Shown one piece after another: positions 1 to 25,242 of a stretch of 25,242 bases of DNA. Every line of letters starts with the position of its first letter. The first letter of the stretch is position 1. The position numbers were made by a program, and so were the translations under genes. The stretch is taken from the IMG/VR virus record IMGVR_UViG_3300027754_000403, positions 1 to 25,242 of that record; one strand, given 5' to 3'. The DNA is from a virus. A model generated the notes under the pieces. It was not told the origin of the DNA, did no database searches, and was given only the letters and a program-made list of their open reading frames with translations.

Positions 1-1
1 G

Positions 2-169
2 GAGTTCCGCCATCTACTCGGAACCGATGACGTTCAGGAGGGCATTACTGTTGTGCGTGATTTGAAACAACTCGCAGCAGTACGACTGGCTTACATCACG
101 CAACTCGAAACCGAGAACGACGCAATGAGAGCGGATCTGCTGCTGTGGAATGAGAAGGAGTCCAAATGA
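2..169 (+). CDS. Hypothetical protein, C-terminal part (5' truncated)
   Basis: This reading frame is open from the window edge to a TGA and encodes 55 residues of an incomplete protein. The visible part is charged and probably helical (TQLETENDAMRADLLLW), as in a short coiled coil. The stop overlaps the start of the next gene in an ATGA arrangement, so both belong to one rightward operon with translational coupling. I do not recognise a family and the N-terminus is missing, so no function is proposed. Confidence 0.6.
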   Translation, partial: EFRHLLGTDDVQEGITVVRDLKQLAAVRLAYITQLETENDAMRADLLLWNEKESK

Positions 170-366
170 AAGACAGCCCCGCATTCATCTACGTCCACGC
201 ATGGAACGGCATTGTCCGCGTAGAGAGTCTGGACACAGCCAAGCACATCGACGGCAATCCAGAATGGAAGCACGTTAGCACAGTGAATCCTCACGTTATT
301 CTGGAGAATATTCTGCGAGCGAAGGGTAAAGAGCGAAATCAGATCATCAAACACCTACTGACATGA
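166..366 (+). CDS. Small hypothetical protein, 66 aa
   Basis: The ATG overlaps the previous stop by four bases, and a purine-rich GAGAAGGAG lies 6 bases upstream, which supports this start. The protein is soluble, with no membrane segment or cysteine cluster. It starts MKDSPAFIYVHAWNGIVRVE, which suggests a short beta-rich segment, and ends in a basic helix (RAKGKERNQIIKHLL). Its stop overlaps the next start. No family is recognised. An antisense frame over the same bases has no ribosome binding site and was ignored. Confidence 0.7.
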   Translation: MKDSPAFIYVHAWNGIVRVESLDTAKHIDGNPEWKHVSTVNPHVILENILRAKGKERNQIIKHLLT

Positions 367-875
367 GCGTCCGAATCAAAATCGAAAACCAAACCGAAGT
401 CCCCGTCCTTGTTGCTCTTTTTGAGCAGCCCAAATGCAACGACCATCCTACTAGGAGCGCGGTCCTCAAACCCGGCGAGAGCTGCGACTGGGGCAGTGGC
501 TCCGTACCGCTTGGCAACTACCAGTGCTATGCTGTTATGAGCGGTGATGCATCATCCCATGACGAGTGGGTGTGGCACTTCCCCGGTATTGCAGAGGTTG
601 TCGCACCGCTGGAGCTAGGCTTCAAGTTGTGGCATGCAGGCGATCTTGATTGGGCAAATGTTAAAGCGATGAGCAGTGACGACTTGAACGCTACGTTTGG
701 ATCTGCCTACACATCAGCCAAATCATCTACGAAATCATGGAACGGAATGTCTTCCTGCATATTCCATATTCGCGGTGGCCCTTCATGGGTCGAAGAAACC
801 GAACAGGTGGGCATCTATCGACCAAAGACAGTGGCCTACAATGGCGTTCAGTCCACGCCGATGAAGAGCGAGTAG
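363..875 (+). CDS. Hypothetical protein, 170 aa, beta-rich
   Basis: The gene starts in an ATGA overlap with its predecessor. The first 80 residues are beta-like (MSVRIKIENQTEVPVLVALF, then KPGESCDWGSGSVPLGNYQC), resembling a small sandwich or barrel domain. The rest is rich in Trp and Ser (DEWVWHF, SKSWNGMSSCIFHIRGG). There is no signal peptide or membrane helix. It is probably cytoplasmic and co-expressed with the small early genes around it. The family is not recognised. Confidence 0.7.
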   Translation: MSVRIKIENQTEVPVLVALFEQPKCNDHPTRSAVLKPGESCDWGSGSVPLGNYQCYAVMSGDASSHDEWVWHFPGIAEVVAPLELGFKLWHAGDLDWANVKAMSSDDLNATFGSAYTSAKSSTKSWNGMSSCIFHIRGGPSWVEETEQVGIYRPKTVAYNGVQSTPMKSE

Positions 876-882
876 ATTGAAA

Positions 883-1125
883 ATGAGTCTACTGCAAGAA
901 TTAGGGTTGACGAAGGAGTCAATGGCGAAGATGTTGGGACCAGTTCCCGCCTTCAAAGCCCCTGATCCATTGATCTACCGGCGGTGGGAAGCTGTTCCAG
1001 TAAAGATCAGAGAATCGATTCTCAGGGATAACTCAACATTCACCTACAGGGAGTTGGCCAAGAAATACGGTATCTCGCATTCATGCGTATGGAACATAAA
1101 GAACAAACAACCAAACAAACAATAG
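883..1125 (+). CDS. Small helix-turn-helix protein, 80 aa
   Basis: The C-terminal half (IRESILRDNSTFTYRELAKK, then YGISHSCVWNIKNKQ) has the pattern of a helix-turn-helix: a charged first helix, the short turn YGIS, then a recognition helix ending in Lys/Asn residues. This suggests DNA binding, either as a regulator or as a small accessory protein. A TTG six bases upstream (877) is in frame, but ATG 883 is preferred. The gene begins 7 bases after the previous stop. The target site is unknown; the dyads at 6481-6528 are one possibility, with no direct evidence. Confidence 0.65.
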   Translation: MSLLQELGLTKESMAKMLGPVPAFKAPDPLIYRRWEAVPVKIRESILRDNSTFTYRELAKKYGISHSCVWNIKNKQPNKQ

Positions 1126-1265
1126 AGGAACTACAACGATGGAAACTGTTATGTCACGAATTGGCCGCATGCTTGGGATGCGGATGCACAACACAAAGCG
1201 ACCTGTGTGTCCAGTGCCACAAAGCATACAAACGGTATCGAGCGATCCAGATACCGTTGCAATAG
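1083..1265 (+). CDS. Possible small zinc-binding protein, 60 aa (overlaps neighbours in other frames)
   Basis: This frame encodes a compact cysteine cluster, CLGCGCTTQSDLCVQCHKAY, after a helical N-terminus (TIEELQRWKLLCHELA). It looks like a small zinc-binding knuckle. The frame overlaps the end of the 80-aa helix-turn-helix gene and the start of the gene beginning at 1139. Neither ATG 1083 nor ATG 1089 has a convincing ribosome binding site. It competes with the 5' part of the 1139 frame, which has AGAGGA at a good distance. If this one is real, the downstream gene may instead start at ATG 1313. Confidence 0.4.
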   Translation: MRMEHKEQTTKQTIEELQRWKLLCHELAACLGCGCTTQSDLCVQCHKAYKRYRAIQIPLQ

Positions 1266-1690
1266 ATAAAGTACCTAAACGCAAAACAAGAAAGCATCTC
1301 AAGTCAACATACATGAAAACCAGCGACTCAATAGATAAGGTAAACGCACTAAGAGCTGATGGACTCACATACAAGGGTATCGGTCATGTTATGAACATCT
1401 CAAAGCAACGGGTGTTCCAGATCATCGCCGCCGGCAAGAAGCGGGATGCCTCGAATAACAAATGGACCGCGGGTCTCAGCTCTCGTAACGCCAACCTGAT
1501 GGAGAAGCTTGGCATCAAAGACAAGGAGACCGCCATCCATGCAATCCATAACCGTGACATCGTACCGTTCAAGTGGCCGAACTTCGGTGTTCGATCCTAC
1601 CACGATCTGTGCTCGTGGCTTGGTACTCTACCCGCCGATCCCGGCTTAGGCCGGCACTGCCCCCATTGCGGCAAAACTTCCAAGCAATGA
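1139..1690 (+). CDS. Helix-turn-helix protein with RNAP alpha-CTD-like segment, 183 aa
   Basis: Residues about 66-95 (VNALRADGLTYKGIGHVMN, then ISKQRVFQII) have the form of a sigma-region-4-like helix-turn-helix. Residues about 113-163 (LSSRNANLMEKLGI ... FGVRSYHDLCSWL) match the pattern of the RNA polymerase alpha C-terminal domain, a helix-hairpin-helix fold (compare LSxRxxNxLxxxGI and NFGxKSLxEI). The tail has a CPHC motif that may bind zinc. The likely role is DNA-binding transcription control. The start is uncertain: ATG 1139 has AGAGGA 9 bases upstream, but the first 58 residues look poor in structure and ATG 1313 is an alternative (125 aa). The stop overlaps the next ATG. Confidence 0.65.
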   Translation: METVMSRIGRMLGMRMHNTKRPVCPVPQSIQTVSSDPDTVAIDKVPKRKTRKHLKSTYMKTSDSIDKVNALRADGLTYKGIGHVMNISKQRVFQIIAAGKKRDASNNKWTAGLSSRNANLMEKLGIKDKETAIHAIHNRDIVPFKWPNFGVRSYHDLCSWLGTLPADPGLGRHCPHCGKTSKQ

Positions 1691-1947
1691 GCCGTCACGC
1701 ATTCCCACTCGTCGAATCCATCAAGGTGGTCCATCTCTCAGATGGAAGAACCATCCGAGTGGTGCGTGATCGAACCGAAGAGAATCTAAAGACCAACTAC
1801 GGAGATGGTGATATCCACCTCACTTGCGTGTCCCAAGCCCATGATCCCATCGAGATGATCAAGACCTTGGCCCGCTTGGAGAGCGTTCGATCCGTAGAAC
1901 TGGTTGATTCAAAGGGCAATGGAATCGTAGTCCACAAACAAAAATGA
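1687..1947 (+). CDS. Small hypothetical protein, 86 aa
   Basis: The ATG at 1687 overlaps the stop of the regulator-like gene (ATGA), and this start is preferred over more distal in-frame starts that would lie inside that gene. The protein looks like an alpha/beta fold of short strands (SIKVVHLSDGRTIRVVRD and SVRSVELVDSKGNGIVVH) around a helix (DPIEMIKTLARLE). There are no cysteine motifs or membrane segments. It is coupled to the next gene by another ATGA overlap. The family is not recognised. Confidence 0.65.
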   Translation: MSRHAFPLVESIKVVHLSDGRTIRVVRDRTEENLKTNYGDGDIHLTCVSQAHDPIEMIKTLARLESVRSVELVDSKGNGIVVHKQK

Positions 1948-2189
1948 AAACGTCCTCAACACACGACCTCGTCAACGCGCTCAATATCCTTTCAGCCGAA
2001 CTAGATACCCAAGATGGAATCCCCAATGCGCTCTGTGCAGAAGCATCCACTCGTCTCCTTGAGCTGGTCCAGCTCACGAGCGACCTCACTACCCACATCG
2101 TATCCAACCCTGTGCATCATGGTAGATGTAACGCCAAGACCAAGGGTTCCTACTGCAACTGTATCTTGGCGCGCCTCATCACCCCATGA
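1944..2189 (+). CDS. Small hypothetical protein with Cys/His-rich C-terminus, 81 aa
   Basis: This gene starts in an ATGA overlap. The first 55 residues are predicted helical (HDLVNALNILSAELD, STRLLELVQLTSDLTTHIV). The tail, NPVHHGRCNAKTKGSYCNC, contains two His and three Cys in a short span and could bind a metal. It ends in an ATGA overlap with the next gene. No specific family is recognised. The unbroken chain of overlaps supports a real coding region. Confidence 0.6.
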   Translation: MKTSSTHDLVNALNILSAELDTQDGIPNALCAEASTRLLELVQLTSDLTTHIVSNPVHHGRCNAKTKGSYCNCILARLITP

Positions 2190-2446
2190 AGACCCCAAGG
2201 CAAGAGCAACCCTGGTACGAATCCCGCCTCTCAAATAACAAGAAACCCGGCCCCATAACCGAAGATGAACGAACCATCATCACCGATGAGAACCGCCGGC
2301 TCATTGAGCAGTCCGCTCAGATAATTGCTTGGGGAATCGCTAAAGGCTGGATCGCTTACCCCGAACCAATAGAACGTCGCATATGGAAAATCCCTCAGCT
2401 CTCCCACCCTCCCGGTTCGTCAATCGATCCAACTCTGGAGTCATAG
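2186..2446 (+). CDS. Small hypothetical protein, 86 aa
   Basis: This is a soluble charged protein. Its central helix, ENRRLIEQSAQIIAWGIAKG, follows an acidic and basic N-terminus (PGPITEDERTIITD). Its C-terminal 21 codons overlap the start of the next candidate gene in another frame, an unusually long overlap for this operon, so one of the two ends may be misassigned. No function is proposed. Confidence 0.6.
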   Translation: MKTPRQEQPWYESRLSNNKKPGPITEDERTIITDENRRLIEQSAQIIAWGIAKGWIAYPEPIERRIWKIPQLSHPPGSSIDPTLES

Positions 2447-2583
2447 TCACGGTCCTTCATGTTGGCCAATATCGGCTCGCAGAACTCAAAGCACCCGTCA
2501 TCATCTACCAGAGAGACAACAGGATTTATGTTCGCCTCACCTCGGAATTCCACACCAAGTTCAAACCCTATGAAGAAAGCTAA
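2383..2583 (+). CDS. Small hypothetical protein, 66 aa
   Basis: Residues 18-66 look like a small beta barrel (SNSGVIVTVLHVGQYRLAEL, APVIIYQRDNRIYVRLTSEF). The first 17 residues lie within the end of the preceding gene and are low in complexity, so translation may begin further in. The stop overlaps the next gene by 14 bases. The beta-rich core and the operon position support a real gene; its function is unknown. Confidence 0.55.
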   Translation: MENPSALPPSRFVNRSNSGVIVTVLHVGQYRLAELKAPVIIYQRDNRIYVRLTSEFHTKFKPYEES

Positions 2584-2695
2584 AGTCAAGCCCGCCGCCC
2601 CCTACGCCGCCAAGCCCAGCACTAAAAAGACCGGAACCTATTCCCCCAAAACTCAAGCCATCAAACGGTTGATGAAGATAGACAAAATGAAGTAG
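2570..2695 (+). CDS. Very small basic protein, 41 aa
   Basis: The ATG at 2570 lies inside the end of the previous gene, with GAAAGC-type purines nearby. The product is extremely basic (KKAKVKPAAPYAAKPSTKK, then KTQAIKRLMKIDKMK) with Ala/Pro linkers. Such a composition usually means nucleic-acid binding, but that is inference from composition only. It sits just upstream of the primase-helicase gene. A longer in-frame start at 2459 would overlap the previous gene fully and is not favoured. Confidence 0.55.
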   Translation: MKKAKVKPAAPYAAKPSTKKTGTYSPKTQAIKRLMKIDKMK

Positions 2696-2727
2696 CCCCC
2701 AACGATCAGTCCCAAACAAACAACGAT

Positions 2728-4524
2728 ATGACACCGCACCAACGTGCGGCCCTTTGGCTTTCCAAGGTGCCGCCAGCCGTCTCTGGCCAGTCCGGACACT
2801 CAACTACCTACACTGCCGCCGTCGGCCTCGTACACGGCTTCCAGCTCTCGGAGGGCGATGCTCTGGCCCTGCTCTCTAACTGGAATCAATACTGCCAACC
2901 ACCTTGGTCCGATCGCGAACTGACTCACAAACTCCGCGAGGCCGCTTCCAAGTCTCACTCCAAACCAGCCGGCCATCTCCTTCAGTCAGGGGTCTCCCCC
3001 TCAACCGCCCCCTTCGATATCACCAAGGTATCATTCAAGAGGCCGGTGACGGCCTCACCAACCACACCGCCCGATCCTCAAGCCAGCGAGTTCAAGCGGT
3101 TCCTTCAAGCCGCCTTCGCTGCCACCGAGGTGGTCTGCATCTGTGACGCGGTCGAAGATGGTAGGCCAGTCACTGCTGGATCATTCATCCCCGTTGAAGA
3201 TTGGATCGCCCGATTCGATGATCCGGCATCCCGCATCCTATCACCGGAACGCGAGGGGATCTTCGTTCGCATCAATCCTTTCCGGCCCAACCTCTACAGC
3301 GGCTCCGACAACGATGTCAGCGCGTATCGCCATGTCCTGGTGGAGTTCGATGACAAGCCCAAGGCTGAACAGGAGAAGCTATTCCGCGATTCGGGCCTCC
3401 CGATCACCGTACTCATCGATAGCGGTGGTAAGTCCATCCATGCCTGGGTCCGCGTAGATGCGCCCAATCGCAAGGAGTGGGACATCCGCCGGGATATCAT
3501 CTACAGCAGCATCCCGGGCATCGATGCCAAGAACAAGAACCCCTCGCGCTACTCCCGGCTCCCGGGCGCATGGCGTAGCCCTACCTCCCAACAGAAGCTG
3601 TTGGCCACTAACCTCGGCTCCGCTTCATGGGAGGATTACCTCACCTCCCGGGAAACCGATGATGATCAATCCACGGTGGTCTCGATCAAGGATCTCATAT
3701 CCTTCGATTCATCCAACGATCCGGACAACCTGATCGGCCAACGCTGGCTTACCCGCGGCTCCTCCATGATCGTCAGCGGTGGTACCGGGATCGGGAAGTC
3801 CAGCCTGATGATGCAGATCGTCATCCAGTGGGCACTCGGCAAGGACTTCTTCGGTATCGCCCCGGTGAAGCCCCTCAAGATCGGAGTCATCCAAGCCGAG
3901 AACGACAAGGGCGACCTCGCCGAGGCATTCCAAGGCGTAGGGTTCGGTCTCAACCTTAGCGGGGGCGACATGAAGATGCTCCAGCAACAGCTAGAGTTTA
4001 GGACCGAGGCCGTCCGTACCGGCGACCAGTTCCTCGCCTACGCCCGCCGCTTCATCCACAAATCCAAGCTCGATGTCATCGTGGCCGATCCTTTGTTCAG
4101 TTACTTCGGCGGTGATCTCAGCGACCAGGGCGAGGTCAGCGTGTTCTTGCGTAACAAACTCCAGCCCATCCTTCAAGAAACCAAGGTCGCTTGGATCTGG
4201 ATGCATCACATCTCCAAAGCCCAGCGCAAGGACGGTGAACCCATGACCACTATGGAACTCGCTCACGCCGGCTTCGGATCCTCGGAGCTTGCCAATTGGG
4301 CGCGTGAGATCGCGGTTCTGGCAGAGGTAGGCCAGTTCAAGCCTCGACGCTTCCAGCTAGCCTTCTGCAAGCGTGGAGGGCGGCTTCCCAAACCCATCAT
4401 CAACCTCCAGCACGGTACCGATCGAATCAAGTGGGAGGAATACAACCCGCTAGTCATCACCGGTGCCCAGCTCAAGGAGAAGAAACCGTTCAACAACAAG
4501 GCCAAGAGGAAAGACAGTATATGA
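2728..4524 (+). CDS. Primase-helicase fusion: PriCT-like, AEP primase-like and RecA-like ATPase
   Basis: This is likely the phage replication primase-helicase. Residues 1-85 (AALWLSKVPPAVSGQSGHST, LLSNWNQYCQPPWSDRELTH) resemble a PriCT-type segment. Residues about 130-300 resemble an archaeo-eukaryotic primase: VEFDDK at 205-210 supplies acidic metal ligands, SGGKSIHAW at 232-240 supplies the catalytic His, and NPSRYSRLPGAWR follows. Residues about 320-560 are a RecA-like ATPase: Walker A GGTGIGKSS at 351-359, Walker B VIVADP with D454, then a WMHHISK sensor-like segment. The protein would make RNA/DNA primers and unwind or load at the origin. The next gene overlaps its stop. No DNA polymerase is visible in the window. 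Confidence 0.88.
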   Translation: MTPHQRAALWLSKVPPAVSGQSGHSTTYTAAVGLVHGFQLSEGDALALLSNWNQYCQPPWSDRELTHKLREAASKSHSKPAGHLLQSGVSPSTAPFDITKVSFKRPVTASPTTPPDPQASEFKRFLQAAFAATEVVCICDAVEDGRPVTAGSFIPVEDWIARFDDPASRILSPEREGIFVRINPFRPNLYSGSDNDVSAYRHVLVEFDDKPKAEQEKLFRDSGLPITVLIDSGGKSIHAWVRVDAPNRKEWDIRRDIIYSSIPGIDAKNKNPSRYSRLPGAWRSPTSQQKLLATNLGSASWEDYLTSRETDDDQSTVVSIKDLISFDSSNDPDNLIGQRWLTRGSSMIVSGGTGIGKSSLMMQIVIQWALGKDFFGIAPVKPLKIGVIQAENDKGDLAEAFQGVGFGLNLSGGDMKMLQQQLEFRTEAVRTGDQFLAYARRFIHKSKLDVIVADPLFSYFGGDLSDQGEVSVFLRNKLQPILQETKVAWIWMHHISKAQRKDGEPMTTMELAHAGFGSSELANWAREIAVLAEVGQFKPRRFQLAFCKRGGRLPKPIINLQHGTDRIKWEEYNPLVITGAQLKEKKPFNNKAKRKDSI

Positions 4525-4844
4525 AATACCGCGATCAGTTCGGGAAGATGCCGCCGCTTAAGCATGATAAGATCATTGCTTCCAGCGAGGTGGTTATGCA
4601 CATAGCCAGTGGGATATCATGCGATATCGAGCGGGCCAATAAGTTGTTCAATGAGCTTCGCAAGCGTCGGATCATCGTCTTCGATAGGCTCGACCGGACA
4701 TGGCACGGCATCGACAACCGCTCCATCCGCCACACCGATTCGGATCGTATCCGGATGCTGGAGATCCGGCTGGAGACCCTCGAAAACAAGCACCGGAAGC
4801 TCCTCGCCGCCTACCGCGCCCACATCGACCTAATTCCCAACTAG
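4521..4844 (+). CDS. Small protein, winged-helix-like with C-terminal coiled coil, 107 aa
   Basis: The ATG overlaps the primase-helicase stop (ATGA), with GAGGAAAG 8 bases upstream. Residues 15-65 (ASSEVVMHIASGISCDIERA, KLFNELRKRRIIVFDRL) have the spacing of a small winged-helix domain. Residues 75-105 form a heptad-like helix (RIRMLEIRLETLENKHRKLL). Its position next to the helicase suggests a replication accessory or regulatory role, by context only. It is the last gene of the rightward early operon; inverted repeats follow its stop. Confidence 0.65.
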   Translation: MKYRDQFGKMPPLKHDKIIASSEVVMHIASGISCDIERANKLFNELRKRRIIVFDRLDRTWHGIDNRSIRHTDSDRIRMLEIRLETLENKHRKLLAAYRAHIDLIPN

Positions 4845-4852
4845 GGGTAGTC

Positions 4853-4913
4853 CCTAGGGGGTAGTCTATCGGCCTATGTGGCCCCCCTTTCTAAGAATTT
4901 ACTCCCCCCTAGG
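4853..4913. repeat. Long inverted repeat with internal hairpin
   Basis: Arm CCTAGGGGGTAGT (4853-4865) is complementary to ACTCCCCCCTAGG (4901-4913) at 12 of 13 positions. Inside it lies a second stem, GGCC-TATGT-GGCC (4871-4883). A further CCCCT/AGGGG stem follows at 4928-4943. The structure begins 9 bases after the stop of the last rightward gene. There is no long T-run, so it is not a textbook intrinsic terminator. Confidence 0.6.
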
Positions 4914-4946
4914 AACGCCCCCACTAACCCCTCTCAATAGGGGTAT

Positions 4947-4989
4947 GGTTGCTCCCCCTTAATTGCTTTGAAGGCAATGGGGGGCAACC
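4947..4989. repeat. Long stem-loop, possible bidirectional terminator or structured RNA
   Basis: GGTTGC-T-CCCCC (4947-4958) pairs with GGGGGGCAACC (4979-4989) around an inner ATTGC/GCAAT stem with a 7-base loop. The outer stem has 11 pairs with one bulged T. Neither strand has a U-tract after the stem, so a Rho-independent terminator is not certain. Confidence 0.55.
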
Positions 4990-5136
4990 ACAGTAAACTA
5001 AACTCAACTACGAAATCGCTCATTCGCTTGGACCCCCTATTTGGATTTTCTATTTTCTTCTCCTCGCCGGGGTCAGGGTACGGGGTGGTGGTTGGATGGA
5101 TGGAAGCGAATGCCCCGCGCTGGAGTCTGGAGGGGT

Positions 5137-5763
5137 CTAGGAGAGCGTTTGATGCTCGGATGGAGTGTAGGGAGCGGAACCCCATTGATCGGCCATGGCG
5201 CGGGCGATGCCGGGATAGGTCTTGGAACGCTCCTTCCAGCGGGTTGGACTGGGACCGAGTTTGTTCTGGCCACTAGGGGTTTGATTGGCCCACCTACCGG
5301 ATGGCGGTAGCGGCAGGATGTCGGTGGGAACCAGCGGTGGAAGGTTCTTGAGCCAGAGACAGGTGCGCTTGCTCGCGTCATCTCCGAACTGATACGGCTG
5401 GATTATCTGAGTGGGTTTGCATATACGAGTGTTGATAGCACCTATTGGGTTCTCTATTGCTATACAGGGGACACCACTATTCATTAACAGATGGACGAAT
5501 GCCAGTGCTTCCTCGGTCAGCTTGGGGTCGCGAAGCCCCCGGGTAGTCCAGTGCATGCCGCTTCCACAGAGGTAGGTGCATGGCGGAAACGCGATCAACA
5601 TATCCCAGTGCTGCTTGAGAAGATCCCGCACATCACCGCGGTAATGCTGGCCCACCGTGTCCGACTCCTCGAAATCGCAGCTCCACGCATCCCAGCCTCG
5701 GGCCGCGAACTCATCGCGAACCCGGCCACTGTACTCACACGCAACAAGAACTCGGGGTTTCAT
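5137..5763 (-). CDS. Compact DNA cytosine-C5 methyltransferase-like protein, 208 aa
   Basis: The N-terminal SAM-binding pattern (RVLVACEYSGRVRDEF), the acidic CDF (29-31) and GDV (43-45) motifs, the catalytic FPPCTYLCGSG with Cys62, and an ENP motif (AIENPIGAINT) match the cytosine-C5 methyltransferase fold. The C-terminal SKTYPGIARAMADQW is typical of the phage version of this family. At 208 residues it is much shorter than restriction-type enzymes, with no obvious target-recognition domain. Likely roles are protection of phage DNA or base modification. Start ATG 5763 has a strong GGAGGAGG site and overlaps the upstream gene stop; an upstream in-frame start at 5802 is less likely. Confidence 0.8.
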   Translation of the reverse strand: MKPRVLVACEYSGRVRDEFAARGWDAWSCDFEESDTVGQHYRGDVRDLLKQHWDMLIAFPPCTYLCGSGMHWTTRGLRDPKLTEEALAFVHLLMNSGVPCIAIENPIGAINTRICKPTQIIQPYQFGDDASKRTCLWLKNLPPLVPTDILPLPPSGRWANQTPSGQNKLGPSPTRWKERSKTYPGIARAMADQWGSAPYTPSEHQTLS

Positions 5764-5921
5764 TGAACCTCCTCCGCTACCTCCACACTCAGGAACTCCC
5801 ACCCGTAGCGATGAGCATCCTCCTCAGCAGCCTCGCGGGCCTCGCTGATCGGTTCATGGTAGCTGAAGTCCTTCTCGATCTCTCCATCCGGCTTGCGGAA
5901 CGTGGCGACAATGCTGATCAC
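5760..5921 (-). CDS. Small hypothetical protein, 53 aa, GTG start
   Basis: The GTG start at 5921 is chosen because GGGAGGT lies 6 bases upstream and the GTG overlaps the previous stop (GTGA). A longer ATG frame (5954) would lack that site. The sequence reads as a two-strand, one-helix fold: SIVATFRKPDGEIEKDFSYH, then EAREAAEEDAHRYGWEFLSV. The family is not recognised. The stop overlaps the methyltransferase ATG, so the two are translationally coupled. Confidence 0.65.
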   Translation of the reverse strand: MISIVATFRKPDGEIEKDFSYHEPISEAREAAEEDAHRYGWEFLSVEVAEEVQ

Positions 5922-6220
5922 AGCGCACCTCCCTTGGAGGCCACTGCCTTCCATCCCGTGTACCGGGCATCGCAGTACACCAAGACATCGCAGACCGAAA
6001 CACCGGGCACCCGCACCACAACACCGAACGGACGCTTCTGGGTCCGAACCGCCACCATCCCAGCAGTCTCCGCAGACTTCCGCAGGTACTCGTCATACCC
6101 ACTCCAGTCCTCGTACTCACGCTCGTCCATCCACCTAGACTTGGCCTGCTGCACAGAACCGTTGATCTTGCTCGCGTAATCGCTGATCAGCGCGATCAGC
6201 TCTTCCTTGGTTTGTTTCAT
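5918..6220 (-). CDS. Hypothetical protein, 100 aa, first gene of leftward unit 1
   Basis: The N-terminus is helical (KQTKEELIALISDYASKING, then SRWMDEREYEDWSGYDEYLR). The C-terminal half looks beta-rich (AETAGMVAVRTQKRPFGVVV, VCDVLVYCDARYTGWKAV). No cysteine cluster or membrane segment is seen. It is the first gene of a three-gene leftward operon that ends with the methyltransferase. The region upstream of its ATG has a weak ribosome binding site but a candidate promoter at 6263-6292. Function unknown. Confidence 0.65.
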   Translation of the reverse strand: MKQTKEELIALISDYASKINGSVQQAKSRWMDEREYEDWSGYDEYLRKSAETAGMVAVRTQKRPFGVVVRVPGVSVCDVLVYCDARYTGWKAVASKGGAL

Positions 6221-6262
6221 ATCGTTCGTTGATTTACCACCGCTCCATGCGGCGATGGGGTG

Positions 6263-6292
6263 AACCTACCGCACCATGATCCTCCTCGTCAA
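6263..6292 (-). promoter_or_regulatory. Candidate sigma70-like promoter for leftward unit 1
   Basis: Read on the minus strand, TTGACG (6292-6287) is 18 bases from TAGGTT (6268-6263), followed 42 bases later by ATG 6220. The -35 hexamer matches consensus at 5 of 6 positions; the -10 is weak. It is plausible because leftward unit 2 ends at a terminator just upstream, so unit 1 needs its own promoter. Confidence 0.35.
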
Positions 6293-6347
6293 GGGGGAAT
6301 CTTTCATGGCATGGAGAAATCGCTGTACCCCGATTCCCGATTCTGGG

Positions 6348-6367
6348 ATTCCGAATTCCGAATTCCG
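6348..6367. repeat. Short tandem repeat, unit ATTCCGA x3
   Basis: ATTCCGA is repeated almost three times in tandem, after two looser copies (GATTCCCGATTC) immediately upstream. It resembles short intergenic spacer repeats of the GAATTC type that occur in many bacterial genomes. A role as an iteron or spacer is unknown. Confidence 0.6.
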
Positions 6368-6459
6368 TATGGCGTATGGAGAATCTGGAATACCGCACCA
6401 TGAGGTTCCGGGGTTGGGGGGCGCACATGGGCTTCGCGTGGGCGGCACATGAGGTCCGC

Positions 6460-6479
6460 GGGCGGGCGACGGGGGGGGG
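6460..6479 (+). other. Potential G-quadruplex run
   Basis: On the + strand, GGGCGGGCGAC is followed by nine Gs. Four GGG tracts with loops of 1-4 bases can be drawn. Another G-rich block (GGGGTTGGGGGG) lies at 6410-6421. The formation potential is read from sequence only. Confidence 0.45.
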
Positions 6480-6480
6480 C

Positions 6481-6528
6481 GGACACGGGATGTCCAATGC
6501 CAATAGAGGGGTCGGACATTCGATGTCC
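6481..6528. promoter_or_regulatory. Two dyad-symmetric sites GGACA-N5-TGTCC, candidate operators
   Basis: GGACA-CGGGA-TGTCC (6481-6495) and GGACA-TTCGA-TGTCC (6514-6528; the arms extend to GGACAT/ATGTCC) have identical arms and spacing. Their starts are 33 bp apart, about three helical turns. This is typical of cooperative binding by a dimeric regulator. A related dyad, GGGTGT-CC-ACACCC, is at 6640-6653. They lie upstream of leftward unit 1. Confidence 0.5.
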
Positions 6529-6663
6529 TAGGGGGGATCCTGGTGGGCTAGTGTTAAATCGAAAGTGACCAGTGACAAGGAAGGAAGGAACCACACACAA
6601 GGGGATCGATTGGCCAACTAGGAAGGAAAGCGGCAAGCGGGGTGTCCACACCCTCGGGGCAAC

Positions 6664-6692
6664 AAAAAGCCCGTAGGGGTGAACCTACGGGG
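6664..6692 (-). terminator. Intrinsic terminator of leftward unit 2
   Basis: On the minus strand, stem CCCGTAGG with CCTACGGG (8 perfect pairs, 6-base loop) is followed at once by CTTTTTG. This is a textbook Rho-independent terminator, placed 20 bases downstream of the stop of the last leftward gene of unit 2. Confidence 0.8.
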
Positions 6693-6711
6693 CGGGGTGA
6701 GTGGATTGGGA

Positions 6712-6807
6712 TTATCTACCGTTTCCTGCGAGGGCCGAGAGGACTAAGAGCAAAGTAAACAGCAGGCAAAGTCCGAGGTAACCTAGGACGCGAAGGAGGG
6801 GTTTCAA
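6712..6807 (-). CDS. Tiny membrane peptide, 31 aa, TTG start
   Basis: The TTG start at 6807 overlaps the TGA of the preceding gene (TTGA) and is preceded by GGGAGGA at a good distance. The 31 residues read MKPLLRVLGYLGLCLLFTLL followed by LVLSALAGNGR: a short basic N-terminus and one hydrophobic helix. It is therefore probably a single-span inner-membrane peptide. It is the last gene of unit 2, just before the terminator. Overlap, ribosome binding site and composition together support it despite its length. Holin-like, toxin-like or superinfection functions are possible; none is shown. Confidence 0.6.
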   Translation of the reverse strand: MKPLLRVLGYLGLCLLFTLLLVLSALAGNGR

Positions 6808-7067
6808 AGCTTCCTCCCATCGATGACGTCCACCCGATACTTCATACCGGGCTTTGTGACCAACTCACGCACACCGTCCCAGCATGGCGCACACATCGCC
6901 CGCACGGTGGCGCATTTTCCCGTCTCGTTTTCCCACACGGAAAATTCAACGGCGCGACGATAGTCCATAAGGTTTTCACAGCGTGGGCAAAAAATCGCCC
7001 GCCCCACGGATGCTTTCAGGCTTTGCTTGTCGGAGCTGCGTTTAAAGGTTTCTATAATGTCTCTCAT
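6804..7067 (-). CDS. Small zinc-ribbon-like protein, 87 aa
   Basis: The CPRC motif (AIFCPRCENLMDYRRAVEF) and a CAPC motif (RAMCAPCWDGVREL) make a four-cysteine site separated by about 30 residues of beta-like sequence, the layout of a zinc ribbon. The protein would bind zinc and perhaps nucleic acid or protein. It starts 4 bases after the stop of the preceding gene with no clear Shine-Dalgarno. Its stop overlaps the tiny membrane peptide start. No family name is given. Confidence 0.7.
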   Translation of the reverse strand: MRDIIETFKRSSDKQSLKASVGRAIFCPRCENLMDYRRAVEFSVWENETGKCATVRAMCAPCWDGVRELVTKPGMKYRVDVIDGRKL

Positions 7068-7071
7068 AAGC

Positions 7072-7392
7072 TTAAAAATTACGGATGATCACGCCGTTTT
7101 CCCACACCCGAACGCAGTCCGTGCGGTTCATGAGCCATTCAATTGGGTGCTCATCTTTGGAGTCCACACCGTCAATGAAACCGTAATCCGTTGCCGCGGC
7201 AAGGGCCGTGGGATACTCGGCCCACTCACAGCACAGGGCTATGGGGTCAAGGGTGAGTTCCGTGTCCGTGTCATCCTCCACCCTTTCAAGGTGCTCGAAG
7301 AGTGCCCGCAGGGCGTGGTAGCTAAACTGCGATTCCCGCCCGCAGGCACGGAAAGCTTCAACGAATGAGTTCTGTGTGATGATGGTTTTCAT
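7072..7392 (-). CDS. Conserved phage-type hypothetical protein, 106 aa
   Basis: The ATG at 7392 begins MKTIITQNSFVEAFRACGRE, a start seen in small proteins common in phages and plasmids (pattern FxxAFxxxGRxxQFSYxxLxALFxHLE, then acidic residues and an ALCCEWAEY motif). The function of that family is not known to me. A longer in-frame start at 7596 would overlap the preceding gene by 140 bases and is rejected. The 64-base gap upstream has a GGGCA-TCAAT-TGCCC stem (7405-7419) close to the start, which could affect translation. Confidence 0.75.
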   Translation of the reverse strand: MKTIITQNSFVEAFRACGRESQFSYHALRALFEHLERVEDDTDTELTLDPIALCCEWAEYPTALAAATDYGFIDGVDSKDEHPIEWLMNRTDCVRVWENGVIIRNF

Positions 7393-7456
7393 GATGGTTT
7401 GTGAGGGCATCAATTGCCCGTGCAACCTACCGTTTCCGATAGGCTGACCGGAGAAT

Positions 7457-8149
7457 TCAGGCTTCAATGAAATGGACTGAACCGTTTCCGTGGGGTGGAA
7501 TGTAAACGGACTCGAGACCATTACGGTTCCCGGCGCATAGTTGACACACGGAACATGGGGTACCGATGCGATCGCTGGCGCAAAGGGATTCACCAACGGA
7601 AGCCTCGGAACCCACGCGAAAGGTTGACCAGCCCATTGACCGAGCGATGACTAGTTGCGCCACCGAGTCAACGCTGGCCATCAAAAGCGAACGCCACGCT
7701 TGGAGTGATGGCTTGCGCCATTGGTGTGTGTAGCCGGTGTGACCGGAAGCCACACCAGCGATCGCAAGCGCAAGGGGAAGGGGGATCCATGTGGGATCGC
7801 CGTAGGCTCCGAAGCGGACTTTCCTACCAACGAAGCATTCAAGGGATCGAAGCAAGGGGTAGTTGCCCGCTTTCCATGCCCTCCAGATTCCCTGCGGAGC
7901 CTGCCCGGGATTCACATAGCATGTCCTTTCCACACCGTGTTTGCCGTCAACCTCGTGACCGCGATGCATGCAGTTGCCGCAGATAAGCCGATCCAAGCCC
8001 GTGCGGATTGCTTCGGTAGGGCTCACAGAACGGACTAGAATCCAGATCTGGATCATGTCGCCGGTTTTCCGGTTGTCGCTGGGGTGATTGAAGCCCGTGG
8101 CGATGATAACGCGGTGCTGGTCTTCGTGGAGGATGAAACCGTTGTTCAT
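7457..8149 (-). CDS. Conserved phage hypothetical protein with cysteine clusters, 230 aa
   Basis: This resembles a conserved protein found in many phages, with KTGDMIQIWILVRSVSPTEA, CGNCMHRG, CYVNPGQAPQGIWRAWKAG, RKVRFGAYGDPTWIPLPLA and SGHTGYTHQW in that order. Cysteines occur in two groups, CGNC (about 59-62) and CSVCQLC (about 200-206), which may bind zinc or an iron-sulfur cluster. Biochemical function is unknown to me. The ATG at 8149 has GGGGGTG 7 bases upstream and overlaps the preceding stop. It is the largest gene of leftward unit 2. Confidence 0.8.
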   Translation of the reverse strand: MNNGFILHEDQHRVIIATGFNHPSDNRKTGDMIQIWILVRSVSPTEAIRTGLDRLICGNCMHRGHEVDGKHGVERTCYVNPGQAPQGIWRAWKAGNYPLLRSLECFVGRKVRFGAYGDPTWIPLPLALAIAGVASGHTGYTHQWRKPSLQAWRSLLMASVDSVAQLVIARSMGWSTFRVGSEASVGESLCASDRIGTPCSVCQLCAGNRNGLESVYIPPHGNGSVHFIEA

Positions 8150-8259
8150 AGAACACCCCCGACGATGAATTCGGCGACGATGAGCGCAAATACTGAGATT
8201 ACGAGTGCCGCGCCGATTAAGAGCGCGAGGGCGGTTAGGAAGGGTTTTAGGGATTTCAT
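8146..8259 (-). CDS. Small single-span membrane protein, 37 aa, first gene of leftward unit 2
   Basis: Starting at ATG 8259 the product is MKSLKPFLTALALLIGAALV followed by ISVFALIVAEFIVGGVL: a basic N-terminus and a long hydrophobic segment, one membrane span without a cytoplasmic domain. An in-frame start at 8337 would add 26 residues that lie in the repeat-containing control region and are not favoured. Its stop overlaps the next start. It is likely an inner-membrane phage peptide; function unknown. Confidence 0.6.
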   Translation of the reverse strand: MKSLKPFLTALALLIGAALVISVFALIVAEFIVGGVL

Positions 8260-8349
8260 GATTTGAGAGGGAACCAATGATCGGTTCACGGGAGGAGAGT
8301 GCAACGGTTCACGAGAGGAGTCAACGCTGGAATACAAGAGAATGAGAAA
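8260..8349. promoter_or_regulatory. Divergent control region with 16-bp direct repeats
   Basis: This region separates leftward unit 2 from the rightward packaging genes. CGGTTCACGGGAGGAG (8282-8297) and CGGTTCACGAGAGGAG (8305-8320) differ at one base and are 23 bp apart. GAACC-N7-GGTTC (8271-8287) forms a dyad overlapping the first copy. GGTTCAC half-sites also occur on the other strand at 6261 and 6680. No clear -10/-35 pair was found on either strand. Confidence 0.45.
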
Positions 8350-8787
8350 ATGCTATCGGGGGTGATGAAAGCGAAAGGGAGCGGTGACCTGGTGAAGGTG
8401 AGGATGAGGGCAAAGCCTGAGAGGGGCACTAAAATGGTCCTGTCACCCGATACAAAAAACAAGGCGATGGAAGCGGCCAGGTACGGCATGCCGCTTGAAC
8501 GCATCGCGATGCTGTGCGGGTTTTCGTCAAGCGAGACACAATGGTCCAGGTGGATTAACGCCAACCCGGCGTTCAGGAAGGAGCTTGATCAAGCGAGGGC
8601 TGAGGGTGAGTTGCTGCTGCAAAGGAAGATCATGAGCGGTGAAGCCAATTGGCAAGCGGCGGGGTGGATGCTCGAACGCACCCGCGGTTACGTAGCAAGG
8701 GCTTCACTCGAACATACAGGTAAAGGTGGCAAAGAGTTATCGGTTAGTGGCAATCTCCTTGGTGCCTTTGGTGGGCAATCTAAATAG
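8350..8787 (+). CDS. Putative small terminase subunit, 145 aa
   Basis: Immediately upstream of the large terminase gene, this protein has a helix-turn-helix-like N-terminal part (NKAMEAARYGMPLERIAMLC, then GFSSSETQWSRWI), a charged helical middle (ELDQARAEGELLLQRKIMSG) and a C-terminal tail with HTGKGGKELSVSG. This is the usual layout of small terminases, which bind the packaging site and activate the large subunit. ATG 8350 is chosen; ATG 8365 or GTG 8299 (2 bases after GGAGGAGA) are alternatives, so the N-terminus is uncertain. A spacer of 122 bases follows. Confidence 0.7.
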   Translation: MLSGVMKAKGSGDLVKVRMRAKPERGTKMVLSPDTKNKAMEAARYGMPLERIAMLCGFSSSETQWSRWINANPAFRKELDQARAEGELLLQRKIMSGEANWQAAGWMLERTRGYVARASLEHTGKGGKELSVSGNLLGAFGGQSK

Positions 8788-8909
8788 GATAGGGAATAGG
8801 AATAGCGTAGTAGGATAGCGGCTATGGTAATAGGACGACGGGGGCGGGGGACCACCCAGCAGGGGGTGGGTGATACCTTATACCCCCCATCCGTACCCAA
8901 CCCAATTTT
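8788..8909. other. Short spacer with ATAGGA-type repeats and a small hairpin
   Basis: Imperfect repeats of ATAGGA/ATAGCG cover 8786-8835. A CCACCC/GGGTGG stem (8852-8869) follows. No ribosome binding site precedes the ATG at 8910. A packaging (cos/pac) role is possible by position only. Confidence 0.35.
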
Positions 8910-10445
8910 ATGAGTGTCAAGCAAATTAAACGGAAGAAATCCCCTTCACTAGGAATGGGTTCGCATATCCCTGCATGGAAGCAGCGTAAGCTCCTTGAGG
9001 AGGCACAACATTTGGCCAACTTCCCTAAGATGATGCTAGGGCTTCGCGATGTGTACCCGTGGCAGGAGAAGGTGCTGGGAGCGTTGAACGAGAAGCATTC
9101 CAAGGTAGCACTCAAGGCCGCGAATGGATCTGGAAAGACGAGCATGGTAGCCGCATCTGCCGTTGTCTGGCACATGCTCCGCTGGCCTGGGAGCCTTGTG
9201 GTATGTACGGCGGGTGTGTACCGACAGGTGGCCGATGCTCTGTGGCCGCATCTTCGGAAGATGATCAATGGATTGGGAGGCGAGGAGAATGGGTTCTCGA
9301 TCAAGGACGGTGAGATCCGATATGTGTACCCGAAGAAGGTAGATGGCCAGGAGTTAGTGAGTAGGTGCATAGGGTTCAGCGCGAGCAATCCTGAGAAGGC
9401 GGAGGGCTGGCATGTGCAGGGGCCGAGCAATGATTTGCTGTATATTGTGGATGAGGCGAAGGCGGTACCGGACGGGATATTCCAGTCGATGGAACGGTGC
9501 CAGCCAACGCGGACTTTGTTGATGAGTAGCCCCGGTGGCTCCTCCGGCTATTTCTACGATGTGTTCCGGCGCAATGACGGGAAGTGGAATACCTTTACGG
9601 TGACGGCGTTTGATTGTCCGCATATCCGGAAGGAGTGGATTGATGATCAGTTCGCCAGATGGGGCGAGGGGCATCCGCTTGTGAGATCGATGATCTATGC
9701 GGAGTTCATGGAGGACGACGGGAGTTTGACGGCGGTGAAGACGATCGATTGGCAGAGGGTGGTAAGTGGCCCACCTAAAGAGGATACGGAGGGTCAGCCG
9801 TTGACCGCGGGTTGTGACTTCTCAGCGGGCGGCGATGAGAGTGTCCTCGTCATTCGCCAGGGTAATACCGTTAAGGGGTTGGTGCGGTGGCGGGACAAGG
9901 ACACGATGGCCAGTGTGGGTAGGTTCATAGCGGAGTTCAGGAAGTGGAATCTGAAGGCTGCGGATATCTATGCGGATGTGGGCGGTATGGGGGTTGTGAT
10001 GTGCGATGCCCTCCGGTCTGAGGGTTGGGATGTGCGGCGGGTGAACTTTGGGGAGCGGGCCATTCGGGATGATCAGTTCGTGAATAGGGCGGCGGAGATG
10101 TGGATCGAGTTCGGGCGTATGGTGGAGGAAGCGAAGGTGAATCTGGGGCCGGTGGGAACGGACGAGATTCTATTGCAGCAGTTTGTGAGTAGGAAGGTGC
10201 GGACTAATGGTAAGGGGAAGCTGACTCTGGAGGGTAAGGACGAGCTACGATCCCGCGGGGTGAATAGTCCGGATCGGGCGGATGCGATGGTACTGGCGTT
10301 TTGCGGTGGTGGCGGGAAGCGGATGGATGAGTACCTGAAAGCGTTGGGCGAGGATGGAAGGAGCTTGCTTGAAAGGATGGAGGATGAGATAGGTCCGGTG
10401 GAGGAAACCGGGTCTTCGCTTGCTGGATGCGAGGTTGGGGGATAG
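8910..10445 (+). CDS. terL: Terminase large subunit (packaging ATPase and nuclease), 511 aa
   Basis: This is the packaging motor. Walker A AANGSGKT (residues 70-77) and Walker B LLYIVDEAK (D181, E182) form the ATPase, followed by the coupling-type motif LLMSSPGGS. The C-terminal RNase H-like nuclease has conserved acidic residues: CDFSAGGDE (D303), DIYADVGG (D352, D356) and SPDRADAM (D455, D458). Its length is typical. Codons end in G far more often than in neighbouring modules. ATG 8910 is preceded by an A/T-rich AATTTT and no Shine-Dalgarno sequence. It is followed by the portal gene. Confidence 0.93.
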   Translation: MSVKQIKRKKSPSLGMGSHIPAWKQRKLLEEAQHLANFPKMMLGLRDVYPWQEKVLGALNEKHSKVALKAANGSGKTSMVAASAVVWHMLRWPGSLVVCTAGVYRQVADALWPHLRKMINGLGGEENGFSIKDGEIRYVYPKKVDGQELVSRCIGFSASNPEKAEGWHVQGPSNDLLYIVDEAKAVPDGIFQSMERCQPTRTLLMSSPGGSSGYFYDVFRRNDGKWNTFTVTAFDCPHIRKEWIDDQFARWGEGHPLVRSMIYAEFMEDDGSLTAVKTIDWQRVVSGPPKEDTEGQPLTAGCDFSAGGDESVLVIRQGNTVKGLVRWRDKDTMASVGRFIAEFRKWNLKAADIYADVGGMGVVMCDALRSEGWDVRRVNFGERAIRDDQFVNRAAEMWIEFGRMVEEAKVNLGPVGTDEILLQQFVSRKVRTNGKGKLTLEGKDELRSRGVNSPDRADAMVLAFCGGGGKRMDEYLKALGEDGRSLLERMEDEIGPVEETGSSLAGCEVGG

Positions 10446-10463
10446 AAAGGGGGGCATACATTT

Positions 10464-12371
10464 ATGATGAGCGACAAACAGCGGAATTCGTTGCAGGGCC
10501 AGATTGTTGAGGCTGTTGCCCAGCGAAGCCCGTGGGAGATAAGGCAGACTCGGTGGTATGAGTTACGCCATCACGGATTGCGACGTACCAATAAGCCCTG
10601 GCCCAAGGCCGCGGATCTGCATTGGCCGCTCATTGATACGGCGATCGAGAAGCTCAAGCCGCTGTTCCTCCAGCAGGCGTTAGGGATGGATGTAGTGGCC
10701 AGCTTTGTTCCGATGCGCCAGCAGTTGAATGCGTACACGAAGGTGGCGGAGGACTGGTTCAATTATAAGATTCGGGACAAGACCAATTTCACGGATGAGA
10801 TCCTGAGCTGGGTGGATTACACGTTGATGAGCGGGCGCGGGGTGATCAAGTGCTTCTGGAATCCCGGTGATAAGCGGGTGGGGTTTGAGGCGATTGACCC
10901 GATGTATTTCATTGTGCCGGCATACACCGTGGATTTGCAGGATGCAGATTGGGCGGTGCATGTGATGCCGATGAGTGTGGGGGCGTACAAGCGGATGGCT
11001 GGGCAGTTCGGGTGGAAGAACGATTCCAAGACGATCGAGAAGATTCGGGGTAATCCGCAGCAGGACGATAACGTGCCAGGGGCAGCGACCGAGGAAGACG
11101 CAAAGCAGCTTCGCGAGGGTATCACTTACACGAGCAATACCGATGGGGTGATTGTGTGGGAGGTGTACAAGAAGCGGGATGACGGGGTGTGGGAGGTTTA
11201 TCTGTACAGCCCAGCGGCAGTGGACATGGATCTGCGAGATCCGATGGAGTTGCCATATGATCATGGCCAATGTCCCTTTGTGGACTTCCCGTATGAGATC
11301 AAGGACAAGGGTTGGTTCAGCCCGCGGGGCGTGTGCGAGATCCTGGCTCCGTTCGAGTTGTCGATGACCTCAATGTGGAATCACAAGCATGATGCGATGA
11401 CGCTGTATAATCGCCCGCTATTTCGAGCGGAACGGGAGCTGCCGAACAGTATCAACCTGAGGTTCTCGCCCGGGCAAATCTTGCCGTATGGCGTGGCCCC
11501 GGTCCAGATGCCGCAGCCCCCGGTGAGCTTCGATCAGGAGCTGAACCAGACTCGGGCGGTCGCGGAGAACCGGATCGGTAGTCCGGATTACGCGATGGGC
11601 AGTGCGATGGGCGGGGGCAGTGACCGGCGAACGGCGACCGAGATCCAGAGCATCAACGCTCAGGCGATGCAGAGTGGGGATCTGCGGGCGCGATTGTTCC
11701 GTATGGCACTGGGCAAATTGTACCGGCAGGCTTGGGGACTTTATGTTCAGTATGATTCCAAGAGTTTGCGATATCGATTTGCGGAGGACTCGCTGGATGC
11801 GGATCCGGTGGCATTGCACGATCAATATGAGCTGGAGCCGAAGGGCGGTATGGACATGGTCAGCCGGCAGATGATGGTTCAGCAGGCCATTAATCGTAAG
11901 CAACTGTTCCAGAACAGCCCCTGGGTCGATCAAGTGGAGCTAGATAAGAGCATCATGGAGCTGGATGACCCGAGCTTGATCAAGCGATTGCTTCGGGATC
12001 CAGGTCAGAAGCAGCAAGATGAGCTGGAGGACGAGACCAAGACGATCCCGACACTGCTAATCGGCATCCCGGTACCGGCCAAACCGGGTCAGAACTTCGC
12101 GGGCCGTATCGGTGTGCTGATGCAGTACCTGAATGGGGCCATGCAGCAGGGTCAGCAGTTCAGTCCTGCCTCCAAGAATGCGTTTATGGTGCGTATCGAC
12201 AGCCTGTTGCAGGGATACGAGCAAGTGGCGACCAATGAAGCGCGGAAACTGCGGGCTGAGATCCAGAAGTTCCTGACCAGCAGCGGTTTGTTGCAGCAGC
12301 AGCAGCAGCCTCAAATGCCAATGCCGCCCGCCGCACCGGCTCCGCAGATGGCCCCGCCACCAGTTCAATAA
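10464..12371 (+). CDS. Portal protein, 635 aa
   Basis: Directly after terL, this protein resembles podovirus portals: MSDKQRNSLQGQIVEAVAQR, WPLIDTAIEKLKPLFLQQAL, DEILSWVDYTLMSGRGVIKC, and FDQELNQTRAVAENRIGSPD. The dodecameric portal would sit at a capsid vertex, docking the terminase and tail adaptor. The C-terminal 35 residues are Gln/Pro/Ala-rich (QQQQQQPQMPMPPAAPAP) and probably flexible. AAGGGGGG lies about 11 bases upstream of ATG 10464. ATG 10467 is an alternative start one codon later. Confidence 0.87.
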   Translation: MMSDKQRNSLQGQIVEAVAQRSPWEIRQTRWYELRHHGLRRTNKPWPKAADLHWPLIDTAIEKLKPLFLQQALGMDVVASFVPMRQQLNAYTKVAEDWFNYKIRDKTNFTDEILSWVDYTLMSGRGVIKCFWNPGDKRVGFEAIDPMYFIVPAYTVDLQDADWAVHVMPMSVGAYKRMAGQFGWKNDSKTIEKIRGNPQQDDNVPGAATEEDAKQLREGITYTSNTDGVIVWEVYKKRDDGVWEVYLYSPAAVDMDLRDPMELPYDHGQCPFVDFPYEIKDKGWFSPRGVCEILAPFELSMTSMWNHKHDAMTLYNRPLFRAERELPNSINLRFSPGQILPYGVAPVQMPQPPVSFDQELNQTRAVAENRIGSPDYAMGSAMGGGSDRRTATEIQSINAQAMQSGDLRARLFRMALGKLYRQAWGLYVQYDSKSLRYRFAEDSLDADPVALHDQYELEPKGGMDMVSRQMMVQQAINRKQLFQNSPWVDQVELDKSIMELDDPSLIKRLLRDPGQKQQDELEDETKTIPTLLIGIPVPAKPGQNFAGRIGVLMQYLNGAMQQGQQFSPASKNAFMVRIDSLLQGYEQVATNEARKLRAEIQKFLTSSGLLQQQQQPQMPMPPAAPAPQMAPPPVQ

Positions 12372-12374
12372 GTT

Positions 12375-12677
12375 ATGACCTGCAAAGATTGCCGATATCG
12401 AGCCTCCGACAAGACCTGCCGGCGGTTTCCGCCTACCAGTAGGCCAACTTGCTGGCCCACTGTCCTAGAATTTGATTGGTGCGGTGAATTTCACGCCATG
12501 ACTAACATTGTTGAACCCCCTCAGGCAATTCCGGCTGCAATTCCGGCCCCTACTCCTCATATAGCTACCAATTTGGAGCAGCTTGATGAGGGTGTGGCAC
12601 CAAAGATCAGGTTCCAGAAGGCCAAGAGGCAGGAGAACATCAAGGAGTTGCAGGATTCACCCCTATTCCAATCTTGA
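12375..12677 (+). CDS. Small Cys-rich phage protein, 100 aa
   Basis: The N-terminus MTCKDCRYRASDKTCRRFP and then LEFDWCGEFH give the pattern C-x2-C-x8-C...WCGEF, which is known from small putative zinc-binding proteins in phage genomes. The C-terminal half is a Pro/Ala-rich linker (PQAIPAAIPAPTPHI) followed by a charged helix. It starts 3 bases after the portal stop without a Shine-Dalgarno sequence. Its function is not established; a head-region accessory role is inferred from position only. Confidence 0.7.
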   Translation: MTCKDCRYRASDKTCRRFPPTSRPTCWPTVLEFDWCGEFHAMTNIVEPPQAIPAAIPAPTPHIATNLEQLDEGVAPKIRFQKAKRQENIKELQDSPLFQS

Positions 12678-12678
12678 T

Positions 12679-12924
12679 ATGGCCGAGTACCAAGGAAAGA
12701 AAGTCTCGCTTGGAAAACCCTTCTACACACCGGGCGAAACGAAGAAGCGGGCGGTGTACGTCCGCAATCCGAAGGGCACAGTGATCAGGGTTCGCTTTGG
12801 TGATCCCAATATGGAGATCAAGAAGGACGATCCCGAGCGGCGCAAGAGTTTCAGAGCGCGTATGAATTGCGATACTGCGACTGACAAGACAACCCCAAGG
12901 CATTGGTCATGTAAAATGTGGTAA
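12679..12924 (+). CDS. Conserved small basic phage structural-module protein, 81 aa
   Basis: The sequence follows a pattern I recognise from phage head-gene clusters: KVSLGKPFYTPGETKKRAVY, VRFGDPNMEIKKDDPERRKS, FRARMNCDTATDK and a final HWSCKMW. Two cysteines near the C-terminus may bind a metal. It is highly basic. ATG 12679 lies 1 base after the preceding stop (TGATATG), and a longer in-frame start inside the upstream gene is rejected. Exact function in capsid assembly is not known. Confidence 0.75.
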   Translation: MAEYQGKKVSLGKPFYTPGETKKRAVYVRNPKGTVIRVRFGDPNMEIKKDDPERRKSFRARMNCDTATDKTTPRHWSCKMW

Positions 12925-12928
12925 ATTT

Positions 12929-13084
12929 ATGAAGAAAAAATCGAAGTTCAGCAAACTGGCAACGCAACTCAAGAAGGAGGGCGCGGATGATCCCAAAGCT
13001 CTGGCGGCATATATTGGTCGCAAGAATCTTGGGGCCGCGGAGTTCATGCGCCGCGCCGCAGCCGGTCGCAAGAAGGCTAAGTGA
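12929..13084 (+). CDS. Tiny basic conserved phage protein, 51 aa
   Basis: MKKKSKFSKLATQLKKEGAD is followed by DPKALAAYIGRKNLGAAEFM and ends RRAAAGRKKAK. The motif DPKALAAYIGRKxxGxxxF is common in tiny proteins of phage structural modules. It is strongly basic and has no membrane segment. The gene sits between two head-region genes, 4 bases after the previous stop, and its TGA overlaps the next ATG. Function unknown. Confidence 0.7.
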   Translation: MKKKSKFSKLATQLKKEGADDPKALAAYIGRKNLGAAEFMRRAAAGRKKAK

Positions 13085-13407
13085 TGATCTCATTCATTTC
13101 ACGAGTCCGCGCCGCATGGGCGTTTGGCCGGCATCAATGCTGGGTCGATGCGCTTCCTTGGAACAGGGATGACGCGACCACTCTCAATAACTTCTTCAAG
13201 AGCGAGACCGGAAAAAAGTTCAAGGACGCTCTCCTGAACACTGTTCTTATGCAGAACGCTTCTGCAATTACGGACAGAAACCATTTGCAATACTCCTCTG
13301 GATTTGCAATGGGTCAGGCCAGTCTTGTGAAGGTCATCGAGATGATGGCTGACCGAGAATCAATTACGGGACAGGAAGATGATCCGGATTCTGTCACGAA
13401 TACATAG
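13084..13407 (+). CDS. Hypothetical protein, 107 aa
   Basis: ATG 13084 overlaps the previous stop (TGATGA), and this start is preferred over the GTG one codon upstream. The protein has a hydrophobic N-terminus (MISFISRVRAAWAFG), a mostly helical middle (FKSETGKKFKDALLNTVLM), and an acidic tail (RESITGQEDDPDSV). The family is not recognised. It lies between the portal-proximal genes and the scaffold gene, and so is a candidate minor head protein by context only. Confidence 0.55.
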   Translation: MISFISRVRAAWAFGRHQCWVDALPWNRDDATTLNNFFKSETGKKFKDALLNTVLMQNASAITDRNHLQYSSGFAMGQASLVKVIEMMADRESITGQEDDPDSVTNT

Positions 13408-13463
13408 GATCAAAGTTGCGGTTGCTGCGTCTGTGCGGACCAGCAAACGAATACAAGCACAAT

Positions 13464-14420
13464 ATGTCAGATGAAACAATGAGTGCCGATGCGATGCTCG
13501 CTTTGGCCAATGATCACGATGCTGGTGTCGATATCGACAGCCAACCACGGGAGCAGACTCAAAATAAAAACGAGTCAGCTTCGGTTGAGCAAGATTCCTC
13601 CAATGAGAGGAGTGCCAGTAAAGAGGTTGATGGTGGCGAGCAAGATGATGTAGGCACGAGCAGTAAGTCAGAGACCGATTCCAAGGCCAAGCAGAAGGAG
13701 GAGAAGCCGAAGGATCAGAAGAGCAAATTCGCCCAGGATCAGAATCGAAAGACCAAGACCTGGGAACAAATCAACGCTGAGAAGGAGGCCATCAGGGCCG
13801 AGCGCGAGGCGGTGAAGCGTGAACGGGAAGAGTGGAGCAAACAACGGGAGCAATCCACGGTTGCTGATACCAATTCTTTTCGGGACGAGAAGGGTTACAC
13901 TGCGGAGGATTACGAGGCTGCGGCCAAGGAATTCGATGCGGATGGTGACTCTCAGTTGGCCAAAGCAGCGCGAGCTAAGGCTGATGGCGTCCGTAAGACC
14001 GTGAGTGTGAAGCAGCAGCAGGTTCAGCAGGAACGCTTTACGAGGACTTGGGCAGATAATTTCAACAAGTTGTCCGAGAAAGAGACTTGGTTGAAGGATC
14101 AGTCTACGCCCGAGTACAAGCGAACGGTTGAGTTGTTGCATCGCATTCCGATCTTAACAACGCTGCCCAATGGGTTAGCCCATGCGGTAGAATTGATGAA
14201 GCTCCAAGATACTGCGGGTCGATATCAGTCTGTAGAAGCCGAGAATAAGTCTCTGAAAGAACAGCTCAACAAGCTCCAGCAGAAGACCGCCATTGGTAAA
14301 AGCGTTCCGGCAGGACAACTCAAAGCAGAGGAAAAGGATTTTTCCAAGCTATCCCAGAAGGAGCAAAGGGATGCGCTCATGCGAGCGACAAGAGAGTTCG
14401 ACCGGGAAAGCAACCAATAG
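13464..14420 (+). CDS. Putative scaffolding protein, 318 aa
   Basis: Immediately upstream of the major capsid gene, this highly charged protein has an acidic, Ser/Glu/Asp-rich N-terminus, a long coiled-coil region at residues about 99-130 (INAEKEAIRAEREAVKRERE), and further helical and Gln-rich segments (ENKSLKEQLNKLQQK). Composition and position fit a scaffold that assembles the procapsid and then leaves. ATG 13464 is chosen (MSDETMSADAM); it lacks a Shine-Dalgarno sequence. A further in-frame start at 13416 exists but adds an improbable N-terminus. Confidence 0.72.
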   Translation: MSDETMSADAMLALANDHDAGVDIDSQPREQTQNKNESASVEQDSSNERSASKEVDGGEQDDVGTSSKSETDSKAKQKEEKPKDQKSKFAQDQNRKTKTWEQINAEKEAIRAEREAVKREREEWSKQREQSTVADTNSFRDEKGYTAEDYEAAAKEFDADGDSQLAKAARAKADGVRKTVSVKQQQVQQERFTRTWADNFNKLSEKETWLKDQSTPEYKRTVELLHRIPILTTLPNGLAHAVELMKLQDTAGRYQSVEAENKSLKEQLNKLQQKTAIGKSVPAGQLKAEEKDFSKLSQKEQRDALMRATREFDRESNQ

Positions 14421-14438
14421 CACAACCACAACTAAAAT

Positions 14439-15587
14439 ATGGGTATTACTTCTTCATCCACACTAACCAGTCAGTTCCAGAACTACTTCAGCAAGGAGCT
14501 GCTCTCGATCGTCCAACAGGAGACGGTTCTTGATCAGTTCGCCATGAAGGCTCCGATCCCTAAGAACAATGGTAACAAGGCCATCACGATGTTCCGCTTC
14601 GGTCCTCCGAGCGTTGCTGGTGTCCAATCCCTTTCTGAGGGAACTGCGATTACCACTGCGAACTATCGCGCTCTTGTTCTAAACAGCCTCAGCAAGAGCC
14701 TCGCTCAGTACGGTCAGGTGATCGGATTGACCGACATCCTCCGCGCTACGGACTTGTTCAACTCACTCCAGCAGGCCACCAAGACCTCCGGTCTGGATAT
14801 GGCCCTCTGGGTTGACTCGGTCATCCGTAACGTCTTGGTTGGTTCTAACCTCACTGCGAGTGGTTCCTCTATCGGTTCCGCCGCCGAGGGTGCTGGTACG
14901 TTCGATAACTCGGATGCTTGTAACACTGCCGCTTCTTCCGGCGGTATTAAGGTGTACGGCAACCCCGCTACGTTGACCACTCAGACCTTTTCTGGTCTGA
15001 ACAGTGCTACCGCCGCTGCCGATGCTACGATGACCGCCGCGGCTGTCCTCGATTCCATGACCCGCCTGAAGCGTAACCGCGCTCCGATGATCAATGGAGG
15101 CTACGTCCTGGCGACCGATCCCCGTGTTACCCGTGATTTGATGCGCGATTCCGATTGGTTGAACGCTTCCAACTACGGTAACAAGGGCGTCCCGTTCTAC
15201 AAGGGCGAGGTGGGTTCCATCTACGGTTGCCGCGTTGTTACTCAGACCAACTCGTTTGTCAGCACTGGTTCCGCTACTGCGGCTGATGAGTTCATCTATC
15301 AGGCGAGTGCCGCGGGTGGTGGTCTGGCGGTCAGCAAGGACATCATCGCTTCGTTCTTCTTTGGTAACGAGTCGTTCGGTATCCCTGCCTTGACCGGTGA
15401 TGATCCGTTGTCCCCGAAGGTTGTGATCACCGATACCCCCGACAAGAGCGATCCGTTGAACCAGCTCGTCACCGTTGGTGTGAAGCTGTACTTCGCCGCT
15501 CTGCGTTTGGCCGCTGGTAACACTGCCTCGACTGCTAACCCAGTCTGGTACTTGGTGCATCGTACAAAGACCTCTACCACGCTGTAA
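14439..15587 (+). CDS. Major capsid protein, N4-gp56 family, 382 aa
   Basis: The N-terminal half follows the N4-gp56 family pattern: YFSKELLSIVQQETVLDQFA, KAPIPKNNGNKAITMFRFG, VQSLSEGTAI, LAQYGQVIGLTDILRATD. The rest is small-residue-rich, as in an HK97-fold shell protein. The product forms the capsid. Length is normal. Although this should be one of the most strongly expressed genes, the leader CACAACCACAACTAAAAT has no Shine-Dalgarno sequence and is A/C-rich and unstructured. The codons favour C- and T-ending forms (GGT, ACC, TCC), unlike terL. Confidence 0.88.
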   Translation: MGITSSSTLTSQFQNYFSKELLSIVQQETVLDQFAMKAPIPKNNGNKAITMFRFGPPSVAGVQSLSEGTAITTANYRALVLNSLSKSLAQYGQVIGLTDILRATDLFNSLQQATKTSGLDMALWVDSVIRNVLVGSNLTASGSSIGSAAEGAGTFDNSDACNTAASSGGIKVYGNPATLTTQTFSGLNSATAAADATMTAAAVLDSMTRLKRNRAPMINGGYVLATDPRVTRDLMRDSDWLNASNYGNKGVPFYKGEVGSIYGCRVVTQTNSFVSTGSATAADEFIYQASAAGGGLAVSKDIIASFFFGNESFGIPALTGDDPLSPKVVITDTPDKSDPLNQLVTVGVKLYFAALRLAAGNTASTANPVWYLVHRTKTSTTL

Positions 15588-15588
15588 T

Positions 15589-15984
15589 ATGCGACCACAG
15601 ACGGCCACCATCACGGTGATTGCCGTCAGCCCAAAGGGGCATCATCGAGAAATCGGTGGTGCCCCTTCTCATTCCGCTTGCGGATGTGATGAGGCTGACA
15701 ACAATGCGCCAATGATTGCGATTCCAGTCGAGGCTCTTTCCACTGACACGGAAGATGGCCAACAGGCTTCCCCCGAGGTTGGTGATGAAGTTCTACTCGA
15801 TGATGTGCGGGGTATTCTTCGCAAGCTTGAGAACGGTGAAGCTTACGTTGAAATTAAGACCGTAAACGGTATGCCCGCTGAATACGAAAACACGGGAGAC
15901 GATGCCATGGAAGCAAAGCAGACTATGGATGAAAAAGGCATGCGTAAGATGGCCATGATGCACGACGGCGAGATGGAGTCCTAA
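15589..15984 (+). CDS. Hypothetical protein downstream of capsid gene, 131 aa
   Basis: The gene starts one base after the capsid stop (TAATATG). The central part is acidic (LDDVRGILRKLENGEAYVEI) and the C-terminus is Met/Glu/Asp-rich (DDAMEAKQTMDEKGMRKMAM). An N-terminal CGC motif and His residues do not form a clear metal site. Co-translation with the capsid gene suggests a head accessory role, by context. No family is recognised. Confidence 0.65.
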   Translation: MRPQTATITVIAVSPKGHHREIGGAPSHSACGCDEADNNAPMIAIPVEALSTDTEDGQQASPEVGDEVLLDDVRGILRKLENGEAYVEIKTVNGMPAEYENTGDDAMEAKQTMDEKGMRKMAMMHDGEMES

Positions 15985-15985
15985 C

Positions 15986-16240
15986 ATGCCGATCTACACC
16001 TTCGAGAACAAAGGCAAGTCCGTGGAGCAAATCGCTCCAATGGGAACCGATTCTCTTGTGATCAAGGGTGAACGCTGGACGAGGCAGCCGGTAGCCCGCT
16101 TCGGGGTTACCGGTTTTGCTCGCGAAGCCGAACTCAAGGACAAGGTGAAGCAGGGCTTTAGCCGGATGGAAAACCGGCAGGGTACCCGCTTTGAAAGCAC
16201 TTTCAGCAAGAATCAGATCCGTAAAATTTGGGACATATGA
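15986..16240 (+). CDS. Small hypothetical protein, 84 aa
   Basis: The beginning, MPIYTFENKGKSVEQIAPMG, resembles the first strand of FmdB-type small proteins but lacks the zinc cysteines. The C-terminus is basic and helical (AELKDKVKQGFSRMENRQG). GGAG lies 8 bases upstream of ATG 15986, one of the few plausible Shine-Dalgarno sequences in the late module. The stop overlaps the next start. Function unknown. Confidence 0.65.
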   Translation: MPIYTFENKGKSVEQIAPMGTDSLVIKGERWTRQPVARFGVTGFAREAELKDKVKQGFSRMENRQGTRFESTFSKNQIRKIWDI

Positions 16241-16506
16241 GCAGCATAGAAACTAACAACGCCATTGAATACTCGATGGGCAATGCGGGCTTCCAGCTCG
16301 TGACCTCTACCGCGTTGACCACTGGTCCATTCGTTGCGATCACCACGATTGCCGTCACCACTTTCACTTCGATCACCGGTAATGGAATCAGCGGTACTTG
16401 GTCCGCTACCTCTATCCCCGCTGGAATTACGCTTCCTGGACCGATCACAAGCTTCCAGCTTTCCAGTGGTCAGGTGGTCGCGTTCAACGGAATCATCAGC
16501 TCCTAA
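16237..16506 (+). CDS. Small Thr/Ile-rich protein, 89 aa
   Basis: ATG 16237 overlaps the preceding stop and GGGA lies a few bases upstream. The product is rich in Thr, Ile, Ser and Gly (TTGPFVAITTIAVTTFTSIT, PGPITSFQLSSGQVVAFNG), suggesting a beta-sandwich or virion decoration-like protein. No membrane helix is apparent. Its place between capsid and tail-fibre genes supports a structural role, but the family is not recognised. Confidence 0.6.
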   Translation: MSSIETNNAIEYSMGNAGFQLVTSTALTTGPFVAITTIAVTTFTSITGNGISGTWSATSIPAGITLPGPITSFQLSSGQVVAFNGIISS

Positions 16507-16508
16507 CC

Positions 16509-16763
16509 GTGACACTCGCTCTCGGAACACGATTGGCTTCGAGTGGGTCTGGCGGAAACGTCACGCCCGTCGATCCGCCTGTCTTGCGAAGGGCTATTGT
16601 TACCGAGGATGCACAGCCTTTTGCTCTAGAGTTTACTGTTATAGCGGTAGATTTTCTTGTAGCATCAGATGGAACGTATGATGTACTGAGTCTTGAAGGC
16701 GGATTGTTATCAATTAACATTTTAACGGAAGCGTCGGACAAATTCATTCTAACAGTTAACTAA
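16509..16763 (+). CDS. Small hypothetical protein, 84 aa, GTG start
   Basis: GTG 16509 begins 3 bases after the previous stop; ATG starts further upstream would lie inside the preceding gene. The product is beta-rich (RAIVTEDAQPFALEFTVIAV, GGLLSINILTEASDKFILTV). AT content rises across 16,560-16,760 relative to its neighbours. Ribosome binding is unclear. It probably belongs to the structural operon. Function unknown. Confidence 0.55.
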   Translation: MTLALGTRLASSGSGGNVTPVDPPVLRRAIVTEDAQPFALEFTVIAVDFLVASDGTYDVLSLEGGLLSINILTEASDKFILTVN

Positions 16764-16764
16764 T

Positions 16765-18237
16765 ATGGCAGACGTAAAAATCACAGCCTTAACGGCCATT
16801 TCATTGAATCCGGTTAATCCGGCAACCTTCCCCATTCCAATGGTGGATTTGCTGGATACCAGCATGGCCGCGAGCGGTACCACCAAGAAGGTAACCGTTA
16901 ACCAGATCCTAGGCTCCGGCGGCACCGCCACCCTCGCCTCCGCCACCATCACCGGCGATCTGACGGTGGACACCTCGACGCTGAAGGTTGATTCGACGAA
17001 CAATCGGGTGGGTATTCTGACTGCCACGCCTAATGACATTCTTGAGGTTGTAGGATCTGGAGCTACTGGAGTTCGCGTTAGTCGCGCTGGTCTGCCGACT
17101 CAGTATGCGACACTTTCCGCTGGAGCGACAGGTCCGACTTTAGATGCGTCATCCGCTCTTGGCGCACTTTCGTTTGGACTTGCTGGCACCACCGCCATGA
17201 CCCTCAACTCTACGGGGTTGGGGATTGGGATTGCTCCAGAATCAGCCAAATCAACCCGATTGTCTGTTTATCAGACCGGAGATTTGACCGATGAAACTGC
17301 TCCGCTGAGTGTTGGAAATACCGCTGCTGGCGGTATGCGGCTATACGCTGGCGTGAACAATACCAACGAGTACGTCTACATTGGATCAGTAAAATCTGGA
17401 ACAGGTTATCGTTCGTTGATTCTACAGCCGAACGGCGGCAACGTCGGCGTGGGGGTTACGCCGAGTGCGTGGAATAGTTCTTACAAAGCGATTCAGACTC
17501 AAGGTGGGGCGGTTGTTTCTGGAACCACTGGACACCTTCGTATCTACCAGAACGCATTTCAGAATGCGTCGAATCAGCAGATTTACGTCAATACCGCAGC
17601 AGCCTCTTTATATTCTCAGGATGCTGGTCAGCACTTGTGGTTCAATGCTGCTTCTGGAACGGCTGGCAATTCGTTCTCCTTCACCCAAGCAATGACCCTC
17701 GATGCGAGTGGGAATTTGCTGGTGGGGACGACGACGGCTGGTGCTAAGATAACCGCTTTGGCCGGTGCTTCTGGACAGGCTGCGATTTTCCAGCAACCAG
17801 CTCAAAACTTCTGGTGTGTTTTGGCTCATAATCAAGCCACATCTGGAGATAACAGCTTTGCCCTTTTTGGAACTGAAGCTTCATTCACTTCGCGTGGATC
17901 AATCACTTACAATCGCGCAGGTGGTCTTGTTGCTTACAATGTTACGTCCGACTATCGCTCAAAGGACATCATCGGACCTGTTTCAAACAGCGGTTCTCTT
18001 ATTGATTCGCTGAAGGTGTATGTCGGAAAGATGAAAGGTGCGACGATTGCACGACCGATGCTAATCGCACACGAAGCGCAAGAGGTTGCTCCTTACTCTG
18101 TCACCGGACTGAAGGACGAAGTCGATGCCGATGGCAAAGACAAGTACCAGCAAATAGATGTCTCTTCGTTTGTCCCGCTGTTGATTGCCGAAATCCAATC
18201 GCTCCGCGCCCGCGTCCAAACCCTCGAAGCCCGCTAA
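16765..18237 (+). CDS. Tail fibre with C-terminal S74 autocleaving chaperone, 490 aa
   Basis: The N-terminus MADVKITALTAISLN and the TTKKVTVNQIL segment are typical of the virion-anchoring end of phage tail fibres. The centre is a repetitive beta shaft (ITGDLTVDTSTLKV ... GNVGVGVTPSAWNS). The last 96 residues form an intramolecular chaperone of peptidase family S74: the Ser-Asp pair in TSDYRSKD (S395, D396) is the expected cleavage site, followed by ARPMLIAHEAQEVAPYSV, a VPLLIAEIQSLRARV helix and a short coiled coil. The fibre would trimerise, then cut off the chaperone. ATG follows one base after the previous stop. Confidence 0.85.
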   Translation: MADVKITALTAISLNPVNPATFPIPMVDLLDTSMAASGTTKKVTVNQILGSGGTATLASATITGDLTVDTSTLKVDSTNNRVGILTATPNDILEVVGSGATGVRVSRAGLPTQYATLSAGATGPTLDASSALGALSFGLAGTTAMTLNSTGLGIGIAPESAKSTRLSVYQTGDLTDETAPLSVGNTAAGGMRLYAGVNNTNEYVYIGSVKSGTGYRSLILQPNGGNVGVGVTPSAWNSSYKAIQTQGGAVVSGTTGHLRIYQNAFQNASNQQIYVNTAAASLYSQDAGQHLWFNAASGTAGNSFSFTQAMTLDASGNLLVGTTTAGAKITALAGASGQAAIFQQPAQNFWCVLAHNQATSGDNSFALFGTEASFTSRGSITYNRAGGLVAYNVTSDYRSKDIIGPVSNSGSLIDSLKVYVGKMKGATIARPMLIAHEAQEVAPYSVTGLKDEVDADGKDKYQQIDVSSFVPLLIAEIQSLRARVQTLEAR

Positions 18238-18240
18238 TTT

Positions 18241-18612
18241 ATGACCATCCTCTGGATCATCGAACGCCTTCTCGTCAAGCCGACCGAAGGCTCCAATCCC
18301 GATGTCGTAATCACCGCCGATTGGCGATGCAACGGCACCGACGAAACCTACAGCGGCACTTGCTACGGCTCCTGCTCGTTCCAGCCGCCGAGTGGTGAGT
18401 TCACGCCATACGAGGATCTGACCGAAGCGCAGGTCTTGAACTGGTGCTACGAGAACGGTGTCGATAAGACCGCCATTGAGGCAAACGTGACGCAGCAGAT
18501 CGAGAACCAGATCAATCCGCCCGTGGTTACGCTGCCGTTGCCGTGGGTTCCGGTGCCGCCTCCGGTTAAGGTTGCGGAGCCTGTGGTTATCGCTGACGCT
18601 CCCTCCGCATGA
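18241..18612 (+). CDS. Conserved small fibre-associated protein, 123 aa
   Basis: The middle part (FTPYEDLTEAQVLNWCYENG, VDKTAIEANVTQQIENQIN) follows a pattern shared by small phage proteins found near tail-fibre genes (DLTEAQVLxWV...IExxVxxQI), probably the DUF7936-type family. The N-terminal half has five cysteines (RCNGTDETYSGTCYGSCSF). The C-terminal 35 residues are Pro/Val-rich. It lies 3 bases after the fibre gene. A role in fibre assembly is inferred from context only. Confidence 0.68.
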   Translation: MTILWIIERLLVKPTEGSNPDVVITADWRCNGTDETYSGTCYGSCSFQPPSGEFTPYEDLTEAQVLNWCYENGVDKTAIEANVTQQIENQINPPVVTLPLPWVPVPPPVKVAEPVVIADAPSA

Positions 18613-18758
18613 TCAAGATAGAACTCACCCAGGAGCAGGCCAACAGCCTCCTCCAACTCATCGACATTGCCATCAAAGCCGGTGGCTATCAGAACGCTAA
18701 GGTAGGCGTTCCTTTGGCAGACTTAATCCTCGCAGCCGCTCAACCCAAGCCCGAGTAA
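18609..18758 (+). CDS. Tiny conserved phage protein, 49 aa
   Basis: MIKIELTQEQANSLLQLIDI is followed by AIKAGGYQNAKVGVPLADLI and LAAAQPKPE. The pattern LTxEQAxxLLxLIDIAxKxGG is common in tiny phage proteins. The ATG overlaps the previous stop (ATGA) and the stop overlaps the next ATG (TAATG). It is soluble and helical; function unknown. Confidence 0.68.
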   Translation: MIKIELTQEQANSLLQLIDIAIKAGGYQNAKVGVPLADLILAAAQPKPE

Positions 18759-18928
18759 TGGAACCAACGAACAGCAGCACCAGCCCTGGACTCAGCCTAG
18801 CAGCAGCAGCAGGGGCGACCGCTGTTTCGTTTCTTCCGGTGCTCACTGACTGGGTAAGACTTATCACCGCGCTGATAGGCTTACTTTGCGCCTGCTACGG
18901 AGCATATCGATTATTCCGCTCTAAATGA
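18758..18928 (+). CDS. Small holin-like membrane protein, 56 aa
   Basis: The ATG at 18758 overlaps the stop of the previous gene (TAATG). After a Ser/Thr-rich N-terminus and an Ala-rich hydrophobic stretch (GLSLAAAAGATAVSFLPVL) comes a second hydrophobic helix (LITALIGLLCACYGAYRLF) and a short basic tail RSK. Two closely spaced membrane segments and small size fit a holin-like or antiholin-like protein. Its stop overlaps the ATG of another holin-like gene. The assignment rests on topology and neighbourhood, not on a recognised family. Confidence 0.6.
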   Translation: MEPTNSSTSPGLSLAAAAGATAVSFLPVLTDWVRLITALIGLLCACYGAYRLFRSK

Positions 18929-19119
18929 AAAACACGAAAACAACTCTCGCTGGTCTTGGTGCAATCCTTGTCGCTGTTGGTGGGGCCTTACGGGCTGCCT
19001 TCGACGGTGATCCCAGCACCAACATCGACATCGCCTCGACCATCGCAGCGGTCACTGCTGGCCTCGGCCTAATCATGGCCAAGGATGCCGACAAGACCGT
19101 CATCGAAACTAAGCCGTGA
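18925..19119 (+). CDS. Holin-like small membrane protein, 64 aa
   Basis: KTTLAGLGAILVAVGGALRA and DIASTIAAVTAGLGLIMAKD form two hydrophobic segments joined by a short loop, ending in a charged tail. Proteins of this pattern (KTTLxGxxxIL...GLGLIxAKD) are common in phages and are usually annotated as holin-like. The start overlaps the previous stop, and the stop overlaps the GTG of the next gene. It would act in the inner membrane in lysis. No endolysin is found in the window. Confidence 0.65.
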   Translation: MKNTKTTLAGLGAILVAVGGALRAAFDGDPSTNIDIASTIAAVTAGLGLIMAKDADKTVIETKP

Positions 19120-19289
19120 ACTGGGTCTATCAGATCCTCAAGGCTCTGTTGGATTGGTTCCGAGAAACACCACCCACCGATGTGCAACATGGTAAAGCTC
19201 CCGAGGCCCTCAAGAGCGATCTGGCTGACCGCATTGTTGACCTGCCTGGGCTGCCAGATGACCAAGGTGGTCCTGGTCCCTTCCGGTGA
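19116..19289 (+). CDS. Small protein overlapping lipoprotein gene, possible inner spanin-like, 57 aa, GTG start
   Basis: GTG 19116 overlaps the stop of the holin-like gene (GTGA). The product begins MNWVYQILKALLDWFRETPP, an amphipathic or membrane-associated helix, followed by APEALKSDLADRIVDLPGLP. It is a counterpart of small phage proteins that precede a lipoprotein gene in the lysis region. About 110 of its bases overlap the next gene in another frame, the arrangement of Rz/Rz1. Spanin function is inference from arrangement; there is no clear transmembrane span or periplasmic coiled coil. Confidence 0.5.
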   Translation: MNWVYQILKALLDWFRETPPTDVQHGKAPEALKSDLADRIVDLPGLPDDQGGPGPFR

Positions 19290-19410
19290 TCCGGTGATGC
19301 TGGCCCAGCCAGTGAAGGCCAGCGTCTACGGATTCGATTCTGATAAGAAGCTGGTGGGGCCATCCAAGGTGGTGCTGCCGGCAGGTTGGTACGTTTTACC
19401 GAAGAACTGA
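19180..19410 (+). CDS. Lipoprotein-like protein, possible outer spanin, 76 aa
   Basis: A basic N-terminus (KLPRPSR), hydrophobic segment AIWLTALLTCLGCQ and a Cys (LGC-Q) resemble a lipoprotein signal, though the -3 residue is not canonical. The mature part (KVVLVPSGDPVMLAQPVKAS, then VVLPAGWYVLPKN) follows a pattern I recognise in phage lipoproteins (VPxGxPVxLxxPVKAxV...LPxGWYVLP). ATG 19189 is an alternative start. It would sit in the outer membrane for the last step of lysis. It partly overlaps the preceding gene in a different frame. Confidence 0.65.
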   Translation: MCNMVKLPRPSRAIWLTALLTCLGCQMTKVVLVPSGDPVMLAQPVKASVYGFDSDKKLVGPSKVVLPAGWYVLPKN

Positions 19411-19411
19411 T

Positions 19412-20653
19412 ATGGGAACACCACTCACAGGCAGTAGCGTTGCATCGACCTACACTGGCCTACTCAAGAACTCCGACAACTCCACCGTAGGCGCAACGCT
19501 CAAAGCCATCAGCGACGGCAGCGGCAATGACTCTGCACTCCAGATTTCCAACGTCGCAGTCAATACTACCGGAGACTTCAGCGTAGCCACTAACAAGCTC
19601 ACGGTGGCCTCTACAAGCGGCAACACGGCTGTTGCTGGTACTTTGGCCGTCACCGGGGCTACTAGCCTATCAAGCCTCGCTACAAGCGGTGCAGCGACCA
19701 TAGGCGGTGCGCTTAATGTTACCGGAGCAACCACGCTCACCGGTAACCTCACGGTCCCAGGAAACCTTGCGGTCACTGGAACATCCACTCTGACCGGTAA
19801 TACCGCAGTTACCGGTACCCTAGGGGTAACCGGAGCAAGCACACTAGCAAGCGTTGGAGTCACCGGAGCCGCTACCGTTGGGACTACTCTCGGAGTGACA
19901 GGAGCGGCTACCGTTGGAACCACTCTTGGGGTAACTGGAGATGCAACGCTGCAAGCAAACCTGATTGTTAACGGAGACACTACGCTTGGAAGTGCACCGG
20001 CAGATCTCGTATCCATTCTTTCAAATCAAATCACGGTTCCAAACATTGATACCGTTTCAGTTGATCTTTCTGCCGATAAGGTGCTGATCACTGACGCAAG
20101 CGATTCGAGCAAGGTTAAGGTTGTTGCCGCTAGTTCATTGGGGATAAGTGCGACAACCGCTCCTCAAGTAAAACAGACTTTCTATAAAGACTCTACCGCT
20201 GGTGCGAGTCCGTTCGTTGCTACAAGTGCTGGATCTGGAACTGAGATAACGGTGCTCACCACATCGATTACTCCTAGGTCTATAGCTTCAACCGTATTGG
20301 TTACTATAGCGGTAAATTACGCAGGAACAAATATCAATTACGGAGCATTCAGGATAACTCGCAATGGAACAGAGATTGGGTCAAATAACATTGGATCCAG
20401 TTTATACGGCATTGCTCCTTTTACAGGAATTGGTCCTTACAGCTCCGAATTCTTTAACAGTCAGTTCATCCAGATTCTTGATTCACCTGCATCCGCATCT
20501 GCTGTGACTTACAAGATTCACTTGTACGCAACTGGTGCTACGTTCCCGTCAATGTGGGTTAACAAGACGTACCAAGATGTTCTAAGTGGAACAAACTCAT
20601 CTTCCGCTGCCCGCGTCAGTTCCTCAATGATCTTGCAAGAATACTTCGCATGA
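19412..20653 (+). CDS. Second tail fibre with repetitive shaft and receptor-binding-like knob, 413 aa
   Basis: Residues about 55-190 are repeats of 12 or so residues rich in Gly, Thr, Ala and Val (GTLAVTGATSLSSL, AATVGTTLGVTG), predicted as an extended trimeric beta shaft. Residues 250-413 (VKQTFYKDSTAGASPFVATS ... GAFRITRNGTEIGSNNIGSS) look like a distinct globular tip, probably the receptor-contacting end. There is no S74 domain, unlike the other fibre. It starts one base after the lipoprotein gene stop (TGATATG). Its DNA contains a 36-bp tandem repeat. Confidence 0.75.
   Translation: MGTPLTGSSVASTYTGLLKNSDNSTVGATLKAISDGSGNDSALQISNVAVNTTGDFSVATNKLTVASTSGNTAVAGTLAVTGATSLSSLATSGAATIGGALNVTGATTLTGNLTVPGNLAVTGTSTLTGNTAVTGTLGVTGASTLASVGVTGAATVGTTLGVTGAATVGTTLGVTGDATLQANLIVNGDTTLGSAPADLVSILSNQITVPNIDTVSVDLSADKVLITDASDSSKVKVVAASSLGISATTAPQVKQTFYKDSTAGASPFVATSAGSGTEITVLTTSITPRSIASTVLVTIAVNYAGTNINYGAFRITRNGTEIGSNNIGSSLYGIAPFTGIGPYSSEFFNSQFIQILDSPASASAVTYKIHLYATGATFPSMWVNKTYQDVLSGTNSSSAARVSSSMILQEYFA
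19859..19930 (+). repeat. 36-bp tandem repeat within the second fibre gene
   Basis: Two consecutive 36-bp units encode the same 12 residues (VTGAATVGTTLG) and differ mainly at wobble positions; partial flanking copies begin with GTAACTGGAG or GTAACCGGAG. This in-frame duplication can lengthen or shorten the fibre shaft in steps of 12 residues. Confidence 0.7.
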
Positions 20654-21411
20654 AACCCTCCGAAGCGGCTCAGGCGGCTTGCGATAAGCTGTCGTTCACA
20701 GACTCGGCTACCATCGCGTTGGCAAAGAAGTTCTGTATCCGCCGCTACTCAATGATCTGGGATTCCTGCCTGTGGAACGATACCCTCGGCATTATCTCTC
20801 ACCCGGTCACCGCCGGAACTGAGATCGTCACTCTCTCCGATTACGTCACCTCCGCTTACGCTTCAGGGACCGGTTACAACACTTTCATCGACTTTCCCGT
20901 AGCCATCCGCTTCACGGTCACCGGAGATACTGATGGCATCGAAGTGCCCGCCGCTGAATGGGTCTCGTTCTTCCAGCTCGATCCCAACACCTGGAACAAC
21001 GTCGATAGCCGTAAAGCCACCCCCGGCAACTTTGTTAATTGGACTCGATTGATCGGTGGAGCTTATGGCGAGGCCGGTGTTCCGCGCATCAAGCTCGTTC
21101 CCACACCCAATGCCGATGGAACATTGTTCATCCTCGCCAAGAAACAGTCGCAAATGCGGCAGTTCGGTGAGGCGGTCACCATCTCCAACGATACCAACTT
21201 TGAGTTGCGAGGCGTAGAGAACGCTCTAATGGCCTACACTGAAGGCGATCTTCTCGAATACTCTCGGCAGTACGGTAAAGCCCAAGCCAAGTTCCAAGAG
21301 GGAGCCGCTCAAGTCGCCATCATGAAAGACATGGAACGCGGCCAACAACAGCAAATCAGCCGCATCATCCCAGATAGCTTGTACGATTACACGTTCCAAG
21401 ACATCCTGTAA
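20650..21411 (+). CDS. Head-tail adaptor / tail tubular protein A-like, 253 aa
   Basis: The protein comes before the nozzle-like protein, as in T7-type gene order. It begins MKPSEAAQAACDKLSFTDSA. The final third is a long charged helix (GKAQAKFQEGAAQVAIMKDM, then ERGQQQQISRIIPDSL) after a mixed beta region (ISHPVTAGTEIVTLSDYVTS). This layout matches adaptor proteins joining the portal to the tail. Overlap with the fibre gene stop is ATGA. Codons are strongly C-ending. Assignment is from context and overall pattern, not exact family motifs. Confidence 0.62.
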   Translation: MKPSEAAQAACDKLSFTDSATIALAKKFCIRRYSMIWDSCLWNDTLGIISHPVTAGTEIVTLSDYVTSAYASGTGYNTFIDFPVAIRFTVTGDTDGIEVPAAEWVSFFQLDPNTWNNVDSRKATPGNFVNWTRLIGGAYGEAGVPRIKLVPTPNADGTLFILAKKQSQMRQFGEAVTISNDTNFELRGVENALMAYTEGDLLEYSRQYGKAQAKFQEGAAQVAIMKDMERGQQQQISRIIPDSLYDYTFQDIL

Positions 21412-21417
21412 TCCGCC

Positions 21418-23376
21418 ATGCCATTCCAATCCTCAGATGCTCTCGATGACCAGATGCTTCTGGATGGAAGCACTGGGTTTTCAACGGGCGTAATTTCAGC
21501 CACTCGTCCCGATGGCATTCCTGCGACCAGCATGGAATCGGCCATCAACATGGACTATGACGACTTCGGCAATCTCGTTACTCGTCTAGGAGCCGTTTCA
21601 CTGGCAGGCAACAGCATCGCGGCCAACTGGGAGGATATTATCACCAACTGGGAGTCAACGACTTCCAACTTCGGAAGCAATCTCCCCATCAACGCGACGG
21701 TATTGTCCGGTTTTTACTTCGATACAGCCGCATCCGAACGCCTCGTCATTGCTGTTAATGACCTGAATACATCCGTTAAGAGCCTCTACTACGGATCACC
21801 CGGCGTTTCCTACAACCTGATCTCGGGTTCAACGCTCAACGCTTCCGCTTCCTACGTCTATTTTGCTCAATTAAATGACAAATTGTTTTATTCGGACGGT
21901 CTTGGAACGCTTAAATACGTCTCAAGCGCGAACCTCAACAGCTCCACCACAGCCGGCAAGATCAGCCGTATCGATGTCATCAATCAGGGATCGAATCTTG
22001 GCTCTATTCCGACGATAACCGTCGCAGCCCCTCCCAGCGGCATCACGGCTACGGCCACTGCGGTTGTTTCTAACGATGGTAATCTCGTATTCATAACAAT
22101 CACCGATCCCGGCAGCGGATATACGACCGCTCCAGCGATTACTATTTCTCCTGCCGCCTCGTCTCACGCCGTAGCCTTCGTATCGCTCACGCCTCCTGCC
22201 AAGCCGATCTATCTCACCACCCACACCAATCGGTTATTCGCAGTTTCCGCGGATACATCCATCCAGCCCGATACCCTCTACTTCTCGGATATCCTCGATG
22301 GAGAATCTTGGGATCCTCTCGGGTCTCTTCGGATCGGTGGCGATGGCGATCCCATCAAGGGACTTTACTCTTGGTTCGGCTATCAACTCATCGTCTTCAA
22401 GGAACGCTCTATTTGGAGCGTAAATGCCGATCCTTTGCAGGATCCTGCGGATTGGGTTATATCACTCATCAGCGGCAATATCGGCTGCTCATCGCACCGG
22501 TCCATCACCGCGGTTGGTCCTGACGTATTCTTCTTCTCTCGTGACGGCATCCGATCTCTTCAGCAGATCCAAGCCGGTACCCAGACCAGCGTAGGTCTCG
22601 CGCTCTCCAGCCCGATCAACGACCTCATCAGTCGCATCGACAAAACCAAGCTCGACCTCTGCGACGGTGTGTTCTGGAACAACCGATACTTGTTGGCTGT
22701 TCCATTCATCAGCGATGAACCAGCGATCCTTGGAACCGAAAGCGAGTACGCACTTCTGACAGAGAACAGCATCGATATCGCCTTCGAAGGCGCGCTCAAC
22801 GAGAACAACGCGGTCATCGTCTACCACTCACTGGCCCGCTCTTGGCTTGGTTACTGGGACAACTGGATCGTAAACGACTTCATCCCAACCTCGTTCTCAA
22901 CATTTGGACCCGTCCTCATGTTTGCCGGAGATGTCATCTCGGTGTCAGCGGGAGCGGGCCAGGTCTGGTCATTCAACGATTACCTCCCGAACACCCGGTT
23001 GTCGCCGGTCTCAAGCTCCGCATACACCGATGGCGGTGCGAATTACGAATCCACGGTGATCACCAAGGCTTACAACCTCAACGAACCCATCCCCGACAAG
23101 ATCGGGTACAGCGTCCAGTTCGCCTTCGATAACCCGTACACTACCGCCACCACGACCGCCGCAGTGTCGTTGGCCAAGGATATGTCGGACACATTCGTGA
23201 CTCTTGATTCCGCGCTGGCTATCACCTCAAGCCAGAAGTTCCTGAAGGCTTACAACCTCATCAGCCAAGGCCGCTGGAATACTTTGCAATTCAAGGTAAC
23301 CGCAGACGCTGGTCGTTTGTCTCTGCAATCCACCATTCTCTCTGGCTTCGTTGATTCGGTCAGACCCCAGCAATGA
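21418..23376 (+). CDS. Tail nozzle / tail tubular protein B-like beta-propeller protein, 652 aa
   Basis: This is a long beta-rich protein with repeated short strand motifs: YVYFAQLNDKLFYSDGLGTL, IYLTTHTNRLFAVSADTSIQ, TLYFSDILDGESWDPLGSL, LYSWFGYQLIVFKERSIWSV and DVFFFSRDGIRSL. This is typical of beta-propeller tail nozzle proteins (P22 gp10, T7 gp12-like). Residues about 185-247 form an extra module containing INQGSNLGSIPTITV and DPGSGYTTAPAITI, inserted before the propeller resumes. It closes the short tail below the adaptor. The next ATG overlaps its stop. Confidence 0.75.
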   Translation: MPFQSSDALDDQMLLDGSTGFSTGVISATRPDGIPATSMESAINMDYDDFGNLVTRLGAVSLAGNSIAANWEDIITNWESTTSNFGSNLPINATVLSGFYFDTAASERLVIAVNDLNTSVKSLYYGSPGVSYNLISGSTLNASASYVYFAQLNDKLFYSDGLGTLKYVSSANLNSSTTAGKISRIDVINQGSNLGSIPTITVAAPPSGITATATAVVSNDGNLVFITITDPGSGYTTAPAITISPAASSHAVAFVSLTPPAKPIYLTTHTNRLFAVSADTSIQPDTLYFSDILDGESWDPLGSLRIGGDGDPIKGLYSWFGYQLIVFKERSIWSVNADPLQDPADWVISLISGNIGCSSHRSITAVGPDVFFFSRDGIRSLQQIQAGTQTSVGLALSSPINDLISRIDKTKLDLCDGVFWNNRYLLAVPFISDEPAILGTESEYALLTENSIDIAFEGALNENNAVIVYHSLARSWLGYWDNWIVNDFIPTSFSTFGPVLMFAGDVISVSAGAGQVWSFNDYLPNTRLSPVSSSAYTDGGANYESTVITKAYNLNEPIPDKIGYSVQFAFDNPYTTATTTAAVSLAKDMSDTFVTLDSALAITSSQKFLKAYNLISQGRWNTLQFKVTADAGRLSLQSTILSGFVDSVRPQQ

Positions 23377-23735
23377 GCGCATTTCCAACGATTAGACTGA
23401 TACAAACGCTTGAGCAAGAAACTCAAGTTCTTCAAGCTGCACGGGCAAACAACGACTCAATCAATTATCCAACCCATGTGGTTGAAAGAAATGGAGAGAT
23501 CATTGGTGCGTCATCTATTGCAAGAGTTCCGCTTCTGTTAGTTTGGAATCACACCGAAAGGGTTTCAGCTAGAGATAGCATGCACCTCAAAGGGGTTTAT
23601 GACTCTATTATGGAGACAAAAGGGTTTCCTAAGTATTTCATAGCTTGCAACGAAAGAAGTCCATACAACTCGTACATGAAGAGATTTGGATATAAACCTA
23701 TTTGGAAAACTGAACTTTTTGAAGGAGGAGTATGA
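23373..23735 (+). CDS. GNAT acetyltransferase-like small protein, T7 gp13-like position, 120 aa
   Basis: The pattern HVVERNGEIIGASSIARVPL, followed by LKGVYDSIMETKGFPKYFIA and NSYMKRFGYKPIWKTELF, resembles the GNAT fold: a beta strand, a helix, then the NxxxxxYxxxGY-type end. In T7-like phages a small protein with this fold (gp13) lies next to the internal core proteins. An acetyl-CoA site is not apparent, so it may be structural. It is noticeably more AT-rich than its neighbours. The start overlaps the previous stop. Confidence 0.6.
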   Translation: MSAFPTIRLIQTLEQETQVLQAARANNDSINYPTHVVERNGEIIGASSIARVPLLLVWNHTERVSARDSMHLKGVYDSIMETKGFPKYFIACNERSPYNSYMKRFGYKPIWKTELFEGGV

Positions 23736-25156
23736 ATATAGATTTTAATACATCAAGGGTTTTAGCTCACAGCGTAATGCTGTTTGCCAAAGATGACTGG
23801 GCTAAAGATTACTCATGCATTCCTTGGGGTTCCCCGCGGATGTGTGGAGGTAATGATTACAAAGCTCCGGATTTGGCAGCGGCTAATAGAGCGGCTGTAG
23901 AGGCTAATGCTGAAACATTTCCAAAACTAAGGGCATTAGAAGCAGCCGCTAAACTCGGCAGGAAAATCGAGGTTGATGGAAAGACTTATGATTTTAGCGA
24001 GACTGGCGACATTCAGGTTGCTACAGCATTTGCAAGGGCTGCTGCTCAAATTGCGCCAGAGCTTGCAGGCAAACAGCTTGAGCTTGCCAAGCAATTTGGA
24101 ACTCAGTTTTCTCAACAGCGTCGAAGCGAGCTGGAGGCTCTTGATCCTGAAAAGTTCAAGCTCTACGACCAGTTCCTCCAAGATGTTAAGGGAGATGCCG
24201 CCGCCCCTGATACGCGGATAGAGTCGCCAACCTACGAGAAGGTTGGGATGCCTGGTGCCCAACAGGATACCGGGGCCTCTCAATTGATCCGTAGCGAGCT
24301 TGAACGCCAGATCCAGCAGGGTCTTTCTCAAGTTGGCACTCTGGATCCAAGCATGGAGCGACGAGTCCAACAGGCTGCTCGCGCTCGCGGCAGTTCCATT
24401 GGTAATGTTCTTGGCAATCCTTCGGCTATTCGTGAGTCACTCGCATTGCAAGACGCTCTTGGTAACGCCAACTCTCAACGCTGGAACGCTGCAATGGGAT
24501 TGCTTCAGAGCGGTCAAAGCACAAGCGATACCGCCAATCGGAACGCACAGGAAGCCTTCCAGAACATCCTCGCGGCCACTGGCCAACGGAACACTGCGGC
24601 GCAACAGAGCTTTGCAGGCCAGATGGCTTCGCAGCAACAGATGTTGGCTGGTCGCCAGCAGAACATCGCCAACGTACAATCCGCCTTGGGACTCCAACCA
24701 ATTGTTGGGCAAGCGGCAAATCTTGGAGGTCTTCAGCAAGGTTCTACTCCGTTTATTTCTCCTCAGTACACTTCAGGAATGCAAATGGGTTCTCCTTCGG
24801 ATCTTCTAAAAACAGGAAGCAACTTTGCACTCACAAACGCTCAGAACCAATACACCTCTGATCAAGCCAACTCCTTCATGAACCAGTTCCAAGGGTATGC
24901 TAGTGGAATTGGAAAACTTGGAACATCCTACGCGGGCTTCGGACTTGCCGGATGCTTTGTCGCTCGTGAGTGTATCCCCGATCAGTGGGAGGCGTTCTAC
25001 TTCTGGAAGGAACTCGTTGGACCCAAGTGGTTCAAGAGCTTCTACGACAACAATGCTGAGAAGTTCGCGAAGTGGCTCAAGGACAAGCCGAAGGTAAAGA
25101 AGCTTGTGGCCAACTGGATGATAGCTCGAATCAACAGCATAATCCCTAAAAACTGA
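23732..25156 (+). CDS. Internal virion / ejection protein candidate, 474 aa
   Basis: ATG 23732 overlaps the previous stop and follows GAAGGAGGAG, the strongest ribosome binding site of the late module. The middle is Ala/Gln-rich and helical (GQSTSDTANRNAQEAFQNIL, QQSFAGQMASQQQMLAGRQQ), as in ejected core proteins. The C-terminal 60 residues (from C408: CFVARECIPDQWEAFYFWKE, KWFKSFYDNNAEKFAKWLKD) form a distinct Trp/Lys-rich domain that I recognise as a recurring C-terminal module in phage proteins. Position fits T7 gp14/gp15-like proteins; the exact counterpart is unknown. Confidence 0.68.
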   Translation: MNIDFNTSRVLAHSVMLFAKDDWAKDYSCIPWGSPRMCGGNDYKAPDLAAANRAAVEANAETFPKLRALEAAAKLGRKIEVDGKTYDFSETGDIQVATAFARAAAQIAPELAGKQLELAKQFGTQFSQQRRSELEALDPEKFKLYDQFLQDVKGDAAAPDTRIESPTYEKVGMPGAQQDTGASQLIRSELERQIQQGLSQVGTLDPSMERRVQQAARARGSSIGNVLGNPSAIRESLALQDALGNANSQRWNAAMGLLQSGQSTSDTANRNAQEAFQNILAATGQRNTAAQQSFAGQMASQQQMLAGRQQNIANVQSALGLQPIVGQAANLGGLQQGSTPFISPQYTSGMQMGSPSDLLKTGSNFALTNAQNQYTSDQANSFMNQFQGYASGIGKLGTSYAGFGLAGCFVARECIPDQWEAFYFWKELVGPKWFKSFYDNNAEKFAKWLKDKPKVKKLVANWMIARINSIIPKN

Positions 25157-25159
25157 TAT

Positions 25160-25242
25160 ATGCCTATGGCTGACGCAATCGATAATCTGGCTCAAGACCT
25201 GAATCAGGCCAATGCCGTAGATGAGTTTCCGGGATATCCCGG
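25160..25242 (+). CDS. Partial gene, start of next late protein
   Basis: After the previous stop (TGATATATG), ATG 25160 opens a frame running off the window. The visible 27 codons read MPMADAIDNLAQDLNQANAV and DEFPGYP. It is probably another internal virion protein by position. No family can be assigned to this fragment. Confidence 0.6.
   Translation, partial: MPMADAIDNLAQDLNQANAVDEFPGYP

What the first reader, a model, noticed from the sequence alone, without database searches (positions are those of the whole stretch)
1139..1690. Possible phage regulator fusing a sigma-type helix-turn-helix to an RNAP alpha-CTD-like segment
The sequence has a helix-turn-helix (ALRADGLTYKGIGHVMNISK) followed by a segment that follows the alpha-CTD/helix-hairpin-helix pattern (LSSRNANLMEKLGI ... 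FGVRSYHDLCSWL), then a CPHC motif. The alpha CTD binds UP elements and activators in host RNA polymerase. A phage copy next to a DNA-binding domain could redirect host polymerase. No phage RNA polymerase is seen in the window.
Basis: partly seen in the sequence, partly recalled or inferred. Interest (0 to 1): 0.58.

Follow-up and report, generated by a model that had tools for sequence, protein, structure and literature searches.

The report
Phage protein borrowing polymerase's DNA-gripping domain
A family of lake and freshwater viruses carries a tiny protein that joins an ordinary DNA-reading domain to a domain related to the DNA-gripping tail of the bacterial RNA polymerase alpha subunit; it is probably a DNA-binding regulator, but whether it steers host transcription or helps viral replication is untested.

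Summary
The gene is 1313-1690 (125 aa), not 1139-1690: the first 58 codons overlap a different, conserved zinc-type ORF and show no coding constraint in this frame. The protein has a sigma-region-4/HTH_23-type HTH (residues 3-49), a helix-hairpin-helix domain (51-104) and a CPHC tail. The C-terminal domain is related to the RNA polymerase alpha CTD. A family profile aligns with alpha-CTD profiles (hhalign score 35-37; best column shuffle 17). PF03118 is the most frequent Pfam match, though below its cut-off. Alpha-CTDs rank first in PDB searches by sequence and by fold, though with non-significant E-values. The alpha-CTD DNA-contact residues R265, G296 and S299 are kept in 19 of 19 diverse members, whereas the sigma-contact residues D259/E261 are not. 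That favours a bipartite DNA-binding protein over a polymerase mimic. The gene lies in early/replication gene clusters of two phage lineages, probably of Verrucomicrobiota. Bacteria of that phylum have sigma4 + alpha-CTD fusions, and other phages carry alpha-CTD domains, so this is a new variant of a known kind. 'Redirects host polymerase' is possible but untested; a replication role is a serious rival.

The parts
1313..1690 (+). HTH + alpha-CTD-like protein, 125 aa (true start ATG 1313; stop TGA 1688-1690 overlaps the next ATG)
   Evidence: 38 of 38 relatives start here; dN/dS 0.20-0.32; AF2 mean pLDDT 82.7
1319..1459 (+). helix-turn-helix, protein residues 3-49 (helices 3-15, 20-27, 31-49)
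   Evidence: secondary structure; Sigma70_r4 and HTH_23 match 11 of 11 members of A4; VIA Z up to 8.9 to HTH folds over residues 1-50, including sigma region 4
1463..1624 (+). alpha-CTD-like helix-hairpin-helix domain, protein residues 51-104
   Evidence: hhalign to alpha-CTD profiles, AF2 pLDDT 88.8, Foldseek and hmmsearch ranking, PF03118 sub-threshold in 3 of 19 members
1484..1486 (+). codon R58, aligned to E. coli alpha Arg265
   Evidence: R in 19 of 19 members of A5
1583..1597 (+). codons F91-G92-V93-R94-S95 (hairpin), aligned to E. coli alpha L295-G296-K297-K298-S299
   Evidence: F, G and S in 19 of 19; basic at the K298 position in 15 of 19
1658..1669 (+). CPHC tail (protein residues 116-119), possible metal-binding half site
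   Evidence: C.HC in 115 of 121 near-full-length family rows; lost in L181/L182/L184/L185/L188
1083..1265 (+). overlapping upstream ORF with Cys pairs (LGCGCTTQ..LCVQC), the real coding frame across 1139-1265
   Evidence: conserved frame in 15 of 15 sequences printed, constraint
877..1125 (+). upstream small HTH protein in the same gene cluster
   Evidence: HTH_23 sub-threshold; syntenic in subfamily 1 loci
1687..2583 (+). small downstream genes of the same cluster (1687-1947, 1944-2189, 2186-2446, 2383-2583), largely start/stop-overlapping
   Evidence: synteny
2728..4524 (+). primase/helicase-type AAA gene ending the conserved cluster
   Evidence: PHROG 2597 DNA primase 1.6e-49, AAA_25 1.4e-15

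Best explanation
The gene encodes a small two-domain, sequence-specific DNA-binding protein. An N-terminal sigma4/HTH_23-type helix-turn-helix would read the major groove (inferred). A C-terminal domain descended from the bacterial RNA polymerase alpha CTD would grip the adjacent minor groove and backbone through the residues that alpha CTD uses on UP elements (homology and residue conservation shown by computation; binding inferred). The protein is made from an early/replication gene cluster and most likely acts as a transcription regulator of phage (or host) promoters, occupying an UP/-35-like composite site (inferred). Direct contact with host polymerase is possible but not indicated by the conserved residues. 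Fold and kinship are well supported; the regulatory role is inference.
For: Alpha-CTD kinship: hhalign of 19 diverse C-domains vs 11 bacterial alpha-CTDs scores 35.4 (Prob 90.7, E 1.2e-6; best of 300 column shuffles 17.2, reversed 11.5). Against 27 alpha-CTDs it scores 37.0 (best of 200 shuffles 16.7). As single sequences, E. coli alpha-CTD 19.9 beats LigA 16.0, S13 11.3, RuvA 10.9 and UvrC 7.8, and the rpoA frame is first of 123 E. coli ORFs, though only narrowly (16.82 vs 16.76). Ruegeria phage V16_23, which has PF03118 over its cut-off, scores 33.8. PDB hmmsearch: best of 177,635 sequences is H. pylori alpha-CTD (E 0.48). Foldseek: top 3 of 350,542 chains are alpha-CTDs. PF03118 is the commonest Pfam match among the 19 C-domains (3 of 19, best E 0.051), and in whole phage records the only hits, in 2 of 12, fall in this gene. 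DNA-contact positions: R265, G296, S299 19/19; K298 basic 15/19; E302 acidic 18/19. These are DNA-contact residues per PMC11434276 (R265, N268; passages), the rest recalled. All 16 alpha-CTDs sampled from the phylum of a Verrucomicrobiota MAG have the NFG hairpin that most of the phage family has. HTH. Clusters.
Against: No single window-sequence search finds PF03118, and the Pfam matches are below the cut-off. Foldseek E-values are 4-5, and VIA Z 5.8 is tied with PolX/Hjm HhH domains (5.2, 4.9). N268 is kept in only 4 of 19. No target site was found: upstream-region k-mers gave nothing specific and no sigma70-type promoter was seen in 1-9000. The neighbours are as much replication as regulation genes.
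Confidence: 0.55

Rival explanations
1. Replication or recombination accessory protein: the two DNA-binding domains recognise the phage origin or coat replication intermediates and load the primase/primosomal proteins; transcription is not its business.
For: Subfamily 1 lies in a conserved cluster that ends in a primase/helicase. In the subfamily 2 records read (L255, L319) it lies between a phrog_862-type protein and a 3'-5' exonuclease-like gene, near a Holliday resolvase, methyltransferase and primosomal protein in L255. HhH domains are common in repair and replication proteins (PolX, Hjm, Rad51 rows).
Against: The domain's nearest profile and fold relatives are transcription alpha-CTDs. 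Early phage regulators also lie in such clusters (recalled).
Confidence: 0.25
2. True polymerase recruiter or mimic: the alpha-CTD-like domain stands in for host alpha CTD at phage promoters, contacting sigma or beta and raising initiation.
For: Alpha-CTD kinship; in E. coli, alpha-CTD and sigma4 lie side by side on UP/-35 DNA (PDB 3n97 title; contacts recalled). Bacterial proteins of the likely host phylum fuse sigma4 to alpha-CTD (L462, L463) or a whole sigma factor to alpha-CTD (L464).
Against: Sigma-contact positions D259/E261 are T/G/A/N and G/P; K271 is not kept.
Confidence: 0.15
3. Only a generic helix-hairpin-helix domain, convergent with or very distant from alpha-CTD, next to an HTH.
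For: VIA Z-scores of alpha-CTD and PolX HhH are tied; all single-sequence statistics are weak.
Against: Ranking and profile scores favour alpha-CTD over LigA, S13, RuvA and UvrC; the LSxRxxxxLxxxxI start and NFGxKSxxEI hairpin match alpha-CTD along 47 columns.
Confidence: 0.05

Closest known systems
RNA polymerase alpha subunit C-terminal domain (PF03118), as in E. coli RpoA
   Same: 47-column profile alignment, hairpin NFGxRS/KS, R265/G296/S299 equivalents invariant
   Different: No alpha NTD; N268 and the D259/E261/K271 surfaces are not kept; three-residue insertion before the hairpin; fused to an HTH and a CPHC tail
   Same: Combine Sigma70_r4 and RNA_pol_A_CTD, both over the Pfam cut-offs; the HTH matches the family HTH at hhalign score 27-32 in L462/L463
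   Different: 350-417 codon open frames; in L462/L463 the order is alpha-CTD first; L464 is a whole sigma factor; the C-domain match to L463 is poor (10.9)
Phage-borne alpha-CTD proteins: Ruegeria phage vB_RpoS-V16 gp23, Bacillus phage Goe8 c00050 ('RNA polymerase subunit alpha'), Microbacterium phage Mazun gp26
   Same: Phage proteins with a lone alpha-CTD (PF03118 over cut-off in all three); V16 gp23 is the nearest single sequence (33.8)
   Different: No HTH matched in them by Pfam; the RefSeq copy of V16 gp23 is named pyrophosphatase
BREX type-2 PglW
   Same: An alpha-CTD-like domain followed by winged-HTH modules in a phage-bacteria conflict protein (PMC12839542, passages)
   Different: 1400-1600 residue multi-domain protein, bacterial defence
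Sigma-70 region 4 / HTH_23 (PHROG 686 'HTH DNA binding protein')
   Same: HTH of residues 3-49
   Different: No sigma regions 2 or 3 found (for region 2; region 3 not searched in the record)

Membership tests
RNA polymerase alpha CTD domain family (PF03118) | Score over the curated Pfam cut-off (23.8 bits) | tested here: not met
   Window: no match; best member 13.8 bits
RNA polymerase alpha CTD domain family (PF03118) | Profile-profile homology over the domain | tested here: met
   Score 35.4-37.0, shuffles up to 17.2
RNA polymerase alpha CTD domain family (PF03118) | Two-HhH alpha-CTD fold | tested here: inconclusive
   Top Foldseek rows are alpha-CTDs (TM 0.51-0.56) but E 4-5; VIA Z 5.8 tied with other HhH
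RNA polymerase alpha CTD domain family (PF03118) | DNA-contact residues R265, N268, G296, K298, S299, E302 | tested here: inconclusive
   R, G, S 19/19; basic at 298 15/19; acidic at 302 18/19; N at 268 only 4/19
RNA polymerase alpha subunit (RpoA) | Alpha NTD (assembly domain) | tested here: not met
   125-aa protein; residues 1-52 are an HTH
Sigma-70 factor | Region 2 (core and -10 recognition) | tested here: not met
   No Sigma70_r2 in the record; controls ring in 11 of 14
Sigma region 4-like HTH | Sigma70_r4 over cut-off | tested here: inconclusive
   Window 18 bits vs 24.1; member L250 28.1 bits, over
UP-element binding protein | Binds A/T-rich minor groove | not testable with these tools
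   needs EMSA/footprint
RNAP-recruiting activator | Contacts host RNAP | not testable with these tools
   Sigma-contact positions not kept; interaction assay needed
Zinc-binding protein (CPHC tail) | Four metal ligands per site | tested here: inconclusive
   One C.HC pair only; kept in 115 of 121 rows, lost in some members

The most novel reading that the evidence does not exclude
A phage-made miniature of the polymerase's upstream promoter grip: one 125-aa polypeptide carries a sigma4-like reader and an alpha-CTD-derived minor-groove clamp in cis. It would seize -35/UP-type sites independently of the polymerase, so as to exclude host alpha-CTD/sigma4 from host promoters or to pre-mark phage promoters for it. 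It would be the DNA-side counterpart of T4 Alt/ModA, which modify alpha Arg265 (PMC2988021, passages).
Probability: 0.2. Interest if true: 0.65.

Novelty: new variant of a known kind. Interest (0 to 1): 0.42.

Why it matters
Alpha-CTD is a hub of bacterial promoter control and a known phage target (T4 Alt/ModA, PMC2988021 passages; phiKMV-like Rac, PMC7552054, start of the abstract in the listing). A widespread phage family that instead encodes its own alpha-CTD-derived domain in cis with a sigma4-type HTH offers a small, testable system for how the two promoter-upstream contacts combine. It also gives an entry to early gene control in phages of (probably) Verrucomicrobiota, and it is not covered by Pfam, NCBIfam or PHROGs as a whole protein.

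Tried and rejected
PF03118 and PDB searches with the single window protein found no alpha-CTD. Full-length fold searches were filled by HTH matches, so the C-domain was predicted alone; no alpha-CTD match to the C-domain appears in the list. BFVD gave only weak rows; one, at rank 29, is named 'RNA polymerase, alpha subunit, C-terminal' from an uncultured phage.

Relatives in bacterial genomes: none with A2; one with A7, a 4-kb contig in a Verrucomicrobiota MAG with the subfamily 2 gene order, so probably phage DNA. In 145 genomes of that phylum the whole-protein profile matched 7: that contig, and six matches confined to the HTH region (query 3-60 at most).

Plasmid matches are a Tn3-type recombinase; the annotated gene covers only part of the match. 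Not pursued.

Operator search upstream of the terminase gene: no specific motif. No whole-record repeats pointed to a site.

Paper searches that found no description of a phage HTH + alpha-CTD fusion: (open-licence PMC papers only; titles and abstract starts read, passages of four papers). One reference of interest on HARE-HTH domains was not held.

Rows dropped: of the 22 clusters, the C-domain alignment A5 left out two truncated members (L194, L281), a spurious second ORF of L113 (a primase frame carrying a copy of the gene's 3' end) and L031 (near the window). It used L078 for L083 and the window for the identical L001, and added L033. Only the best 80 of 115, 187 and 261 relatives were kept by the tool, so counts are not of the whole family. 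The Pfam membership figure is 3 of 19, the best among many weak matches.

Full report
What is there. The window is a 25,242-base virus record with terminase large (PHROG 2, 4.6e-34), portal and primase genes and a terminase small subunit. The terminase's nearest relatives among named phages are Akkermansia phages (31-36% identity). The finding's ORF is real, but its first 58 codons are not part of the gene. All 38 close relatives share the protein from the Met at 1313. The stretch 1140-1262 is constrained in the frame of the overlapping ORF 1083-1265, whose cysteine-rich sequence is kept in all 15 sequences printed. It is not constrained in the finding's frame. From 1313 the gene is under purifying selection (dN/dS 0.20-0.32 against seven relatives). 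In those pairs the HTH half often changes faster than the C-terminal half.

The family. Five rounds of searching in IMG/VR gave 38, 75, 80 of 115, 80 of 187 and 80 of 261 loci. Among the loci then held there were 124 domain rows, of which 121 were near full length, with 84 distinct C-terminal sequences. Two subfamilies are seen. Subfamily 1, which holds the window, has the conserved order small HTH gene, Zn-type ORF, this gene, small genes, primase. Subfamily 2 (about 30-36% identical to the window protein) lies, in the two loci read in full (L255, L319), between a phrog_862-type protein and a 3'-5' exonuclease-like gene; L255 also has a Holliday resolvase, a methyltransferase and a primosomal protein nearby. 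One member lies on a contig of a Verrucomicrobiota MAG with the same order. Together with the terminase relatives this suggests, but does not show, Verrucomicrobiota hosts.

The HTH. AF2 (mean pLDDT 82.7) gives helices 3-15, 20-27 and 31-49. Sigma70_r4 and HTH_23 match 11 of 11 diverse members. Structural neighbours of residues 1-50 include sigma region 4, LsrR, DesR and others with Z 6.7-8.9, so 'sigma-type' is fair but not exclusive.

The alpha-CTD-like domain. The C-domain predicted alone has pLDDT 88.8 and pTM 0.75. Evidence that it is related to alpha-CTD and not just any HhH: (a) profile-profile score 35.4 against 11 bacterial alpha-CTDs and 37.0 against 27, with the best column shuffles at 17.2 of 300 and 16.7 of 200; (b) single-sequence controls: alpha-CTD 19.9, LigA 16.0, S13 11.3, RuvA 10.9, UvrC 7.8, with the rpoA frame first among 123 E. 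coli ORFs but only narrowly (16.82 vs 16.76); (c) the Ruegeria phage V16 gp23 domain, which passes the PF03118 cut-off, scores 33.8 and links the two; (d) PF03118 is the commonest Pfam match among 19 C-domains, 3 of 19, best E 0.051, all below the cut-off; (e) the best sequence in the whole PDB is H. pylori alpha-CTD, E 0.48; (f) the three best Foldseek chains of 350,542 are alpha-CTDs, though with E 4-5. Against: VIA-align gives alpha-CTD 5.8 and PolX HhH 5.2, which is a tie. Two other phage alpha-CTD proteins, Goe8 and Mazun, score only 19.3 and 21.4.

What the residues say. On the alignment, positions equal to E. coli R265, G296 and S299 are invariant in 19 of 19. Position 298 is basic in 15 and 302 acidic in 18, but N268 is N in only 4. 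R265 and N268 are named as DNA-contacting and R265 as critical in PMC11434276 (passages); the roles of 296-302 are recalled. Positions equal to D259 and E261 (sigma contact, recalled) are T/G/A/N and G/P, and K271 is never K. All 16 alpha-CTDs sampled from the MAG's phylum have an NFG hairpin, whereas 10 of 11 others have NLG; the phage family has F at that place in 19 of 19 and N before it in 11 of 19. This is compatible with capture from, or adaptation to, such a host, but rests on a single residue.

How it most likely works. Shown by computation: two domains, their kinship, selection, gene context. Inferred: the HTH reads a site, the alpha-CTD-like clamp holds the adjoining minor groove, and the protein regulates early or middle transcription. 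The replication rival is serious because both contexts are replication-rich. The recruiter rival is weakened, not excluded, by the loss of sigma-contact positions. No target site was found.

Known kinds. Alpha-CTD domains in phage proteins are already in the records (Goe8, Mazun, V16), and one BFVD row carries the name. In 79 genomes of the MAG's phylum, 78 have a PF03118 match over the cut-off, and several have extra PF03118 proteins. Three of these extras were read: two are alpha-CTD + sigma4 proteins and one is a sigma factor with a C-terminal alpha-CTD. BREX PglW has an alpha-CTD-like domain before winged HTHs (PMC12839542, passages). The combination itself is therefore not new; the compact HTH-first phage family with a CPHC tail is a new variant. 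No paper describing it was found in the searches named under Tried and rejected.

Noticed in passing
window 1083-1265: Conserved overlapping small ORF with cysteine pairs (LGCGCTTQ..LCVQC), probably a zinc-type protein, out of frame with the ORF of the finding; it matches no Pfam family and only weak unknown PHROGs.
   Followed up: partly
   Followed up: partly
G075:C8:71434-72126: Three PF03118 matches in tandem in one 1221-codon open frame.
   Followed up: no
L113 1840-3750: Primase-type frame that runs at its end into a second copy of the 3' end of the HTH/alpha-CTD gene; recombination or assembly chimera.
   Followed up: no
window 1-9000: No sigma70-type promoter match where 5.1 (sd 2.1) are expected from shuffles; the host may use other promoter sequences.
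   Followed up: no
Ruegeria phage vB_RpoS-V16 gp23 (L337 3932-4798): Alpha-CTD at the N-terminus of a 288-aa protein whose RefSeq copy is annotated as pyrophosphatase.
   Followed up: partly
window 5137-5802 (- strand): DNA methyltransferase-like gene (PHROG 757, 5.8e-63).
   Followed up: no

Follow-up and report, generated by a model that had tools for sequence, protein, structure and literature searches.

Paired GGACA-N5-TGTCC dyads in a freshwater phage family are candidate operators of a host WYL-domain defence regulator

A phage belonging to a widespread freshwater family carries two copies of the dyad GGACA-N5-TGTCC before a leftward gene cassette. These dyads are strongly conserved putative DNA-binding sites, not RNA hairpins. 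The same palindrome recurs upstream of WYL-domain regulator genes and defence genes of Verrucomicrobiota, and we propose that the phage dyads are operators of a dimeric winged helix-turn-helix (HTH) regulator, for which a host WYL-domain protein of the BrxR/CapW/DriD type is the best-supported identity, an assignment that we regard as evenly balanced. More tentatively, and leaning slightly to the doubtful side, the phage family may practise operator mimicry, carrying the operators of a host defence regulator before an anti-restriction cassette so that one infection signal switches both, or so that the regulator is titrated.

In the window, by which we mean the whole stretch of 25,242 bp that was analysed, the two identical-arm dyads reported by the first-pass annotation are both exact and lie 33 bp apart from start to start (Table 1). 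They are the only GGACA-N5-TGTCC sites in the record, even with one mismatch allowed, and stand above chance, with about 0.03 exact matches expected per window in a first-order Markov simulation. Pairs of 5-N5-5 dyads that share their arms and lie 15–60 bp apart did not occur in 200 simulations, and the window has exactly one. The full unit exceeds the earlier description: the palindrome has 6-bp arms, GGACAY-NNN-RTGTCC, and the minus-strand profile built from 110 distinct sites reads T-n-GGACAY-NNN-RTGTCC-n-ACCCC, with an extension that is directional. The further dyad GGGTGT-CC-ACACCC, which had been called related, is where it was said to be, but it is poorly conserved and probably lies outside the paired-dyad system.

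Table 1. Features of the dyad region and the leftward cassette in the window.
Feature	Position	Strand	Basis or remark
Dyad 1 (leftmost), GGACACGGGATGTCC	6481..6495		Exact match; kept in relatives
Dyad 2, GGACATTCGATGTCC	6514..6528		Exact match; PWM score 30.8, the record's best site
Putative paired operator unit, including directional nACCCC extension (GGGGT on + strand)	6476..6533	-	25-bp profile, 110 distinct sites
GGGTGTCCACACCC dyad	6640..6653		Poorly conserved, 8/73 relatives
Intrinsic terminator of upstream leftward operon (6712-8149)	6670..6691	-	Places the dyads between two leftward transcription units
First ORF of leftward cassette, 100 aa	5918..6220	-	No assigned function
Cassette DNA methyltransferase, phrog_757	5137..5802	-	C5-methyltransferase, Mom or other genes instead in relatives
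Sigma70-like promoter TTGACG-N17-GTAGGT before leftward cassette	6264..6292	-	Sequence; not scored by strict scan
7-bp repeat array CCATACG-CCATACG-GAATTCG-GAATTCG, between dyads and promoter	6350..6379	-	Conserved

Searches that used the neighbouring proteins and the paired dyad pattern gathered more than 100 related contigs, mostly from metagenomic viruses, whose genomes share their gene order and are circularly permuted. Over 113 distinct sites, mean pairwise identity is 0.87 in the arms and 0.75 in the six bases after them, against 0.34–0.36 in the flanks, so the dyads are indeed kept while their surroundings diverge. In each of 14 records they mark a single locus, except that some have a further copy in terS; elsewhere in those records there are scattered one-mismatch matches at about the control frequency. 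Palindromic form, conserved arms between divergent flanks and the lack of covariation support the earlier suggestion of a binding site for a dimeric regulator. The suggestion of cooperative binding across three helical turns fared worse: paired dyads start 24, 25, 27, 29, 33, 45 or 46 bp apart among relatives, and at the scoring threshold only one dyad is seen at 22 of 73 distinct loci. Fixed helical phasing is ruled out by this variable spacing.

The dyads sit between two leftward transcription units, because the operon upstream of them ends in the terminator listed in Table 1. The cassette on the other side is preceded by a sigma70-like promoter some 190 bp away from the dyads. A TTGACG/GGTGC pattern for this promoter is matched in 26 of 73 relatives, and a strict sigma70 scan over 6150-6850 returned no promoter. 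From the dyads to the 3' end of the primase gene the relatives are hypervariable, with a phrog_757 methyltransferase, a C5-cytosine methyltransferase (PF00145), Mom (PF25680), a metallophosphoesterase and small ORFs as interchangeable genes. The cassette is exchangeable and rich in DNA-modification genes, and we read it as anti-restriction.

Several other features of the region are worth recording. A 31-aa hydrophobic ORF at 6712-6807 on the minus strand, MKPLLRVLGYLGLCLLFTLLLVLSALAGNGR, is conserved in all relatives examined and is probably a real small membrane protein. In many relatives (for example L004, L012 and L092) the variable filler downstream of the dyads contains a palindromic insert, CATCCCGAAATCTGTTTCGGGATCATC, that resembles a mobile REP-type sequence. 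TerS (8299-8787 in the window) is a mosaic among relatives, two HTH types being joined to a near-invariant C-terminal half, and in some terS genes a dyad-like site falls within the stretch that encodes the N-terminal part.

The host phylum is likely Verrucomicrobiota, because the nearest isolates by TerL are Akkermansia phages, at about 35% TerL identity, and because a contig with 93% TerL identity and the dyads was found in a Verrucomicrobiota metagenome-assembled genome (MAG). Related contigs also occur in two Chloroflexota MAGs, and MAG binning is unreliable. Among the closest isolate phages, Chantilly is without the site and DTMo-2021a has one whose surroundings are different; direct DNA comparison with annotated phages gave no useful match. 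The candidate host MAG (G015; L411, L431-L440) contains 33 GGACA-N5-TGTCC sites. Many of these are embedded in a longer palindrome, GGGACCATGGACA-GCGGT-TGTCCTAGGTCCC, that is nearly the same from copy to copy and lies a short way ahead of likely gene starts; it looks like a dispersed element or a gene-family leader. Upstream of this MAG's own DriD-like WYL gene there is no such site.

Taken alone, the 15-mer palindrome occurs near control level in 195 Verrucomicrobiota genomes, and it becomes informative only with the context of a -10 box or a WYL gene added. Several intergenic matches keep a fixed distance to a -10 box, and the composite pattern GACAT-N3-ATGTC-N10-14-TATANT has 28 matches in 289 genomes, compared with 0 for the reversed control. 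The gap from ATGTC to the -10 box is exactly 13 nt in 20 of 25 hand-listed distinct cellular sites, and a gene for a WYL-domain regulator lies beside the dyad at five of the composite-pattern loci. In an unbiased test, every four-base arm (256 in all) was combined with spacers of 2–9 and counted upstream of WYL genes (mean count 0.23). GACA-N5-TGTC ranked first of these 2048 palindromes, standing before 16 of 56 non-identical Verrucomicrobiota WYL genes, as it had before 7 of 28 in a first, smaller set. The matches span divergent WYL proteins and both AT-rich and GC-rich genomes, with the limit that some of the sequences are close relatives and not independent.

Genes at dyad promoters in this phylum include those of defence: Cas12b, HmaA, a type IIG restriction-modification methylase and HSDR_N, with AAA proteins that have weak IetA-like matches and ADP-ribosylglycohydrolase/HD proteins as further neighbours. 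The GC-rich genome G035 has only two GGACA-N5-TGTCC sites, one before a WYL gene and the other upstream of a Cas3g gene. We therefore put forward, from sequence patterns, a candidate phylum-wide defence regulon under WYL control, with dyad-N13-TATANT promoters or GGACA-N5-TGTCC sites. Its candidate loci are L328, L332, L306/L330, L307/L338, L336, L337, L343, L347 and L424. No relevant published mention of GGACAT/ATGTCC palindromes turned up in the literature searched.

The phage dyads thus share with BrxR-, CapW- and DriD-type operators a palindrome of about 15–27 bp suited to a dimer, and share their sequence with sites at WYL genes and defence operons of the candidate host phylum. Two other hallmarks of such operators are missing from the phages. 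There is no WYL gene in cis: PF13280 was found in none of 13 phage records, nor did a sensitive six-frame search find it. And the dyads show no overlap with a recognised -10 or -35 box, the phages having no consistent -10 box at the cellular spacing and the strict scan no promoter in the region, which means either that the mode of action differs or that promoter control is not involved. The dyad is also a common type. Paired copies occur at 79 of 106 fetched viral loci outside this phage family, and viral contigs hold 108 stretches with paired dyads and 2 with the reversed pattern, making the former more than 50-fold commoner. We hold the WYL assignment at even balance because several unrelated regulators may use the same dyad type. 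The viral paired-dyad loci themselves (L156-L261) are varied: coding repeats contain some of them, others lie close to terminase genes, and others again surround TTGACG promoters.

Should the binder be a host WYL regulator, a protein that senses phage or DNA damage in its characterised relatives, it would act at the phage dyads upon infection, and the counter-defence cassette would thereby be switched in step with host defence. As an alternative or in addition, replicating phage copies could titrate the regulator. We infer the binding by a WYL regulator, the sign of its effect and the promoter through which it would act. What the comparison does supply is a phage non-coding element linked by sequence to a cellular defence regulon, which, if the reading is true, would be a tangible instance of a phage turning a WYL defence regulator to its own use. 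GGACA-N5-TGTCC would then be the operator motif of a Verrucomicrobiota defence regulon that includes Cas12b, Hma and restriction-modification genes, and the operators would also flag a counter-defence cassette site that can be mined for new anti-restriction genes.

The dyads could instead serve a regulator of the leftward cassette that the phage itself encodes, most likely one of the HTH proteins of 877-1125 or 1139-1690, in which case the resemblance to WYL operators would be convergence. We consider this somewhat unlikely. All 9 near-complete relatives examined carry both HTH genes, the motif does not change across the phage family, which is what a co-inherited regulator would lead one to expect, and similar paired dyads are found in unrelated phages too. 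However, in the most distant record (G009) the two HTH proteins are only 45% and 38% identical while the site is unchanged, neither HTH gene has a dyad site nearby, and the taxonomic and functional coincidence with the motif of WYL genes and defence operons is left unexplained. The C-terminal half of the 1139-1690 protein we take, by eye, to resemble the RNA polymerase alpha CTD; Pfam gave no support for this likeness, and the AlphaFold model of the protein is poor (pLDDT 61).

That the dyads bind a replication initiator at the phage origin is a less probable reading, and quite unlikely in our judgement, although it is compatible with the operator reading and does not exclude it. The cumulative GC-skew minimum, raw or detrended, falls 0.1–1.5 kb from the dyads in 10 of 10 records, a primase-helicase gene is nearby (2728-4524), and there is one dyad cluster per genome. 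The skew minimum falls there though the genes on both sides of the dyads are mostly rightward. As evidence for an origin its location is suggestive only, because the ten records are related, and skew also tracks local gene arrangement. Replication-initiator iterons, which the first-pass annotation had offered as an alternative, are not supported as such: there are 1–3 dyads at spacings of 24–46 bp with no fixed period, instead of a regular array. The local GC content is 0.58 at 6001-6600, which is not AT-rich as an unwinding element would be, and in some relatives a second copy of the dyad falls inside the TerS coding sequence.

This copy, in the 5' part of terS, and the position of terS about 1.8 kb from the dyads are what could be said for a pac site recognised by the small terminase, a reading that we think very improbable. 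Neither the window nor most complete records have the terS copy, and a pac site would be expected to vary with its binder, whereas two TerS HTH types (for example in the window and in G001) coexist with the same dyads; TerS was rejected as the dyad binder on this ground. Least probable, and close to negligible, is that the dyads are chance palindromes or act in RNA as hairpins or terminators. A 6-bp stem closed by a triloop could fold from the arms, but Watson-Crick pairing at the innermost position is seen in 48% of sites compared with 58% expected under column independence, Rfam gave no match, chance predicts 0.03 sites, and we favour a DNA site over an RNA hairpin or terminator because base-pair covariation across the arms is lacking.

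Returning to operators of a host WYL regulator, the nearest known systems are the BrxR/CapW repressors of phage-defence operons (PMC9122601, PMC9122589, PMC9122588). The palindromes bound by CapW and BrxR are about 20 bp long or longer, and infection lifts the repression that CapW exerts (PMC9122588, PMC9122601). The likeness lies in a dimer-bound palindromic operator at defence operons, directly upstream of the WYL gene in the Verrucomicrobiota examined, with single or paired units tolerated. The details of the sites differ, BrxR having 10-11-bp repeats with a 5-bp spacer and the operators here a core of GGACA-N5-TGTCC. The setting differs too: the operators described here are carried by a phage genome that lacks a WYL gene, and they adjoin a counter-restriction cassette.

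Other WYL proteins, DriD of Caulobacter and PafBC, are activators that respond to single-stranded DNA or DNA damage (PMC12340889, PMC11804915), and CapW, BrxR and DriD all change activity upon infection or DNA damage (PMC9122588, PMC9122601, PMC12340889). The DriD dyad overlaps the -35 box at a fixed distance from the -10 box, like the cellular dyad-N13-TATANT promoters of Verrucomicrobiota; its consensus, ATACGAC-N7-GTCGTAT, is different, and the phage dyads have no -10 box at that distance. The LexA motif of Verrucomicrobiota, TGTTC-N4-GAACA, is unlike the phage dyads. Some phages place their own genes under host LexA, and they likewise use the operator of a host stress regulator, with a regulator of a different family.
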